Part shown: positions 1 through 63,876 of the stretch, piece by piece
How positions within the stretch are numbered: the first letter of the stretch is position 1
Layout of the letters: the number at the start of each line of letters is the position of its first letter
IMG/VR virus record: IMGVR_UViG_3300031963_000134
Span: 1 to 63,876 of that record
Source of the DNA: a virus
Reading direction: 5' to 3' (one strand)
Length of the DNA stretch: 63,876 bases
Program-made: the position numbers and the translations under genes
The notes under the pieces: generated by a model
Seen by the model: only the letters and a program-made list of their open reading frames with translations
Told to the model about the DNA's origin: nothing
The model's database searches: none

Positions 1-127
1 ATAAAATTGAATATAGTACCTACACTATACTATCTATACGCTCCTATATTATTACTATTATTATTACTTATAGGGAGAGTAAGAGATAGATATTCACCCG
101 CTCGTTTAAAATCAAATTCTAAAATAT

Positions 128-233
128 CCCTTTGTACTAACTCGCTCTAGGGTGAGCAGTTGTAATGAAATAAAGTCTTAATATCATACCGATTGATTAA
201 AGATAAATAAGGATTACAACTGAGTGCAGAGGG
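128..233 (+). ncRNA. Three-way-junction RNA element, copy 1
   Basis: Three helices can be read directly. The outer stem pairs 128-138 (CCCTTTGTACT) with 223-233 (AGTGCAGAGGG), 11 bp including two G-U pairs. A small hairpin pairs 141-145 with 152-156. A perfect 10-bp stem pairs 157-166 (CAGTTGTAAT) with 213-222 (ATTACAACTG). The stems abut with only two unpaired bases at the junction. Copy 2 at 812-949 keeps the outer and inner stem sequences but has a different small hairpin, which supports conservation of structure. Function unknown. It may be part of a leader or processing unit for the RNA-rich left end. The strand is inferred from the copy orientation and the G-U pairs. Confidence 0.6.
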
Positions 234-267
234 GTTAATAGATTAGTAAAACTTAAAACTCAACTAT

Positions 268-474
268 ATGGTGCAATTTATTAAAAACAAAGAATCAGGT
301 GAAGAATATATGCAGCTATTTTCAATAGCACATACACCTGAAGAAGCTTTTCATATATGGAAAAGAGCTAAAGAATTGAATGTTGATGTGTGTATAGACA
401 ATAAAATGTTAGGTAATGATTGGGAAGCTAGATATGCTATTGAACAGCATTTTGGTGTTTCTTATACATTATAA
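268..474 (+). CDS. Hypothetical small protein (68 aa)
   Basis: The product is a short acidic soluble protein with no membrane segment and no motif I recognise. The start is an ATG preceded by an A-rich stretch without a Shine-Dalgarno sequence, as usual for Bacteroidota and their phages. It lies between structured RNA copy 1 and two orphan copies of that element's 3' strand, which begin directly after its TAA. The coding sequence is clean and the amino-acid composition is protein-like, but the function cannot be assigned. Confidence 0.5.
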   Translation: MVQFIKNKESGEEYMQLFSIAHTPEEAFHIWKRAKELNVDVCIDNKMLGNDWEARYAIEQHFGVSYTL

Positions 475-510
475 CTGAGTACAGAGGGATTATAATAACT
501 GAGTGCAGAG
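475..510 (+). repeat. Two orphan copies of the element's 3' strand
   Basis: CTGAGTACAGAGGG at 475-488 and CTGAGTGCAGAG at 499-510 repeat the junction 3' strand of the elements at 128-233 and 812-949. No matching 5' strand lies close by. The first could pair with 128-138 better than that strand's own partner does, with one G-U instead of two. That would enclose the 268-474 gene in a long-range stem. Confidence 0.5.
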
Positions 511-534
511 AATATTTACTTAACGCAAAATGCT

Positions 535-741
535 ATGAATAAAGACTTAAAGCTTAACATGAAACGTCTTTCCAAAAATCTAGAGGAAAGAAACGCTCAA
601 CCTTTAGTAACACTGGCTCTAAATTCAAAAAACGAGCTGATCACCATAGCGTCAGATTCTTTATCTCTAGATGAGATACTTTATCTATTAGAGAAAGGTG
701 TGGAATTCACCAAACAAAAAATCAAAAGCGTTAATGCTTAA
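535..741 (+). CDS. Hypothetical small protein (68 aa)
   Basis: The basic N-terminus is followed by a mixed helix/strand sequence and a helical C-terminus. No family is recognised. The layout (short strand-forming centre, amphipathic helix at about residues 43-60) is typical of small phage regulatory or accessory proteins, but nothing in the sequence shows a role. It lies just after the orphan repeat pair and before structured RNA copy 2. The ATG was chosen as the first start in frame. No Shine-Dalgarno sequence is evident. Confidence 0.5.
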   Translation: MNKDLKLNMKRLSKNLEERNAQPLVTLALNSKNELITIASDSLSLDEILYLLEKGVEFTKQKIKSVNA

Positions 742-811
742 CATCCGAACGTGAGCCAAACACTCTTAAATGATTAGTCACGGAGCGCTGTCAGCGTTTG
801 GATTATGAATA

Positions 812-949
812 CCTTTGTACTAACCTTCGGGTGAACAGTTGTAATAAGAGTCCTGCGTTAACTACCAGGAACAGTTTGCTACATTGTTTATAATGTAGAC
901 TCTTAAGCCTTTTGAAAGAACAAAGGTGTATTACAACTGAGTGCAAAGG
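812..949 (+). ncRNA. Three-way-junction RNA element, copy 2
   Basis: The architecture matches copy 1. The outer stem is 812-821/940-949 (CCTTTGTACT with AGTGCAAAGG). The small hairpin is ACC-TTCG-GGT at 823-832, capped by a UUCG tetraloop that replaces the unrelated hairpin of copy 1. The inner stem 836-845/930-939 is identical to copy 1. The inner domain is larger and has further helices: 846-851/899-904, 852-855/866-869, 879-885/892-898 and 908-912/922-926. An outer-stem G-U in copy 1 becomes A-U here, a compensatory change. The element runs directly into the large RNA that begins near 960 and may be its 5' domain. Confidence 0.65.
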
Positions 950-959
950 GTATAACTAA

Positions 960-1945
960 TTTTTCTTATTGCATCAATAGTGAGAAAATGAGTCAAGGGA
1001 TACCAGTGACAAAGCTGAAATGCTCACCTTACAGTTTAACTGTATGATAACCAGCTCACTATTAGATGCAATATATTATGGTTCAATACATTAGCTATCC
1101 GGTTAGCGACCGGTATCGTACAGAAGCTGTCTCGCTGACAGCCCGTGGATTATCCTAGTTAAACGTCCCAGAAAGATTGTACTAGGTATGAATTACCCTC
1201 TCGGGGGTAAAGGTCAGCCTTCATGACCTTAAGGATAAACCAGTGATGGTATAAAGTCAATTCCCGTGGTTAGGGGATTGGCGCAGGAGTAATCCTGTCC
1301 ATAGAAAGGTATCGTATTACCTATAACTTGGTGTGCTAGTGACCGAACGGTTGATGCACAGAGTTGTAGAAGTTCCGACAGGCGGGACTTTGAGAGGGAA
1401 ACCTCAATAGAAAATACGATAAGCACTCGCAGTACACCTCGCCAAGGTGGAAACGAGTGCAAGTTGAATGGGTCTTGCTGTGAGAAATCACGTGAGAATA
1501 CCCGCTCGACAGTAAGTAGACTTGGCAGTCGAAAGCAAGGTGGAGTCATAGCTAAACTACTCAAAAGGTAGCATGCTATATGAAGTCTGAACTACTTCAT
1601 CTACCTTCCTGAACCGCTAACAATTTGGTTAGTTACCGAATCTAAGCACAAACGTTCAGACCGTGTCAACGAAAATGCTCTTATTCTGCTGTAATATGCA
1701 GACACCCTACGCTCGCAAAGCCGATGGTGAGAAGAGTGAGTACTATCTCAACTAACAGGAGGCATCTTGTTAACCTCGGCAGAGGAGTTGGTAGGAAAAC
1801 GAATCTATGGCGTTGACATGTTAAAGTCCGGTGAGAACTCTATCTCGCTGAGCATGCTACGTACGTGTAGAAATACATGTGTGTGTAACACGGGGAAACC
1901 TGTAAAAATCGTAGCACAAAGGGTCAACACTCAGCCCTTTAACTG
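960..1945 (+). ncRNA. Large ornate structured non-coding RNA (about 1 kb, GOLLD/ROOL-like in size and setting)
   Basis: No credible gene fits here, but nested helices are dense. An 18-bp helix broken by one bulged A pairs 967-984 with 1055-1073 and encloses hairpin 1030-1044. Further hairpins are 1099-1113, 1126-1142, 1154-1159/1181-1186, 1193-1210, 1211-1229, 1394-1405 (GAAA loop), 1423-1429/1454-1460 and 1617-1632. Long-range helices are 1585-1592/1654-1661 (8 bp), 1664-1671/1811-1818 (8 bp) and 1855-1861/1910-1916, the last enclosing a GAAA-capped hairpin at 1864-1879. A terminal hairpin is 1918-1923/1935-1940. Giant ornate RNAs of the GOLLD and ROOL classes are about 0.5-1 kb and sit beside phage tRNA genes, as here. 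I cannot confirm class membership by eye. I saw no group I or group II intron core. Confidence 0.72.
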
Positions 1946-1983
1946 ACTAAAGTTATACCAAATTATTATACATTAGTTGACTA

Positions 1984-2043
1984 GAGTTCATACCAAAGAA
2001 AGTAATGCTCCCTTTCAAGCATGAAATCTTTGGTACTGAACTC
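1984..2043 (+). other. Long imperfect hairpin downstream of the large RNA
   Basis: GAGTTCA at 1984-1990 pairs with TGAACTC at 2037-2043. The stem continues with ACCAAAGA/TCTTTGGT and ends in an ATGCT/AGCAT hairpin, giving about 20 bp in total. No T-run follows immediately (a T8 tract begins near 2071), so it is more likely a 3' domain or processing site of the RNA region than a standard terminator. Confidence 0.55.
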
Positions 2044-2081
2044 GAATAATTCATTGCGCTTCGTCTTATATTTTTTTTCTA

Positions 2082-2139
2082 CGCGCTCGACTTTTTAAAA
2101 ATATAACTTAGAACACACTAAATACTACTAACGCGCTCG
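2082..2139. promoter_or_regulatory. Paired CGCGCTCG motifs upstream of a small operon
   Basis: ACGCGCTCG occurs at 2081-2089 and 2131-2139, 50 bp apart, each followed by a T-rich tract. The surrounding DNA is very AT-rich. A related CCGCTCGTTTAAA lies at 98-110. The spacing and position just upstream of the gene at 2176 suggest operator or promoter elements. There is no direct evidence for a binding protein. Confidence 0.25.
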
Positions 2140-2175
2140 TTTTTTATCCTATAATTATTTTAACTACATTAGAAA

Positions 2176-2397
2176 ATGCTTCAGGAAACTCAAGAGCAAA
2201 CAGTAGGAGACATGATCGAAAAGCTCTCCGGTTATGTAGGTGAACTACAGGTTTTACTACTTAACAGAACTAAAAATATTGAGAGGGGTGTTGAATCTAC
2301 AAAGGATGGGTTCATTAAAAACTTCAGAATTAGAGGAGCATATAATGATGAAGCATTATTATGTGTTGTAATAGAATTTTACGAAGATGATAAGTAA
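2176..2397 (+). CDS. Hypothetical protein (73 aa)
   Basis: This small protein has a predicted amphipathic helix at about residues 10-45 and a strand-forming C-terminal third. I recognise no family. It is the first gene after the RNA-rich left end. Its stop overlaps the possible start of the next gene, suggesting co-transcription and translational coupling. Confidence 0.55.
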   Translation: MLQETQEQTVGDMIEKLSGYVGELQVLLLNRTKNIERGVESTKDGFIKNFRIRGAYNDEALLCVVIEFYEDDK

Positions 2398-2626
2398 GTG
2401 GAATCATAGGGTGCTCGCGCACAAACAAAAAGATGGTGAGGTTTACTACCAAATCCATGAGGTATATTACGATAAAGAGGGGAATGCTACTGCATATACA
2501 ACAAACCCCGTCTCTATTATCGGCGACAGTATAACAGGAATACAACGAGTCCTAGATAATCTCAAAGACTCTTTAAATAAACCAGTTCTTTGGGGAGGTG
2601 AAGACTTCCCCAAGGAATGCGAATAA
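2387..2626 (+). CDS. Conserved hypothetical phage protein (79 aa)
   Basis: The product has a strand-rich N-terminal half that starts KWN-R and includes the segment Y-IHEVYYD. A helical C-terminal half ends in PVLWGGEDFP. I recognise this pattern as a short protein recurrent in diverse phage and bacterial genomes with no assigned function. The chosen ATG overlaps the upstream gene by 11 bases. The stop falls five bases before the first tRNA-like gene, so the RNA probably lies on the same transcript. Confidence 0.65.
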   Translation: MISKWNHRVLAHKQKDGEVYYQIHEVYYDKEGNATAYTTNPVSIIGDSITGIQRVLDNLKDSLNKPVLWGGEDFPKECE

Positions 2627-2631
2627 TAAAT

Positions 2632-2732
2632 AGTCAGGTGGCGGAATGGTAGACGCTTGGAGGCATCCGAAAAACGGTTTGAGTCCGTTGAAGTCTGGAA
2701 TTGACATACAGGTTCGAATCCTGTCCTGACTA
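2632..2732 (+). tRNA. tRNA-Leu-type gene with abnormal core (possible UGA anticodon)
   Basis: The acceptor AGTCAGG (2632-2638) pairs with CCTGACT (2725-2731), followed by discriminator A. The T-arm is canonical (ACAGG-TTCGAAT-CCTGT), and the D-arm (GCG/CGC with GG) is the leucine type. After the D-arm comes an extra hairpin, TTGGA-ggca-TCCGA. A 5-bp stem with a 7-nt loop (AACGG-TTTGAGT-CCGTT) then follows and would carry anticodon UGA. A short GTC/GAC variable arm comes last. Leucine identity features combined with a serine-type anticodon and an inserted hairpin are unusual. It may be an aberrant tRNA, a decoy or a tRNA-like structure. No CCA is encoded. Confidence 0.5.
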
Positions 2733-2733
2733 C

Positions 2734-2859
2734 AAAGATATGCACTTGAAAAGTGCTGTGAGCAACTCGGAATAGTACGGAACTGGTAATAATTCTAGAA
2801 GCCACTTCTGAGCGAAGTCCTTAGGTTGTATAGGCAGTGGAGCGACACCACATATCTTT
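2734..2859 (+). ncRNA. Small structured RNA between tRNA-like genes
   Basis: A 9-bp closing helix pairs 2734-2742 (AAAGATATG) with 2851-2859 (CATATCTTT). Inside are hairpins at 2742-2756 (GCACTT/AAGTGC), 2804-2818 (ACTTC/GAAGT) and about 2837-2851 (GTGG/CCAC). It lacks the D-loop GG and a TTCRA T-loop, so it is not an ordinary tRNA. It fills the gap between two tRNA-like genes exactly and may be co-processed with them. Confidence 0.45.
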
Positions 2860-2867
2860 TCTAAAAT

Positions 2868-3006
2868 AGTCAGGTGGCGGAACTGGTAGACGCTGCTATA
2901 AACCAAACATAGAAATATGTCTTCAAGGGGAAACGCTGAAACCGTGTTGAGCAATGTGTCTCAAAGTAAGTTACGGTTCATACAGGTTCGAATCCTGTCC
3001 TGACTA
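2868..3006 (+). tRNA. tRNA-Leu-type gene with enlarged, aberrant core (139 nt)
   Basis: The acceptor, D-arm and T-arm are the same as in the gene at 2632 (AGTCAGG with CCTGACT, leucine-type GGCGGAACTGGTAGACGC, ACAGG-TTCGAAT-CCTGT). The middle is about 88 nt and contains hairpins CATA-GAAA-TATG, AACCGT/ACGGTT and TTGAG/CTCAA. ACGCTG occurs twice, flanking a segment of about 37 nt that could be an insertion. I find no convincing 5-bp/7-nt anticodon arm. It is too short for a normal group I intron. It may be a decayed or tRNA-like RNA rather than a decoding tRNA. Confidence 0.4.
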
Positions 3007-3021
3007 CTAAAAATTAAAGTA

Positions 3022-3162
3022 ATGAGAAGTAAGGTTTTTCAAAGAATATTAGATGATATGGATAAAGACCCTTGGTGGGTTAAACTTAAAAGATGGTTTG
3101 TAGTTGAATATTATGTTATTAAATGTTTAGGTTTAATAAAATATTTTAAAAATAGAAAATAG
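3022..3162 (+). CDS. Short basic aromatic protein (46 aa) between tRNA genes
   Basis: The ATG at 3022 opens a 46-codon frame ending in TAG at 3160-3162. The product starts MRSKVFQRIL, contains DPWWVKLKRWF, and ends in a Lys/Arg-rich tail around KYFKNRK. The composition is basic, hydrophobic and aromatic. The central Y-V-I-K-C-L-G-L-I segment could associate with membrane or nucleic acid. The last two bases of its stop are the first two of the downstream tRNA, so processing of that tRNA would cut the message at its end. Function unknown. Confidence 0.5.
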   Translation: MRSKVFQRILDDMDKDPWWVKLKRWFVVEYYVIKCLGLIKYFKNRK

Positions 3163-3255
3163 TCAGGTGGCGGAATTGGTTAGACGCTCGCTTCAAGGTG
3201 CGGTCAGTCAACGAAATGTAAAGCTGACGTACAGGTTCGAATCCTGTCCTGACAA
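3161..3255 (+). tRNA. tRNA-Leu, probable CAA anticodon, with 8-nt anticodon loop
   Basis: The D-arm, class II variable arm (GTCAG/CTGAC) and T-arm are leucine type. The anticodon region reads CGC-TTCAAGGT-GCG, which gives CAA at the usual place after TT. The loop is then 8 nt and the stem only 4 bp including a G-U pair. The first acceptor pair is A-A in place of the A-T of the two sister genes. The discriminator A fits leucine. The 3' end lies two bases before the ATG of the next gene. Amino-acid assignment is by inspection. Confidence 0.65.
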
Positions 3256-3257
3256 CT

Positions 3258-3497
3258 ATGAAAATCAATCTTAAAAAACTAGCACAACAAAAGGAAGCAC
3301 TCAAAGATGTAGCTTCAACTAATCAAAGTAACATGTATAGAAAGCTCCTAAGAGAGCTCACTTCTTGGATAGAAGAAGTAGAAACAGATTTAGAAATGGG
3401 CGGTGAATCTATTGTAGAATTAGATCAGGAAAGACTGACAGCAATAGAGGAACGCGATAAGTTTTTATCATTTTACAAACTAGCAGACGACATCTAA
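3258..3497 (+). CDS. Hypothetical helical protein (79 aa)
   Basis: The product is almost entirely predicted alpha-helix with charged heptad-like spacing (residues about 5-70), probably a small coiled-coil protein. No family is recognised. Its ATG follows the mature tRNA-Leu 3' end by two bases, so tRNA 3' processing would leave a nearly leaderless message. The stop overlaps the start of the next gene by one base. Confidence 0.6.
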   Translation: MKINLKKLAQQKEALKDVASTNQSNMYRKLLRELTSWIEEVETDLEMGGESIVELDQERLTAIEERDKFLSFYKLADDI

Positions 3498-3919
3498 TGG
3501 TTACAGTAAACATACCAACGGACAGTGGGTTCACCCACATTTTGTTTAATCTAGCTGCTCAAGGATACTCACATATCAAAGCAGTATATAGCGGATATGG
3601 TGACAGCGGTGATGTAGAAGAAATATACGCCATCAAAAGAGGTGGTGTTAATAGTATGGAAGAAGAATACGTTGATACCGTAGATGATATTGAAAATTAT
3701 CAAGATGAAATAGGAAGGGGAAGTGACCTCTTTCATGCTATCGCAAATAACGTATTAGAACAGTTACTTAATAATCTCGACGATTGGTGGAATAACGACG
3801 GTGGCGGTGGTACTCTTTGGGTATCTACCGATGATGCTCAATTTGTATGCGAGCATTATGTCACTATCGTAACCTACGATCGTGAGGATTCTGTAGCAAC
3901 TGGTACATTTAAAGATTAA
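3497..3919 (+). CDS. DUF6878-like protein
   Basis: Residues about 20-45 contain a glycine-rich Y-SGYGDSGDVEE segment, and about residue 95 onward reads WWNNDGGGGTLWV. A DSG motif followed by a C-terminal half with LxxxxxWxxNDGGxGT is the pattern I associate with DUF6878, a phage and plasmid family of unknown function. The next gene belongs to DUF6915, which travels with it in other mobile elements as far as I recall. The protein is acidic, soluble and has no signal peptide. The start overlaps the preceding stop. Family assignment is from memory of the motif. Confidence 0.6.
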   Translation: MVTVNIPTDSGFTHILFNLAAQGYSHIKAVYSGYGDSGDVEEIYAIKRGGVNSMEEEYVDTVDDIENYQDEIGRGSDLFHAIANNVLEQLLNNLDDWWNNDGGGGTLWVSTDDAQFVCEHYVTIVTYDREDSVATGTFKD

Positions 3920-3920
3920 T

Positions 3921-4262
3921 ATGGCTCATCCAGTTCAACACGCTAAGTCAAGTGTAAAAAAATTCGGTGGTGAGATAAACGATTACATTAAGATCCATGA
4001 GTGGTTTGATGAAACTAAAGCATGGATAGGACATTCCAAACATAGAATGTTCCGGCATCATAGTGAAGGTATATTTGAATGCGAAAAAATATTCGGTTCA
4101 ACTTTTACAAACTCTGAAGGTAAGATAGTCTTTACTCGTTATGTAGGGGAACAACATGTCCGCGAAGATTGTAATGGGCACATCCCATCTGCGAAAGAAT
4201 GGGTCGACAATATATCACAACCGAAGGAGTGGATGCTTAAAACTCTACATATAGAAGACTAA
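3921..4262 (+). CDS. DUF6915 family protein
   Basis: The sequence carries the family hallmarks: MAHP at the start, S-KKFGG, the segment IHEWFDETK, a histidine-rich HRMFRHHSEG block at about residues 41-50, and F-RYVGEQHVRED near residue 80. DUF6915 has no established function. The invariant histidines and acidic residues suggest metal binding (inference). The start is one base after the stop of the DUF6878-like gene, so the two are almost certainly co-translated. Confidence 0.8.
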   Translation: MAHPVQHAKSSVKKFGGEINDYIKIHEWFDETKAWIGHSKHRMFRHHSEGIFECEKIFGSTFTNSEGKIVFTRYVGEQHVREDCNGHIPSAKEWVDNISQPKEWMLKTLHIED

Positions 4263-4263
4263 T

Positions 4264-4923
4264 ATGGCATACTTAAATCATGATATCCCCACAATAACTT
4301 GTTACATTAGAAACGAGTATTTGTATAACCATGAAAAAGGTCATGGTGAATTTACTCTCGCTGATGTACACGCTGTGGCATCCATGGAAAAGAGAGTGCC
4401 GTTGTTTGAAGCATTCCTAGAGAACGGTGTTAACTGGACAAGACGACCCATACATGCTTTCTGTTGGAGAAAGAATGCTGAGGTACTACCAATGTCCGAA
4501 CACATCTATTGGGATTGCTTCTCCCATTACATTAATGTTCAAGTTAGGTCTCGACTCTCAGGGTTGAGAGCAGATCTTATATCTATATCCGGTGTAAAGA
4601 GACAGGGTAACTACCTATTCACTCTTGATTGGGCTCACGAAAACAGGACAATGTTAGATGTAAACTTTAGCGAAACTCCTGAACATAAGTGCGGTCACGT
4701 ATTCAAGATGGACAACGGTAACTACTTTATCTATCCTAATAACCGTGTAATATGGATGGACAATGCTTGGACATTCGATAGGATTCAAAAGAATCCAGGG
4801 TACAGAATCGATATGACTGTGTACTCTATCGAACAAATGGGTGGTTACTCTACCGATAACAATTACTTTACGAACTTCACAGATGAAAAAGAAAATCCTA
4901 AGATCAATACGGACGGATTGTAA
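4264..4923 (+). CDS. Hypothetical protein (219 aa)
   Basis: The N-terminal ~65 residues look helical, followed by a strand-rich, aromatic domain (about 90-205) with many Tyr, Trp and Asn. No catalytic motif or membrane segment is visible. It starts one base after the DUF6915 gene stops. Its last 41 bases overlap the likely start of the SET-domain gene in another frame, so the three genes are a tight transcription unit. I do not recognise the family. Confidence 0.65.
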   Translation: MAYLNHDIPTITCYIRNEYLYNHEKGHGEFTLADVHAVASMEKRVPLFEAFLENGVNWTRRPIHAFCWRKNAEVLPMSEHIYWDCFSHYINVQVRSRLSGLRADLISISGVKRQGNYLFTLDWAHENRTMLDVNFSETPEHKCGHVFKMDNGNYFIYPNNRVIWMDNAWTFDRIQKNPGYRIDMTVYSIEQMGGYSTDNNYFTNFTDEKENPKINTDGL

Positions 4924-5284
4924 CGTTAATCTTAGACCCTCTAAAGTTTGTGATGGCGTAGGAGTATTCGCATTGGTAAATATTCCCAAGCATAAAACAT
5001 TATTTAGTGATTTAAAACCCGATGAACTACATATTGGGTGGGATGAAGTGAGTAATTTACCTGACCAAATAACAGATTATTTAAGTCGGATATGTATCTC
5101 AGATAGAGACGGCTTCAAACTGAGCCGTACAGTTTCAGAGATTAACATTAGTTACTTTGTCAATCACTCTGATGATCCCAACGTTATGTACGATCAAACA
5201 TACGATCGGTATATTACGATAAGAGATATATCAGAGGGTGAAGAAATCCTTGTAAAGTATATTGATCACGAAATTGATTGGTAA
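4883..5284 (+). CDS. SET-domain protein (putative protein lysine methyltransferase)
   Basis: The core shows SET-domain signatures in order: GVGVFA at residues 25-30 (GxG SAM-binding turn), a YFVNHSDDPNV segment near residues 92-101 (the NHSxxPN motif), and ITIRDISEGEEILVKY near 110-125. SET enzymes transfer methyl from S-adenosylmethionine to lysine. Length is about 133 aa, a minimal SET domain without pre/post-SET cysteines. I chose the ATG at 4883; an earlier in-frame ATG at 4841 lies deeper in the upstream gene. The target is unknown and could be a host or phage protein. Confidence 0.75.
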   Translation: MKKKILRSIRTDCNVNLRPSKVCDGVGVFALVNIPKHKTLFSDLKPDELHIGWDEVSNLPDQITDYLSRICISDRDGFKLSRTVSEINISYFVNHSDDPNVMYDQTYDRYITIRDISEGEEILVKYIDHEIDW

Positions 5285-5285
5285 T

Positions 5286-5456
5286 ATGGACGAGTTAATT
5301 AAATACGCAAACGAAGCAATAAGGAAAAGACCAGATCTCAAGGAAGATATCCTAGATTTGGTGAGTCTTTGTCAGTCTGAGATCGAAGACGGCGCATCAG
5401 TTCAAAATGAAATTGAATTGTGCCGTAATGATATCGAAGAATTGTTAGAAGACTAA
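5286..5456 (+). CDS. Small acidic conserved phage protein (56 aa)
   Basis: This helical acidic protein has the pattern DLVSLCQSEIEDG-SVQNEIELC-NDIEEL, which recurs in small phage proteins of unknown function. The ATG at 5286 sits one base after the SET gene stop and is preferred over an in-frame ATG inside that gene. The stop is eight bases before the tRNA-Arg gene. Confidence 0.65.
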   Translation: MDELIKYANEAIRKRPDLKEDILDLVSLCQSEIEDGASVQNEIELCRNDIEELLED

Positions 5457-5464
5457 CATTGGAT

Positions 5465-5538
5465 GCACCCTTAGCTCAATTGGATAGAGCAACTGCCTTC
5501 TAAGCAGTAGGCTATAGGTTCGATTCCTATAGGGTGTA
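5465..5538 (+). tRNA. tRNA-Arg (anticodon TCT)
   Basis: A complete cloverleaf can be drawn. The acceptor GCACCCT pairs with AGGGTGT (the first pair is G-U). The D-arm GCTC/GAGC has an AATTGGATA loop. The anticodon arm is ACTGC-CTTCTAA-GCAGT with TCT, followed by a 5-nt variable loop and T-arm ATAGG-TTCGATT-CCTAT, with discriminator A. It reads AGA codons, which AT-rich phage genes use often. No CCA is encoded. Confidence 0.95.
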
Positions 5539-5585
5539 CGGTATTTTTTGTTTCTAGCTTACAATAATCGTTCTTTGATTAACCC

Positions 5586-5626
5586 GCTTCCTCTCCCCAC
5601 TGCTACTAGGGGAGAGGAGCTTTTTT
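5586..5626 (+). terminator. Rho-independent terminator
   Basis: CCTCTCCCC (5590-5598) pairs with GGGGAGAGG (5609-5617). AGC and a T6 tract follow. It ends the accessory gene/tRNA operon just before the next ATG. Confidence 0.85.
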
Positions 5627-5631
5627 ATCTA

Positions 5632-5970
5632 ATGCTTATGATTGAACACCTCTGGTTTTGGGAAAATAGGAAAAAGAAAAAGTCTAGGACTCCTATTAAC
5701 TATCCTATTACAGCTATACTCATAGTTAGTGTAGCTGCTCATGCATTTATAGCATATGGTATTTGGGAAAAACTTAATCAAGAGAAACGAAAAGTAGCTC
5801 TCATGTTTCCTACTCTCCAAAGAATAATGATAATCGAAAGAGATGTCAATCTATTAAAGAGAGGAAGTACCTGGTTGTTTGTTTTACCTTGTGATAAAAA
5901 ATCAAAACATGGAATTAACCCGCCGACTCAAGAATTTATTCAAAAGGACCAAAAAACTTGTGCCTTCTGA
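5632..5970 (+). CDS. Putative single-pass membrane protein (112 aa)
   Basis: A lysine-rich stretch (about residues 14-18) is followed by a hydrophobic segment at about residues 25-45 (ITAILIVSVAAHAFIAYGIW), compatible with one transmembrane helix. The remainder is basic. No family recognised. The ATG at 5632 lies just after the terminator hairpin; a second ATG is two codons later. The 3' end overlaps the next likely gene by about 60 bases, more than is usual here, so its C-terminus or existence is less certain. Confidence 0.5.
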   Translation: MLMIEHLWFWENRKKKKSRTPINYPITAILIVSVAAHAFIAYGIWEKLNQEKRKVALMFPTLQRIMIIERDVNLLKRGSTWLFVLPCDKKSKHGINPPTQEFIQKDQKTCAF

Positions 5971-6262
5971 GAATCCCGTAAGAGTGTATGAAATCAATCC
6001 TGATGGCTCAGAGATATCTGAGTCACTAGGTATCACCGAAGAAAGGGTAGAGTATCTCCAAAAGAAAATCAAACATCTTTTTATTGAAGAAAGTACATTC
6101 ACTAAGATGTTTGAAGAGATCTCGAAAGAAACAGTTCATGCCAATGAACTAGCATATTGTTGTTTTGCTATTGGTGGTATTGTTGGAAAGACCAGCATAG
6201 ACCCAATCATTAAAATCATCGAGAAACTTAAAGACCAAAACGATGGAACAAGCAACGATTGA
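5909..6262 (+). CDS. Hypothetical protein (117 aa)
   Basis: This is a helical protein with a basic N-terminus, a central acidic region and a hydrophobic patch near residues 85-100. No known motif. I chose the ATG at 5909, where a typical charged N-terminus begins. It overlaps the membrane-protein gene upstream and, by 20 bases, the gene downstream. Confidence 0.6.
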   Translation: MELTRRLKNLFKRTKKLVPSENPVRVYEINPDGSEISESLGITEERVEYLQKKIKHLFIEESTFTKMFEEISKETVHANELAYCCFAIGGIVGKTSIDPIIKIIEKLKDQNDGTSND

Positions 6263-6770
6263 AAAGTGTAGGAAACTTCGCAACACCTACGATTACTCAA
6301 GACTGTTTAACTATTGCACCAAAGTGTGCTATGAAGCTATCAATAATCCGGATATACTGCCAAATTGGATTACTGCATCTGGACTTGATGTTGTAGATGA
6401 CAATACCAGATTCTTTAAATTGAAGTTCGGTCACTATGTTGTAGCTAAACTCCCCAAACATTATTGTAATGTCTACGATAGTTTGGTACATGCCTTCGCA
6501 TTGTTGTTGGAAGTAGACTTTGAGAAGTTTAAGAAGGTATCATTCACACAAGATCAAGCCGTGTATGATTATCTCTCCACTCTTCCTAGCTCAAACATCT
6601 CAGATCATATTACAGTGGTTGAAACCAAACAGTTTTATAAACTGAGGTTTCAAAATAGCGATGATATGATTGTTGTGTATGATAAGGTTGCTAACAAGTC
6701 TTTAAACGGAGCATTCTATTTCCTCCGTTTGGATAACAATCCTATCTACTCCAACAGTAACAATAACTGA
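6243..6770 (+). CDS. Hypothetical protein (175 aa)
   Basis: A mixed alpha/beta soluble protein with scattered cysteines in the first 35 residues but no CxxC pair. It contains the phrase FTQDQ, shared with the separate gene at 6831. Both proteins are of similar size and may be distant paralogues, though this is only a weak hint. A terminator-like hairpin follows eight bases after its stop. Confidence 0.6.
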   Translation: MEQATIEKCRKLRNTYDYSRLFNYCTKVCYEAINNPDILPNWITASGLDVVDDNTRFFKLKFGHYVVAKLPKHYCNVYDSLVHAFALLLEVDFEKFKKVSFTQDQAVYDYLSTLPSSNISDHITVVETKQFYKLRFQNSDDMIVVYDKVANKSLNGAFYFLRLDNNPIYSNSNNN

Positions 6771-6777
6771 TAAATAA

Positions 6778-6806
6778 AGGGTTCCTCTAATAACAAGAGG
6801 AACCCT
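6778..6806. terminator. Terminator-like hairpin
   Basis: An 11-bp stem, AGGGTTCCTCT (6778-6788) with AGAGGAACCCT (6796-6806), has a 7-nt loop. The T-rich side is on the minus-strand reading (TTTATTTATC). On the plus strand no T-run follows. It separates two plus-strand genes and could act as a weak terminator or mRNA 3'-end stabiliser. Confidence 0.6.
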
Positions 6807-6830
6807 CTGAGGCGTACTACAAAACACAAT

Positions 6831-7376
6831 ATGGAAATTACGGACGAAGATATCAGAAATTTGATTAAGTCATTTGTCAGTCATAAAAATAAAGAGATCA
6901 TCTCTAAAGTTTTGGCTGAAGCAATCGGTAAAACTGACAATGGTAAAATCATTCTGTTCAAAGCTGTATGTGGTTCATCTATTACTCCAGACTTTACACA
7001 AGATCAAATGGTCTTGTTTAACTACAAGTATGCAAGAAGCTGGAACGTCAATGAAGAACAGTCTTTGTCAAAAAATCTATTTATAAATAGATACGATACT
7101 ATTCTCGCTCGCAGTAGAGTATTAGACGTTGATAGACTTAGTTCTTATCCTATTAAGGTACAGTTCTCCTTTATTAATTCAGACGGTGATCGTATTGATG
7201 ATACCGCATGGTTGAAAGAAAAACATGTTATCCTCGATAGTGATTTTCATAACTCAGTATTTGAGATTGAAAAGAACAGAGAATACATTGAAAGAGCAGG
7301 TATGAAATACTGTTACATCGATGATAAGATATTGGGTAACACAACAGTAGTTGACGAAGAGATGAATCCTTTTTAA
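6831..7376 (+). CDS. Hypothetical protein (181 aa)
   Basis: An acidic soluble protein. The N-terminal ~30 residues are helical and the rest is mixed, with a DSDFHNS region near residue 137. No catalytic motif is recognised. It shares the phrase FTQDQ with the gene at 6243. The ATG follows the hairpin by 24 bases. Confidence 0.6.
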   Translation: MEITDEDIRNLIKSFVSHKNKEIISKVLAEAIGKTDNGKIILFKAVCGSSITPDFTQDQMVLFNYKYARSWNVNEEQSLSKNLFINRYDTILARSRVLDVDRLSSYPIKVQFSFINSDGDRIDDTAWLKEKHVILDSDFHNSVFEIEKNREYIERAGMKYCYIDDKILGNTTVVDEEMNPF

Positions 7377-7396
7377 AAAACTTGTAGATTTATGAC

Positions 7397-7642
7397 ATGG
7401 TTTATCAATTACCAAACGGTAAAGTAATATTCATTTCAATTGAGGAATTTCTTGAATTGACTGAGTATGATATACAATACCTAATGGCAGTTGATGCTGG
7501 TGAATACATAAATCAACACGGAGATAATCCTGAGCTAAGTAAAAATGAATACTTCTCAGATGATGATAATTGTTTACTATCATACAACGTAGACAACAGC
7601 ATCGAATTTCCCGAATTCTTAAATGAAGACTATATAGAGTAA
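7397..7642 (+). CDS. Conserved small crAss-like phage protein (81 aa)
   Basis: The N-terminus, YQLPNGKVIFISIEEFLELT, followed by DIQYL is a pattern I associate with a short uncharacterised protein found in crAss-like and related Bacteroidota phages. The C-terminal half is strongly acidic. No function known. It is a single short gene between two larger hypothetical genes. Confidence 0.6.
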   Translation: MVYQLPNGKVIFISIEEFLELTEYDIQYLMAVDAGEYINQHGDNPELSKNEYFSDDDNCLLSYNVDNSIEFPEFLNEDYIE

Positions 7643-7712
7643 AACGGAAAGGCTCATCCGTTCTATTCTCATTGATTGGAGCCAAAAAATCTCAATTCAA
7701 ACTTTTTATTTT

Positions 7713-8186
7713 ATGATTAGCAAAGTGAAAGTCACAGGTGACGAGCTTGGTCACGTGGTTATTCAATCCAAAAACAATCCAGAGTGGGGGCACATTCGTG
7801 TTACTCAGCGTCGCATCTTCTTTGAAGACGGCTTCGCTCGTGTAAAAGAAATGAGCGCTTTGATCGCAGGAAGAATGGAGGATCTCTCTTCATTCGGATG
7901 GCGCGTTGGTCAAGAGATCGACGGTAAGATTGTAGTTAAAGAATCTTTGACTCCTTTCAACAAGAAAGACCCCAACAAAGATCTTAAAGTTGCTGGTGTT
8001 ACTGGCATCATCTGTCGTATTGATGATCAACCTGTATACAGAAAGACTGTGTACACCGCTGATACATCTGCAGAAGATGAACACATCCGCGATGAGTTCG
8101 GAAATGTTATTACCCATAATAACGTTGACGAAATCCGCGAAGCTTATCAGACGCTTAACAGCTCTGAAAGCTTAGCTAATTTCTAA
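7713..8186 (+). CDS. Conserved crAss-like phage protein (157 aa), function unknown
   Basis: The strand-rich protein has the segments NNPEWGHIRV, a central VKESLTPFNKKDP and VYRKT-Y. I recognise this arrangement from crAss-like phages, where it occurs near the replication genes without assigned function. The codon composition is richer in G and C than its neighbours, which may reflect high expression. It stands alone, followed by a strong terminator. That also fits an abundant product, possibly nucleic-acid binding (inference). Confidence 0.65.
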   Translation: MISKVKVTGDELGHVVIQSKNNPEWGHIRVTQRRIFFEDGFARVKEMSALIAGRMEDLSSFGWRVGQEIDGKIVVKESLTPFNKKDPNKDLKVAGVTGIICRIDDQPVYRKTVYTADTSAEDEHIRDEFGNVITHNNVDEIREAYQTLNSSESLANF

Positions 8187-8199
8187 TCTGTTATTTTCC

Positions 8200-8244
8200 A
8201 AAAGAGGGTGTCTATCATATTGGTAGCGCCCTCTTTTATTTTTC
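8200..8244 (+). terminator. Rho-independent terminator
   Basis: AAAAGAGGG (8200-8208) pairs with CCCTCTTTT (8229-8237), followed by a T-rich tail. It isolates the gene at 7713 from the next operon. Confidence 0.85.
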
Positions 8245-8263
8245 AACTCTAAACAATCACATT

Positions 8264-8725
8264 ATGAAAAACCAAATATCTCTCAATCAAAGGATCGAAG
8301 AGATCCAAATCTATGGTAACAGCTTCAATGGTAAGAGGTATACTGACCCTAACCTTACGGAGCGCCAACAGTTTCTTTATACTAGAGCTATTCACGGTCT
8401 CTCTGTTTATTCAGAGAAAGAACTGTGTGAGATGGCTCCTGATAAAGCACTGAGAATTATTAAAGTGCAGAAGAAAACCAAGGGTATTCTCAACACTTGG
8501 AAACAAGAAATCATTAATGATTATTGTGTAGATTTATTTACGACTCTCTTTCCACCAGAAAGAGGATGTAATCAATTTACTCGAGACATTATCGATTCTC
8601 GCAATGACATCGATCCATCATATGACCCAGAAATTTCATTTAGGAAACTTGGTATTTCCAAAATGCACATGGTCCAGAAACTGATGGACGAAAAAATTCT
8701 TCCTCCTAATTTTCATTTACTATGA
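8264..8725 (+). CDS. Conserved crAss-like phage protein (153 aa), function unknown
   Basis: The sequence has an N-terminal RIEEIQIYGNSFNGKRY segment, a basic middle and a C-terminal FRKLGI, recognisable from Bacteroidota-phage proteins with no assigned role. Mostly helical and slightly basic, compatible with nucleic-acid binding. It opens an operon in which every following gene overlaps its predecessor by a few bases, through to 10427. Confidence 0.6.
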   Translation: MKNQISLNQRIEEIQIYGNSFNGKRYTDPNLTERQQFLYTRAIHGLSVYSEKELCEMAPDKALRIIKVQKKTKGILNTWKQEIINDYCVDLFTTLFPPERGCNQFTRDIIDSRNDIDPSYDPEISFRKLGISKMHMVQKLMDEKILPPNFHLL

Positions 8726-9123
8726 AGACAACTACAAGAGTTAAACTCGCCGCTCAAGTAAGAGTTGAACATCTAATCTCAGAGGTTAACATGTTAAGAT
8801 CAGAGATTAAGAAGATTCAAAATGAAATCTTAGAGTCTCAAGGGGAGTTTGTTCCTAAGTGTTTTAACAGTTTGGTTGAAGCGTTAGCGCATGAGGAAGA
8901 TAACTCTGATAAGAAGTTATTGGTATCCGAAGTAAGGGAAGCTAATACCCTTATGATTCAAGCGATTAACGAAAAAATCAAACGTTGTAAAGACGAGATA
9001 GCTAGTTATATTCCGTACCCAAACGTTTGGATTAAGATCTTTTTCCCTAATGAAACATATGGTATATTTAGGGGAGACAAAGGCGTATTTATTCAAGTAT
9101 GGGATTCGGAATTAATGGAATGA
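8722..9123 (+). CDS. Hypothetical coiled-coil protein (133 aa)
   Basis: A heptad-like helical N-terminal half (about residues 8-42) is followed by a second helical region. The C-terminal ~35 residues are aromatic and strand-forming. No family recognised. The ATGA overlaps at both ends (with the upstream stop and the HNH gene start) indicate translational coupling. Confidence 0.6.
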   Translation: MKTTTRVKLAAQVRVEHLISEVNMLRSEIKKIQNEILESQGEFVPKCFNSLVEALAHEEDNSDKKLLVSEVREANTLMIQAINEKIKRCKDEIASYIPYPNVWIKIFFPNETYGIFRGDKGVFIQVWDSELME

Positions 9124-9515
9124 AGACTTGTTCTTCATGTAACCAGCTAAGGAAGATTTGGAAAAATATTAAAGGGGAAAGATACTGCAAGGTGTGTTGG
9201 AGTAAAATCCAACCACCTGCGGTAATTCCTAAACAAACAACCAAGCGAAAGAAATTAGACAGCAGTTACTCAGAATTAAGAAAAGAGTTTCTTGTATCTA
9301 AACCTATGTGTCAAGCTCACATATCTGGTATATGTCAGAACAATTCAACTGATGTACACCATATGATGGGTAGAGGTAGTAGGTATCTTGATACAACAAC
9401 TTGGCTCTCGGTATGTAGAGCATGTCATAATTGGATTGAATTAAATCCAGAGTCTGCTAAACAATTAGGATTTTCTAAATCACGATTATATGAAACTACT
9501 GAAGGTGAAAACTAG
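9120..9515 (+). CDS. HNH-type endonuclease-like protein with N-terminal zinc ribbon
   Basis: The N-terminus holds two CxxC pairs (C4/C7 and C23/C26), a zinc ribbon. A second zinc-binding region contains C-AHISGIC, followed by VHHMMGRG and C-ACHNWIE. The order, with an HH dyad followed by CxxCH, is that of HNH nucleases close to those in phage recombination or packaging modules. Length (131 aa) fits a free-standing phage HNH protein. The ATG at 9120 is preferred because it forms an ATGA overlap with the upstream gene. It could be a structure-specific nuclease or a homing-type enzyme; the operon context favours the former. Confidence 0.7.
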   Translation: MKTCSSCNQLRKIWKNIKGERYCKVCWSKIQPPAVIPKQTTKRKKLDSSYSELRKEFLVSKPMCQAHISGICQNNSTDVHHMMGRGSRYLDTTTWLSVCRACHNWIELNPESAKQLGFSKSRLYETTEGEN

Positions 9516-9873
9516 CCATGGAGTTTTGTTGGTAGAAAAAGTCTCCGACAATACGGCTATCATTAAGAGTATCCCACAGTCTCCAATGTATGGATATGAT
9601 GATTTGATTCTTGTATCACGGGACAAAGATCCTATGGTAATCAAGAAAGAGAACTATACTTGGGAACTTACATATCCTCTACTACTCGGTCAAAAGAAAG
9701 AGAATAGAGATCATATAACGATCCAAGAGTATCTAGAATCTAAGGGATATAAAAGTACATGTCCAATAAAGGGATTGTTGTACTTCGCTGTCCCATCTGG
9801 TGTTAGACCGGATAGCGTGTATGATGATTTTGAGGATAAACCAGTTAAGTTTAGTTGTAAACCTGTTATATGA
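9490..9873 (+). CDS. Hypothetical protein (127 aa), possibly DUF4265-like
   Basis: The N-terminal half reads VLLVEKVSDNTAIIKSIPQSPMYG followed by a DDLI turn in overlapping pieces, reminiscent of the small beta-rich DUF4265 fold (weak). The rest has no known motif. It overlaps the HNH gene by 26 bases and the next gene by four. Confidence 0.55.
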   Translation: MKLLKVKTSHGVLLVEKVSDNTAIIKSIPQSPMYGYDDLILVSRDKDPMVIKKENYTWELTYPLLLGQKKENRDHITIQEYLESKGYKSTCPIKGLLYFAVPSGVRPDSVYDDFEDKPVKFSCKPVI

Positions 9874-10427
9874 AGACAATACAAGAAATGTATAAGAAGG
9901 AACTCGAGGGTTTTATTAATGACTGTATTGATATAGTCACTAAAACTTATGAAGAGTTCGGCGAATTTCCCCTTACTGCAATGGGTATGATTTGCGAAGG
10001 AGGAGAATATAAAACGTTTGTTCTCAATGGTATAGATAGATTAAATGAACAAAGCGATGATGACAATGATATTGTCATTGATGCTATTAAATCATTTAAT
10101 CAGGAAATAAAACCAGTTGTATTTGTTATTGCTTCTGAAGCAGAGATGTATCTTCCAAAGAAGGAAATAAAAACCGTAGAAGATTTAGAAGGAGAAGACA
10201 AGACTCGTGTACTTAGTCTAAAGTTTGAGACCTATGATCAGGAAATGATGTTGGTCTACAAAGTTGAAGACAATAAAGTAAAAGAGCCTATTGACCTTTC
10301 TTTCAATAAGGTATGGAGAAACAAGGATGAATCGAAAGCCGGAGGTAGATTTAATAATCTACTCAATGAAAACTATTCAGAGTTGGCTTCTCTACTAAAA
10401 GAACAATTGGATCACGATCTTAATTAA
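9870..10427 (+). CDS. Hypothetical protein (185 aa)
   Basis: An acidic soluble protein. A helical N-terminus is followed by a predicted five-strand region with PVVFVIASEAEMYL at about residues 91-104 and a C-terminal helix. I do not recognise the family. It is the last gene of the tightly overlapping operon that begins at 8264. A minus-strand gene ends inside its final codons. Confidence 0.6.
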   Translation: MKTIQEMYKKELEGFINDCIDIVTKTYEEFGEFPLTAMGMICEGGEYKTFVLNGIDRLNEQSDDDNDIVIDAIKSFNQEIKPVVFVIASEAEMYLPKKEIKTVEDLEGEDKTRVLSLKFETYDQEMMLVYKVEDNKVKEPIDLSFNKVWRNKDESKAGGRFNNLLNENYSELASLLKEQLDHDLN

Positions 10428-10608
10428 GGACCGTCCCAATTAATCCTAGTGCCTTACTGACATCAAACTGAACAAACTCAATTGTAACGTGCTGTTTATC
10501 GTTTGTAATTAAATAGACATAGGGTACATAATGCATGTACAAACTCAACTGTTCTCTATGGTACAAATTGGGATCAAAGAGTTTTAATATGTCTCTACCC
10601 TCACTCAT
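10420..10608 (-). CDS. Small minus-strand hypothetical protein (62 aa)
   Basis: It fills a gap of about 190 bases that has no plus-strand gene. The ATG (CAT at 10606-10608) gives a protein-like sequence with an aromatic, strand-forming centre (SLYMHYVPYVYLI). It converges on the gene ending at 10427 with 8 bases of overlap. A longer in-frame start at 10653 would overlap the divergent gene at 10618, so the shorter form is preferred. Function unknown. Confidence 0.5.
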   Translation of the reverse strand: MSEGRDILKLFDPNLYHREQLSLYMHYVPYVYLITNDKQHVTIEFVQFDVSKALGLIGTVLN

Positions 10609-10617
10609 CAAATTATT

Positions 10618-11001
10618 ATGAAACAAAGAGATGTAAGTATAGGCATGGTGCACTATAGATGTCGTGTCTGTGCAGAAGTAGTTGAAACAAAAATAATGTA
10701 CAATCCAGAACCATCAGTAGAAGAAGCCCAACACATTGATAATCTGGATGGTTCTAATATATGGAACGATGAATTATGTGCAGAATGTTTGGGACAAAAA
10801 GATGTGGGTGTAATGTTTGTTGTGTATGATGAAGACCTTACTGATTCAATGGACGATCCATTTAGACTTGGTTTGGTTTTCACTGTACCAATCGACGATG
10901 CTCTAAAATTCATCGATGAAATACCTGAAAGTGGGTACATATTTATTAGCGAAAAGGAAGCTAAGAAGTTTGGATTCCCATTAGGTGATGAAGAAGAATA
11001 A
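10618..11001 (+). CDS. Hypothetical protein with a CxxC...CxxC zinc-binding pattern (127 aa)
   Basis: CRVC near residue 15 and CAEC near residue 55 form a likely zinc-ribbon pair. The C-terminal half is acidic, strand/helix mixed. Such small zinc proteins often contact nucleic acids or RNA polymerase, but nothing specific shows it here. The gene sits 11 bases before the SF2 helicase and diverges from the small minus-strand gene. Confidence 0.6.
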   Translation: MKQRDVSIGMVHYRCRVCAEVVETKIMYNPEPSVEEAQHIDNLDGSNIWNDELCAECLGQKDVGVMFVVYDEDLTDSMDDPFRLGLVFTVPIDDALKFIDEIPESGYIFISEKEAKKFGFPLGDEEE

Positions 11002-11012
11002 ATGACACAACA

Positions 11013-12104
11013 ATGGAAAAGCGTAAACAAATCCAGGATGAAGCTTTAGAAGCTGTTCGTCCTCACCTACGCGCAGGTGTAGGTATGAGCATGGGTAGTG
11101 GTAAAACTTTGGTGGGTTTGAAGCATATGCTTGAGAATTTAAAACCCAACTCAAAGTTTCTAGTCGTAGCTCCAAAGACTGCAGTATTCAAGACTTGGAA
11201 AGACGAAGCAGATAAGTTTGGAATGAGTCATCTTATGAAGCATGTCACATTTACAACTTATCGCTCGCTCGTAAAACAAAGTCTTGACTATTCTGTAGTC
11301 TATCTTGATGAATGTCACTCTCTATTATTCTCTCATGATTATTTTCTAGCTAGATTTATTGGTAAGATCCTAGGTCTTACAGGCACTCCTCCTAAGAATG
11401 CATCTTCTGAAAAAGGTAAAATGGTAGACAAGTATTGTCCTATTGTATTTACCTATGAAACAGATGAAGCTGTAGAGGATAAGATTCTTAATGACTATAG
11501 AATCCTAGTGCACTGTATTGATCTAGACGTTAGACGCAATCTTATGGTTGGTAACAATAAGAAGTTTGTGTCTTCCGAAAAAGCATCTTACGAGTATTGG
11601 ACTAGAAGAATCGATGAGGCTTCAAGAGAGAATGATCTCCGCATGTCACGAATCATGCGAATGAAAACAATGATGACCTATCCTAGTAAAGCAAACTATG
11701 CTAAGAAGTTACTGGAAAAGATTAATGACAAGGTTATCTTGTTTGCTAACACCACTGAGCAAGCAGACTCATTTAACATCCCTACTTATCACAGTTCTAA
11801 TTCTAAATCGGAGGAGAATTTTGAGAAGTTTCAAACGGGAGAAGTAATGCAGTTAGCTACCGTCCTACAATTGAATGAGGGTATTAACGTTCGTAATCTT
11901 AAGCAAGGTATCATCATGCATGCTTATGGTAATGAACGTAAAGCATCTCAAAGGATTGGTCGTTTGTTGAGACTTAACCCAGACGACCAATCTAAAATCC
12001 ATATCCTCTGCTATAGAAATACTATAGACGAAGTATGGGTAAAAGAAGCGCTACAAGATTTTGATCAAACGAAAATTTCGTGGTATCATATTCCCAATTT
12101 TTAA
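11013..12104 (+). CDS. SF2 (DECH-box) DNA helicase
   Basis: Helicase motifs appear in order: Walker A MGSGKT at residues 27-32, APKT (motif Ia) at 53-56, DECH at 99-102, TGTP (motif III) at 123-126, and QRIGRLLR (motif VI) near residue 315. At 363 aa it is a compact two-RecA-domain enzyme like UvsW/SNF2-type phage helicases. The role is probably replication-fork remodelling, recombination or R-loop processing. Conserved in crAss-like replication modules. A terminator follows. Confidence 0.9.
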   Translation: MEKRKQIQDEALEAVRPHLRAGVGMSMGSGKTLVGLKHMLENLKPNSKFLVVAPKTAVFKTWKDEADKFGMSHLMKHVTFTTYRSLVKQSLDYSVVYLDECHSLLFSHDYFLARFIGKILGLTGTPPKNASSEKGKMVDKYCPIVFTYETDEAVEDKILNDYRILVHCIDLDVRRNLMVGNNKKFVSSEKASYEYWTRRIDEASRENDLRMSRIMRMKTMMTYPSKANYAKKLLEKINDKVILFANTTEQADSFNIPTYHSSNSKSEENFEKFQTGEVMQLATVLQLNEGINVRNLKQGIIMHAYGNERKASQRIGRLLRLNPDDQSKIHILCYRNTIDEVWVKEALQDFDQTKISWYHIPNF

Positions 12105-12158
12105 TAAATTGTGGCGTGTTAAGTAGAGTCTTAGATTTTGTATTTCTTAAGTATTAAG

Positions 12159-12197
12159 ACAGGAACCCAAGCACCCCCCGCTTGGGTGACCTGTTTT
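12159..12197 (+). terminator. Rho-independent terminator
   Basis: A two-part stem, ACAGG/CCTGT and ACCCAAGC/GCTTGGGT, spans 12159-12194 with a C-rich loop and a following T4. It ends the helicase transcript. Confidence 0.8.
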
Positions 12198-12223
12198 AAT
12201 ATGAAACTTAAAACGTTATTACT

Positions 12224-12517
12224 ATGGCTGTAACAGCATTGAAAATTGGAGAAACAAGATTATTGTTCATGACCGTACAAAAAACGGACGGAGGTGTGGA
12301 CGTAGACATTTACATGGCTAATGAAGACTTTTATCCCGAAGGAAAATCTTCTGTTGGTTATGCTCAACAGGATGAAGAAGAATACCATAAAGAGCTAAGG
12401 TTTAAGTCACATGAAAGGGGACACTTCATTTCAGAATTCTCAACCAACCCGGAATGGAATCCTGATTGGACTCCCGCAGTAATCGAAGAAGATGGAGAAC
12501 AAAGTCAAGTTCAATGA
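12224..12517 (+). CDS. Hypothetical protein (97 aa)
   Basis: A beta-rich N-terminal half (about residues 4-30) is followed by an acidic middle and C-terminus. No motif is known to me. It opens a small operon and overlaps the radical SAM gene by 26 bases, so the two are probably coupled. Confidence 0.6.
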   Translation: MAVTALKIGETRLLFMTVQKTDGGVDVDIYMANEDFYPEGKSSVGYAQQDEEEYHKELRFKSHERGHFISEFSTNPEWNPDWTPAVIEEDGEQSQVQ

Positions 12518-13355
12518 AAGAAAGTCTACAACAATAAGAGAATCAGGAAGAAGTAGCGATTATATATCCCCTAGTTTTGGTCATGGGTGTCTATTAAATT
12601 GTACATATTGTTACATGAAGCGTCATAAACCAACTGGTTTAGACGTAGCTACTAATCCCGAAAGGATCCTTACTGCTATAAACAACCACGCAATGTTTAC
12701 AGTGGTAGACAAACCAAACCAAACTGATCCAGAATTTATCACCTATGACATAGCATGTAACGAAGACTTTGCTCTACATGCTAAGTACCACGATTGGAAA
12801 AGAATATTTCAATTCTTTAAGGAGCATCCTAGAGCTAAAGCTACGCTCGCTACTAAGATTATTCCTGATGTGTTTCTAGAGTTTAATCCTGAAAGAAAGG
12901 TAAGGATAAGGTTTAGTTTAATGCCGCAAGAGTATGCGGACTTACTCGAACCAAACACTCCTCCTATTATTGACAGGATCAAATCCATTGACAAGTTTAT
13001 TGATGCAGGATATGATGTGCACATAAACTTTAGTCCTGTTATAGTTGAACTTGGTTGGTTAGACAAGTATAAATTATTGTTTGAAGAGGTAGATAAGAAT
13101 GTAAAAAATAAGGATATTGTAAAGGCAGAGGTAATATTCCTAACTCACAATCGTGAGAAGCATTTATACAATATCAGAAACAATCTTCCCGGTGAGAATC
13201 TGTTATGGAAACCACTAATACAAGAAGATAAGATTTCTGAATATGGAGGTGAGAACCTAAGGTATAAGGCGGATATCAAAAAAGATTGTGTGAAAGATTT
13301 TATAAAACTTCATGCTTCTATAATACCATGGAACACAATAAGATACATCTTCTAA
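12492..13355 (+). CDS. Radical SAM protein of the spore photoproduct lyase type
   Basis: The CxxxCxxC cluster motif is CLLNCTYC at residues 33-40, preceded by a GHGC turn, as in SplB-type radical SAM enzymes. A [4Fe-4S] cluster and S-adenosylmethionine would produce the radical. The length of 287 aa is near the family minimum. SplB repairs UV-induced spore photoproduct in DNA. In a phage the natural substrate may be a thymine lesion or another DNA modification. SplB-like genes are known in some crAss-like and Bacteroidota phages. Assignment of substrate is inference. Confidence 0.8.
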   Translation: MENKVKFNERKSTTIRESGRSSDYISPSFGHGCLLNCTYCYMKRHKPTGLDVATNPERILTAINNHAMFTVVDKPNQTDPEFITYDIACNEDFALHAKYHDWKRIFQFFKEHPRAKATLATKIIPDVFLEFNPERKVRIRFSLMPQEYADLLEPNTPPIIDRIKSIDKFIDAGYDVHINFSPVIVELGWLDKYKLLFEEVDKNVKNKDIVKAEVIFLTHNREKHLYNIRNNLPGENLLWKPLIQEDKISEYGGENLRYKADIKKDCVKDFIKLHASIIPWNTIRYIF

Positions 13356-13570
13356 ACAATAATCGTCATGCCAATAAGATCAAATACACCAGGTCAAAGC
13401 AGACCCTTCCCGCAGTCAAGAAGATCAAACCCATTCCAAAGTACTGGAAGGAAGAAGTCGTGTGGGTGCGGAAAGGTAAAATCTCGAAAGCCGTAAAGGT
13501 TTTTAATCTTGACAAGTATAGTGATTGGGAAATAACATCTAAACAAGAAGTATATGGCTCCAGATTTTGA
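13328..13570 (+). CDS. Small basic hypothetical protein (80 aa)
   Basis: Very lysine-rich with a PAVKKIKPIPKYW core, likely nucleic-acid binding by charge alone. The ATG at 13328 is preferred; in-frame codons upstream lie inside the radical SAM gene. It overlaps that gene by 28 bases and the next by 17. No family recognised. Confidence 0.55.
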   Translation: MEHNKIHLLNNNRHANKIKYTRSKQTLPAVKKIKPIPKYWKEEVVWVRKGKISKAVKVFNLDKYSDWEITSKQEVYGSRF

Positions 13571-13976
13571 TGAAGATTTTGGTAATTATGCGCGGAGTAT
13601 GGCATATGAGAAAGACGGTACACGATATGATGAGGAAGTAGAAATCCTTTATCTGTACAATCTCTTAAGTGATGCACATCCTAAGCATGTATCTAAAGGA
13701 AGAGAGTACCTCGTATTGAGTAAAGAGCTCCTAAAGTTATTGGGCTGTCTTTATAATATTACGAACAGTAGTCTCGTATCTCAAACCAACTCAAAAATCT
13801 TGGTGAGCGAAGCAGATTTACCTTTAGTGTTAGATAAAGCTAGACAATTCATGGGAAGACCTGATTGGGAATTTACCATTGAGAAAACAATTGAATGGCA
13901 GGATAACATCGATATCTCTGATAAGCTCAACAAGTATGAGTACACTGTAACCAAACATGAAGATCTACCTTGGTAA
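13554..13976 (+). CDS. Hypothetical protein (140 aa)
   Basis: The acidic N-terminus is rich in Asp and Tyr, followed by a helical region (about 60-115). No catalytic motif visible. Overlaps at both ends (17 bases upstream, TAATG downstream) place it in the operon running from 12224 to 14374. Confidence 0.6.
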   Translation: MAPDFDEDFGNYARSMAYEKDGTRYDEEVEILYLYNLLSDAHPKHVSKGREYLVLSKELLKLLGCLYNITNSSLVSQTNSKILVSEADLPLVLDKARQFMGRPDWEFTIEKTIEWQDNIDISDKLNKYEYTVTKHEDLPW

Positions 13977-14374
13977 TGAAGCACAACATTTATCACGGTA
14001 GATTCAAGAGCAAAGACGGAAAGTTTATACCAGCAGACAAAGCAGAAGAAATAAAGTTTAATTCTTTTAGGAAAGAACTAGAAGAAGATCAGATTGTAGA
14101 AGTGTTTATGGAATCGGAAGTTGATAACGGTACGGTTCCACAACTAGCTAAGATACATGCATGTATCAGAGAGCTAGCTAAAGAAACCGGCTACACATTT
14201 GAGGACATGAAACTTGAAATCAAAAGACAAGCTGGTCTATGTATAAAGAAGGAAATGTCAGGTGAAGTATTCCTAGTATGCAAATCATTCTCACGATGCT
14301 CAAAGGATGAGCTCGCGCTAGTGATTGAAGCAATTGTACAAATAGGAGATTCCCTTAATATCAACTTTCGCTGA
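13976..14374 (+). CDS. NinB/DUF1367-like recombination-associated protein (tentative)
   Basis: The short beta-rich N-terminus carries GRFKSKDGKF. A helical segment, QLAKIHACIRELAKETGYTF, is followed by DMKLEIKRQAGLC, a pattern resembling NinB-type and related phage recombination accessory proteins. The resemblance is moderate and the function not demonstrated. The ATG at 13976 forms a TAATG junction with the upstream gene. It converges with a minus-strand gene, overlapping by 14 bases. Confidence 0.5.
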   Translation: MKHNIYHGRFKSKDGKFIPADKAEEIKFNSFRKELEEDQIVEVFMESEVDNGTVPQLAKIHACIRELAKETGYTFEDMKLEIKRQAGLCIKKEMSGEVFLVCKSFSRCSKDELALVIEAIVQIGDSLNINFR

Positions 14375-14699
14375 CATCGAAGTTCATTCTCTTAAGAACT
14401 TCTTCCGCCGTCATCTCTTCCTTAACAGTTTTATTCTGCTTAATAGCGGCTTGTTCACACTCGCTAACTAAAGAAATAACAGTGAACAACATAAGCTCGT
14501 CTAAATCAGATGGTGGTTGTGTGGCATCTTTAAACTTTTCCATAGCTGTTTTAACCGCCTCATTCCCCATCTGATTGGACAGCTTAAACAGAATGTTCTG
14601 GAGTACCATAACAAAGTATCCTGAGACTTCAATGTTAATGATTGCGTCAGGTTTAAAGACGTCGATCTCAACTTTCTTGGGTGTCGTTTCTTCACTCAT
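14361..14699 (-). CDS. Hypothetical minus-strand protein (112 aa)
   Basis: A helical protein with a charged N-terminus and a long amphipathic helix region (about 28-85). No known family. It is transcribed away from the uracil-DNA glycosylase gene; the 42-bp AT-rich gap between them (14700-14741) must contain divergent promoters. Such isolated minus-strand genes within a plus-strand block are sometimes separately regulated. Confidence 0.65.
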   Translation of the reverse strand: MSEETTPKKVEIDVFKPDAIINIEVSGYFVMVLQNILFKLSNQMGNEAVKTAMEKFKDATQPPSDLDELMLFTVISLVSECEQAAIKQNKTVKEEMTAEEVLKRMNFDVSES

Positions 14700-14741
14700 A
14701 GAATTCTAATATAAATTATTTAGACTGTAAACTTAAATAAT

Positions 14742-15464
14742 ATGAGCGAACAAGTCATCGACTTAGAAAAAATAAGAGAGAGCTTATATGAAAAGCTTAA
14801 ACCCTCGGGTTGGGCAGATAAGCTCAAGACCTTTGTAATGGGTAGTGAGTTTATCGATATTCTAGAAAAGCTAGAACATGAAGTCAAGATAGGTAATAGG
14901 TTTACCCCAAAGCTCAAGTATCTGTTTAGAGCATTTGAAGAGTGTCCATATCAAAATCTTAAGGTAGTTATCTTAGGTCAAGATCCATATCCCCAAGAAG
15001 GTGTAGCGGATGGTGTAGCATTCTCGTGTAGTATAACACAACAGACCCAACCTTCTCTACGGTATATCTATAAAGATATTCGAGAGACGGTAAAAGGTTA
15101 TGATACGCATCTATGGTTTGACCATGATCTAAAACATTGGTCTAACCAAGGCGTACTATTACTTAATAGCGCGCTCACTACAAGGATAAATAAACCAGGG
15201 ACTCAAACAGATATTTGGGAACCATTCACAACGTTTGTACTTGATACTCTTGCTAAGACTAATCCAGGATTGACATATGCATTCCTAGGTACAGCAGCTA
15301 AGAAGTATCACAGTCTTATACCTGATAAAGCGAATGTAAAGCTATACGCTCAACATCCTGCAGCAGCTGCATACAATAAGGAACAGCTGTGGGACTCAGG
15401 TAAGTTATTCGTAAAGATCAATGAGGAGATGATTGGTAAGTACGGCGAACCAATCAAATGGTGA
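14742..15464 (+). CDS. ung: Uracil-DNA glycosylase, family 1
   Basis: The water-activating motif GQDPYP lies at residues 79-84 and the conserved GVLLLNSALT strand at about 134-143, as in family 1 enzymes. Length of 240 aa is typical. The usual HPSPLS DNA-intercalation loop reads QHPAAAAY near residue 204: the His and first Pro are kept, but Ser-Pro-Leu is replaced by alanines. The enzyme removes uracil from DNA, consistent with phage genome protection. Ung genes occur in crAss-like phages. The atypical loop might alter DNA bending or leucine insertion. Confidence 0.9.
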   Translation: MSEQVIDLEKIRESLYEKLKPSGWADKLKTFVMGSEFIDILEKLEHEVKIGNRFTPKLKYLFRAFEECPYQNLKVVILGQDPYPQEGVADGVAFSCSITQQTQPSLRYIYKDIRETVKGYDTHLWFDHDLKHWSNQGVLLLNSALTTRINKPGTQTDIWEPFTTFVLDTLAKTNPGLTYAFLGTAAKKYHSLIPDKANVKLYAQHPAAAAYNKEQLWDSGKLFVKINEEMIGKYGEPIKW

Positions 15465-15861
15465 TTATGAGGAGAAGCGTGGTGGATATACCTGACAATG
15501 TTATTGTGCAAACAGTGAGAATCTTTTTAATGACTCTCTCTTTTCGCAGTGACTTGTTCAGGTTATCTATCTCGCGGTCTCGAACTTTGATACGTTCTTG
15601 ATTAAATTGTACAGTCTTATTACAGAAGTCTAGCTGTCTATCCTTCTCACGAATAATAGCTGATTGGGTTTCAATCCTTTTCCTACTATTAGACAATAGA
15701 CTATCACACAACTCAAGATTAGTCGCAGTTTTAGCAATCTTCCTAAGCTCGGTTACATTATAGCAGCGTATCGTATCCGTATTGGATATCCCACTTTGAG
15801 CGTATGATGCTGTCAAGCTGAGCAGGAGAAGCTTCAAGGTAAATGAAATGTATTTTATCAC
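15454..15861 (-). CDS. Exported coiled-coil protein with C-terminal membrane anchor (spanin-like partner)
   Basis: Residues 1-22 form a signal peptide (basic start, LLLLSLTASYA). A long charged coiled coil follows (about 60-112), and a C-terminal hydrophobic helix spans about 114-134. No lipobox cysteine is seen, so it is not a standard o-spanin or u-spanin lipoprotein. It starts inside the upstream minus-strand gene with a 104-base overlap, an arrangement reminiscent of Rz/Rz1 pairs. A lysis or envelope-spanning role is inferred. Confidence 0.55.
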   Translation of the reverse strand: MIKYISFTLKLLLLSLTASYAQSGISNTDTIRCYNVTELRKIAKTATNLELCDSLLSNSRKRIETQSAIIREKDRQLDFCNKTVQFNQERIKVRDREIDNLNKSLRKERVIKKILTVCTITLSGISTTLLLIITI

Positions 15862-16096
15862 GGTATCTATAGATTATTTCACTTTCTAAGTTAAGCAAAC
15901 TATCATTTGCTTTCTCCAGACACTCGACTATCTTCTCGCTCTGCTCAATTTTGTATTTCAAAACGAGCAAAGAATCTTGGAACGCATTATCTTCAACCTC
16001 TGTTTGTGGTTCAGGAGTCGTAATAATCAGATATCCTACAACCAACATAACAATCACACAGAGTGCTGTCAAATATATCTTAAGGGTTTTATCCAT
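15758..16096 (-). CDS. i-spanin/Rz-like membrane-anchored coiled-coil protein
   Basis: A single N-terminal transmembrane helix at about residues 6-26 is followed by a periplasmic coiled coil (about 40-80), the topology of Rz-type inner-membrane spanins. Length (112 aa) is also typical. The downstream overlapping gene supplies a second exported coiled-coil protein. The gene is divergent from the plus-strand gene at 16111, with only 14 bp between starts. A recognisable endolysin or holin is not next to it. Confidence 0.6.
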   Translation of the reverse strand: MDKTLKIYLTALCVIVMLVVGYLIITTPEPQTEVEDNAFQDSLLVLKYKIEQSEKIVECLEKANDSLLNLESEIIYRYRDKIHFIYLEASPAQLDSIIRSKWDIQYGYDTLL

Positions 16097-16110
16097 TATA
16101 AATCAGTTAT

Positions 16111-16731
16111 ATGAGTAAGAAAACCAACGATCTTCAAATCTGGTTTAACTTTGTAAATCAATCAGATATAAGTCCAAATGATTTCTATTGTTTATACTGC
16201 CTTCGAGAGAAAGTTTCTCCTAGTAACATAAACATTAGCTCATCTATTGTGGCTCTTCTCAATGAAGATCTGATTGCTTACAATAGAACCAATACAATTC
16301 AAATTACCAATAAAGGTAAAGAGCTTTTAGATAAAGCTGAATCCTTTTTCTCTGTTAAAATAAAAAATACAGAGGAAGGTCTTATGGGGTATGACTATGA
16401 GGATAATGTAACGAGATACAGTCATATCTTTCCAGCTATCAAACTCCCAAGTGGTAAACCTGGTAGGTCTAATAAGAAAGCTGTAACTGAGTGTTTCAAG
16501 TGGTTCTTTGAGAACTACAACTACGAATGGGATGTGATCTTGAAAGCGACAAACATGTATGTAGATCACTTCCAATCGAAGCGTTATTTGTACATGCAGA
16601 CTTCCCAATACTTCATTAGAAAACAAAACCAAGACAAGACTTGGAGAAGCGATCTCGCCGATTGGTGTGAGATGGTAATTAATGGGGAAGACATTGATAA
16701 TCAGGACTTTTTCAAAGAGAAAGTAGTCTAA
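16111..16731 (+). CDS. Conserved phage replication-module protein, possible winged-helix DNA-binding protein (206 aa)
   Basis: The N-terminal ~75 residues resemble a winged-helix domain (helical region, then an ITNKGKELL turn). The C-terminal half has an aromatic, basic pattern around WFFENYNYEW and TWRSDLADWCEM. It lies immediately before the DnaB-like helicase gene, a location often taken by initiator or helicase-loader proteins. A direct assignment is not supported by a motif; the role is inferred from context. Confidence 0.55.
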   Translation: MSKKTNDLQIWFNFVNQSDISPNDFYCLYCLREKVSPSNINISSSIVALLNEDLIAYNRTNTIQITNKGKELLDKAESFFSVKIKNTEEGLMGYDYEDNVTRYSHIFPAIKLPSGKPGRSNKKAVTECFKWFFENYNYEWDVILKATNMYVDHFQSKRYLYMQTSQYFIRKQNQDKTWRSDLADWCEMVINGEDIDNQDFFKEKVV

Positions 16732-16736
16732 ATGAA

Positions 16737-16768
16737 TTTGTAATTGCGGGTAGATTTTACTAAGTTCG
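16737..16768 (+). promoter_or_regulatory. Candidate Bacteroidota-type promoter upstream of the helicase gene
   Basis: TTTG at 16737-16740 and TAAGTTCG at 16761-16768 are separated by 20 bases. They resemble the Bacteroidota -33 TTTG and -7 TAnnTTTG boxes with one mismatch in the second. They lie in the 60-bp gap before the DnaB-like gene, which also has AAGGAAG upstream of its ATG. Confidence 0.35.
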
Positions 16769-16791
16769 TATAACAAGAAGGAAGAAAAATC

Positions 16792-17847
16792 ATGTCGAAA
16801 CATCAGGATAATAAAAGTCCTTGGAAGGGACAGAGGGATGCTTTCATCGAATCTTTGGTATATCTTGATGGAAGAAGACGAGGACAAATCAAAAGCTTAA
16901 AGACTCCTTGGAAGAAGTTTAACGACGCAGGAACTAATGGTATCGAGTGGCACAATACTGTGGTAATCGGTGGACGTCCTGCTAGTGGTAAGACTCTAAT
17001 CAAAGACCAAATCATTAGGGAAAGTTTTATTCTTAACCCCGGTGAAGACTTTAGAGTTCTAGAATTTCAGCTCGAGATGTTGGCTCGAACATCTGCTATA
17101 CGTGAATACTCAAGTGTACTAGGTAAGTCATACAAGTATTTGTGTAGCTCAGAATGGGACGGTCAATATCTTACTGATAAAGAACTAGAGCTATGTAAGT
17201 TGTACGCTAAGGAAAGGGTAAAGTATCCTATTGATATTGTTGAGGAACCTTGCACCGTAGCTGAGTTCGAGGAGACTGTGAAAAGTTATATGGAGTTTCA
17301 CTCCAGCGTAGAGTACATCGAGAAAGTAATCGAGGAAAACGGTAAGCCTAAGACCATAAAGATTGACGAGAAGAAATACAAAAAGACTATCGTCACTTTA
17401 GATCACAGCTTATTAATTAAGAAAGGTAAAGGTGAGAAAGACAAACTAGAGGTACTATACCTACTAGGTGAGACAGTAACCGCGTTAAAGAGAAAGTATC
17501 CAATCATTTTCATTATCCTCTCGCAGCTCAATAGAAACATTGATACGCCTGAGAGAAATGAAGAAGGTAAGTACGGTAATTACATATTGGAATCAGACTT
17601 GTTTGGTTCCGATGCGCTCCTACAACATGCAGATATTCTTATCGGTATCAACCGTCCTGCTAAACAGAAGATTAGATACTATGGACCAGACAAGTTCTTA
17701 ATTGAGGATGAGTCTATTATAGTATTACACTTTCTTAAATGTAGAAACGGTGACTCAAGGATGAGCTTCTTCAAAGCTGAGTTTGAGAAGATGAAACTAT
17801 CTGAAATCGAAACCCCGCAAAAGTTTGATAAAAAGATCAAAGTATGA
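16792..17847 (+). CDS. DnaB-like replicative DNA helicase
   Basis: The RecA-type ATPase core has Walker A GGRPASGKT (residues 60-68), a Walker B-like TLDHSLL segment near 200, and the ILSQLNRN motif near 247. At 351 aa it has the C-terminal ATPase domain without a full N-terminal DnaB domain, common in phage helicases. It would unwind DNA ahead of the family B polymerase encoded at 27802, with the primase at 19741. The ATG follows a purine-rich AAGGAAG. Confidence 0.88.
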   Translation: MSKHQDNKSPWKGQRDAFIESLVYLDGRRRGQIKSLKTPWKKFNDAGTNGIEWHNTVVIGGRPASGKTLIKDQIIRESFILNPGEDFRVLEFQLEMLARTSAIREYSSVLGKSYKYLCSSEWDGQYLTDKELELCKLYAKERVKYPIDIVEEPCTVAEFEETVKSYMEFHSSVEYIEKVIEENGKPKTIKIDEKKYKKTIVTLDHSLLIKKGKGEKDKLEVLYLLGETVTALKRKYPIIFIILSQLNRNIDTPERNEEGKYGNYILESDLFGSDALLQHADILIGINRPAKQKIRYYGPDKFLIEDESIIVLHFLKCRNGDSRMSFFKAEFEKMKLSEIETPQKFDKKIKV

Positions 17848-18398
17848 GTATTACAACTAAGAATCCTAAAGCTGAGAAGCTTGCAGCGATTAGAAAATTT
17901 CATGGTGAACGATTAAAAACAATTGGAATTACAAGCGCTCTTGTTAGTGCTAAAGCTATTGTAAGACCATTTGGAGATCGTAAACCATACGTATCGTTAT
18001 TTGAAAGCGAAGTGCGTAGAGAACCAGAGATGTATATCGAGTTGACAGACTACGATAACAATCCGGTAGATCCTACAAGAAAGCTATATCGCTTACGTCA
18101 CAATCCTTTTTACAAAGAAGAGTATGAAACTTTACCCTTCAATGATGAAGAGGTTAGATATCTTGTGCCTACTGATAATCTTGTAGAGGTAGTGTTTCCT
18201 GAAAACGAAACTCCCTCTGTTCAAAGTAACTCATCGTTTGTTCCATCGGTAACACTTGATGAACTGCTTAACAATGAACTACCTAATCCTGATGATGATC
18301 TTCCGATCTCTCAGCTCACTATACGTGATTTGGTAGCTATCCTGCACAAGGTACCTGTTAGCAAGAAGAAGTGGTTAAACGACATTATTAAGAAATGA
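17844..18398 (+). CDS. Conserved replication-module hypothetical protein (184 aa)
   Basis: The basic N-terminus (about residues 1-30) is followed by a strand-rich region, and an acidic linker near 120-155 precedes a C-terminal helical tail. The ATGA overlap with the helicase gene and overlap with the downstream annealing protein suggest a replication or recombination accessory role. No family function known to me. Confidence 0.6.
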   Translation: MSITTKNPKAEKLAAIRKFHGERLKTIGITSALVSAKAIVRPFGDRKPYVSLFESEVRREPEMYIELTDYDNNPVDPTRKLYRLRHNPFYKEEYETLPFNDEEVRYLVPTDNLVEVVFPENETPSVQSNSSFVPSVTLDELLNNELPNPDDDLPISQLTIRDLVAILHKVPVSKKKWLNDIIKK

Positions 18399-18997
18399 AT
18401 AGTATAGTTAAACATGAATCACCTGAGGAGTTACAGAACTTTCTCAGCACACTGATTGAATCGAAGAATCTTCCTACCCATATCAAAACGGTAGAGCAAG
18501 CATTCACGATTGCGCAAATGGGTAAGGAGTTGGGATTTCCAACGATGCAAGCTTTCCATTACATCATTCCAATCCAAGGTAAGCTCACGCTCAGTGCTAA
18601 AGCTCTTGGTGCTATTCTTAGAAAGGGTGGTATCAAATACCAAACTCTCGAGGACGGAGTGTATGTATATCAAAATGGAACTAGCGAGAAATCAGATCCT
18701 TCTGAAAAACCTGTAGACCGTAGGACAACAATTCGATTTATTAGAGATAATATTGAGGAGATTTGTTCCTTCAGTTGGAAAGACGCTGAACTCCAAGGTC
18801 TAACTACAAAGGACAATTGGAAGCGCATGCCTAAAGAAATGTTGTATGCGCGCTGTCTTTCTAAAGGTGCTAATAGAGTTGGACCAGATTTGACTCTCGG
18901 TTTGTATACAACTGAGGAGATGGCAGACTCTATGCACATCGACGAAAGATTCGTTATGCGTTCAGAAGATGGATTAATTTCAGAAATCGTAGAATAA
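18395..18997 (+). CDS. RecT-like single-strand annealing protein (putative)
   Basis: The first part has the pattern HIKTVEQAFTIAQMGKELGF, and the later KDNWKRMPKEMLYAR is followed by PDLTLGLYTTEEM. This is typical of a phage family related to RecT annealing proteins (W..MP..ML..R...). The next gene is SSB-like and the module has a PD-(D/E)XK exonuclease at 25743, a usual partner. Function by family is annealing of complementary ssDNA. The exact superfamily placement needs a profile search. Confidence 0.6.
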   Translation: MNSIVKHESPEELQNFLSTLIESKNLPTHIKTVEQAFTIAQMGKELGFPTMQAFHYIIPIQGKLTLSAKALGAILRKGGIKYQTLEDGVYVYQNGTSEKSDPSEKPVDRRTTIRFIRDNIEEICSFSWKDAELQGLTTKDNWKRMPKEMLYARCLSKGANRVGPDLTLGLYTTEEMADSMHIDERFVMRSEDGLISEIVE

Positions 18998-18998
18998 T

Positions 18999-19679
18999 AT
19001 GTTAAGTACTAAACAAGTAAAAGTAGGCTCAGGTGGTTCTAATGAATCGAAGACACTTGACCCAGGAAACCACCAGCTCTATCTTACAGATGTAACTCTG
19101 AAAGAAGCTACGTTTAAACCAGGTCACTATGACATGATTCTCAATGTTCATGGACCAAAGATTGAAGGATTCGAGGGATTCTTGGTAGACAAGGATAAAC
19201 CCGAACTTGGACATCTTCCCTACAAAGTAGGTAAAGTCAGAGGTACAGAGTGGCCGATGGGTGACTCTGAAACCAAGACGGGTGTCAAGATCTTTAGAGA
19301 CCTAGAGATTCTCAAACAAATCAAACTTCTGTGTATTTCTACTGGAAGTGAGAAATGGTTTGATGAACAAGATGAGAAGCATGATACGATTGAACAGTTT
19401 GTCGAGGCGTTTAACAACGACAAACCTTTCATGGATAAAATGTTCTATGGTTGTCTCGCGGGTAAAGAGTATACCAACAAAGCGGGATATGCTCAGTTTG
19501 ATTTGTATTTTCCTAAGTATACCAAAGCAGGTGCAGCTTATTCTAACGTAGAGAAAAACGTTGTACGCTTTGATGAGGATACACACATCAAGAGAAAGAA
19601 GACTACGACTGTAGATGAATTCTCTTCAGGTTCTGATGACTTCTTCGGAAATCTGAAAGACGAATTTTCATTGGATTAA
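18999..19679 (+). CDS. Putative single-stranded DNA-binding protein
   Basis: A beta-rich body of about 180 residues precedes a flexible linker and an acidic C-terminal tail (DDFFGNLKDEFSLD), as in SSB proteins that recruit partners through the tail. It starts one base after the annealing protein gene stops and is followed by a terminator and the primase gene. No OB-fold motif can be verified by eye; the call rests on tail and context. Confidence 0.6.
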   Translation: MLSTKQVKVGSGGSNESKTLDPGNHQLYLTDVTLKEATFKPGHYDMILNVHGPKIEGFEGFLVDKDKPELGHLPYKVGKVRGTEWPMGDSETKTGVKIFRDLEILKQIKLLCISTGSEKWFDEQDEKHDTIEQFVEAFNNDKPFMDKMFYGCLAGKEYTNKAGYAQFDLYFPKYTKAGAAYSNVEKNVVRFDEDTHIKRKKTTTVDEFSSGSDDFFGNLKDEFSLD

Positions 19680-19694
19680 TTTTAGTGTTACAGC

Positions 19695-19729
19695 AAGAGG
19701 GAGGGTCTATACGGCTCTCCCTTTATTTA
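19695..19729 (+). terminator. Rho-independent terminator
   Basis: AGGGAG (19698-19703) pairs with CTCCCT (19717-19722), followed by TTATTTAT. It lies between the SSB-like and primase genes. Confidence 0.7.
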
Positions 19730-19740
19730 TATGTACACCC

Positions 19741-20706
19741 ATGCTCAGAACAAAAAATCTAATGTTCTATGACGATGTTCCTGTCGAATGGGTATTTGAA
19801 ACGTATTTGGGGTTGACCGAAAAGCTACAAGGTCAGAATGTAAAAATTAAATCTCCTTTTAATCCTGCAGATAATAATCCCTCAGCGTTTGTTTACTACG
19901 ATATCTATCAGCATAGATACAGATTCAAAGATTTCTCTACTGGTAAGTTCGCAGATGCGGACATACTAGTAATGGAGCTGATGAATTTTAAAACAGTAAA
20001 CGAAGCACGGGACAAAATACTTGATGATTACAAACAATGGCTTAAACACAATAAGCAGGATGTATCTATTGTAACTCCACATGAACGTTACAGAGTATCT
20101 GAATTCAGTATTAGGAAATGGTCAGAGACTGACGCGAAGTTTTGGACTAAGTACAACATTAGCTCCAAGCTTCTAGAACACTATCAAGTCAAACCATTAG
20201 AGTATTATAAGCTGAAGCGTGGCGACAATGAACTACACATAGAACTAAATGTTATCTATGGATATTTCAAGATTGACGGTACGCTCGTAAAGATCTATAC
20301 CCCTTACCGTAAGGATAATAAGTTTACAAGCATTGAGAGATATATCCAAGGTATTGAGCAACTCACTCTTAAGAAGAGATTCTTAGTGATCACCAGCTCG
20401 ATGAAGGATCTATTATCTCTTATGAGCTTGGGCTATTCGGAGATTGAATCTATCGCTCCGCCTAGTGAGAATACTATTATCCCCAAAGAAGTAATAGCTG
20501 CATACAAAATGAAGTATGAGAAAATCATAACTCTATTTGATAATGATCAGCCGGGTATAGACTCTATGAAGCGTTATAAGGAACTCTATGATTTAGACTA
20601 TTGTCTGCTACCTATGTCTAAGGATCTTTCTGATTCTATAAAAGATCATGGTGCATTGAAAGTCAAAGAGACACTAACTCCACTATTAAAGAAACTCCTA
20701 TTATGA
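19741..20706 (+). CDS. DnaG-type primase with degenerate zinc-binding domain
   Basis: The N-terminus follows the layout of the DnaG zinc-binding domain (SPFNPADNNPSAF, then YRFKDFSTGKFADADI), but all cysteines are replaced. The TOPRIM domain is visible as FLVITSSMKDLLSL near residue 213 and LFDNDQPGID near 265. In the first TOPRIM motif, the usual acidic EG is replaced by SS. The same variant occurs in related gut phages as I recall. It would make primers for the phage replisome. An ATGA overlap couples it to the RuvC-like gene. Confidence 0.82.
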   Translation: MLRTKNLMFYDDVPVEWVFETYLGLTEKLQGQNVKIKSPFNPADNNPSAFVYYDIYQHRYRFKDFSTGKFADADILVMELMNFKTVNEARDKILDDYKQWLKHNKQDVSIVTPHERYRVSEFSIRKWSETDAKFWTKYNISSKLLEHYQVKPLEYYKLKRGDNELHIELNVIYGYFKIDGTLVKIYTPYRKDNKFTSIERYIQGIEQLTLKKRFLVITSSMKDLLSLMSLGYSEIESIAPPSENTIIPKEVIAAYKMKYEKIITLFDNDQPGIDSMKRYKELYDLDYCLLPMSKDLSDSIKDHGALKVKETLTPLLKKLLL

Positions 20707-21200
20707 AAAAGTACGCGGGTATCGATATTGGTAAATCAGGTGCTATTGTCAAACTAGTAGACAACAGTGCGATTACTAGTATCAAGATGCCATTGATTAA
20801 GAAAGAGCTCAATCTATTTGAACTCAATCAAGTATTTGAGAATCTTAAAGATGATAATTATCACGTTGTATTTGAAAAGCTCGGAGTGATATTTGGTAGT
20901 AGTAAGGTAACAGCATTCTCAATGGGAGAACAGTCTGGTATCATTGAAGCACTATGTGTATCCCATGAGATTCCATACACCAAGGTACGCGCAGTAGATT
21001 GGCAGAAGGAGATGTTTCAGGGTATAACTAAGATTCAAAAAGCAGGAAAGACAAGTACGGATACGAAAGCGATGGCACTCATCGCGGTGAATAGATTATT
21101 CCCTAATGTACCACTAACATTCAGTGGAGCTACTAAACCACACGATGGTCTAATAGACGCTCTACTAATGGCAGAGTACGCTAGACGAAAGAATTTGTGA
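20703..21200 (+). CDS. RuvC-like Holliday junction resolvase
   Basis: The RNase H-fold pattern starts with AGIDIGKSGAI (catalytic D8), followed by VVFEKLG (E near 59) and a C-terminal KPHDGLIDALLMAEYA with the last two acidic residues. Length of 165 aa is that of RuvC-type resolvases. It cleaves branched DNA during recombination and before packaging. Overlap with the primase gene indicates one transcript. Confidence 0.85.
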   Translation: MKKYAGIDIGKSGAIVKLVDNSAITSIKMPLIKKELNLFELNQVFENLKDDNYHVVFEKLGVIFGSSKVTAFSMGEQSGIIEALCVSHEIPYTKVRAVDWQKEMFQGITKIQKAGKTSTDTKAMALIAVNRLFPNVPLTFSGATKPHDGLIDALLMAEYARRKNL

Positions 21201-21217
21201 TTGTTTGGTTTTTCGTA

Positions 21218-21245
21218 AAGAGAGGAAGGTAACACTTCCTCTCTT
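21218..21245. terminator. Terminator-like hairpin
   Basis: AAGAGAGGAAG (21218-21228) pairs with CTTCCTCTCTT (21235-21245), an 11-bp stem with a 6-nt loop, after the RuvC-like gene. It is not followed by a T-run on the plus strand. Confidence 0.65.
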
Positions 21246-21310
21246 CATATCCGCTCATTGTCTTGATTTGTTTACTATCATCAATCAACAATCTACAACA
21301 ACACAATCTT

Positions 21311-21595
21311 ATGCGAAAAATTACAATGAAGATGCGTGATGCATTCTACGAACTAAAAAAGTTCAAGCTTGACAACACAGAAGTACGTGATTCTGCTATC
21401 TATTTACACGGCAACAAGATTGCAGAACATGGAAATGAATCTAGTATTTGGGTTACTACCGCAGGGTGGAATACAAACACCACACGAGAAAGACTCAATG
21501 GGTTATATGAATGTCATGTAACGCAGAGAAAAGGAATTCTATACCTAAACGGAAAAGAATGGGATGGAAAATGGATAAACATACCAAAGGTCTAA
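21311..21595 (+). CDS. Conserved small phage protein (94 aa)
   Basis: This beta-rich protein has FKLDNTEV, YLHGNKIAEH and AGWNTNTTRERLNGL, a pattern shared by a widespread small phage family of unknown function. The ATG at 21311 matches the usual family start; in-frame codons upstream give an unlikely N-terminus. It overlaps the next gene by 25 bases. Confidence 0.65.
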   Translation: MRKITMKMRDAFYELKKFKLDNTEVRDSAIYLHGNKIAEHGNESSIWVTTAGWNTNTTRERLNGLYECHVTQRKGILYLNGKEWDGKWINIPKV

Positions 21596-21909
21596 CAAAA
21601 GAACAGTACAAGCGAATCAAACAAATGCTAGAAGGAACAACAGAAGACAGAAGCTTTGCAATACATCTAATCAAACAACTTGATCATGTAACAGACAGAG
21701 TCCCATTTGCTCTACTAGCAAACATGCTAACACCATCTGAGAAAGAACAAGTATCAGAACAACCGTGGATGTTCAACATGTACAATAAACCTATCACAGA
21801 ACAGTTTAGCGAATGCACAAAAGACTTTCACAGAGAACTCATTATAGAACGCTATGTGAGTAGAGTATTTGGATTAGACACCGACATAACAATAATTAAA
21901 AATGGATAA
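21571..21909 (+). CDS. Hypothetical helical protein (112 aa)
   Basis: A mostly helical, charged protein with no recognised motif. The ATG at 21571 is preferred; an in-frame ATG at 21511 lies deeper in the upstream gene. It overlaps the VWA/metallopeptidase gene by eight bases, so it belongs to the same transcript. Confidence 0.55.
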   Translation: MDKHTKGLTKEQYKRIKQMLEGTTEDRSFAIHLIKQLDHVTDRVPFALLANMLTPSEKEQVSEQPWMFNMYNKPITEQFSECTKDFHRELIIERYVSRVFGLDTDITIIKNG

Positions 21910-23104
21910 AGAAGAACTTTTAGCTAGAGCATCTAAAGAGTTGATGCTAAAGGAACCATTCTATGGTTACTTCCTAATGTCCCTTAATAAGAAATGGGAT
22001 AATAGTATTCCGACCGCAGCAGTTGGTAAAAAAGATATCAGCTGCGAGATTATGATCAATGAAGGATTCTTCATGAATTTGACCAATCCAAAGAAGATCG
22101 GTCTTATCAAACATGAGCTACTTCACATCGCATTCTTTCACCTGTATAACTATGATAATCTCGCTAATAAGAAAATCGCTAACATCGCGATGGACATTGA
22201 GATTAATCAGTATATCTCCTCTGAGTATCTACCAGAAGGTGGAGTAACTATCGATGACTTCCCAGAGCTTAATCTCGAGCATAAGATGGGTACAAGATAT
22301 TATTATGACAAGCTCATGGAAGCTAGTAATAATAACTCTTCTCCTAATCTTAATGCTATGATTGATGCAGAGAGTGGAGTTACTGTAGTTATTGAAACTG
22401 AAAATGGTTCTGAAGAGAGAATTAACCCAGATCATAGCAAGTGGAAAGACTTTGAGAACATGAGTGAAGCTGAAAAGAAGCTAACTCAGAAGATTGCTGA
22501 GAATCTCATGAAAGAGATTCAAGAGCAAACTCTAAAGTCTAGAGGTATTATTCCAGGAGAAATTAGTGAGATTATTAATTCATTTGAAAAGGATGAAGAG
22601 CCCAAGTTTGATTGGCGCAGATATCTCAGACAATTCTCAGGTGGGTCTAGTAAAATCTATACCAAGAAGACTCGTCGTAAGTTCAACAAAAGGTTCATTG
22701 AGAATCCTGGTCTAAAGATCAAACCTAGACGACATATCCTTGTCGCTATTGATACTTCAGGATCAGTGAGCAGAGAAGAGCTTACAGAGTTTATTAAGGA
22801 GATGATTCACATTAATAAGACTGGTACAGAAATTACCACTATTCAATGTGATACTAAGATCAACAAGATTGCTAAGTTCAAAGCAGATACAGAATATGAA
22901 ATCTATGGACGTGGAGGTACTGACTTCCAACCGGTAATAGATTATTACAGAGAAAACCTACACAAGTATGTATCTCTCATATTCTTTACTGACGGTGAAG
23001 CACCAGCGCCTACTAACGCAGTAGGTAAAATCCTTTGGGTTATGAGTAGTAACTCCAGTATTAATGAAGAATTACCAGGTATCGTTATTAAACTAGAAGA
23101 TTAA
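21902..23104 (+). CDS. VWA-domain protein with N-terminal metallopeptidase-like domain
   Basis: The N-terminal half includes HELLHIAFFH at residues 71-80 (HExxH plus a third His), typical of the DUF2201 putative metallopeptidase domain. The C-terminal half is a VWA domain with the MIDAS motif DTSGS near residue 284 and a later FFTDGEA. The next gene, one base downstream, is a MoxR-type AAA ATPase. VWA-MoxR pairs act as chaperone-like remodelling machines. The pair is known in crAss-like genomes; its target is not. Confidence 0.8.
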   Translation: MDKEELLARASKELMLKEPFYGYFLMSLNKKWDNSIPTAAVGKKDISCEIMINEGFFMNLTNPKKIGLIKHELLHIAFFHLYNYDNLANKKIANIAMDIEINQYISSEYLPEGGVTIDDFPELNLEHKMGTRYYYDKLMEASNNNSSPNLNAMIDAESGVTVVIETENGSEERINPDHSKWKDFENMSEAEKKLTQKIAENLMKEIQEQTLKSRGIIPGEISEIINSFEKDEEPKFDWRRYLRQFSGGSSKIYTKKTRRKFNKRFIENPGLKIKPRRHILVAIDTSGSVSREELTEFIKEMIHINKTGTEITTIQCDTKINKIAKFKADTEYEIYGRGGTDFQPVIDYYRENLHKYVSLIFFTDGEAPAPTNAVGKILWVMSSNSSINEELPGIVIKLED

Positions 23105-23105
23105 G

Positions 23106-24533
23106 ATGGCTAAGAAAGTTAAGAACAAGGTTAATTTGAATTTGAATGAGATCGAAGAATTCCTCGATCACATTATTAAGAACAACAAAGATTTGCAAGA
23201 AGCAGGTAAAGTACCTGTAGCGGTAAATATCGAAGGTGGTGCGGGTATCGGTAAGACCAGCAAAATCGCACAGATCGCCAAGAAGAACAATATGAATTTC
23301 ATTCGACTGAATATTGCTCAGATCGAGGAGATTGGTGACTTGGTTGGTTTTCCTATTCGTCAATTTCAAGTATGTAAGGAAGAACAATCTACCCCTAGCG
23401 AACCACAAGTTCGATTGGTAAAGAAGATTGTACAAGTAGAAGAAGTGCAAGATGTTGTCGTTGAAGAGGAAAGACTAGTCAACAGACAACTTATAGTGGA
23501 TGGTAAGGTCGTAAACAAACAAGTTAAAGCACTTGTTAAGATTCCAAAGAAGCAAACCGTTCTTGTAGACAAAGAAATAGAAGTAGAAGAAACTGTTTCT
23601 AATAACTATCAAGACGGAGAATGCATTTGGATTGATGAGCATGCTCTCCAAGAGTATATCAATATGGGTTACAAGTTCACTGGTAATAAGCGTATGTCTT
23701 ATTGTCCTCCTGAATGGGTGGCTAATATTGATCCTGAACTCCCAGGTATTTTGTGTTTGGATGACTATACTCGTGCAGATCAAAGATTCATGCAGGCATG
23801 TATGACTTTGATTGAGACACAAAAGTATATCTCTTGGGAACTTCCTAAGGGATGGACAATCATCTTGACTACTAATCCTGATGACGGAGAGTATTTGGTT
23901 ACCTCTATGGATACCGCTCAAAAGACCCGATTCATTACCGTTGATGTTAAATTCGACGAGAAAGTATGGGCTCAATGGGCTGAGTCTGAAGGTATTGACG
24001 GTCGCTGTATTAACTTCCTATTGTTACATCCTGAGATGGTAAACAAAGATGTTAATCCAAGATCTATTACTACCTTCTTCAACTCTATTTTCTCTATCAC
24101 GGATTTCAATAAATCTCTCCCTCTCATCCAAATGATTGGCGAAGGTTCTGTTGGTCCAGAGTTTACTACAATGTTTACCACGTTTATCCATAATAGATTG
24201 GACAAGCTTGTAACTCCTAAAGAAATTCTTCTGAGTGCCAATACAGAAGAGATCTTTAACAAGCTTGAAGATTGTGTGTGTCTACACACTTCTTATCGTG
24301 CAGACATTGCTAGTGTACTAGCTACTCGTTTGATTAACTTCACTTTGCTTTATGCTGATGAGAAACCTATCACCGATAAGATTAACGATCGTTTGATAGA
24401 GCTCACCACTGAGAGAAAAGTATTTACTGACGATTTGAAATATCACTTTGCTAAGAAGCTTCTGAATGGTAACAAACAGAAGTTTCAGAAGCTTGTCAGT
24501 AATCCTGAAGTTATGAAAATGATCATGAAGTAA
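23106..24533 (+). CDS. MoxR-type AAA+ ATPase
   Basis: Walker A is GGAGIGKT at residues 44-51. The Walker B-like ILCLDDYTRAD lies near residue 216 and sensor-1 ILTTNPDDGEYL near 254. A charged Val/Glu-rich insertion at about 100-165 separates Walker A from the rest of the core, longer than in typical MoxR proteins (475 aa against about 330). It probably works with the preceding VWA protein. A hairpin follows the stop. Confidence 0.82.
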   Translation: MAKKVKNKVNLNLNEIEEFLDHIIKNNKDLQEAGKVPVAVNIEGGAGIGKTSKIAQIAKKNNMNFIRLNIAQIEEIGDLVGFPIRQFQVCKEEQSTPSEPQVRLVKKIVQVEEVQDVVVEEERLVNRQLIVDGKVVNKQVKALVKIPKKQTVLVDKEIEVEETVSNNYQDGECIWIDEHALQEYINMGYKFTGNKRMSYCPPEWVANIDPELPGILCLDDYTRADQRFMQACMTLIETQKYISWELPKGWTIILTTNPDDGEYLVTSMDTAQKTRFITVDVKFDEKVWAQWAESEGIDGRCINFLLLHPEMVNKDVNPRSITTFFNSIFSITDFNKSLPLIQMIGEGSVGPEFTTMFTTFIHNRLDKLVTPKEILLSANTEEIFNKLEDCVCLHTSYRADIASVLATRLINFTLLYADEKPITDKINDRLIELTTERKVFTDDLKYHFAKKLLNGNKQKFQKLVSNPEVMKMIMK

Positions 24534-24540
24534 TTAACTA

Positions 24541-24565
24541 GGAGGGTGCCTAACAAGCACCCTCC
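24541..24565. terminator. Terminator-like hairpin
   Basis: GGAGGGTGC (24541-24549) pairs with GCACCCTCC (24557-24565). The stem is strong, but the 3' flank on the plus strand is ATAATTAAAA rather than a T-run. Confidence 0.65.
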
Positions 24566-24580
24566 ATAATTAAAAAATCT

Positions 24581-25762
24581 ATGATTTCACTTAATAAAAT
24601 ATTACTTGTAAACAGAAAACCGAACGATAATTTGAACGGTTTTGACATAACTACATGGGTTGATTTCAAAAACTCAGATGGTGAATCAATATCTCCTTAT
24701 GAGTATACTAAGCAACTTAATGCTGTAGAAATTGACATTAGTCTAATTAAAGGTAAAAAGCTTCACTTGACTAAGTCTTGTACAATTCCTCAATTCAAGA
24801 GAGAAAAGTTTCAGGAACAACACAATGTCACATTTGTAAGAGATATTACAAAAGGAGATTACTGTGTTGTTGGAAATAAATTTCTCAATAAAGAGGTTGA
24901 TTTTGTAGGTAACTCTTGGATGTACAAATCTTCTGATATAATTGCTATTCTAAATGAAATAGCTAAAACTAAACCTCTTCATGCTTTTCATGAAAAGATG
25001 ATTAAGTTATTTAACGATGAGAAGATTGAATATGTAGCATTTTACAGATGGAATCAATGTGACATTGAAGAAGCAATGTACATCGCATATAACATAAACC
25101 TTACTCAAACTCCAAGAAGAATAACATCATACTTTCATGTGACTTCAAACCCTAAAGTAATTTCTAGTCTAGCTAATCTTTTCAATAACAATGTTATAAT
25201 TAGTCAATCTGTTATTCTTAAAAATCTGAATTCAGTAGTAATTAATAATGAGCAGTATGAGATGCTAGCTGATTTGTTTAATAGTAGAGACGAAGCAAAT
25301 GTTACTCTAGCTATTGAAACTATTGCAAATTCAGATTATGAAAAATCTGCTGGTTATATTATGAAACTACTATTTCATTACAGCACAAGAATTTATAGTA
25401 GCAGAAGCAGAACACATGTGAACTTCAAATCAATGATGAATTTCTTTGGGTTAAGTTCTAGTTGGAGTATTCAGGATTTACTTGAGGCACTAGAAAATAA
25501 GAATTTGTTATCTCATAGAAACTTACAGATTCTTGAAGGTCCTATAAATGCTAATACTTATCTAAGAAATAAATACCGTGATTACGATAATTATGAGTAC
25601 AAAGAAATTGTTAATGAGAAGTTTAGTACAAACGAGTATGTAGATGATACTGACTCATATGTAATGGACTATAGCAATGTGGAACTTCTTAAATTAGATG
25701 ATGATGATCAACACGAAGAATATCAGCACAGTAAAAGAGAAGATGGAGAGTTTCTATTCTAG
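24581..25762 (+). CDS. Conserved crAss-like hypothetical protein (393 aa)
   Basis: A large soluble protein with a strand-rich N-terminal 130 residues, a helical repeat-like middle (about 180-300) and a very acidic C-terminus. No enzyme motif can be seen. It overlaps the PD-(D/E)XK nuclease gene by 20 bases. The size and position between the AAA ATPase and nuclease suggest a replication or recombination role (inference). Confidence 0.6.
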   Translation: MISLNKILLVNRKPNDNLNGFDITTWVDFKNSDGESISPYEYTKQLNAVEIDISLIKGKKLHLTKSCTIPQFKREKFQEQHNVTFVRDITKGDYCVVGNKFLNKEVDFVGNSWMYKSSDIIAILNEIAKTKPLHAFHEKMIKLFNDEKIEYVAFYRWNQCDIEEAMYIAYNINLTQTPRRITSYFHVTSNPKVISSLANLFNNNVIISQSVILKNLNSVVINNEQYEMLADLFNSRDEANVTLAIETIANSDYEKSAGYIMKLLFHYSTRIYSSRSRTHVNFKSMMNFFGLSSSWSIQDLLEALENKNLLSHRNLQILEGPINANTYLRNKYRDYDNYEYKEIVNEKFSTNEYVDDTDSYVMDYSNVELLKLDDDDQHEEYQHSKREDGEFLF

Positions 25763-26711
25763 ACCTTTCTATTTTAGTTATTCGGGTTTAAGTAAACTTA
25801 AGTACTCTCCCGCGTTGTTCTTTAAACATTATGTCTTGGACGAAAGAGAAGATAAAGAAGAAGACTATTTTATTGAGGGTAGATTGACCCATAGTCTCCT
25901 ACTGGAAGATTCTTATTTCAATGACCATTTCATTCTAGTTCCTAAATCATTTCCATCAGATAATACCAGAAAGGTAATTGACTCGGTGTTTGCGCTCCGA
26001 GATGATCGGGAAAATTTAGAAGACTATAAAGATGAGATTGTCAATGTTCTTAAAGACATTAATCTTCATCAATCTTTGAAAACAGACGCGCAAAGAATTG
26101 AGAAGATTGCAACTGATGAATCTAAAAGTTATTGGGAGTTTCTTAAAATCAAAGGAGACAAAACTCTTGTAGACCAAGAGACCTATGATACCTGCAAAGA
26201 TGCAGTTGAAGCTATCAAACAAAACTCTAAAGTATGTGACCTACTAGGTCTATATGCTAATGAGATGGATGATGTAGAGATCTTCAACGAAAAACCTCTT
26301 GAGGCTACCGTAGAGAACTTTCCGTTTGGTTTGAGAGGAATCATCGATAACTATAAGATTGATCACAAAAACAAAGTCATCTATATAAACGACGTCAAGA
26401 AAACCAATAAGTCCCTACTGAACTTCAAAGAGACAGTAGAGTATTATAACTATTGGATTCAAGCGGCGATTTATGTTAGATTGGTTTTGTTTAATCTTAA
26501 TTATCATTTACGGAATGCTAGTTGGAAAGTCGTATTCCATTTTGTTGTAGTTGACAAATACAACCAAGTTTATCCTTTTGAGGTGTCTGAAGAGACAATG
26601 AAACTTTGGCAGGAAAACTTTGATGTCGAGTTGACTAAAGCTAAATGGCACTATGAGAAAAAAGATTTCTCATTACCGTACGAGTTAGCAACTGGTGAAA
26701 TGAAACTTTAA
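25743..26711 (+). CDS. PD-(D/E)XK family exonuclease (RecE/Cas4-like fold, putative)
   Basis: Core signals are FSYSGLSKLKYSPALF near the N-terminus, EGRLTHSLLLE near 40, GLRGIIDNY near 200 (catalytic D) and INDVKKT near 217 (D-x-K). These are typical of phage PD-(D/E)XK exonucleases that resect DNA ends. It would partner with the RecT-like protein at 18395. The ATG at 25743 gives the family-like N-terminus; 15 in-frame codons upstream lie within the previous gene. Confidence 0.75.
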   Translation: MESFYSRPFYFSYSGLSKLKYSPALFFKHYVLDEREDKEEDYFIEGRLTHSLLLEDSYFNDHFILVPKSFPSDNTRKVIDSVFALRDDRENLEDYKDEIVNVLKDINLHQSLKTDAQRIEKIATDESKSYWEFLKIKGDKTLVDQETYDTCKDAVEAIKQNSKVCDLLGLYANEMDDVEIFNEKPLEATVENFPFGLRGIIDNYKIDHKNKVIYINDVKKTNKSLLNFKETVEYYNYWIQAAIYVRLVLFNLNYHLRNASWKVVFHFVVVDKYNQVYPFEVSEETMKLWQENFDVELTKAKWHYEKKDFSLPYELATGEMKL

Positions 26712-26712
26712 C

Positions 26713-27279
26713 ATGGCTGTAAAAATAACCTCTCTGTATAAAAACTATTTTCAAAAGAGTAGAACGTTTTTATATCCCGCATTGGGTATTCGTAGAGGTA
26801 GCAGCTTTATTCCTATTGAAACTTATATGGCGTGGGAAGATAAATATCGACCACAAGACAGAAAACTCTGTTGTGTATATGAGAATCAAGAGGATGAAGA
26901 TTTCAAAATCTTTGAGAAATCTAAGCTAAGGACTAATAGATTATTTCATGAAGCTATCCTATTGGAAGACAAAAAGGTGTGCTACATATTTGATTTTACT
27001 CTCTTAGCTGATGATTGGGATGCTATTTTAAACGGTAAATATTCTAAGATCTCCGCGGATCATATGAAGACAATCCGCAATTTTGTAAGTAACTCAGAGT
27101 CAAATCTAGCTTACGTTAACTCTTTCTTATATCCTGAGAAACACTTTGAGCTTTACTCAGAACTAATGGGCGTAAGCGTAAATGAACTCAGAAAAGTAGG
27201 AGAGTTATGCGATAAGCCAAATCTTGAAAGAGAAACTTTAAAGATTAAAGAACTTGATTTAAAGTTATTTGAAAGATAG
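26713..27279 (+). CDS. Conserved hypothetical protein (188 aa)
   Basis: A mixed alpha/beta protein with a GIRRGSSFIPIETYMAWEDKY region near residues 25-45 and a helical charged C-terminus. It ends in TAG, so TAG is a stop in this genome. I associate the pattern with crAss-like replication modules but know no function. It begins one base after the nuclease gene stops. Confidence 0.6.
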   Translation: MAVKITSLYKNYFQKSRTFLYPALGIRRGSSFIPIETYMAWEDKYRPQDRKLCCVYENQEDEDFKIFEKSKLRTNRLFHEAILLEDKKVCYIFDFTLLADDWDAILNGKYSKISADHMKTIRNFVSNSESNLAYVNSFLYPEKHFELYSELMGVSVNELRKVGELCDKPNLERETLKIKELDLKLFER

Positions 27280-27302
27280 ATTTGCGGGGTAAACAATATT
27301 TT

Positions 27303-27719
27303 ATGTCAGACACAAAACCAATGACTCTTGTCACTTCCAATTGGAATGGACAAACAACTTTTAGATTGATTCCTATATCTCTAGAAGCAGCTTTCTCTGA
27401 AGGTATTTATGATCCATCGGATAAGGTACTTGTACTTATGTCAAAGCACGTTAAGGAAAGTGTACACCTTATTCCTAGATTGGATGATAATGGAGATCCT
27501 GTGCCTTTGAAAAAACCTAGATCAAATGGTAAGAACTACAAAGAGCAAAGGATTACTCTCCAAACATATACCGAGTATTATGTAACGGAGAAAGATGAGA
27601 TCAAAGAGATCGTAACTAAACTAGCTGATAATGCTTCGAGTTTTCCTCTTAAACAGTTCTTGGATAAGAAGGAAAAACCTGTTGCTAAAGGCGGAGATTT
27701 AGACGTAGATAAGCAGTAA
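27303..27719 (+). CDS. Conserved hypothetical protein (138 aa)
   Basis: A strand-rich N-terminal domain carries SNWNGQTTFRLIP and PSDKVLVLMSKHVKES; the C-terminus is lysine-rich and flexible. The ATG at 27303 is used; a TTG seven codons upstream is less likely. A terminator follows, so the gene closes the operon that begins at 24581. Confidence 0.6.
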   Translation: MSDTKPMTLVTSNWNGQTTFRLIPISLEAAFSEGIYDPSDKVLVLMSKHVKESVHLIPRLDDNGDPVPLKKPRSNGKNYKEQRITLQTYTEYYVTEKDEIKEIVTKLADNASSFPLKQFLDKKEKPVAKGGDLDVDKQ

Positions 27720-27760
27720 TAAGGTAGTTCAATTTCTCAGTGTTTTATTAAGTTGTTTTT

Positions 27761-27791
27761 AGAAAGGGAGCCCCAAACTCCCTTTCTTTTA
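27761..27791 (+). terminator. Rho-independent terminator
   Basis: AGAAAGGGAG (27761-27770) pairs with CTCCCTTTCT (27778-27787), followed by TTTACTTT. It separates the nuclease operon from the DNA polymerase gene. Confidence 0.85.
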
Positions 27792-27801
27792 CTTTCATCT
27801 T

Positions 27802-29724
27802 ATGGAAAAGAAACCTGTAGACCACTGGGTGCATGACTATGAAACTCTTAGTAATCTATTTGTAGCTGTCTTTGAACACTATAAAGAAGATGCGAGAAAA
27901 GTATTCATAGTGCACGAGTTACAGAATGATTTTCCGGGGTTACTAGATTTTCTGAAAACAAGTAAAGAGAATCGTAATTGGCATATATCGTTTAACGGTC
28001 TAGCATTTGACTCTCAAATCACAGAGTATATTCTTAAAAACGATAAGAAGCTTTCTAAACTATCTGGTGATGAGATAGCTAGAGAGTTGTATTCTGTTGC
28101 TCAAGGAGTTATTGATAAGAGTAACAACGGTGAATTTTCTGAATTCTCACCATGGCAACTGAGTTTCAAACAGGTTGATTTGTTTAAGCTAAACCATTGG
28201 GATAATCCTGCTAAGAAATCCAGTCTCAAATGGATTCAGTATAGTATGGACTGGGATAACATCCTAGACATGCCCATTAGTCATAGAGCAAACATTACAA
28301 CCGAAGATGAAATTAGAACCGTTGTTACGTATTGTATAAACGATGTACGTTCTACTAAACGAATCCTTCAGCTTAGTAAAGATCAAGTAAACCTACGGAA
28401 TGCGCTCAGTAAAGAATATGATGTAGATCTTTATTCTGCATCTGAACCAAGAATAGCTAAAGAGCTATTCATAAAATTCTTATCTGAAGAATTGGGTGCT
28501 GATCCCGCAGAACTTAAGAAGCTTAGAACATTCAGGAAAGAAATCAAAGTAGGAGAGATACTTCTTCCTTACTATGACTTTCAAATACCTGAACTCAAAA
28601 ATCTCTATGAGCAATTTCAAAAACTTAAGATCGATCCTTACAAAACAAAGGACGCTTTTAAGTATGTAATTAATCATAAGAACGTAGAAACCACCTTTGG
28701 TTTGGGCGGTCTTCATGGTGCATGTCCTAGTGGTAGCTATGTAGCAGAACCTGGGACAGTAATCATGAGTTCAGACGTTGAGAGTTTTTATCCTAATCTA
28801 GCGATACAAAACGAATGGTCTCCCGCTCATATTCCTAAGAAGGTGTTTTGTTCTAAGTACAAATGGTTCTTCACAGAAAGAAAGAAGATACCTAAGTCTG
28901 ATCCTAAGAATTACGTTTACAAGATTATTCTCAATAGTACGTATGGTCTAAGCAATGACAAGAACTCTTTCTTGTATGATCCTATGTTTACTATGAGTAT
29001 TACCATTAATGGTCAGCTCTCTTTGTTGATGCTGTATGAGATGCTCATACTAGCTATACCAGAAGCTGTACCGTTGATGCTTAATACTGATGGTCTTGAG
29101 ATGAAGATTCCTGAGGACAAAAAGGATATCTATCTAAAAGTATGTGCTGAATGGGAACAGAAAACAAGACTTGTATTAGAGCATGCTGAATATGAGAAGC
29201 TCTATCTAGCTGATGTAAACAATTACATAGCGGTATTCAAAGACAAGAATAAGAAACCAAAATGTAAGGGAAGGTTTGAGTTTGAAGGTCTAGCACTTCA
29301 CAAAAACAAAAGCTTTCTCATTATACCAAAAGCTATTTATGCTTTTCTGATTCACAATATTTCTCCGGAGGAAACTCTCCGCACGAATAGAAACATATTT
29401 GACTATTGTGCAGGTATCAAAGTAAAGAATGATTGGGTTGTATTTGAAACCTGTGTTGTAGATGGAGAAGTCCAGTATACAAAACAACAGCACACAATAA
29501 GATATTTTGTTTCTAAACGTGGTTGCAAGCTTGTAAAGAAGCATAGATCCGACAATAGAGAGATACAAATCGAATCGGGTAAATGGCTTCAGACTGTCTT
29601 CAATAAAGTAGAAGACAAACCCTGGAACCAATATGAAATCGATGAGAAGTATTATCTCAATGCGATCTATCGAGAGCTATATAAGTTCTCGGAAAAAACT
29701 AATCAGGTACTTAAACTATTTTAA
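27802..29724 (+). CDS. Family B DNA polymerase
   Basis: The 3'-5' exonuclease shows D12-Y-E14 (Exo I), FNGLAFDSQI (Exo II) and YCINDVRSTKRI (Exo III). The polymerase domain shows motif A SDVESFYPNL near residue 323, motif B KIILNSTYGLSN near 373-384, and motif C LNTDGLEM near 427. Motif C usually reads DTDS; here the second acidic position is Gly. Motifs A and B are only about 50 residues apart, so the fingers are short. At 640 aa it is compact. crAss-like phages carry either a family A or family B polymerase; this one is family B. Confidence 0.92.
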   Translation: MEKKPVDHWVHDYETLSNLFVAVFEHYKEDARKVFIVHELQNDFPGLLDFLKTSKENRNWHISFNGLAFDSQITEYILKNDKKLSKLSGDEIARELYSVAQGVIDKSNNGEFSEFSPWQLSFKQVDLFKLNHWDNPAKKSSLKWIQYSMDWDNILDMPISHRANITTEDEIRTVVTYCINDVRSTKRILQLSKDQVNLRNALSKEYDVDLYSASEPRIAKELFIKFLSEELGADPAELKKLRTFRKEIKVGEILLPYYDFQIPELKNLYEQFQKLKIDPYKTKDAFKYVINHKNVETTFGLGGLHGACPSGSYVAEPGTVIMSSDVESFYPNLAIQNEWSPAHIPKKVFCSKYKWFFTERKKIPKSDPKNYVYKIILNSTYGLSNDKNSFLYDPMFTMSITINGQLSLLMLYEMLILAIPEAVPLMLNTDGLEMKIPEDKKDIYLKVCAEWEQKTRLVLEHAEYEKLYLADVNNYIAVFKDKNKKPKCKGRFEFEGLALHKNKSFLIIPKAIYAFLIHNISPEETLRTNRNIFDYCAGIKVKNDWVVFETCVVDGEVQYTKQQHTIRYFVSKRGCKLVKKHRSDNREIQIESGKWLQTVFNKVEDKPWNQYEIDEKYYLNAIYRELYKFSEKTNQVLKLF

Positions 29725-29726
29725 TT

Positions 29727-30725
29727 ATGCCTAAGAAACCTATTCAAATCGAACGCTTCTATATTGAAGATGCGATTATACCATCCGCTGTGTTAAACAC
29801 AGCGCTTCCTCATAAGAAGATAATTGAAAAGTATACAACTCACAGTACTTCTCTTAATCAAACCTTGTCCAAAGAGATTTATAGGTGCAATGATAATGCT
29901 GTGTTTGTACTAGGTCGTATGATTTTTGAAGACTGTTATTTTACAGCTTTCTATAACTCATATGAGCCTAACAGTAAATTCAAGACATGCTCAGGAGTAT
30001 ATCTTAAAAACGAAGAGTGTTTCATTCCATTTAGAAAAGACAATAACAAGAAATGGAATCGTAAGACTAATCACGATGATACTCTTAAAGTAATTGAGCA
30101 GGATCTCGCAGACTTCAGTACTCAAGAAGCAATCGTGATGAACGAACTTGACTTCATAAAAAACATTGAAATCAGCGAAGATGAAATCTTGAACTTCCTA
30201 ACTAGACTTTATTTCAAAGATGGGGTTCTTGGTAATGAGCAGTTGTCGCTTGTAAAGAAGCACTATAACACAAATACTAGTACTTCATTTACCTATTTTG
30301 ACATGCTCATTGTATTACTCAAGAGTATTGAAGCATCTCACCCAAAGACTTGGATTGACCAACATAGAATCATCTATACGTCTATCCTCAACAAAGCGGC
30401 TGAGAATCAAGACTTTGTAATCCAAGATGTCAATGTTAAAGAGGAAGAACTTGATGTCATTTCCCCCGTTGAGGAAACAGTTGTAGAAGAAAAACAAGAA
30501 GTAATTCAACCAGAAATCGAAGAACTACCTCTTGACAGTCTACAACCTGTTGCTCAAATTGAAACAGAGTTTAACTTTGAAGAAGATCCCGAGATCATCA
30601 GTTATGACGAAGATATAATGGAAGATGATTTCACTTGGGATTGTGTAAAATGTGGTAGCTCTCAAGGTCCAGCAGATATCTTCTATGAAGGTCAACTGTG
30701 CGGAGCTTGTGCACAGGATAATTGA
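29727..30725 (+). CDS. Hypothetical protein with C-terminal zinc-ribbon (332 aa)
   Basis: The N-terminal ~230 residues form a mixed domain, followed by a long acidic low-complexity linker rich in Glu, Val and Pro. The last 35 residues contain CVKCGSS and CGAC, a zinc-ribbon pair. The architecture is that of a protein with a tethered nucleic-acid or protein-binding tail. It starts two bases after the polymerase gene stops, suggesting a replisome partner (inference). Confidence 0.6.
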   Translation: MPKKPIQIERFYIEDAIIPSAVLNTALPHKKIIEKYTTHSTSLNQTLSKEIYRCNDNAVFVLGRMIFEDCYFTAFYNSYEPNSKFKTCSGVYLKNEECFIPFRKDNNKKWNRKTNHDDTLKVIEQDLADFSTQEAIVMNELDFIKNIEISEDEILNFLTRLYFKDGVLGNEQLSLVKKHYNTNTSTSFTYFDMLIVLLKSIEASHPKTWIDQHRIIYTSILNKAAENQDFVIQDVNVKEEELDVISPVEETVVEEKQEVIQPEIEELPLDSLQPVAQIETEFNFEEDPEIISYDEDIMEDDFTWDCVKCGSSQGPADIFYEGQLCGACAQDN

Positions 30726-30756
30726 GTCTTTTATTTTTAGTCATCAGCATTTTGAA

Positions 30757-30793
30757 AGTGCAGTCTCTCTCCCCGGGAGACTGCACTATTTTC
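30757..30793 (+). terminator. Rho-independent terminator
   Basis: AGTGCAGTCTC (30757-30767) pairs perfectly with GAGACTGCACT (30777-30787), followed by ATTTTC. It ends the polymerase transcript. Confidence 0.9.
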
Positions 30794-30839
30794 TGAAACT
30801 AAAAATTATGTGTTCTGCTACCTAGTAACTATTTTAACT

Positions 30840-31223
30840 ATGAATAAAGATGAAATGGTTTCTCGTGAAGCTTATCAAATACAACTTGAAAAAAGTAAAG
30901 CTGATCGACAAGAGAACAAATGGCTCAGAGAAAAAAACGGTATACTTATGAATAACTATAGGGAATTAATCGAAGAGCTAAAAGATTACAAGTCTACGCT
31001 CGAAAAAAGAGAGACACAGATCGATCTGTTTTGGAAGATGTATGAAGTTCAGAAAGGGGAAATTACTAAATTGAAACTCCTTTTGAATAAGGAACAAGAA
31101 GTTACCGGAGCTTCAACCATTAAACCAAATGAAAGGACCATTCTTAAGATGTCTAAGCTTGATGAAGATAAAGCGAAGGAAGAATGGAAACCAGAAAAAG
31201 GAAGTAGATTAAACCCATTTTAA
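30840..31223 (+). CDS. Hypothetical coiled-coil protein (127 aa)
   Basis: Residues about 5-90 are a continuous charged helix with heptad spacing, predicted coiled coil; the C-terminus is basic and disordered. The ATG at 30840 is chosen. It lies one base before the MazG-like gene. No family recognised. Confidence 0.6.
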   Translation: MNKDEMVSREAYQIQLEKSKADRQENKWLREKNGILMNNYRELIEELKDYKSTLEKRETQIDLFWKMYEVQKGEITKLKLLLNKEQEVTGASTIKPNERTILKMSKLDEDKAKEEWKPEKGSRLNPF

Positions 31224-31224
31224 A

Positions 31225-31605
31225 ATGAAAGAACAACTCAACGCAGTAGAAGAATTCCACCGAGTATTCAAAGTAGGGACGACGGAAGAAATCCAACTCC
31301 TTAATAATGAAGACTCAAGACTCCGTTTCAGACTTATGGACGAAGAGAACCAAGAATATCTTACTGCTTGTTACGATGAAGATATCGTCGGTGTAGCCGA
31401 TGCATTAGGAGATATGTTGTATATCCTCTGCGGAACAATTCTCAAACACGGACTTCAACACAAGATAGAAGAAGTGTTTAGAGAAATTCAAAGAAGCAAC
31501 ATGTCAAAGTTAGATCTTGACGGAACACCAATCTTTAGAGAAGATGGTAAAGTTCTTAAAGGTCCTAACTACACACCACCTAATATCAAAGACATTATTT
31601 GCTAA
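31225..31605 (+). CDS. MazG-like NTP pyrophosphatase
   Basis: Residues about 36-44 contain MDEENQEYL, the first metal-binding E-E-x-x-E helix. DALGDMLYIL near 60-70 is the second acidic helix of the all-alpha NTP pyrophosphatase fold. The C-terminal segment with MSKLDLDGTPIFREDGKV and GPNYTPP is typical of phage phosphoribosyl-ATP-pyrophosphohydrolase-like proteins. It hydrolyses (d)NTPs to monophosphates, either cleaning damaged nucleotides or lowering host alarmone or dNTP pools. A strong terminator follows. Confidence 0.85.
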   Translation: MKEQLNAVEEFHRVFKVGTTEEIQLLNNEDSRLRFRLMDEENQEYLTACYDEDIVGVADALGDMLYILCGTILKHGLQHKIEEVFREIQRSNMSKLDLDGTPIFREDGKVLKGPNYTPPNIKDIIC

Positions 31606-31630
31606 GCTCATTTTAGGTGTTATTTTTTTA

Positions 31631-31658
31631 GGGGAGTCTTCGGACTCCCCTTTTTTTT
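31631..31658 (+). terminator. Strong UUCG-capped terminator between convergent gene blocks
   Basis: GGGGAGTC (31631-31638) pairs with GACTCCCC (31643-31650) around a TTCG tetraloop, followed by T8 (31651-31658). It terminates the plus-strand block only, because no T-run follows on the minus strand. The T-run overlaps the stop codon of the minus-strand 1988-codon gene. Confidence 0.95.
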
Positions 31659-34600
31659 AGATCTTACTTAAGTTTTGAGCTTTAATAAGATTGGTAATAG
31701 CAGATGCTGGGTCAATAAACGTAGCGTTAATACCAAACATTTTAGCTGTCATATTCCAAATCTTTCTAGATCCTTGTTGTTGCCACTCATATGCTCCAGC
31801 ACGACGTTTATAAAACGCTCTTTCATTACCAAATGCTGAGTCTAACATATTACCCAAAATACTTTGATATGAGTCAAGTGTTGGACCAAGAGCAATAGAT
31901 TTAATATCTGTTAAATCTAACAAGTTATCTAAACCAAATTTTGGTAATGGTAATAACTGTTCATTCTCTGAACGAATTTGAATTGCTAAATTGAGTGTGT
32001 GCAAACCTAACCAACCAAACAAATCAAATTCATTATTATCTTCTGCTACAAATGGAATAGGTAATGGACCACTCATCTGACGAAGTTTTTCATATTTATC
32101 TTCATCATCAAGATCAAACCCAAATGATCCAATAATCAAATCAAGAATCAAAAGCATTGAAACTTCAGCAAGTACTCTTAATGAAGCTGCAAATACTTCT
32201 TTATCCTTATATATCTGAATAGGATCTAGATTTTTAATCGCATTCCATAAACCTTTTATAAAGGTGACATAATAACCTTGATCTTGTTGTCCATACCCTG
32301 GATTCCATCTTCTTTTACCAAAACGTTGAACAAACATAGTGGTAAAGAATCTTCTCATAAAAGATATAAATCTCCAAAGAATCCATCTTTGAGCTTCAGG
32401 TTGAGCGAAACTTGAATAAGCACCTGTAAGCTTTTGCATAACAGCTTGAACCTTATTACGGAACAACTTAAAGAGGTTATTATCAATTTCTACTTCTAAT
32501 TGTTTATTGACTAAAGCGTCATACTTCTTATTGATACCAGCTATTTCGTTTTCATCTCTAGCTAATGCAATTTTTTCTTTACGAGACTTTTCAAGTTCTT
32601 CTACATTTTTAAGTCTCTTACTCATCTTCCATTCCTTCTCGATAATTTCTTTCATATCTTCTTCAGGAATGTTATACTTCTCTGCTAGAGATTTTACTGT
32701 ATCACTTTTACTAATTGTATGTTTAGTAGATGTGTTAGCATAACGAATGTCAATACCTTCTTTAAGTTTAATTATACCAGACGCATCTAGTTCCCATGCA
32801 TCCATATAATCAATATCAACTCCGTTCTGACTTACTTTTTTCTTGTACATCATCCCAGCAAATGTTTGGGATGCAGCTTCAACTTCTAAAAACTTTCTAG
32901 GACCTTGTAAAAATCTAAAGGTAGCAACGTCTTTAAATACCGTTCTTGAATATGGATCGTCAGCTCTTTCTCTAAACCTACCTTCTTGAAAGTCAAAGAC
33001 ATCTCCTATCTGCTCAGACAGTCTTTTGTTTGGGTCATACATGCTTGCTGTAGTATCAAACATATATTTAGAAGCCCAAACTTGTCCTTTAGCTAATGAT
33101 GTGTACGTTAAATTTTCACCTGCTGCAGCTTCAATCATTGCTTGAAACTTAGCACCCATCTGGTTTTTAATATCAGACGTTGGGTTAAAAGTAAAAAATG
33201 AAAACGCCGCTCGCTTAAACATAAAGTTCTGGAGGTTAATCAACCATTTCTGATTTGATAAAAACCCAGAAGTCTTTTGACCTAAAAACTCTCGATCATA
33301 AAAGTTTTGAATTGCGGATCGACGAACATACTTACCACCCTTATTAGCGTATGTAATAACTCCTCTATTAACTGCGTCAAAAAAACTAGCCTTCTCCATG
33401 TCTTTAGGCTCATTTTTTTCTAAAACATTTTTAAGAGCTTTAGCAGTAGGATTCATTTTAAGAAGCTGTTTTTTCTGTTCAGCTCCCATCATGTATCTAA
33501 TGATACTGCTTACAACGTCAGTAGATGTTTCTTCATAATCTAGATTATAAAGACCTTGAATTGGAATATTATCAATCTGATCACCAAATGCATCTAGTCT
33601 TACTAATTCTAGTTTAGAATTATAGTTATATTGAGGATCATCTTTGATTTGACCTCTAATCCATTCAAGAAACTTTTTAATGAGTCTTCTAATAAGACTC
33701 ATTTTTTCTTCAGCTTTTTGTCTACTTCTTCCCGATTGAAGCATTTCAAGATTACTCATCTCAAAACGTGGGAAGTCTAGATAAAGACGATCTTTTCTTG
33801 GAAGTCCTTCTTGACTCTTTAAATGGATTTTTGTTAAAGCTTCAAGCGCTTTAAACTTTTTACCATCTAAAGAATTGGGATCAGCATTCTTTAATCTAAA
33901 GTACTCTTCATTAATATAAGGAGAACCTTCTTTGATTTTAGGAAGCCATCCGTTTTCTGAAACACCTCGGTTATCAATATGAATTCCAACAATGGGTTTT
34001 ACTTTACCTGTAGCTTTATCATACCCAGTACGAAACTCTTTCTTTACTACACGAGCATAGAATTTCATTTTAGGTAAACCCGGAATCTTAATTTTATTAC
34101 CGTCTTCGTCTAATATATTAGTTGTCTCATAATACTTAGGATCATTAGGACGGATAACGTTCCATACGTACAACCTTTCGTATTGAGTACCACCCTTTAC
34201 TTTTTTTTCAATGTGGTTGTTATTAAACCACGTTTCAAACTGGGGGTTAGCTTTAAACAACAATTCTCTCAATTCAGAACTTGTATAAAGCAAATCCATA
34301 TTTTTTTGATCAAAAGAAGTAATACCAAACTGGTCATACACTTCTTTCAAATCCATTTTTTCTAGTAAACTATTTAATTGATCTAAATAGTATTCAGTAG
34401 GTTCTTTACCTTGAAGTTCTTTTAACTTAGCAAATTCATTATTAAGCTCTTGGATTTCTGCTTTACTCAAACCTTTGCTTTCTTGAAGCTCTAGAAGCTC
34501 AACCCAACGTTCATATTTTTCTTTAGGAAGAGTCTTATAATAGTCTCTTTCAGCGCTCAACTCATTTAGCTCATCATACTGTTCTCTGGTAAGTCCAGTA

Positions 34601-37600
34601 AATCCCGCCCAAGCTTCTTTAGCTCTTTCCATAGCTTCTTGAGCTTCACGAATTTTATTCTTTCTACCTTCAGTAATCTCATGACCTAAAGGTTGACCAT
34701 CATCATCACGATATCCTGATACTGAGTCAAGAATGTCTTCCCAATATTTTGTAAAGTCAATTTCATTAGCTTGAGTAGAAGGAAGCTTAGAAAGTATTTT
34801 TTTGATTCGTTCTAAAATTTCAGCACGGTCTTCATAAAACTTGGGTTTTATTACTACACGTGTATTCATCTTAATCCATAAATCTCTTTTCTCATTATAG
34901 ATTTCATTATAATCCTCATGACCAGGAGTATAACCCTGCTTAACAAGTTGAGATTTAATCTCTGATTCTACATCTTGTAATGCGTTTTGAAAGACACCAG
35001 GTCTTTCTTTAAACTCATAATACTTTCTAGTTTTATCTCTATACTCTTGAAGTCTTTTAGCTATGAGTAGATCGTCACCTTTTTTCTTTGTACCATCTGC
35101 GTTAAATGTAGAGTAGAGAAGTCTATATTTTCTCCACGCCAACTCAAGCTCACGATGTTTGTCGAGTAATTGATACTCCGACATAAGTGGCTCATTAAGC
35201 ATCCGGATATCTTCAAGAATTTGGTCTCTAGCGGATTGAGCTAATTTACCAATCGTATCATTATCATCTTGTATAAGAGTAGTATCCTTATAGTATTGAT
35301 CATCATACTCTTGATAAAACCATTCTCTTAAATGCTTTTCTTTCTGGTGAATCATATCGATCATCTTTAAATGATCTTCTTTTTTACCAGAACTACGATA
35401 TTGTTTTTCAAGTTGACGGATGTCGTAATTAAACTTGTCAATTACGTATCTATGATTTTTATGTGGTTGTAGTAATGACCATATTTTTTTCTCTGTAAAC
35501 TCTCCAGTTTCAGCATTAAAATGACCAATAGTATCTACAAACCCTAAAGTCTTTCCTGACTCACCAATGTTATTAGAATTTATTCCAGCATCCGACAACA
35601 GCTTTTTTAAATCATAACCTGCTATCTCATCTAATCTATTCTTAATTCTACCATCAACTTCTGTTAGATTGTTTTTATAATACATTGCAAACCCACCAAT
35701 TACTGGGTCAGTATTATAAAGGTAACCTTCAAGAAATGAGTTAGCCCAACTAGCATCCTTACCTTCACCTTTAAGTTTAGCTTCGATTTTTTCTTTGGTA
35801 ACACGAATAGCATCTACCGTCTTAGCTCTTAAAGATTCATACTTTTCAGTGTCACTATAATCCAAAAACTCTCCAGACTCTAATTTTTCACTGAGCTCAT
35901 TGTATGTTTGAAGGTCAGCTCTTGTTAAACCATAGTATGCTATATACTCTTTTTCAATAGCAGCATCACTTGTTTTACTTTCTTTAAGTCTTTTGATTTT
36001 ATCTTCAAATACTCTGTCACCTTCTCTAGCGATAGTCTTCCAAGAATCCCAAAGTACGTCTGCTACTCCTTCAGTTTGAATAGTATTAATACTATCCGAA
36101 GCTTTTCTAATATTTCCTCTAATGTTTGAGACAATATTATTTAAAGGTGAATTTGAATCAGCACCAGCACTATCGAGAACTTTTTGAAATTCCTGTATAT
36201 ACCTATCCCAATAATTTAAAACGTTAGAATAATAATCAACCTTATGAAGAGTATCCTTATCATTCGTATCGTCTTCCAACGATTTAAGATGGTTTTGTAT
36301 TTTGCCAATAGCAAAATCTAACCTTATCATTGAGTTGACAAATGATGTAACTTCATTTTCTACCACCTCAATATCTTTCAGTTTATCTTCAGCAACTGAA
36401 TCAATAATAGAGGTGTATTTACTAAGATTTGATTTAATCTGTTGAAGGTCACCACGATTGAACTCATCAGTAAGAAGTTCAACAAGGTCAGTATAGTTAC
36501 CGCTAGATTGTAAATATTTAATCTGATTAGCAGCTCCCTCAAATACACGTTTCATCATAGTGAGCAAGACACGGTTACCTACCTTGTCTACTACCTTACG
36601 CATATCTTGGACATACTTTACTTGATCTTCAAAGTATGCTACAATTAAATCATCAGATATCTCTTGGGTATTTATTTGAAACTTATCTCCCTGCGCAAGC
36701 ATTTGAGCAAGATCAGCCATTGATGTGCTACCATCAAGCTTAGAGATATTGATCTTAGACCCAAAGAGTTTTCTAAGAAACTGACGAATGTTATAGAGAA
36801 GATTTGTAAAAAACGATTTTTTAGTCGGATCTACTTTAAGATTTTGACTAGCAAACATAGCTTGTTCAGTAAGAGCTTTTACAAGCACTTCCTCTTTTAC
36901 AGCATTGTCTAAATCTTCACCATAAAGTCTTCTTAAGTCAGCGTCTGTTTCTACCTCGGCTCTTTGTTTTAAACTCTCATATTCACTAAGAGCTTGACCA
37001 ACATACTCAGGATTAGAAAGTATAGCTTCTTGATATAGCTTTTCAAAAAGCTCAGGATTTTCAAATCTTATTGCACGTATAATCGGGTGTGAAAATTCGT
37101 GAAAAGCTAATTTGGTATTAAGTTTTTCACTAACAAAATAGACTTGACCACCAAAGAAAAAACCAGCTTTACTACCGTTATATGGGTTAGCAGTATTAGC
37201 TGTAATACGCATTGCTTCTTCAGTAGAAACAATATTGTAAGCTACCCCGGTTTGAGCAGATAGTTTTCCTACAATCTCAATCGCTTGTGTACGGTTTTGT
37301 TCAGTTAATGAAAGTGACTCATTATTAAACTCAGCTAGTAGGAAAGATAACCCGACTGCAGTTTCAGGATCTTGAAACATTGGGTCTTCAATCTTACTTG
37401 CTAATTTTTTTCGGTCACTATTAATCTGAGCTTGAATTGAAACTTCAGATGCTGGTTCCGTTCTTAAACGAATTTTTTCTTTTACCTGAATAGGTGTACC
37501 AATAGGTCTATCGTTATCTGCTGCTTCAAGAAACTCTCTAACAGCTTCTTTTCTACCAACAGCTTTAACTAGTTCATTGAACTTAGCCTCATTATCACCA

Positions 37601-37623
37601 GAAAGATTAAGACAACGTGACAT
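31657..37623 (-). CDS. Giant virion cargo/ejection protein with zincin metallopeptidase domain (1988 aa)
   Basis: The zincin motif HEFSH lies at residues 175-179, followed by acidic VKEEVLVKAL about 75 residues later, as in metallopeptidases of crAss-like giant proteins. Long charged helical regions fill the middle. Near residue 1790 a hydrophobic stretch (ASLRVLAEVSMLLILDLIIG) could insert in a membrane during DNA ejection. It is the last gene of the minus-strand block, six bases after the RNA polymerase gene stop. Likely packaged in the capsid or tail. Protease function may process virion proteins or act in the host. Similarity to crAss-like large proteins is by motif and position. Confidence 0.75.
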   Translation of the reverse strand: MSRCLNLSGDNEAKFNELVKAVGRKEAVREFLEAADNDRPIGTPIQVKEKIRLRTEPASEVSIQAQINSDRKKLASKIEDPMFQDPETAVGLSFLLAEFNNESLSLTEQNRTQAIEIVGKLSAQTGVAYNIVSTEEAMRITANTANPYNGSKAGFFFGGQVYFVSEKLNTKLAFHEFSHPIIRAIRFENPELFEKLYQEAILSNPEYVGQALSEYESLKQRAEVETDADLRRLYGEDLDNAVKEEVLVKALTEQAMFASQNLKVDPTKKSFFTNLLYNIRQFLRKLFGSKINISKLDGSTSMADLAQMLAQGDKFQINTQEISDDLIVAYFEDQVKYVQDMRKVVDKVGNRVLLTMMKRVFEGAANQIKYLQSSGNYTDLVELLTDEFNRGDLQQIKSNLSKYTSIIDSVAEDKLKDIEVVENEVTSFVNSMIRLDFAIGKIQNHLKSLEDDTNDKDTLHKVDYYSNVLNYWDRYIQEFQKVLDSAGADSNSPLNNIVSNIRGNIRKASDSINTIQTEGVADVLWDSWKTIAREGDRVFEDKIKRLKESKTSDAAIEKEYIAYYGLTRADLQTYNELSEKLESGEFLDYSDTEKYESLRAKTVDAIRVTKEKIEAKLKGEGKDASWANSFLEGYLYNTDPVIGGFAMYYKNNLTEVDGRIKNRLDEIAGYDLKKLLSDAGINSNNIGESGKTLGFVDTIGHFNAETGEFTEKKIWSLLQPHKNHRYVIDKFNYDIRQLEKQYRSSGKKEDHLKMIDMIHQKEKHLREWFYQEYDDQYYKDTTLIQDDNDTIGKLAQSARDQILEDIRMLNEPLMSEYQLLDKHRELELAWRKYRLLYSTFNADGTKKKGDDLLIAKRLQEYRDKTRKYYEFKERPGVFQNALQDVESEIKSQLVKQGYTPGHEDYNEIYNEKRDLWIKMNTRVVIKPKFYEDRAEILERIKKILSKLPSTQANEIDFTKYWEDILDSVSGYRDDDGQPLGHEITEGRKNKIREAQEAMERAKEAWAGFTGLTREQYDELNELSAERDYYKTLPKEKYERWVELLELQESKGLSKAEIQELNNEFAKLKELQGKEPTEYYLDQLNSLLEKMDLKEVYDQFGITSFDQKNMDLLYTSSELRELLFKANPQFETWFNNNHIEKKVKGGTQYERLYVWNVIRPNDPKYYETTNILDEDGNKIKIPGLPKMKFYARVVKKEFRTGYDKATGKVKPIVGIHIDNRGVSENGWLPKIKEGSPYINEEYFRLKNADPNSLDGKKFKALEALTKIHLKSQEGLPRKDRLYLDFPRFEMSNLEMLQSGRSRQKAEEKMSLIRRLIKKFLEWIRGQIKDDPQYNYNSKLELVRLDAFGDQIDNIPIQGLYNLDYEETSTDVVSSIIRYMMGAEQKKQLLKMNPTAKALKNVLEKNEPKDMEKASFFDAVNRGVITYANKGGKYVRRSAIQNFYDREFLGQKTSGFLSNQKWLINLQNFMFKRAAFSFFTFNPTSDIKNQMGAKFQAMIEAAAGENLTYTSLAKGQVWASKYMFDTTASMYDPNKRLSEQIGDVFDFQEGRFRERADDPYSRTVFKDVATFRFLQGPRKFLEVEAASQTFAGMMYKKKVSQNGVDIDYMDAWELDASGIIKLKEGIDIRYANTSTKHTISKSDTVKSLAEKYNIPEEDMKEIIEKEWKMSKRLKNVEELEKSRKEKIALARDENEIAGINKKYDALVNKQLEVEIDNNLFKLFRNKVQAVMQKLTGAYSSFAQPEAQRWILWRFISFMRRFFTTMFVQRFGKRRWNPGYGQQDQGYYVTFIKGLWNAIKNLDPIQIYKDKEVFAASLRVLAEVSMLLILDLIIGSFGFDLDDEDKYEKLRQMSGPLPIPFVAEDNNEFDLFGWLGLHTLNLAIQIRSENEQLLPLPKFGLDNLLDLTDIKSIALGPTLDSYQSILGNMLDSAFGNERAFYKRRAGAYEWQQQGSRKIWNMTAKMFGINATFIDPASAITNLIKAQNLSKI

Positions 37624-37630
37624 ATTAATT

Positions 37631-40600
37631 TTATTTACCTATTCCAAAAAGACACATCATAGCTTCAATAACTTCTTCATCTGTAACAACCTTCTGTTGT
37701 TTTAATATCTCTTCAGTTGAAATACCAGAAGCTTGATTGAAGTTATTATTCTGAATACCTAGTTCAGCTAATCTTTGGGATAAATATAAGAAAGTTTGAG
37801 ACGCTACTGGTTTAGCATTCTTATTTAGCTCTCCAGTTATAGGATCCGCACCAATTAAATATTGACCTAATCCTTGTTGAGGTACTACAATTCTTTTTCC
37901 TTTACTAACCTCTTTCTTAATGGTTTCAATAGCATTGTCAATTCTCTCTTTAATAATAGGAGAGATTGTCATACCATTTACATCTACAAAAGGCTGGTTA
38001 ATATTATCTGAAGATGACTTAGTAGAAGTAACTGTAAATGAAAGGAATCTATCATTATCAGTCTCAGTAAACCCTTTCTTAAGAAGAAACTCTCTTGTTA
38101 TTTTATCAATACCTGGAGCTTTACCTACATTGAATACTCTAACTCCTTCAGCAATAGCTTGTTCAATAAGCGGTTCGTAGAACTTAGTAAAGTGATCATT
38201 GATATTCTCAAAGGTTATTTTACCTCCTCTGCTTGAAGGATTCCAAGTACCACTACCACTAACCATTACAGAATTCATTCCTTTGAAATTCTTATTAGCA
38301 GCTTCTCCCCATGACTCTTCATAAATATTGGTAGTAGAGACATAGTCGTTAGATGTTTCAGGTACAGTGCTACCAATAAATCCATCAGATTCTCCAATCA
38401 TTTTAAAATCTTCAGCTATTTGTTTGATTTTTGGACCAAACTTAGCAGGATCTGTCTGTCTTAATAACTCAATATTAGCTATAACATTTCTCAGCGCAGA
38501 ACGGCGTCTCTCAAAAGCTGGATCAAGTTTTGAAGAATTGTTTCTTAGATTATTAAGAACATCGTCTGAACTACCTACATTCTCTACAACTGGTGAATCA
38601 TTAGCAACTTCAGGAGTAGTTGTTTTGATTTCTGGATTGAAAAGACTTTGGTCATTCTTTTCACTTACAATATTTGTATTTGTGGTATCAGGTTTAAGAA
38701 TAATCAACTTACTTCTAACTCTTGTAAGAGCTACATAGAGAGATGACGCTGTATCACGAGGGTCAATGACTTTACTATTCTGTCTAATGTTTTCATCACC
38801 TACAATAATCTTATTTAAAGAGTTACCCTGTACAGTATGTGTAGATCCGATGTAAGACAAATTGTAAAATGATTCAGGACTTTCAGTTCTAAATCTTTCA
38901 AGACTATTAAACATATCTTGATTATCGAAGTATACTGACCAAGGAATTTCAAAACTATTTACGTTTCCTGAAGATGGATCAGTAAACTCAATATAAATAA
39001 AGTTCTTTTTCTTACCGTTTACCTCTCTACTGTCTCTTTTAACCTTAAACATTGTGCCAATGTCAGACCTCATAATAGTATGAATAATTTTTTCATCATA
39101 CCTATTATTTAGTTCCATATAAGATACATCAACATCAATCTTACTAAGATCAATTCCAATCATTTGTTCAATAAACCTACCTATACCTATTTCATTTAAA
39201 GGAACTTTACTCTCTTTAATATCCAGAACTTTATATCTCCCTCTTGGATAAATAATATTATTTAGATACAGAGTGTTGTTAAATATAGTTTCTGGTAATG
39301 AAATAGGTTCTGTTCCGCTAAATTCAATATAATCTCCTGAGAAAATCTTAGATGCTTGCTGCTCTGTTACTTTTCCCATGTAGTATTTTTTAATGGTTAC
39401 TTTTTCTTTAACTAAATCAGGTTCATAACCAAGTTTCTTAAAGTAACTAGCCCTTATTTTATCAAATAATGCAATTGTATTTTCATTTACATTATTGTTA
39501 TAATGAGTCCAAAAAATTTCATAAGGGTTATTAGATTTACTTAACTCATCAATATAAAAATTAATTAATTTATTGATATCGTTTTTAGGAACAACCCACA
39601 TGTTTTCGCTGCTTTCGTTTGTTAAACGATCATACTCAGCAAAACTAAATTCTGGTACTTTTCTTCCTTCTTCAACAGCTTTTCGCATTTCATCTACTTG
39701 ATTACCAACAGAATCAAATATTTTATGAAAAGCTTTATCCTTTGTACGCATTACTTGAGTAAGCTCAAATGCTTTACCTTCATTTTGACCTTCAGATCCA
39801 AATAATGTTCCAGATATAACACCTTCTGTTTTATTTGAATCTACAGGAGATAATTGTCTGTAGTCTCCCATATATATAAAGACAGGTAATGGAGGTGTTG
39901 ATATTCCCTCTTCTTTATAAAGTTCTTGTTCAAATTCAATAAGCGTTGCTAAATCTTCAATAAAATTTTCACTTAACATTGAAGATTCATCAATAATTAC
40001 AACTTTTTGTTTAAGAATTGAATTCCTTGGGAAAGATCCATTTTTTTCAAAGTACTTTATATATTCATTTTTAAGATCTTCAAGATTTTGCATATAAAGT
40101 GTATCTGCAGGAACTGGTTTTCCTGCAAATATTTTTTTCATTCTTTCTAGATCTTTAGGATCCGCTTTACTAGGATTATTAGTATTTCTTTTAGTAAAAG
40201 ATTGAGTAGTTCTAATATTAGCTACCTTTTTTCTACCAGTTTTAACACCTAAAGATTCTCTAAGCATTAATACTGCGTTATGTGTAGGAGCCAAATACAT
40301 TACATCATATTCAGCATCAAATTGAAAATCATTAATCTCTAATTGTTTAACGATTTCACTTATTAATGTTGTCTTACCTACACCTCCTCTACCAATAAGA
40401 CCAATCATATTATTCCATAATTGCATTGGAATAATACCATTAAACTGTGCATCTGATCCTTCAAAAGATTTTGTTTGACTTCCTTTGAATTCTTGTTTAA
40501 CAGGTGAATCTAATTTTTTTCTAACAAAGCTGAATATCTCATCATAAGCTGTTTGCTGTTGGTCATTCATTAAATATTTTTCAGTAGGTGTTTCAAAGAT

Positions 40601-43600
40601 GACATTATTATTAGGATTAGATCCTTCGGGTACAACTACTGTCTTAGTTGGTTTTTTTACTTCAGCTGTTTTAATAAATCTAAATTGTTTCCCATTCTGG
40701 GGGTCAACATCCGGGTTCTCATTAAAGAACTTTAAAAGCTTAACTACATCAGTTGACTTACCTGCATCAACTACTTCAATACCTACACCATTAACTACTA
40801 GTACTTTATAATTTTTTCCAAAGTATTGATAATCAACTTCTTTTGAAACACTAGTAGAATAATCTGGTGTACCTTCAATAACTTCTACTTTTTCTTTTTC
40901 AGCTTGACTAGATGTAACATCATTTACTTGGTTACTTGGGTTATTTAAATCAACTCCAATTTGTGTTGGAATAGTAACCACGTTTTGTGTGTTAGATAAA
41001 ACATAATTGCTACTAAGCGCTAGATTGTTTTTTCTAACAACTGTTTCATCTTGGTTTAACGTTCCATCAGATATGAACAGTAAATTGGGATTGTCTTTAG
41101 CAATCGAAGATGCTTCTACATCATTAAGATTAGTAGTATCAAGTTTTACGCTATTATCATTCTCTACGGATATACGATTAGGATCGTAACCTTTGACATT
41201 AATTATGTTTTCACTAGAAAGTTTATAGTTCTTAAATCTTGATCTTTTACTGCGGTCGGTATTATTAGTAATAAATTGAGCAGTAAAATAAGCTTGTTCT
41301 ACTGGATCAACTCCATTTTTATATTTTTCCATTGCAGAATCTATAATCGCATGGAGTCTATCCTGCGGTGAAATTCTAATCAATGAAAAACTTGATTTCG
41401 CATCCATCCCAGATTGAAGGAATGCATAGATGGAAAATCGACTAAAGAACTCAGCTATTCTAATTCTTTCTTCATTAGAGATTTCTTCATCTATTCTAAT
41501 AGCAGAAGGATTTGATAACTCTAAGATGTTTTGGTTAAGCCTATTTATCTCATCTGATTCGAGCATAGTATTATTAAGGAAAAGATTACTCATTTCCCTA
41601 ATACCATTATTTTCAAGATTGTTTACACTTATATACTCAAATAGACTGTAGTTATTTTTAAGCTTATTACCGTACTTATTTAGGATATTTTGAAATTGAT
41701 CCGCATATGTATCCTCGCTCTCAAACATTTTCCAAGAGTTGTAAACGTTATCAAGCGCCATATCCCTAAGAACCACATCATAGGTAAGTATGTCAATCCT
41801 ATTATTGTAACTCTCGTTGGATTCACTTTCTTTCTGCGGGAAAAGGGTTTTTACTTTAGCGTACTTATTCTTATAGTCTTCTCTTGACTTAAGTCTTTCT
41901 AGACCATTAGCTTCCTTTCTGTATCTGTATCTGAGCATTTCTCTTTCAAATACAAAAGCCAAATAGTCATCCTTTGTTCCAAAAGCAGAAACATCAAGAT
42001 TAGCTAATTTGATTACAGTACCATCAGGTAATGTTAGGTTTCTTTGGTATTTACCCCCGCTATTTTTTAAATCAAAAAACTGTTTATCTAATTGTTTTCT
42101 ATCTACATAGATAACCGGTTCTCCATTTTGTTCTTTTACAAAAACACCATTAGCTAATGAATCAACACCAAATACTTGTTTTACCTTTTCAGAGTCATCA
42201 ACTACTTTAGATCCTTTATAACCTTTATCAATTACATTGTTAAGATTAAATTCTCTAATAGAATTTTGGAAAGCATAACTGATAAAGTCATTTACATATG
42301 TTCTTTCTACCTCTTCATCGTTTTTAAATAAACTACGAATCTCATTATGGTAGTCTTCATCTACTGAAGAAAGTAGACTAGAATTTTTAAAACTAAACAA
42401 CCCACCAAAAATCTCTTTTTGAAAATCTTGTACTTTAAAGCTTTTCAAAATAGTTTCGTCACCTAGTTTTTTAACAATCTTAGTAGGCAACATTGCACTC
42501 ATTAACATAGCTTCGTACTCACTCAAAGCTTTGTTAACTTCAAAAGTGGTATTACTTGTTTTAGTATCAAAGTTAGATTTAAGCTTAGCATTTTTAACTG
42601 CTCCAGCCATATTCTCAATTTCAAGAAAATGCAAAAACAAAGCTTTATCTTGATCTGAGTAATCTCCCTTTCTATTTTGACTTTCAACTATAAATGATTC
42701 AAAAGCAGTTTTACCTTCTTTATTTTTCTCTTGACTAAATAGCTTTCTAGATTCTTCATTATCATGAAGATAATCTTGAGATAAGTAATAAATAGAACCA
42801 TTTGTATAACTGTCTTTATATACTTCAAATGAAGAAACATAGTTTGGAAACAAATCCCTAATCATATCTGCTCTAGTTTTGAACTGAGCAAAATTGGGAT
42901 TATCAATTTCCATTCCTAAAGGACGAGCAAATGTGCTTCTATATTTTCTTTGAAGTTCAACATACTCTCTAACAAGAGGATGAGATACAAGCATTACTGC
43001 TTGACGAACTGGTACACCTGCTTGTACCATAAAGAGAAGAGTAGGTGCAATTTCTTTATTCCCTTGAATATTAAAGATCCATGCATCTTTTGCTACGTCT
43101 ACCCAACCGTTAATCATTTGGGAAATAATATCTGAGATGCTATGTTCGTTTTCAGCATCATAGATATGTGAAAGAGAAATTACATCTCTACCTTTTTCAT
43201 CCTGCAGTTTGTTATGCGGGAGATACATATCTAAAGGGATGTACTCTGTATTTTTACCAAACGTATCTGAATAACCATGATTTAATCTCATGCCTATTCT
43301 GTTGAACAATGCGTTATATGTATTGTCTACAGCACCTAAACCAAGGGTGTCTTTACCAATTCTATTTTGCTGATGTTTATCAAGGTTATAACCAATCTCT
43401 AAAATATTAGTAGCAGATATTCTTTTATCTCCTGTTGTCTTATCAGTAACCGTACGATAGTTTCTTTTTTGAGCAAACTTTGCAGCATCTTTAGCTATTG
43501 GTTCAACAATATCTTTATCGTTAGGACGAACAAGTGCATAGAAGTTTTCGGGAAAACTCAACATCTCCCTCATATTTTCCTGAATCCTATTTTGAAGACC

Positions 43601-46600
43601 TTCCTCAGTTTTAGTTGAAAGATCATACCTAACATTCATAGGACCCTGTTTCACAAGAAGATCATAAATCTTCTTTTCTTCAGTAGAGAGATCCTTTCTT
43701 TTTTCTGTAACAAGCTTGCTTATAACATCCTTTGTGATACTTACATCGAAGCCTTTACTTTTAAGAATACTCTCAATTTCTTTTGCTTTCTCTTGTCCAG
43801 CTTCTGTTAACCAATATGCTTTATCTGGATAGGTTTCCAGATTAGGATACATAAAAGTTAGTTTGTCAATGTCAAAGTCAGAACCAGACTTTGCTACAAT
43901 TTCAGAAGGAAGAACAACAATATTACCTGCTGATTCATCAAGGAACTCATAGACTTCAGCAAACTCCATAGAGTTCAAACCTTGCACTGGAATACGAGGA
44001 CCAGTGATCGTAATCATATTTCTATGATTATCTTTATTCAACCACTCCTCATTCTTAATCATATCGTTAAGACGATCAAGATTTTCAATCTTATTACCGT
44101 CATTATGATTAAGATGAAGAAGAGCTCTAAAAGGACCTTGAAGAGCAATCTTCACTTTCATGGCTTTAGTTTTACCATAAACCTTTTTACCATTTTCATC
44201 AACGGTAAAATCACGTTGGTAAAAGCTCAAACCGTTAGTACCATATTTAAAGCTTTCTTCTTTAGAAAGCTTACCTCTAAATGTTCTTTTAGAAGTTCCT
44301 TCTTGAACTAACTTAAACTCAATAACATAAGGATTTTTGAAACGCTCAAGATTTTTAAATCCTTCATCAGTCCATCCTTCTTTATACCAAGTTTCTTTTT
44401 CTGTACCTTTTGTAATCTTAGTTATTTGAACAAGAACTTTTTTAATATTCTTGTTAGCATCAGAACCATACATATAGGTATATGATCCCTCTGTAATATT
44501 ATACTTAGTAAGTTCTTCTTCTGTTCTTGTTGTTCTAGTTCTATAACCTCCCTCAATCATATCAATTGACTTAGGTTTTTTAGTACCTAAAGCTTTGATA
44601 ATTTCAGGACGAGCAAATTGAGTTGTTCCAAATTTTGTTTCTCCACTTATAAGATTTTGAGGAATTCTCTCAGTAAGAGGACGATTATCTGCTTCTTTTA
44701 CAGCAGCTTTATAATCTTTCTCGGAAAGATAAATACGAGTTGCATCTATCTCTTCTCCTGAATCAAGGTCTTTAATTTTAGAATTAAGATCTTTAATTTC
44801 TTCTTCTAAAATTTCTATTTCATCAGACTTAATATATTGATTAAGGTACTCTTGTTTTCCAGTAGAAAGAACATCAATAATAATATCTCTTAGTTCTTGC
44901 TCATCAGTTTGAAACCCTAACTCATTCATATCTTCCATAAGAAGTTCGGCAGCATTCTCAACTGTAACTCCTGTGGTTGAAAGTAGGGAAGGGTTAATAT
45001 CTCTTTTAGTTCCTACACCTAAACCTGTTTCTTTTCTAGCATTATCAGGTTTAATTTTTGGTAGTCTAAGAGCAACAACAACTTCTAATCTTTGTTCATT
45101 AAGTTCTTGTTCTTGTAAAAGAGTTAAAAGCTCAATGTTTTTAAAATCTCTTTGTTTTACAAGATCTTTAAGAACTTCAGATTCAATACCCCTATTATAA
45201 CTTTCAAATCCTGCACCAGATACCTGGATAAGACCTTCACCTGTAAACTTCTGTTTTACAAGTCTTTTAGTAACAATACTATTAAGTACTCTATCTAGTT
45301 TATCAGTTGAAAGACTAAAAGAAAGATCTCTGATAACTTTACCAGTAGGAGCAGTCTTCATGAAGTCAAGTTCATGATCACCTAGATCTTGCTTATCAAG
45401 TTCAGAAAGAATAAACTTCTTGAGCTCTGGGGTAAGAATAATAGGACTATTAGGATTTTTAGGATCCTCGTGTGTGATTGTAGCTTTCTTTTTAAGTTCT
45501 TCTTTTAAAAGATTACTTAAAGCTTGAATGTTGTTTTCGTACTCTTTTAAAACATTATAAAACTTTGAAGCTTCTCTTTTCTTTTCTTCTGATGTAATTG
45601 AATCCCACTTCTTAATTCTTTCTGATAGCGGTAAACTTTTTTCAAAGTCAGTAGGAATACCTGCAATCATAAGCCCGTTGAAAACGAGCTTTCTCATTTG
45701 CGTAGGAAAAGTTACTTTCTCTTTAAAGCTAGAAGCAATTTCTAACTGGTTCTTTAAGAAATGTAAGTAAGCTGTATTCTTAGTGTATTCTTTAGAATCA
45801 TCAAAAGTGTGTTCTTCAGAATTACTATAAAACTTATCACTTATAGCTTTCCCGTTATCAATCTTTACGATCGTACTTACTTTAGATCCTGATTTAAACA
45901 ATGAGTAAGCAATGTTCTCCTTGATCATTTTGTCATGCAACTTCTCAAGGTTTTTACCTTCAATCATTGTAGGAATCAAAGGAACCAATGAGAACTTATG
46001 AAATCCCATCAAGGGAGGTACACCCTCTTCTGTTTTAAGAGGACCCCAATATTGAAACTTTCGTGTAGGGAAAAACTCAGCTATTTTTTCTTGATTAATT
46101 TTTTCACCTTGAGCAATCTTTCTATAAAGATTATCCTGATCATTAGACCAGTTACCTTCAAGAATACTAAAAGCGCGGTATGCATCAAAGGTAATCCACC
46201 CTTGAGCATCACCTTCAGTCATACCAGAATATTCCTTATAAGTCTTTTCAGCTTTCTTATCTAGTTCTTTTTTAAACTTATCAGCTTCTTCTTCACTAAG
46301 ACTATCAATTTTATCTTTAAATCTTTCGTACAGTTCTTCTTTGTAGCCTTCTACTAATTCATCATAGTAGATAGATGCAATCTTATTGTCTTCAAAGACA
46401 GCAGAGTTGTAAGACCCATCATCATTAACAGGAATGTATTCATTTACATAGTTTGGATCTTTACTACGAAGATTATTAGCATATATCATTCCTTTAGACA
46501 AAGCATATTTAATAGAGGCTTTATCAGAAGCGAAGAGTGTACCAGTAGAACCAGCACCAGCATTACGCTTATGGAACTCTTCTTTTAAATGATTATATAA

Positions 46601-49600
46601 AGCTAAGTCTCCATAAATAAGAGAAAGAGTCTCTACGTTATGAATCCAGTTATTTACAACAAATGTTCTAAGAATTACTGTCTTATTATCTTGTACTAGA
46701 TTGTCATTAGCTTTATTAGCAGCTGCATAAAGTTTATCATCAATAAAAGTTTCAGTACCTAGTCTGTTAGATACATCTTGAACTTGACGTTCAAAGTACT
46801 GATTAATAGCTGGGATAATCTTATTGCTAACTAAAGACTTGGGGATCTCATCAAAGCTGTTGTATTTTAAAACTTCAGTTTTAAGATTATCATCTAAGAT
46901 TGATTCAAAAATATGAAAGTCTCTTCCCTTGTCTAGATACGTTTGGTCGTACTCAATACTAGTTGTTCTACTTTTCTTGTACAGTTCGTCAAGCTTTTTA
47001 ATTCTTTCAAACTCTGCTTTAAAGTATCGTGAATAGACAAGTTCAGAAGTATATTCAAAAGGATTCGTAGGAGAGCTTAACTTCTTTAAGTCAACATATA
47101 ATCCTTTACCTTTTATATAAAGAGTAAAAGAGGTACCCTTGTCGGCGTGACGCATTAATTCTTGACGCCCCTCTAAGGTAAGGTGTAGATCAGTAATAAG
47201 CTTAGAGATTTCATCTGACTTAGCTGCTGCAACACCAACGTCACTTTTTTCACCTATCAGCTTTACACCACTAAGATTATTAAATTCTATTTTATTTAAT
47301 CTTCTACCTTCTCCTCCTTTTCTATAATCCTCCATATCAAACAACCTCTCAAACAATAGAGAAGAGTTTACAAAAGGACTGTTCTTTATATTAAGATGCT
47401 GCATCTCCGGATGCTCCATCAGCTCCTTATAGCTATTAACTGAGTTAACAGTATTTACAATAATGCTAATGGTATTGTTCAGAGTAAACTCGTATTGAAC
47501 ATTACCTTCGGCATTCTTTTGAGAAAAGGTACCTGTATAGTTACCGTATGTAGATTCTATAACAGCTAGTTCATTTAAGAAACTACCCATTCCGATAATT
47601 TCCTTTTTACCAAAGAAAGGACTAGCTGCAGTAGCTTCACCGAATACTTCTCCTAGGGTATAAAGTCTTTCGACTTTCATATCCGCCATTTTGATAATAT
47701 TCTGAAACACTGCGTCTACTTTCTCATATGTTTCTGGCTTTGATAAAAAGTCATTAATGTTTTGTTTGTAGGATAAGTCTACACCAACAGCAGCTAAAAA
47801 CTCTCTAACTTTTTTAGGATCAAGTTTTTTGTCCTTTAGAAACTCTACAAGAGAGTTTATATTCACATAAGCTTTGTTTTTAGCAGGATCGATTTTTTTA
47901 TAGTTCTTAAACTCTTGAATACCGAAAGTATTGTGCCACTTATTCAGTATCGGTTTTTCTGAACTATGACCCGATCCAATTCTTACCTCATATTTATAAG
48001 ACTTATCAAATGGGTGTCCATCGCTTTTTTCACGAACAGACATTTGAACAAGCTTAACGTTAGAGCTATTGAATACTTTCCAAAACTGTGTCCAGAGCAC
48101 ATTACTAGACATAGTTTTAGAGTCAGGTATTCCAAGCTTAGATAAGACTTCTTTAACAATAGGATCTGCTTCTGCAGCAACAAGCATCTTATTATACATC
48201 TCAGGTTTAGTAAGAGTACCACCTAAGAGCTTAGCTAACTTAAAGAATACAACGGAAGAGTTTTCTGTTTCTGCTCTACCAATAACGTTTTTTACAACGT
48301 TACCTTTTTCATCGTAACGCTTAATAGATTTAAGAAGACGCTTGACTTGATCAGAAGCAATATCTTTAAGAGAGGATTCATTACCCCCTCTTTCATAATT
48401 GTTCAGAGCTTTGATGAGATCAACGGTTTCGGGGTCTTGGTCTTCCGACTCTTCAAGAAAGACATCCGTTATCTTACTCTTCTCCATATGGTAATAGAGA
48501 AACCCATCACCCTCAAGAGTTTCATCAATAGCATTAGGATCACCAAAAGTATCAATCGTATTTTGTACCAAATTGATATAATGTGAAATCTCTAAAGCTT
48601 CAGCTTGATTAGCCGCATTTTTAAGTTTGATATTTAAGTCCTCAAGAACTTCATTATCCAACCTCCACAGAACTTCATTATAAAGCCTTCTTGTAATAGG
48701 TAAAGACTTAGTCAATAACTGTGCAGTGACGTTTTTACTATCATCATTACCAGCTCTATTAAAATCATCTATTGTATCAGAAATCAAAGATTCAATGGTT
48801 CTAACCATCAGCATCGAATCCTGATATGACCAAATCTTAGCTTCAGTAGTATCTGTAGCAGGTTCTACATATGGAGACTGAAGAGGAGTATTAGATTGTA
48901 CTCTAGATGGATCAAAGGTATAACCACTGAGATCTCCCGTATAGAGTTTATCATACATCTCGAAGATCTTAGAGTTCGCCATTGGATTAGCGACAAACTC
49001 TTCTACTGTAGTCTTACCAAAGAGTTCTTTAAGGAAGTTGAGGATTCTCCGGAAGATTGTATTTCTAACTGGGGACTTGGTCTTATCAATAACCTTACCT
49101 CCACCCATCGCATAACGACGGAACTCTTCAGCTAAGAACTCTTCAGCTTGCCAAGGTTTAGCATCCTTATAGAGTACATAGTTACCCTGATAGTCTACAA
49201 AGCTTCCCTCTCTTTTTCTAAACTCATCATATATAGAATTTAGTTCTTCTTTACTTAAGAAGGTTTGGGTAAACCCGTGCCACGCTTCGTGATAGATATC
49301 AGTAAAGTCACCACTTCTAGACTTATCTACTTTACCACCTTCTTGATAATAATGATAAAGGATAATTCCATTTACACTCCATTCTGCTAATGGACCATTC
49401 TTAGAAGAGTTAATAGCTTTAAGTACTGTATCAACAGGAAAGAACTTTGAAAGAGGAGATTTACTCCACCATTCTTCAGCAGCTTTAATATGTTCTTCAG
49501 TAACTTTTTCGTTTTTAAGTCTTTGTAAATAGCTTTTATTCCATACAAAGTCTGGGCTATTAATATCAAAACGTTCTCCTTTACGTTTTCTAGTTTGCTC

Positions 49601-52339
49601 TTCAGTAACAGGAGCTTGAGTAACAGGAGCTTGCTGCTCTTCGGTTACAGTAGGAGTAGTAGGTTGCTCAGAAGGTTTTTCAATTTTAATCCTTGAGGTA
49701 CCCTCTGGACCAGTATGGTAAATGGTAAACTTAGCACCTATCTCTTGTAAGTAGTCAATAAACTGACTATCTACTCCCGGCATATCTCCTACTACAAATT
49801 CAGCACCATCTAAATTAGCTTCTCTTATTTGTTGTTTTGTTTCTGCTCTAAGAGGTTTTCCAGAAAGAGAACCGTTTCTGGCTAACATTATAACTTTATC
49901 ACCTTCTTTTGGTGATCCTACTGCACCTAAACTAGTTTTTGATGAAGAATCCTTATCAGAAGATAATTCTACAATAGCTCCATCAGCAACCTCTCGCATT
50001 GCTTTGTCTTTACCATCACCTTGAGGAGTTCCTTTACCTTTATCTTCAAATCCAAACTTATATCCTTGAAATCCTGTAGTAGGTTCTTTCTTAGTAACAG
50101 GGACTTCTTCTTCAGTTACAGGTGTTGGTTGAGCTGTTTCTTTTTTAGATTCAGCTTCTCTTATTTTAAGTTTTTCAATTTCTTTTTCTCTTTTAGCAAT
50201 CTTAGAAACTGCTTCAATAGAAAACATTAAGTCAAAGACAGGGTTTTCTTCTTGGATGTCCCCGTTTTCATTTATCTGTGTTTCAGTGCTGAATCTTTCA
50301 ATAAGAAAGTCATGGTAGTTTTTTTTAGAACTTTCTGTATCAAGAACACGTTTACCGTTTTCTTCTTTATATACAGGTAACAGAAAGTCAGAAGGAAAAT
50401 TTAGTAATTCATCTATTACGTTAATAGATGTTTTGTAAAACATTTTATAAAATGTTTTACCATCCTTTTGGTACTTATAAAAAGATCCTTGAGGAGCAGA
50501 ATTAAACTCAGACTCATTTTCAATTACTTGTACATCAATACCTTTAGCATTGAGATTTCTTTCAATCAGTTTAAATTGACTTTCACTATATTCTGTATTA
50601 GATTTAGTTAAACTAGAGTTTAAACGTTTTTCTAATATTTCACGTAGTTCTTTATTTTTAGACCAATCTTGATCATTGATTTTATATGATACATCATCAA
50701 TCGAAACTACTGCTTTAGATGGATTAAATTGAATCCAAGTAACTGTACTAGCTTCTTCTTCTTCTTTACCAGAATAAACAAATTGACTAATAAGCTGCTT
50801 TCTTCTAAATAAAGACATGGGTACAATCTTACCACTTGCGTCCTTATCATATAATTCAGCTGTAAATAAATCTAATATAGTATTTACTATATCCTGATTA
50901 TCTATATAAGCAGCTTCTTCAATTTGAATCCTTTTACGAATACCTGGGAATTCAAAGTAGGGTACACCTGTAAATTCACTCCTAACAATAAAAGGATTAA
51001 AAAGTCCTTTTCTACCTCTGAATATTCTTTCAAGAGGTACTAGATTCTGAGCAATTCTAACAACCTGCCCACCACTTGTATTTAAAATAGTACCTGATAA
51101 TCCATCTGAGGGATTATCAAGTTCTACTGTATCTCTACCATAAAGGTTTTTTGTACTACGTTTAGCTTTATGTGTAGAAGATCTAAGTGCAGCTTGTATT
51201 TTTCCAAAATTTTCAATGACCTTTTTAGATGAATCAATAGTTTCATCAATTACTGTTTTTCTTTCTTCTTCGCTTAATTGTTCTAAAGAGAAAACCCCTT
51301 TGCTTACTACAGCTTTTTGCAGCTCTTTATTGTAAACCTGTTCAAGTATTACAAAAGAGTTTAGTAATTCATTTTCTATTTTTTCAAAATCTATATTCAA
51401 TTTTGTCATTGCTGTTTTTAATTTTTGCATCAATGACGCTATTTTCTCATTAGAGACAGGAAAGTTTTCATTAAAAATTTCTTTTAACTCATTATTTTTT
51501 AATACACTATTATATGCATTAAAAGTAGATAAAGGGTAAAAAACAGGAAACTGAGATTTATCATCTGTTACATTTCCATCTTCATCAAATAGTAAAATAT
51601 TACCATCATTATCAGTAAGAACAATGTATGTATCGTTTCTTTGAATTATTTGATCAAATCGAAACTTTTTAGCATTCTCACTAGTCAAAGAATTCTTTAA
51701 TTGCTCTCTTACAATTTCACCAGCTAACGCTTTAAAATAAATCCCAATACTTGAACTGTCTTCTAAATTCTCATTTCTTAATTGACTGATAATTTTATTC
51801 ATTACTGCGACACTCCTGTTTTTAAATTCATCAGGAGTAGAAGCATAAAGAGTTCTAGTTCTTAATGGGTTTGCTGTAATTGATTTAAGTTTTCTTTCAT
51901 ATACTTCTTGTTCTTGAGAAATAGACTCCTCATCTTTTTTAGTATTATTAATTTGTTGCTGTAATGTATTAGCTTTTTCAGCTAAGTTCACATTCAACCC
52001 CAATACAGAACGAACAGCATCAAGACCAGAATCTGACGAATTAAATGCTTTAACTTTATCGTAGAGGTTAATAAATTGATCCTTACTAATAAAGGAATCG
52101 TGAAGAGAAGGTTTTTTAGTAGACAGTGCTCCCTGGTAAGCATTCAAATATGAAATGCTTATACGTGCAGCATCAAGAGCGGTATCTTCTGCTAAACCGT
52201 TTTTTAAAAGAAAATTGTACAACTCTTTAATAAAGTTGTCTAGGTCGATACTCTTATTAGACTCTGCTATAACGTCAGCTCTTTTAAAAATGATATTTGC
52301 TAAAGCGCTGCGCTGTTCCGGAGAAAGAAGACACTTCAT
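37631..52339 (-). CDS. Giant virion RNA polymerase fusion: zincin, SLOG-like, RNAP core and SF1 helicase (about 4,900 aa)
   Basis: Domains from the N-terminus: a SLOG-like segment at about 817-887; a zincin metallopeptidase with HEAWH at 1021-1025; an ASCH-like region near 2584-2673; the single-chain RNA polymerase core with the DFDID loop at about 2825-2829, preceded by a RIPVQGLNSMEF region; an SF1 helicase with GRGGVGKTT near 3985, IIDESSML near 4119, GDYRQLSPV, STHTVQGNS and YVALTRVRSKLII; and a second SLOG-like segment near 4690-4757. crAss-like phages inject their own RNA polymerase for early genes. I chose the ATG at 52339, just after the upstream stop; an in-frame ATG lies 12 bases earlier. 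No intein motif seen. Coordinates of domains are approximate. Confidence 0.88.
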   Translation of the reverse strand: MKCLLSPEQRSALANIIFKRADVIAESNKSIDLDNFIKELYNFLLKNGLAEDTALDAARISISYLNAYQGALSTKKPSLHDSFISKDQFINLYDKVKAFNSSDSGLDAVRSVLGLNVNLAEKANTLQQQINNTKKDEESISQEQEVYERKLKSITANPLRTRTLYASTPDEFKNRSVAVMNKIISQLRNENLEDSSSIGIYFKALAGEIVREQLKNSLTSENAKKFRFDQIIQRNDTYIVLTDNDGNILLFDEDGNVTDDKSQFPVFYPLSTFNAYNSVLKNNELKEIFNENFPVSNEKIASLMQKLKTAMTKLNIDFEKIENELLNSFVILEQVYNKELQKAVVSKGVFSLEQLSEEERKTVIDETIDSSKKVIENFGKIQAALRSSTHKAKRSTKNLYGRDTVELDNPSDGLSGTILNTSGGQVVRIAQNLVPLERIFRGRKGLFNPFIVRSEFTGVPYFEFPGIRKRIQIEEAAYIDNQDIVNTILDLFTAELYDKDASGKIVPMSLFRRKQLISQFVYSGKEEEEASTVTWIQFNPSKAVVSIDDVSYKINDQDWSKNKELREILEKRLNSSLTKSNTEYSESQFKLIERNLNAKGIDVQVIENESEFNSAPQGSFYKYQKDGKTFYKMFYKTSINVIDELLNFPSDFLLPVYKEENGKRVLDTESSKKNYHDFLIERFSTETQINENGDIQEENPVFDLMFSIEAVSKIAKREKEIEKLKIREAESKKETAQPTPVTEEEVPVTKKEPTTGFQGYKFGFEDKGKGTPQGDGKDKAMREVADGAIVELSSDKDSSSKTSLGAVGSPKEGDKVIMLARNGSLSGKPLRAETKQQIREANLDGAEFVVGDMPGVDSQFIDYLQEIGAKFTIYHTGPEGTSRIKIEKPSEQPTTPTVTEEQQAPVTQAPVTEEQTRKRKGERFDINSPDFVWNKSYLQRLKNEKVTEEHIKAAEEWWSKSPLSKFFPVDTVLKAINSSKNGPLAEWSVNGIILYHYYQEGGKVDKSRSGDFTDIYHEAWHGFTQTFLSKEELNSIYDEFRKREGSFVDYQGNYVLYKDAKPWQAEEFLAEEFRRYAMGGGKVIDKTKSPVRNTIFRRILNFLKELFGKTTVEEFVANPMANSKIFEMYDKLYTGDLSGYTFDPSRVQSNTPLQSPYVEPATDTTEAKIWSYQDSMLMVRTIESLISDTIDDFNRAGNDDSKNVTAQLLTKSLPITRRLYNEVLWRLDNEVLEDLNIKLKNAANQAEALEISHYINLVQNTIDTFGDPNAIDETLEGDGFLYYHMEKSKITDVFLEESEDQDPETVDLIKALNNYERGGNESSLKDIASDQVKRLLKSIKRYDEKGNVVKNVIGRAETENSSVVFFKLAKLLGGTLTKPEMYNKMLVAAEADPIVKEVLSKLGIPDSKTMSSNVLWTQFWKVFNSSNVKLVQMSVREKSDGHPFDKSYKYEVRIGSGHSSEKPILNKWHNTFGIQEFKNYKKIDPAKNKAYVNINSLVEFLKDKKLDPKKVREFLAAVGVDLSYKQNINDFLSKPETYEKVDAVFQNIIKMADMKVERLYTLGEVFGEATAASPFFGKKEIIGMGSFLNELAVIESTYGNYTGTFSQKNAEGNVQYEFTLNNTISIIVNTVNSVNSYKELMEHPEMQHLNIKNSPFVNSSLLFERLFDMEDYRKGGEGRRLNKIEFNNLSGVKLIGEKSDVGVAAAKSDEISKLITDLHLTLEGRQELMRHADKGTSFTLYIKGKGLYVDLKKLSSPTNPFEYTSELVYSRYFKAEFERIKKLDELYKKSRTTSIEYDQTYLDKGRDFHIFESILDDNLKTEVLKYNSFDEIPKSLVSNKIIPAINQYFERQVQDVSNRLGTETFIDDKLYAAANKANDNLVQDNKTVILRTFVVNNWIHNVETLSLIYGDLALYNHLKEEFHKRNAGAGSTGTLFASDKASIKYALSKGMIYANNLRSKDPNYVNEYIPVNDDGSYNSAVFEDNKIASIYYDELVEGYKEELYERFKDKIDSLSEEEADKFKKELDKKAEKTYKEYSGMTEGDAQGWITFDAYRAFSILEGNWSNDQDNLYRKIAQGEKINQEKIAEFFPTRKFQYWGPLKTEEGVPPLMGFHKFSLVPLIPTMIEGKNLEKLHDKMIKENIAYSLFKSGSKVSTIVKIDNGKAISDKFYSNSEEHTFDDSKEYTKNTAYLHFLKNQLEIASSFKEKVTFPTQMRKLVFNGLMIAGIPTDFEKSLPLSERIKKWDSITSEEKKREASKFYNVLKEYENNIQALSNLLKEELKKKATITHEDPKNPNSPIILTPELKKFILSELDKQDLGDHELDFMKTAPTGKVIRDLSFSLSTDKLDRVLNSIVTKRLVKQKFTGEGLIQVSGAGFESYNRGIESEVLKDLVKQRDFKNIELLTLLQEQELNEQRLEVVVALRLPKIKPDNARKETGLGVGTKRDINPSLLSTTGVTVENAAELLMEDMNELGFQTDEQELRDIIIDVLSTGKQEYLNQYIKSDEIEILEEEIKDLNSKIKDLDSGEEIDATRIYLSEKDYKAAVKEADNRPLTERIPQNLISGETKFGTTQFARPEIIKALGTKKPKSIDMIEGGYRTRTTRTEEELTKYNITEGSYTYMYGSDANKNIKKVLVQITKITKGTEKETWYKEGWTDEGFKNLERFKNPYVIEFKLVQEGTSKRTFRGKLSKEESFKYGTNGLSFYQRDFTVDENGKKVYGKTKAMKVKIALQGPFRALLHLNHNDGNKIENLDRLNDMIKNEEWLNKDNHRNMITITGPRIPVQGLNSMEFAEVYEFLDESAGNIVVLPSEIVAKSGSDFDIDKLTFMYPNLETYPDKAYWLTEAGQEKAKEIESILKSKGFDVSITKDVISKLVTEKRKDLSTEEKKIYDLLVKQGPMNVRYDLSTKTEEGLQNRIQENMREMLSFPENFYALVRPNDKDIVEPIAKDAAKFAQKRNYRTVTDKTTGDKRISATNILEIGYNLDKHQQNRIGKDTLGLGAVDNTYNALFNRIGMRLNHGYSDTFGKNTEYIPLDMYLPHNKLQDEKGRDVISLSHIYDAENEHSISDIISQMINGWVDVAKDAWIFNIQGNKEIAPTLLFMVQAGVPVRQAVMLVSHPLVREYVELQRKYRSTFARPLGMEIDNPNFAQFKTRADMIRDLFPNYVSSFEVYKDSYTNGSIYYLSQDYLHDNEESRKLFSQEKNKEGKTAFESFIVESQNRKGDYSDQDKALFLHFLEIENMAGAVKNAKLKSNFDTKTSNTTFEVNKALSEYEAMLMSAMLPTKIVKKLGDETILKSFKVQDFQKEIFGGLFSFKNSSLLSSVDEDYHNEIRSLFKNDEEVERTYVNDFISYAFQNSIREFNLNNVIDKGYKGSKVVDDSEKVKQVFGVDSLANGVFVKEQNGEPVIYVDRKQLDKQFFDLKNSGGKYQRNLTLPDGTVIKLANLDVSAFGTKDDYLAFVFEREMLRYRYRKEANGLERLKSREDYKNKYAKVKTLFPQKESESNESYNNRIDILTYDVVLRDMALDNVYNSWKMFESEDTYADQFQNILNKYGNKLKNNYSLFEYISVNNLENNGIREMSNLFLNNTMLESDEINRLNQNILELSNPSAIRIDEEISNEERIRIAEFFSRFSIYAFLQSGMDAKSSFSLIRISPQDRLHAIIDSAMEKYKNGVDPVEQAYFTAQFITNNTDRSKRSRFKNYKLSSENIINVKGYDPNRISVENDNSVKLDTTNLNDVEASSIAKDNPNLLFISDGTLNQDETVVRKNNLALSSNYVLSNTQNVVTIPTQIGVDLNNPSNQVNDVTSSQAEKEKVEVIEGTPDYSTSVSKEVDYQYFGKNYKVLVVNGVGIEVVDAGKSTDVVKLLKFFNENPDVDPQNGKQFRFIKTAEVKKPTKTVVVPEGSNPNNNVIFETPTEKYLMNDQQQTAYDEIFSFVRKKLDSPVKQEFKGSQTKSFEGSDAQFNGIIPMQLWNNMIGLIGRGGVGKTTLISEIVKQLEINDFQFDAEYDVMYLAPTHNAVLMLRESLGVKTGRKKVANIRTTQSFTKRNTNNPSKADPKDLERMKKIFAGKPVPADTLYMQNLEDLKNEYIKYFEKNGSFPRNSILKQKVVIIDESSMLSENFIEDLATLIEFEQELYKEEGISTPPLPVFIYMGDYRQLSPVDSNKTEGVISGTLFGSEGQNEGKAFELTQVMRTKDKAFHKIFDSVGNQVDEMRKAVEEGRKVPEFSFAEYDRLTNESSENMWVVPKNDINKLINFYIDELSKSNNPYEIFWTHYNNNVNENTIALFDKIRASYFKKLGYEPDLVKEKVTIKKYYMGKVTEQQASKIFSGDYIEFSGTEPISLPETIFNNTLYLNNIIYPRGRYKVLDIKESKVPLNEIGIGRFIEQMIGIDLSKIDVDVSYMELNNRYDEKIIHTIMRSDIGTMFKVKRDSREVNGKKKNFIYIEFTDPSSGNVNSFEIPWSVYFDNQDMFNSLERFRTESPESFYNLSYIGSTHTVQGNSLNKIIVGDENIRQNSKVIDPRDTASSLYVALTRVRSKLIILKPDTTNTNIVSEKNDQSLFNPEIKTTTPEVANDSPVVENVGSSDDVLNNLRNNSSKLDPAFERRRSALRNVIANIELLRQTDPAKFGPKIKQIAEDFKMIGESDGFIGSTVPETSNDYVSTTNIYEESWGEAANKNFKGMNSVMVSGSGTWNPSSRGGKITFENINDHFTKFYEPLIEQAIAEGVRVFNVGKAPGIDKITREFLLKKGFTETDNDRFLSFTVTSTKSSSDNINQPFVDVNGMTISPIIKERIDNAIETIKKEVSKGKRIVVPQQGLGQYLIGADPITGELNKNAKPVASQTFLYLSQRLAELGIQNNNFNQASGISTEEILKQQKVVTDEEVIEAMMCLFGIGK

Positions 52340-52340
52340 G

Positions 52341-55300
52341 TTATTTAACATTACAGGATATTAAAATCTCTAAAGACTCTTGTTCAATTTCAGCTAAAGA
52401 CTTTGTCTTTACATACTCATATCTTTCATCAGCAGACATATCATCATCAGCCATACTATTGACAACTTCATTAGATGCTTTATTGTCTTCTGGGGTAATT
52501 TTTTTCTGTTCTTCAAGAACAGTATTAAGGTTTTCATTCGCCATATACATAATACCATTCTTTTTGAAAGTCCCTTTAGTAAACTCTAAAGGTTTAAGGT
52601 CTTTAGGACTTGATTCTTGAGCGTTGATTGAACCCAAAACTACTGTTTTTCCGTTATTTGACACAACCTTCCTTAGAGTTTTATCAAACATAATTACAAC
52701 CTTACCGACGGTAAGATCTTTGAATTTAACCTCCTTAGCAAACTTGATAATAGCTTTCTGATACATTTCATCAATAACCTCTGCGGTAAACCTATTATCA
52801 ATTATACCCAGTGAGAGAACAGCTTTATCATACCAAGCTTTTGCATCTTCAACAGATTGGATATCATTCCATGCTTCAGATAATTCTTCAACAGTATTAA
52901 ATGTTCTACCTGTTTCAACAGGTTCTTTAGGTTTAGCTGTTTGTTCTAAACTCGCTAGTTCTTTATATACTACACTATTTTTTCTTCCAGCTTTTTCAAG
53001 AGCTTGCATAGCTTGTTCTCGAGACATCTCTCCTTTACTAACAGCATCTAAATACATCGCATCGTATTTTTCATTAATAGGTCTTGGATCCTTGCTGTAT
53101 AATTCTACAAATGCATCAGGTACATTGTAAGGTGACAATACGTTTTCACGTACTGTAAGAGGGTTGAATGTAAACCTTTCCCCATTTTTAGTATACTCTA
53201 AACTTCTACCATACTTATCTTTTTTCGATATGATCTCATATCTCCTACCATAGACATCATACCCTACGAATCCAATTGGACTAAATCTAAGAGTAGCTGT
53301 GTCACCTAATTCTTTTCGTCTTTCCTTTTCTATATCAGGAGCTTTAACAGGTTCTGCAGAAGGTACAACTTCAGGTTTAGCTTCTAAAGTAGCTGGTTCT
53401 GCATCATAATTAGAAATATCTTCAGATTTAATATCCTGTAGCATTTCGATGTATGTGGCAGCATGTCTATCTATTGTAGCATCAGATACATCAGCTCTCT
53501 CAACACCAGCAGCAATATCTGCCTTAATCCTTTGTTTTGCTAATTCAGGATTTAAAGGCATTAGTTTATACTTAATATTAGCTGTAGGTAGAGCTTCTTT
53601 GACAGCATTGATAAAAGGTCTTCTTCTATCTTTTCTAAGATTAGTGCTATCAATAATTACTCTCTTACCTTCTTTAACAGCATTAATTGCTCTCTCTTTT
53701 ACAGCTTCATATATTTCGTCATCTTTACTTTTGTCATTAATATCTCCAGTAAATTCTATTCTCATTTCATCAGGAGAAATTACAACAAATTCATTATTCT
53801 TATTTACAGATTTAATCCAAGTAGATTTTCCACTTCCAGAAGTACCAATAGGTAATATAATATCAGCTTTCTTAGCTTCTACATCAGAAACAGGAGTAGT
53901 AGCAGTAGTAAGCTCAGGACCTGTAGGAGTACCATAAGTAGTTGTAGGAGTAAACGTACCTGCGGTAGTGACTGGAGTAGTTTTTTCAATTACATATTGA
54001 GAAGCGTCTTCGCTTTTCATATCAATCAAATAGAGCTCATTAGTTTCAGGATCTCTTAATCTAATGAGTTTTTCTTCTCTATTTAACTCATCATTCCAAT
54101 CGCTCTTTACTTCTTCTACTACAAAAGTTTTATCTACAAGGACTACAGTATCTGCTTCTCCTTGTTTACTAGCAGGTCCACTAAAGAGAATAGTTTCCCC
54201 TTTGCTTGGTATTTTTCTCTTGGGTTCAATCTTGGTTAGCGATTTCTTTTCTTCAGCTGGTACAAACTGTTTCTCCTCATTATATCTTTTAATAATATCA
54301 CGAGCTCTAGAGTTTGATTGTACCATTTGTTTGAATGTTGTACTAACAACAATTTCATCATAAGGCGCATCAAATTTAGGGGTTATATCATCTTCCCTAA
54401 ACTCTTCTCTATATAGAGTAACAAGCTTTTCAAGAAGCTCTCTATCCATATTCTCAACAGGAGTAGTAACTTTTACTTCTTTTCCTGTTTGAGTTTTTCC
54501 TTCAGGTTTAGCTACAGTTTCAGTTTCTGAAGGAATACTAACTTGTTCTAAACCTTGACCAAAGAGTTCTTGAACTGATTCCAATACTGTAGCATTAGAA
54601 TCAATTTTAAATGCGCTAGCTAAAAACTCTTTAACAGCTTGTATAAACTCCTTCCAAACATCATTCTTATATTGAGGACGTTCTTTAGGATCAATCTTTA
54701 TTTCTCCAAGAAGCTTTTGAAAAGCTTCATTCATCATAGCTTCAGCTACGAAGTTTACATTATCAGATAAAGCTACATCCTCTTCAATTAAAGCTTTAAT
54801 TCGAGGATCAATATCTGTCTTACCTTTTAAATGTTTAATAGTAAGATCACGAAGATCAGTTATCTTATCACTTGTAGCTTTATCGTCAAGAACTTGTTCA
54901 GTAGCAACTTTGGTAACAAGCCCGTGAATGATTGAAGATTCAATTGGATACCCGGTCGTACCCATGTAATCACTTGAAGCATATCTAGCATCAATAAATA
55001 GCTCCTTCGTAGAAGGATCATATTTATTCATCGACTCTAGATTTTTTACAAAAGTGACTTTTGCGTCTTCAGGAATTACACTTAATAATCTTTTTAATAA
55101 AGCTCTACTTTGCTGATCTCTAATGTATGTGCTATCAATTAAACTTAAAATAAGTTCCTGCGCAGATACAGTAGTACTTTCTGCTCTTGGATCAAATCCA
55201 AATTGTTCACCTAAATCAGCTAAAGTTCTTTCGTCATCTTGGTACTTTCCTAAGTTGAAAAATCTTACAACTTCTTTTTCTTCTATAATTGCTTTACCTA

Positions 55301-58300
55301 ATACTGTAGCAGCATTATTCTTTTCATATTCTTCAACTACATCAAGAATTTTCTTGAAGAGTTCAGAATTAAAAGGCACTACTTTTTTATTTACAGTATC
55401 ATAGAATGTTACACCACCATAGCTACCATCTTGAAGTTGTTCACCTCGAAGATCATTTTTGATCAAATAGATCATCTCGTCTTCTGGAACAAATACACCA
55501 AGATCAAATAGCTTACTTAACAAGCTATTCTTATCCTCGTACTCTTTTGATTTGTTGTAACCCTTTAAAACAATTTCTTTTTTTCTCTTTGCTAACTCTT
55601 CTCTAATCTTCTTTCTTATATCAGCATAACGACTAAAGTACTGAGGATCACTTAACATATTGATAGTTTTAGCAAGAGCTTGTCTATCATTATCTAAGTA
55701 ATAAAAGTCTTTAATCATATCAAATGCTTCGTTGAGAGAACTATCCATAATCTCAACGTCATTCATACTAGCTATATAACGCATGTATTCTACATACGTA
55801 TCATATAAGTCAGCTAATGATTCAGATACATCATCCCCCATACCTGCGTATTTTTCAGGCATAGTAGACTCTTTAGATACATCATATGCATCTACAGCAT
55901 CAAGACGATTAACTGTTTTTTCTTTTCCTTTTGAATCTTTTAAAGTAGCAGTACCATCTTTAAGTACGGATGCTATAGTAAATTCTTCTCCAGTTTTCTT
56001 ATCAACTACTTTAGCACCTTTTCTAAATTGAGCATACTTTTTTCTACGCTCGTTTTCTTGAGGTGAAAACTCAGATAACTCTGTTGTTTTAATTAAACGA
56101 GAATTATGATCTGCTTTAGCATCCCATGCATTTAACAAATCTAATTTTTTCTTAAGCTTTTCAGCTTCTGCTTTTTGCTCATCTGTACCAGTTTCAAGAA
56201 TAGAAATTTGAGAAGACAAAGCTTTTTTCATTTGTCCTCTTTGAGAATGATCTAAGAGAACTGTAACATCTTCAGAGTTAACTTCTGAAAACGGTTTACC
56301 ATTTTTAAATCCGGTAAACAAACTTTTGAAAAAACCCTTTTTATTACCTAAAGTATCAGATAACGAACTCATTCTCGAGGCGGTATCTTCTGCAGCATTA
56401 ACATTAAAAATTATGTGCTTAACACCATCTTCCCAACCTTGATATGCATTTACAGCTTCTGCAAACTCAATAGGATTTTCTTCTTTATTAATAGTCCATG
56501 GTTCATATGGATTAGCAAACTTTTCTTTAGCAAGATTATATTGTTTCTGAAGTTTTTTAGCAAAATCAATCTTCTCTTGTACTGTTTTTCTACCATCAGC
56601 TACATCTGAAATATCTAAATCATGTGCTTCTGCAAATGCTTGATCATCTAACTTTAGTATATCATTAAAGTGATCTATAACCAAATTGGTTGAGTTAGAT
56701 GAAGCAAGAGTCCACATATGATTAAACTCTGTTTCAAAATTTAAATCTTTTTCTGCTTTTACATCACCGTTTTGACGAGCCTGTTTAGCGTCTTGAGCTG
56801 TTGTAATTGTATTAGCATTGTTTTCAGCTCTTCTATTTTTATCAAGAACAAAGATGTTATCAGTAATAAAGTTTGCTGCGTTTATTCTTTCATTATTTCT
56901 TTCTTGTATTTTATTCTGACGTTCAGTACGTTCTTTTTCAATTGTAGCTCTATCTTTTCCTTGAAAAATATTATCTGCAGCATTAAGTCCTTTAATGATA
57001 CCACCTTGAAGAGGACCAAGAATACCACCCGTTAAATAACCTTGAGCAAAGACATTTAATCCTTCAAGAGAAAGCTGCTCACCCATACCATGAGCAATCC
57101 CACTTAACCAGTTATATGAACTAGCATATGTTGGGTCTTCAAGCTTACGTCTCTCATAATCAAGCATTCCCGCCGTAATTGATTCTTGACCAGCTTCTTG
57201 AAATGCTTCACTTATATTTTTAGAAAGATATTTAAGACTTACAGGGTTATATGGAGATGTAGCTATTTTTTTAAGTGATCCTTTTACACTCCATTTAGCT
57301 GCTTCCTCAGCAGCTTTATATGCTTGAGTCTGACCAACTTTAAATTCTTTAGCTGCTGTTTTAGTTAATGCACGTTTATCACCTTCTAAAAATGATGCAG
57401 CCATTCTACCTTTAGCACGTACGCGGTCAAACATGTCCTCAAATACAAACTTGTTAGTTGTATAGATTAATGCTGCGTTTGACATTACAGTATTGAATTT
57501 AATACTGTCGCCACTGTCTGCTATTTTTTGAGCTTCTTCACCTGTAGGTAATTCACCATGTTTAGCATAATAAGCATCTAGTGAATTTTGAATATGTTGA
57601 GCTTTAGCACCAGCTCCTTCTAATAGTGATTCAGAAAATGCTAAATCTAGTTGTCGTGCATCATTATAAAAAGCTCCAAATGACTTTGACATTTTAGCAA
57701 GGGTAGTCATATTTTCAAATGACTTTTTACCCTTTATAGCATTACTAACAAGCTCTGTTGTATTTTCTAAAGGATTAAGAAAGTTACCTACGGTTTTTGC
57801 GCCACTTTTAGCAATATCAAATACGGACTTTGCACTATCAATATTTTTTAGTTGTTTAATGGTATCATAACTACCATTCAACATTCTAGTTAATTTATCA
57901 AACTTTAATGCTGATCTAGCACCTGCTGCTCCTAAAGACGTACCTCCAGTAAAGGGTGAAATAAGTCCTAAAGCTAGATTCTCAACAGCCATTTCACCAA
58001 GAATACCTATAGAGTAACCAGCATTTAACCCAAAATTTGTTATCCATCCTCCTACTCCACCGCGGGTAGTAGTACCTATCGCCATGGATTTTTCAAGTTC
58101 TTTATTCCAATAATCTTCATCACCCCATAAAGAGGATCCGGGTAGACCACTTAAGAATCCTAACCCGATTCCTTTCATAGTAGGTACAAAAGCTCTTACT
58201 CCATCATCCCACCATGATCCTTTTTCATTATAAAGAGTCTCGTTATCTCTATAAGGATTAAACCCAAGCTTATCATACATCCCGTGGCGGTAGTACCGCT

Positions 58301-58634
58301 CAAAATTCATATTCTTATATCCAGCACCATAGGATGCTGCTCTTGTATAAGAATATTTATCTCTTGTATGATCTAGATTCTTAAGACCACTTGATAAAGC
58401 TTTAATATAATCTCCAGAAGAATTATTACCTCTAGCTCTAGGACTTGGTACAGGACCAGTATTAAAATCTCCTTGAAGCTGTTGATTTATATTAATAGTA
58501 GGAGGAATACCATCGGGTATATAGTTTGTTAATGTTGGTATGGGAGCTTTTAATAAAGCTGTAGCATCAGATGAAACACTAACTGGTTCGATCGGAGCTG
58601 CACTATATCCTTCAGGAATATTTTTTTCTTCCAT
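52341..58634 (-). CDS. Giant virion cargo/ejection protein with degenerate zincin and polynucleotide-kinase-like domain (2097 aa)
   Basis: The first ~500 residues have amphipathic and hydrophobic stretches (for example GYSIGILGEMAVENLALGLI), as in ejection proteins. A zincin-like region at about 1235-1330 has HGLVT in place of HExxH (residues 1237-1241), so catalysis is probably lost. A P-loop kinase domain at about 1590-1760 has Walker A GTSGSGKST (1597-1605), a DSTNLRKDRRR lid-like segment and similarity to polynucleotide-kinase/AAA_33 folds. The stop overlaps a possible start of the RNA polymerase gene. The role is inferred: packaged protein, perhaps end-repair of injected nucleic acid. 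Confidence 0.75.
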   Translation of the reverse strand: MEEKNIPEGYSAAPIEPVSVSSDATALLKAPIPTLTNYIPDGIPPTININQQLQGDFNTGPVPSPRARGNNSSGDYIKALSSGLKNLDHTRDKYSYTRAASYGAGYKNMNFERYYRHGMYDKLGFNPYRDNETLYNEKGSWWDDGVRAFVPTMKGIGLGFLSGLPGSSLWGDEDYWNKELEKSMAIGTTTRGGVGGWITNFGLNAGYSIGILGEMAVENLALGLISPFTGGTSLGAAGARSALKFDKLTRMLNGSYDTIKQLKNIDSAKSVFDIAKSGAKTVGNFLNPLENTTELVSNAIKGKKSFENMTTLAKMSKSFGAFYNDARQLDLAFSESLLEGAGAKAQHIQNSLDAYYAKHGELPTGEEAQKIADSGDSIKFNTVMSNAALIYTTNKFVFEDMFDRVRAKGRMAASFLEGDKRALTKTAAKEFKVGQTQAYKAAEEAAKWSVKGSLKKIATSPYNPVSLKYLSKNISEAFQEAGQESITAGMLDYERRKLEDPTYASSYNWLSGIAHGMGEQLSLEGLNVFAQGYLTGGILGPLQGGIIKGLNAADNIFQGKDRATIEKERTERQNKIQERNNERINAANFITDNIFVLDKNRRAENNANTITTAQDAKQARQNGDVKAEKDLNFETEFNHMWTLASSNSTNLVIDHFNDILKLDDQAFAEAHDLDISDVADGRKTVQEKIDFAKKLQKQYNLAKEKFANPYEPWTINKEENPIEFAEAVNAYQGWEDGVKHIIFNVNAAEDTASRMSSLSDTLGNKKGFFKSLFTGFKNGKPFSEVNSEDVTVLLDHSQRGQMKKALSSQISILETGTDEQKAEAEKLKKKLDLLNAWDAKADHNSRLIKTTELSEFSPQENERRKKYAQFRKGAKVVDKKTGEEFTIASVLKDGTATLKDSKGKEKTVNRLDAVDAYDVSKESTMPEKYAGMGDDVSESLADLYDTYVEYMRYIASMNDVEIMDSSLNEAFDMIKDFYYLDNDRQALAKTINMLSDPQYFSRYADIRKKIREELAKRKKEIVLKGYNKSKEYEDKNSLLSKLFDLGVFVPEDEMIYLIKNDLRGEQLQDGSYGGVTFYDTVNKKVVPFNSELFKKILDVVEEYEKNNAATVLGKAIIEEKEVVRFFNLGKYQDDERTLADLGEQFGFDPRAESTTVSAQELILSLIDSTYIRDQQSRALLKRLLSVIPEDAKVTFVKNLESMNKYDPSTKELFIDARYASSDYMGTTGYPIESSIIHGLVTKVATEQVLDDKATSDKITDLRDLTIKHLKGKTDIDPRIKALIEEDVALSDNVNFVAEAMMNEAFQKLLGEIKIDPKERPQYKNDVWKEFIQAVKEFLASAFKIDSNATVLESVQELFGQGLEQVSIPSETETVAKPEGKTQTGKEVKVTTPVENMDRELLEKLVTLYREEFREDDITPKFDAPYDEIVVSTTFKQMVQSNSRARDIIKRYNEEKQFVPAEEKKSLTKIEPKRKIPSKGETILFSGPASKQGEADTVVLVDKTFVVEEVKSDWNDELNREEKLIRLRDPETNELYLIDMKSEDASQYVIEKTTPVTTAGTFTPTTTYGTPTGPELTTATTPVSDVEAKKADIILPIGTSGSGKSTWIKSVNKNNEFVVISPDEMRIEFTGDINDKSKDDEIYEAVKERAINAVKEGKRVIIDSTNLRKDRRRPFINAVKEALPTANIKYKLMPLNPELAKQRIKADIAAGVERADVSDATIDRHAATYIEMLQDIKSEDISNYDAEPATLEAKPEVVPSAEPVKAPDIEKERRKELGDTATLRFSPIGFVGYDVYGRRYEIISKKDKYGRSLEYTKNGERFTFNPLTVRENVLSPYNVPDAFVELYSKDPRPINEKYDAMYLDAVSKGEMSREQAMQALEKAGRKNSVVYKELASLEQTAKPKEPVETGRTFNTVEELSEAWNDIQSVEDAKAWYDKAVLSLGIIDNRFTAEVIDEMYQKAIIKFAKEVKFKDLTVGKVVIMFDKTLRKVVSNNGKTVVLGSINAQESSPKDLKPLEFTKGTFKKNGIMYMANENLNTVLEEQKKITPEDNKASNEVVNSMADDDMSADERYEYVKTKSLAEIEQESLEILISCNVK

Positions 58635-58636
58635 TA

Positions 58637-61600
58637 TTATCTAACTGTTTGAAGATTACGTTCAAGGTTTTGCTGATACAACTCTTGTAATGAAGTTCCT
58701 TGAGAAACTTTAGGATCTCCAGAAAGAATTAATGAGCCATCAGGTGCAAAATTTAAAAGGTTAGTATTGTAAATTCTACCTCTACCTGTTTGCATAACCT
58801 CCTTATTGTATCTTTCCATTTCTTGTAAAACCGGGAAAAATGTTTCATAAACAGCTTGACCTCTAGACATAGGAGGAGTACTCATTGTCCAGTTATCTAC
58901 TTGTTCAAGTTTACCATTTTTAACTCCCATAATATTAGCTGTGACATCAAAACTACCATCTGCTTTTTGTTTACTAATAGTTACTTTACCAGCATTAGGT
59001 AATTCTAAATCAACATCTTTATGTTGCAGAATTATATCATATGGTTGATACTTATGAGATTGTGTAAATGCATTAGTAGCTTTCTCTTTAGGGACATACA
59101 TTGTAAACCCTTCAGCAATTTTAGGATAAGCTTTTAATGTCTTTTTACCATCTTCACCTTTAAATAATTCATCAATTAATTTTTGTGATGGCTGAATATG
59201 TAATCCAACTACATTTTCACTTTCAAGTGCTACATCACCATATTTAACAGTAAAGTTATTTGGCTCAAAATCTTTCTTTTTCATTCTTATCATTTGAGCA
59301 CTTGTCATCATATCATTCTTAACACCGTTAAGTAATATTTTAGCGATAGCAACTTCATCTTCAGGAGCAATAGCATCATCAGCTCTAACAACTTCTTTAC
59401 CTAAGTGAATTGTACCATCACTAATACTATTAAAATCATTAATAAATCCTAATGTACCTTGATAGCCTTGACTCCTAAACTGAACACTATTAAAAGTATA
59501 TCCTGCACCCATAGCAGTAGTACCACCTCCAACACCTAACATAGGATTAGTAGTAAGGGGTTTGATTAATGGTTTACCATTAACTGTTGGATTCTCATTA
59601 TATTTATTTTGAATCATTTCAAGTTGTGTGTCATACAACTCATTCAATATTTCATATCCTTCTTTACTACCAAAAAGAGCATCGTATACATTATAACCAA
59701 GTACTCCTGCAGTTGCAATTTGACCTACAACAGGTATAAAATTTAATGGTGCAGCTACTAAACCTCTTCCAATACCTTTTGTAACTCTACCAAAAAATCC
59801 ATCCCAAAAACCTGGTTCTGAAAGTTTTTCTCTTAAATCTGCATTTTCAGGTTTTCTAAGGAATTCGTTAAACTGTTCTTTACTTCTTAATTTTGTTACT
59901 CCATTTTCTGTAAAAGTCATTGCATCAAGAACTACTTGATTATCTTTATCTTCAATAGTAAGAAGACTTTTTACTGCACTAAGGTTATCACTCATTGTTA
60001 TTTCTGCAGCTTCAACTAGATCTCTAGCTACAGCAACACTTCTTTCAAGCTGGTTACCTCTGCTTTCAAAAAATGTTTTTTGTTCTCCTAAACTTCTAAT
60101 TTCATTTTTAGCTACAATACCTTTATTATAGATTTCTGACAATCTACTAGGATCTACATTTTGAATTATTGAAAAAGCTTGATCAAAATTCAATCCAACT
60201 AAACCGCCTCTTTTAGGATCACGTACGTAATACTTTTGAGAAGCTGCGTCGTAACCTTCTTTTACTACATTACCTTGTGAATCTTTTTCAGCTTTACCTA
60301 ACCAACCATTAAGAAAGTTTTGAGCAACAATTACACTGTTTTTATCTTTTGAATTTTTAATTGTGTGCTCTAAGTTTTTTGTTAGACCTGATACCCATTG
60401 TCTTTGATTACCAATAACGTCATTAGATGCTACAGTTTGAGTTTCTGCTAATGCTCCATATTCATCTTTTTCTGGAGTACTACCACCTTTAAATTCAGAT
60501 GGAGTAGGAACGTTTTCAGATCCTCCACCAGCACCACCACCAGCTCCTCCAATCATTGAGCCACCAGTCATGTAGTCCATCAAAGCTTGTTCCTTTGACA
60601 TTTCATACATGCTTTTACGCTGCTCATTTCTGTCATCTAAATCAGCTTTGATTTGCATTTTCTTTACTTCTAAAGAAAAGTCAAACAAACTTTTAGCATA
60701 TGGATCAGCTTGTAATGATTCTTGAGAATTTGTTAAAGCAGCTACTCCAGTAGCAGCACCAAACATTTCTCTATTAAGAAGATCATTGGCAAACATGCTA
60801 TCGTATCTAGCACGTCTAAGATTTCTGTCTAAACCTTTATCGTAAATTGACTTAGCTACTTTTGTCTGCTCTTCGGTTATCTCATATGATTTAGTAGCAA
60901 AGTCAAAATCTAAACCTGCAGCAGCAAAGTCAATACCTAGATCATCGTCTCCAGTTGTTCCTTCTTTTTCAATAGTTTTCTTTAAGACTTCTTTTTTAGC
61001 TTCTGCTCCAATGAGCTTATCTAAATCTTCCTGTTGTTTTTTCTGAAGGTCAGCTGCGTATTGGTCTAATGATCTGAAATAATCATCCTCAGCTAAATTC
61101 TCATCTCCTCCAAACCTATCTTTATTAGAAAGAATATAATCCTTTCTATTTACATAAGCTTGAGCTTTGTACATGTCAATAACAGCTTGGTCTTTACCAA
61201 GCATGTTTCTAAGAACTTCATGAAAGGGAGTTTGTAATACTGCTCCTCCTTTTTGGATGTATGTATATTTTCCATCCTGAGACCACATTATTTTACCAGG
61301 ACCACCTTTATCACTAAAAAAACCGTAATCCTTAGCAAGTTTCATTGCTTTCTCCTGAATATTTATTTGAGGAATATATTCACCAGGAGACATAGACATC
61401 ATCTGTTCTTTTGATGCCTTTTTAAATTCGTCAGCTTTATAATTAAGATAGTTTACTCCTACATCCCAATATTTACCACCACACTTCTCTTGGTCAATAC
61501 AGTTCTTATAGCTATCAGCAATTTGAAGCTGACGCTTATACTCCTTGGTATAGACCATGTCTTTGAAGATATCTTTGTTTTGATAAAAGCTATCAAAGAC

Positions 61601-61882
61601 TTTGTGTGAAGCATCTACATTCTGTTGTAGGGAAAGATCTAACCCCGACATTTTCTTAATGTCTTGGTCAATCATTTTAAAAAACTGATCTCTTTTAACA
61701 AGACTATCTTCCCGCAACAAATCAGAATTCAAGAGAGTACCATACTTCTGATTTAACGCGTTGTAGTTTGAATCATAAGTAGATTGTCTTTGTTGAAGAA
61801 TGTTTCCCAAAAAGTTGTAATCCGGAGTAAACGGTTGAAACTGGGAAACGTAATCTGTAGTACCGGGAATATAAGTTGCCAT
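58637..61882 (-). CDS. Large virion-associated protein (1081 aa), probable cargo/ejection protein
   Basis: Largely helical and polar with a glycine-rich spacer near residue 440 (GGAGGGAGGG). A hydrophobic stretch near 710-740 (APLNFIPVVGQIATAGVLGY) could interact with membranes. No catalytic motif seen. It lies two bases upstream of the 2097-codon gene, in the same transcript as the RNA polymerase. This gene position in crAss-like phages is occupied by capsid cargo proteins. Function inferred from context and composition. Confidence 0.65.
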   Translation of the reverse strand: MATYIPGTTDYVSQFQPFTPDYNFLGNILQQRQSTYDSNYNALNQKYGTLLNSDLLREDSLVKRDQFFKMIDQDIKKMSGLDLSLQQNVDASHKVFDSFYQNKDIFKDMVYTKEYKRQLQIADSYKNCIDQEKCGGKYWDVGVNYLNYKADEFKKASKEQMMSMSPGEYIPQINIQEKAMKLAKDYGFFSDKGGPGKIMWSQDGKYTYIQKGGAVLQTPFHEVLRNMLGKDQAVIDMYKAQAYVNRKDYILSNKDRFGGDENLAEDDYFRSLDQYAADLQKKQQEDLDKLIGAEAKKEVLKKTIEKEGTTGDDDLGIDFAAAGLDFDFATKSYEITEEQTKVAKSIYDKGLDRNLRRARYDSMFANDLLNREMFGAATGVAALTNSQESLQADPYAKSLFDFSLEVKKMQIKADLDDRNEQRKSMYEMSKEQALMDYMTGGSMIGGAGGGAGGGSENVPTPSEFKGGSTPEKDEYGALAETQTVASNDVIGNQRQWVSGLTKNLEHTIKNSKDKNSVIVAQNFLNGWLGKAEKDSQGNVVKEGYDAASQKYYVRDPKRGGLVGLNFDQAFSIIQNVDPSRLSEIYNKGIVAKNEIRSLGEQKTFFESRGNQLERSVAVARDLVEAAEITMSDNLSAVKSLLTIEDKDNQVVLDAMTFTENGVTKLRSKEQFNEFLRKPENADLREKLSEPGFWDGFFGRVTKGIGRGLVAAPLNFIPVVGQIATAGVLGYNVYDALFGSKEGYEILNELYDTQLEMIQNKYNENPTVNGKPLIKPLTTNPMLGVGGGTTAMGAGYTFNSVQFRSQGYQGTLGFINDFNSISDGTIHLGKEVVRADDAIAPEDEVAIAKILLNGVKNDMMTSAQMIRMKKKDFEPNNFTVKYGDVALESENVVGLHIQPSQKLIDELFKGEDGKKTLKAYPKIAEGFTMYVPKEKATNAFTQSHKYQPYDIILQHKDVDLELPNAGKVTISKQKADGSFDVTANIMGVKNGKLEQVDNWTMSTPPMSRGQAVYETFFPVLQEMERYNKEVMQTGRGRIYNTNLLNFAPDGSLILSGDPKVSQGTSLQELYQQNLERNLQTVR

Positions 61883-61938
61883 CGCACACTAAATTAATTA
61901 AAAATCTAGTAGGTTTATTTCACTTTAAAAGTTTATAG

Positions 61939-63873
61939 TTATCCTTCAGAACTTTGAGATCTACCTTGATAGTTCTGCATACCAGGGTAAGCTATACCTG
62001 GGTTTTGTCCGTAGACATCAAAAGGACTAGTATACAAAGGTTGTCCTGACCAAATCTTATAAGCGACTTCCATTGTTTTACCTGGGTCACTTTGGAAATT
62101 GGGGTTATCCATAAGTTCATTAAAGACATCCTGATACGTCTGTTTTTTACTAGGATCTGCAAATATTTCCCTTGGGTTCTTAAAGATCATTTCCCCACCA
62201 ATTGAAGGATCAACTGCAAACTGAGGAGTAAGAGTGTTAAGGTTAGCTGTATATGCTTTATTAGTAATAGCATTTACATACTGGTTCCTTAATGTCTCAC
62301 GAGCTTTAGCTTTAGAGTTATCAAACTCTTGGTTAACAGTTTGATATTTATCCCAAAGACTAGTATCTCTAGCTGCTTTCATTTGTGCAGCTTGATTATA
62401 GATATTAGCATTTTGAGCAGCTTGTTCATTAGAAACACCAACATTTAAGCTGTTGTATCTACCTAAAATATTAGCTGCATTCTCAGCTTGTTTAGCTTGA
62501 AGATCCGCGTATCTAGCATTAAATGCTTGTGGTCCTGTAAACTGTCCAAGTTGATTAGCTGCGATAGCACTTTGTTCAGCTGCTGCTGCTAACTCTCTAG
62601 TAGGATCATAGAAAGTAACATCAGGAGTTACTACGTTAGCTTCAGCCTGCCATGGGTAATAGTTCTTCAAACGTGCATAATCACCTGCTGCACCAGCTAC
62701 TTTGATAATATCTTGTAACCACCAAGGTGCACCAAATTCAACATTAGGAGTTTTTAATTTTTCAGTCTTAGGTCCATCATCAGTAGTAGATGTTTTCTCT
62801 ACCGTTTCATTAAAACTATCTGCTGCTTCTCCCCATGTAACACCTGGTTTAATTAACTCCAAGTGCTCGAGACCCAAGAAGTTATCAGATTTAAGAGCTG
62901 GTCTATAACCCGCATCTTTAAAGATTTCTTGAGTAGCTCTTACAAGTCCGATTTCATTACCATTAACTAAACGGTTACCTTCTCTAACTGCTTTTGCATC
63001 AGGTTTACCATTAATGATATCTGAAGTGTAAAACGCTTCGGCAGGTTGTTTAAGTTTTGTTTCATCAAATTTACTTACATCGAAACCATAAAACTTTAAC
63101 ATGTTCTTACGGTTTTCAACCATAAGATCAGGATTCTCCTTCATCAATTTTTCATACTCTTCCGCTGTTGTCTGATAGTTGTTAGGAGATAATCCTTTCC
63201 AATATTGATACTCCATGAATTTAGGGTGAGCCCAACCATATGAACCTACCTTACCTTTATTTTGAAGTACAATATCAAATCCTTTACCTTCTGGAGTTCT
63301 AAATCCTAACTTTTTATAATTAGGACCACCAACACTAGAAATACGAGTCATAAACTCTATATCGTCTAGTGATAATACTTCATAGGCGTCTTTACCAATT
63401 ATCCAACCTTTTTCACCTTTGGTATTACTACCCTTCTGAGCTTTACCTGCTTTCTCAAGTTTAGCTAAGATACCTTCAGCTCTTTCAAGATCTGCTTCTA
63501 CAGATTCACCAATGGGTTTGTAATTTTCAAATCCGCTCTTACTAGCTGACACTGGTGCAAACCCTGTAGCTTTAGCATACTTCCCATTTTCTTGTTTAAT
63601 GTAAATCTTACCAGCTTTTACATTATCAAGAGTAATTTTTTCATCGTCTGAAGATGTAACGATAATTGCATCAGAAGGAAGTTCGCTCTTTGTCTTAGTA
63701 GTCTTTGTGGTTGTTACTTCAGTTTTAGTAGCTGGAGCAGTTGTAGTAGTCTGAGCACCAGGTTGGTAAGTTGTTTGAGCTACTTGATTAGGATACATAC
63801 CCGGGTACATATTTGGGTACATAGGATAAGGTACAACTTGACCTCTTGGGTTAGCTTGATTGGGTACATTCAT
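61939..63873 (-). CDS. Virion-associated protein with MYP-repeat N-terminus (644 aa)
   Basis: The N-terminus is low-complexity, rich in Met, Tyr, Pro and Asn (three to four short MYP/MYPG repeats), then Thr-rich. The central region (about 150-350) is globular, and the last ~170 residues are Ala/Gln-rich helices. This composition is typical of crAss-like cargo or tail-associated proteins. A complete start lies three bases from the right edge. The 56-base gap to the next gene is AT-rich with no clear terminator. Function is unknown. Confidence 0.6.
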   Translation of the reverse strand: MNVPNQANPRGQVVPYPMYPNMYPGMYPNQVAQTTYQPGAQTTTTAPATKTEVTTTKTTKTKSELPSDAIIVTSSDDEKITLDNVKAGKIYIKQENGKYAKATGFAPVSASKSGFENYKPIGESVEADLERAEGILAKLEKAGKAQKGSNTKGEKGWIIGKDAYEVLSLDDIEFMTRISSVGGPNYKKLGFRTPEGKGFDIVLQNKGKVGSYGWAHPKFMEYQYWKGLSPNNYQTTAEEYEKLMKENPDLMVENRKNMLKFYGFDVSKFDETKLKQPAEAFYTSDIINGKPDAKAVREGNRLVNGNEIGLVRATQEIFKDAGYRPALKSDNFLGLEHLELIKPGVTWGEAADSFNETVEKTSTTDDGPKTEKLKTPNVEFGAPWWLQDIIKVAGAAGDYARLKNYYPWQAEANVVTPDVTFYDPTRELAAAAEQSAIAANQLGQFTGPQAFNARYADLQAKQAENAANILGRYNSLNVGVSNEQAAQNANIYNQAAQMKAARDTSLWDKYQTVNQEFDNSKAKARETLRNQYVNAITNKAYTANLNTLTPQFAVDPSIGGEMIFKNPREIFADPSKKQTYQDVFNELMDNPNFQSDPGKTMEVAYKIWSGQPLYTSPFDVYGQNPGIAYPGMQNYQGRSQSSEG

Positions 63874-63876
63874 TAC

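Follow-up and report, generated by a model that had tools for sequence, protein, structure and literature searches.

The viral DNA analysed here (IMG/VR virus record IMGVR_UViG_3300031963_000134, positions 1 to 63,876; hereafter the window, 63,876 nucleotides) encodes on its plus strand, at about 951–1945, a structured noncoding RNA of ~985 nt that is almost certainly a diverged GOLLD relative. Judged by its sequence, the RNA is a new branch of GOLLD and not a new class.

In a permissive Rfam scan, the GOLLD model RF02032 matched positions 1538–1937 from end to end (model positions 1–416 of 416) with 100.3 bits and an E-value of 3.7e-26. The complete 3' domain, the order of its helices and the loops UCAAAAG, CGCAA and CUCAG are shared with GOLLD RF02032/env-38. 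The Rfam model describes only the conserved 3' domain; the 5' domain of GOLLD is less conserved (PMC12286853). The match passes the inclusion cut-off of 1e-5 for RF02032 matches (PMC12286853). Unlike GOLLD, it scores below the gathering score of 150 bits, which is a curation threshold and not a structural feature. Because 150 bits is not reached, we call the RNA a diverged GOLLD relative rather than an Rfam-accepted member, and a score under the curated cut-off is also why a default Rfam scan misses it: that scan returned only tRNAs in the window. The initial annotation had likened the region to giant phage RNAs such as GOLLD and ROOL and proposed comparing it with the Rfam models of both, of OLE and of group I and II introns. 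The likeness to GOLLD held, in the model match as in size and tRNA neighbours. ROOL shares the size, the setting of phage and tRNA island and a presumed cage function, and OLE and the introns are likewise large and highly structured; unlike GOLLD, none of these models matched the window, even with permissive-scan hits admitted to E 10.

Like GOLLD, which is phage-encoded, ~0.8–1 kb long and found near tRNA genes, the RNA consists of two domains, a 5' domain (1146–1537, to which a variable module is added) and a 3' domain. We estimated its 5' end to lie right behind an upstream three-way-junction element and its 3' end past the terminal helix. The features are collected in Table 1.

Table 1 Features of the GOLLD-type RNA and its surroundings (window coordinates unless a contig is named).
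Feature	Position	Strand	Basis
Three-way-junction element immediately 5' of the RNA; may act as promoter, leader or processing signal	809–950	+	Fold z −4.1, recurrence
Whole GOLLD-type RNA	951–1945	+	GOLLD model match, fold z −11.8, covariation
Variable 5' module, including helix 967–984/1055–1073	960–1145	+	Fold, homologue comparison
5' domain, equivalent of the GOLLD cap domain, ~20 helices, many covarying	1146–1537	+	Covariation alignment
5' domain core (model R1)	1306–1464	+	Weak position-matched matches in canonical GOLLD loci
Conserved GOLLD 3' domain, RF02032 positions 1–416	1538–1937	+	100.3 bits, E 3.7e-26
First stem of the 3' domain (1538–1546/1594–1602), inner hairpin, conserved UCAAAAG loop	1538–1602	+	GOLLD match, helices 24–26
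Pseudoknot-type helix 1585–1592/1654–1661	1585–1661	+	Compensatory changes, helix 27
Linker, ~41 nt, without tRNA	1603–1643	+	GOLLD match, homologue comparison
Multibranch domain closed by 1662–1671/1811–1820 (models R2, R3)	1662–1820	+	Covariation, models
Helix 1855–1861/1910–1916 around two hairpins, one GAAA-looped	1855–1916	+	GOLLD match, helix 38
3'-terminal hairpin AAAGGG...CUCAG...CCCUUU	1918–1940	+	GOLLD match, helix 41
Pistol ribozyme in crAss-like relative L480	1793–1852		
Pistol ribozyme in crAss-like relative L481	1321–1380	−	
Pistol ribozyme in crAss-like relative L464	2294–2358		

The region folds far more stably than expected from its composition: the folding energy of 960–1945 was −333.2 kcal/mol, against −265.1 ± 5.8 kcal/mol in 20 dinucleotide shuffles. 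All four long complementarities named in the initial annotation are present in the sequence, and three of them are also conserved in homologues. The exception, 967–984/1055–1073, forms a long helix, interrupted once by a small break, in the predicted fold and is backed by folding energy; it sits in a 5' module that cannot be aligned across homologues. At 1585–1592/1654–1661, GTCTGAAC and GTTCAGAC pair perfectly over 8 bp; five of the eight pairs covary and 98.8% of the cells are paired. Being of pseudoknot type, this helix cannot be drawn in the nested Rfam structure, and it may well be included in the published list of GOLLD stems. The perfect pairing 1664–1671/1811–1818 extends to 10 bp, with covariation in eight of the ten pairs (helix 28), and 1855–1861/1910–1916 is conserved, with five of six pairs covarying. 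The GAAA loops noted earlier were also found, for example GGGAAACC near 1397–1404 and GGGGAAACC near 1892–1900.

We searched viral contigs with patterns taken from conserved GOLLD stretches. These scans gave 24 GOLLD copies, 19 of them above the cut-off; a further 18 followed, none of which reached it. Ten of these, on metagenomic virus contigs, are homologues with both domains of the window RNA (L452–L454, L457–L459 and L462–L465). They share ~75–77% nucleotide identity with it in the matched stretch of the 5' domain and 67–74% in the 3' domain, and they match RF02032 end to end with 83–122 bits. The DNA polymerase family of the window is present in four of the ten contigs (52–58% identity); the other six are fragments without a DNA polymerase gene, and their kinship is presumed from the RNA itself. 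When nine full-length homologues were aligned with the window, 97.9% of pair cells were intact, compared to 33–44% in slid controls, and two-sided (compensatory) changes occurred in 102 of 220 pairs, compared to 44 expected by shuffling. Selection has thus kept ~220 base pairs in the window RNA. A broader set of 20 sequences had two-sided changes in 39 of the 44 pairs of the multibranch domain, in an alignment that was fitted to the model and is therefore biased toward the structure. A model built from the clade scored more distant GOLLDs at 71–98 bits and canonical ones at 17–23 bits, at the expected place.

The 5' domain is preserved less evenly. Positions 960–1145 (~190 nt) differ among homologues: two or more unlike modules occupy this stretch, and no alignment spans the whole set; this variation within the window's clade is a difference from GOLLD, and because of it the cap may differ. 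A covariance model of the 5' core recovers the clade as well as L469, a distant copy (72 bits). With filters off, it also gave 12–18 bits in ~15 of 19 canonical GOLLD loci, which represent few lineages, with a best E-value of 0.026 and each match marginal. These matches lie 66–80 nt upstream of the 3' domain, compared to 74 nt in the window. Because weak matches recur at the matching position, the 5' cores of the window RNA and of canonical GOLLD likely share common descent.

Unlike GOLLD RF02032/env-38, the window RNA resides in a crAss-like phage. This assignment, made in the initial annotation, was borne out by a protein of 4,906 amino acids, an RNA polymerase carrying a DFDID motif. The DFDID region matches 78 phage records, mostly crAss-like by name, at 20–34% identity. 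One match is in Cellulophaga phage phi14:2, to its catalytic RNA polymerase subunit; eight of nine examined records are classified as Crassvirales. The initial annotation knew of no described member in this phage group, and indeed we came across no account of a crAss-like phage with GOLLD in the open literature searched, nor did RF02032 detect a copy in nine crAss-like reference genomes. As far as our tools reach, GOLLD is new for this group. RF02032 matched none of 80 viral records that carry the closest DNA polymerases; of the 50 longest, two yielded very diverged copies with clade-specific models. Another 50 records with the three-way-junction motif gave no match. GOLLD copies are patchy across relatives, and a null scan does not establish absence where a record is a fragment or a copy is still more diverged.

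The RNA was also correctly placed beside tRNA genes: Leu-like tRNA genes lie at 2632–3256 and tRNA-Arg at 5465–5539, and two homologues have a tRNA-Arg(tct) nearby. The three Leu-type tRNA-like genes (2632–2732, 2868–3006 and 3161–3256) have near-identical acceptor and T arms, but their middle parts are irregular. In one of them the anticodon loop apparently has eight bases (ARAGORN anticodon caag), and one is 139 nt long. Between two of them, 2733–2862 is a possible small structured RNA closed by AAAGATATG/CATATCTTT, with a z of only −1.8. Several other phage GOLLDs (L306, L308, L309 and L303, one of them in a 578-kb contig) contain a tRNA inside the linker, which is absent from the window's linker; L308 and L309 sit in large tRNA arrays.

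Another difference from GOLLD is that, in relatives of the window, the RNA borders on a Pistol ribozyme or a three-way-junction element. The latter element (consensus AAUGCACC..CUCACUUCCCAAGGGUGAGCAGUUGUAAU..AUUACAACUGAGUGCAGAGGG) is present twice in the window, at 126–233 (z −6.6) and immediately 5' of the RNA, and lone copies of its 3' strand occur at 468–486 and 492–510. It also lies immediately 5' of the RNA in L458 and L459, and in eight of the ten homologues it lies ~15 nt or less past the 3' end, in a survey that may miss a few copies. Its stem 2 covaries, it has no Rfam match, and it occurs in more than 100 metagenomic viral contigs, mostly with one or two copies per genome. Its candidate roles are promoter, leader and processing signal, and it could also represent a new structured RNA. 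In L480 and L481, which carry a still more diverged GOLLD that Rfam does not detect, a Pistol ribozyme starts ~10 nt or less from the end of the RNA (33.9 bits against a cut-off of 34.5, E 0.003). The Pistol ribozyme of L464 scores above the cut-off (42.1 bits) and lies ~400 nt downstream of the GOLLD-type RNA. The permissive Rfam scan found none in the window. L417 has a hammerhead-like sequence past its three-way-junction element (2710–2795; RAGATH-1 model, under the cut-off), and a stretch like TGCATGAAGTT...CGCCATTCGTGCGAA is common to L417, L464 and L480, in the last two just past the ribozyme. It is a long shot that in this phage group the cage RNA is cut to defined ends by built-in elements: Pistol in some relatives, directly 3' in L480 and L481, and in the others the three-way-junction RNA on one or both sides, which in that case would count as a new processing element or ribozyme in its own right.

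Could the region be something other than a GOLLD? The initial annotation suggested a new class of giant RNA, and the lack of a match at the Rfam gathering threshold and of nucleotide similarity to annotated phage records in a nucleotide search would fit a class unrelated to GOLLD. The end-to-end match of the 3' domain and the intermediate sequences that bridge the window RNA to canonical GOLLD make this very improbable, and, together with the weak, position-matched similarity of the 5' core in canonical loci, led us to reject it. We gave even less credence to a protein-coding region with incidental structure. The longest open reading frame, 111 amino acids on the minus strand at 1229–1564, is the only sizeable antisense frame; it is interrupted by three to six stops in each of the nine aligned homologues, and the 102 compensated pairs contradict a coding function. 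The homologues conserve the helices instead of a protein frame, in agreement with the initial view that there is no credible gene here, and the coding reading was discarded.

What the diverged GOLLD relative does is a separate question. GOLLD env-38, the cryo-EM example, assembles as a closed 14-mer cage with inter-chain bridges B1–B10, and the expression of GOLLD goes up at lysis (PMC12286853). By homology, we infer that the window RNA would be made late in infection and that several identical chains would join through loop–loop and A-minor contacts into a hollow shell made only of RNA, in which the 5' domain would serve as the cap and the 3' domain as the ring, with the short linker enclosed. 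This cage might then hold or organise something during lytic growth; our weakly held guess is that host or phage RNA or ribosomal material would be sequestered. Taken jointly, a diverged GOLLD identity and cage formation are probable. A GOLLD-derived RNA that no longer forms a cage and acts as a single chain or in a complex with proteins, for instance by binding ribosomes, is unlikely, although it carries some weight: the low model score and the variable 5' module fit a loss of the cage, and ribosome binding by GOLLD in pull-downs is cited in PMC12286853. Against it speak the 3' ring domain, which is complete and whose pairing is strongly selected, and the 5' core, which seems to be retained as well. 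Because the linker lacks a tRNA here, the general purpose of the cage cannot be to carry a covalently linked tRNA.

GOLLD belongs to a very small number of natural RNAs known to assemble hollow shells made solely of RNA. That crAss-like phages harbour a diverged branch which default Rfam scans miss suggests that the known set of GOLLDs is too narrow. Within this branch, the ring domain and the 5' core are retained under selection, while the 5' module, the linker and the linker tRNA are free to vary, and naturally occurring copies that lack the linker tRNA speak against delivery of tRNAs as the general purpose of GOLLD.
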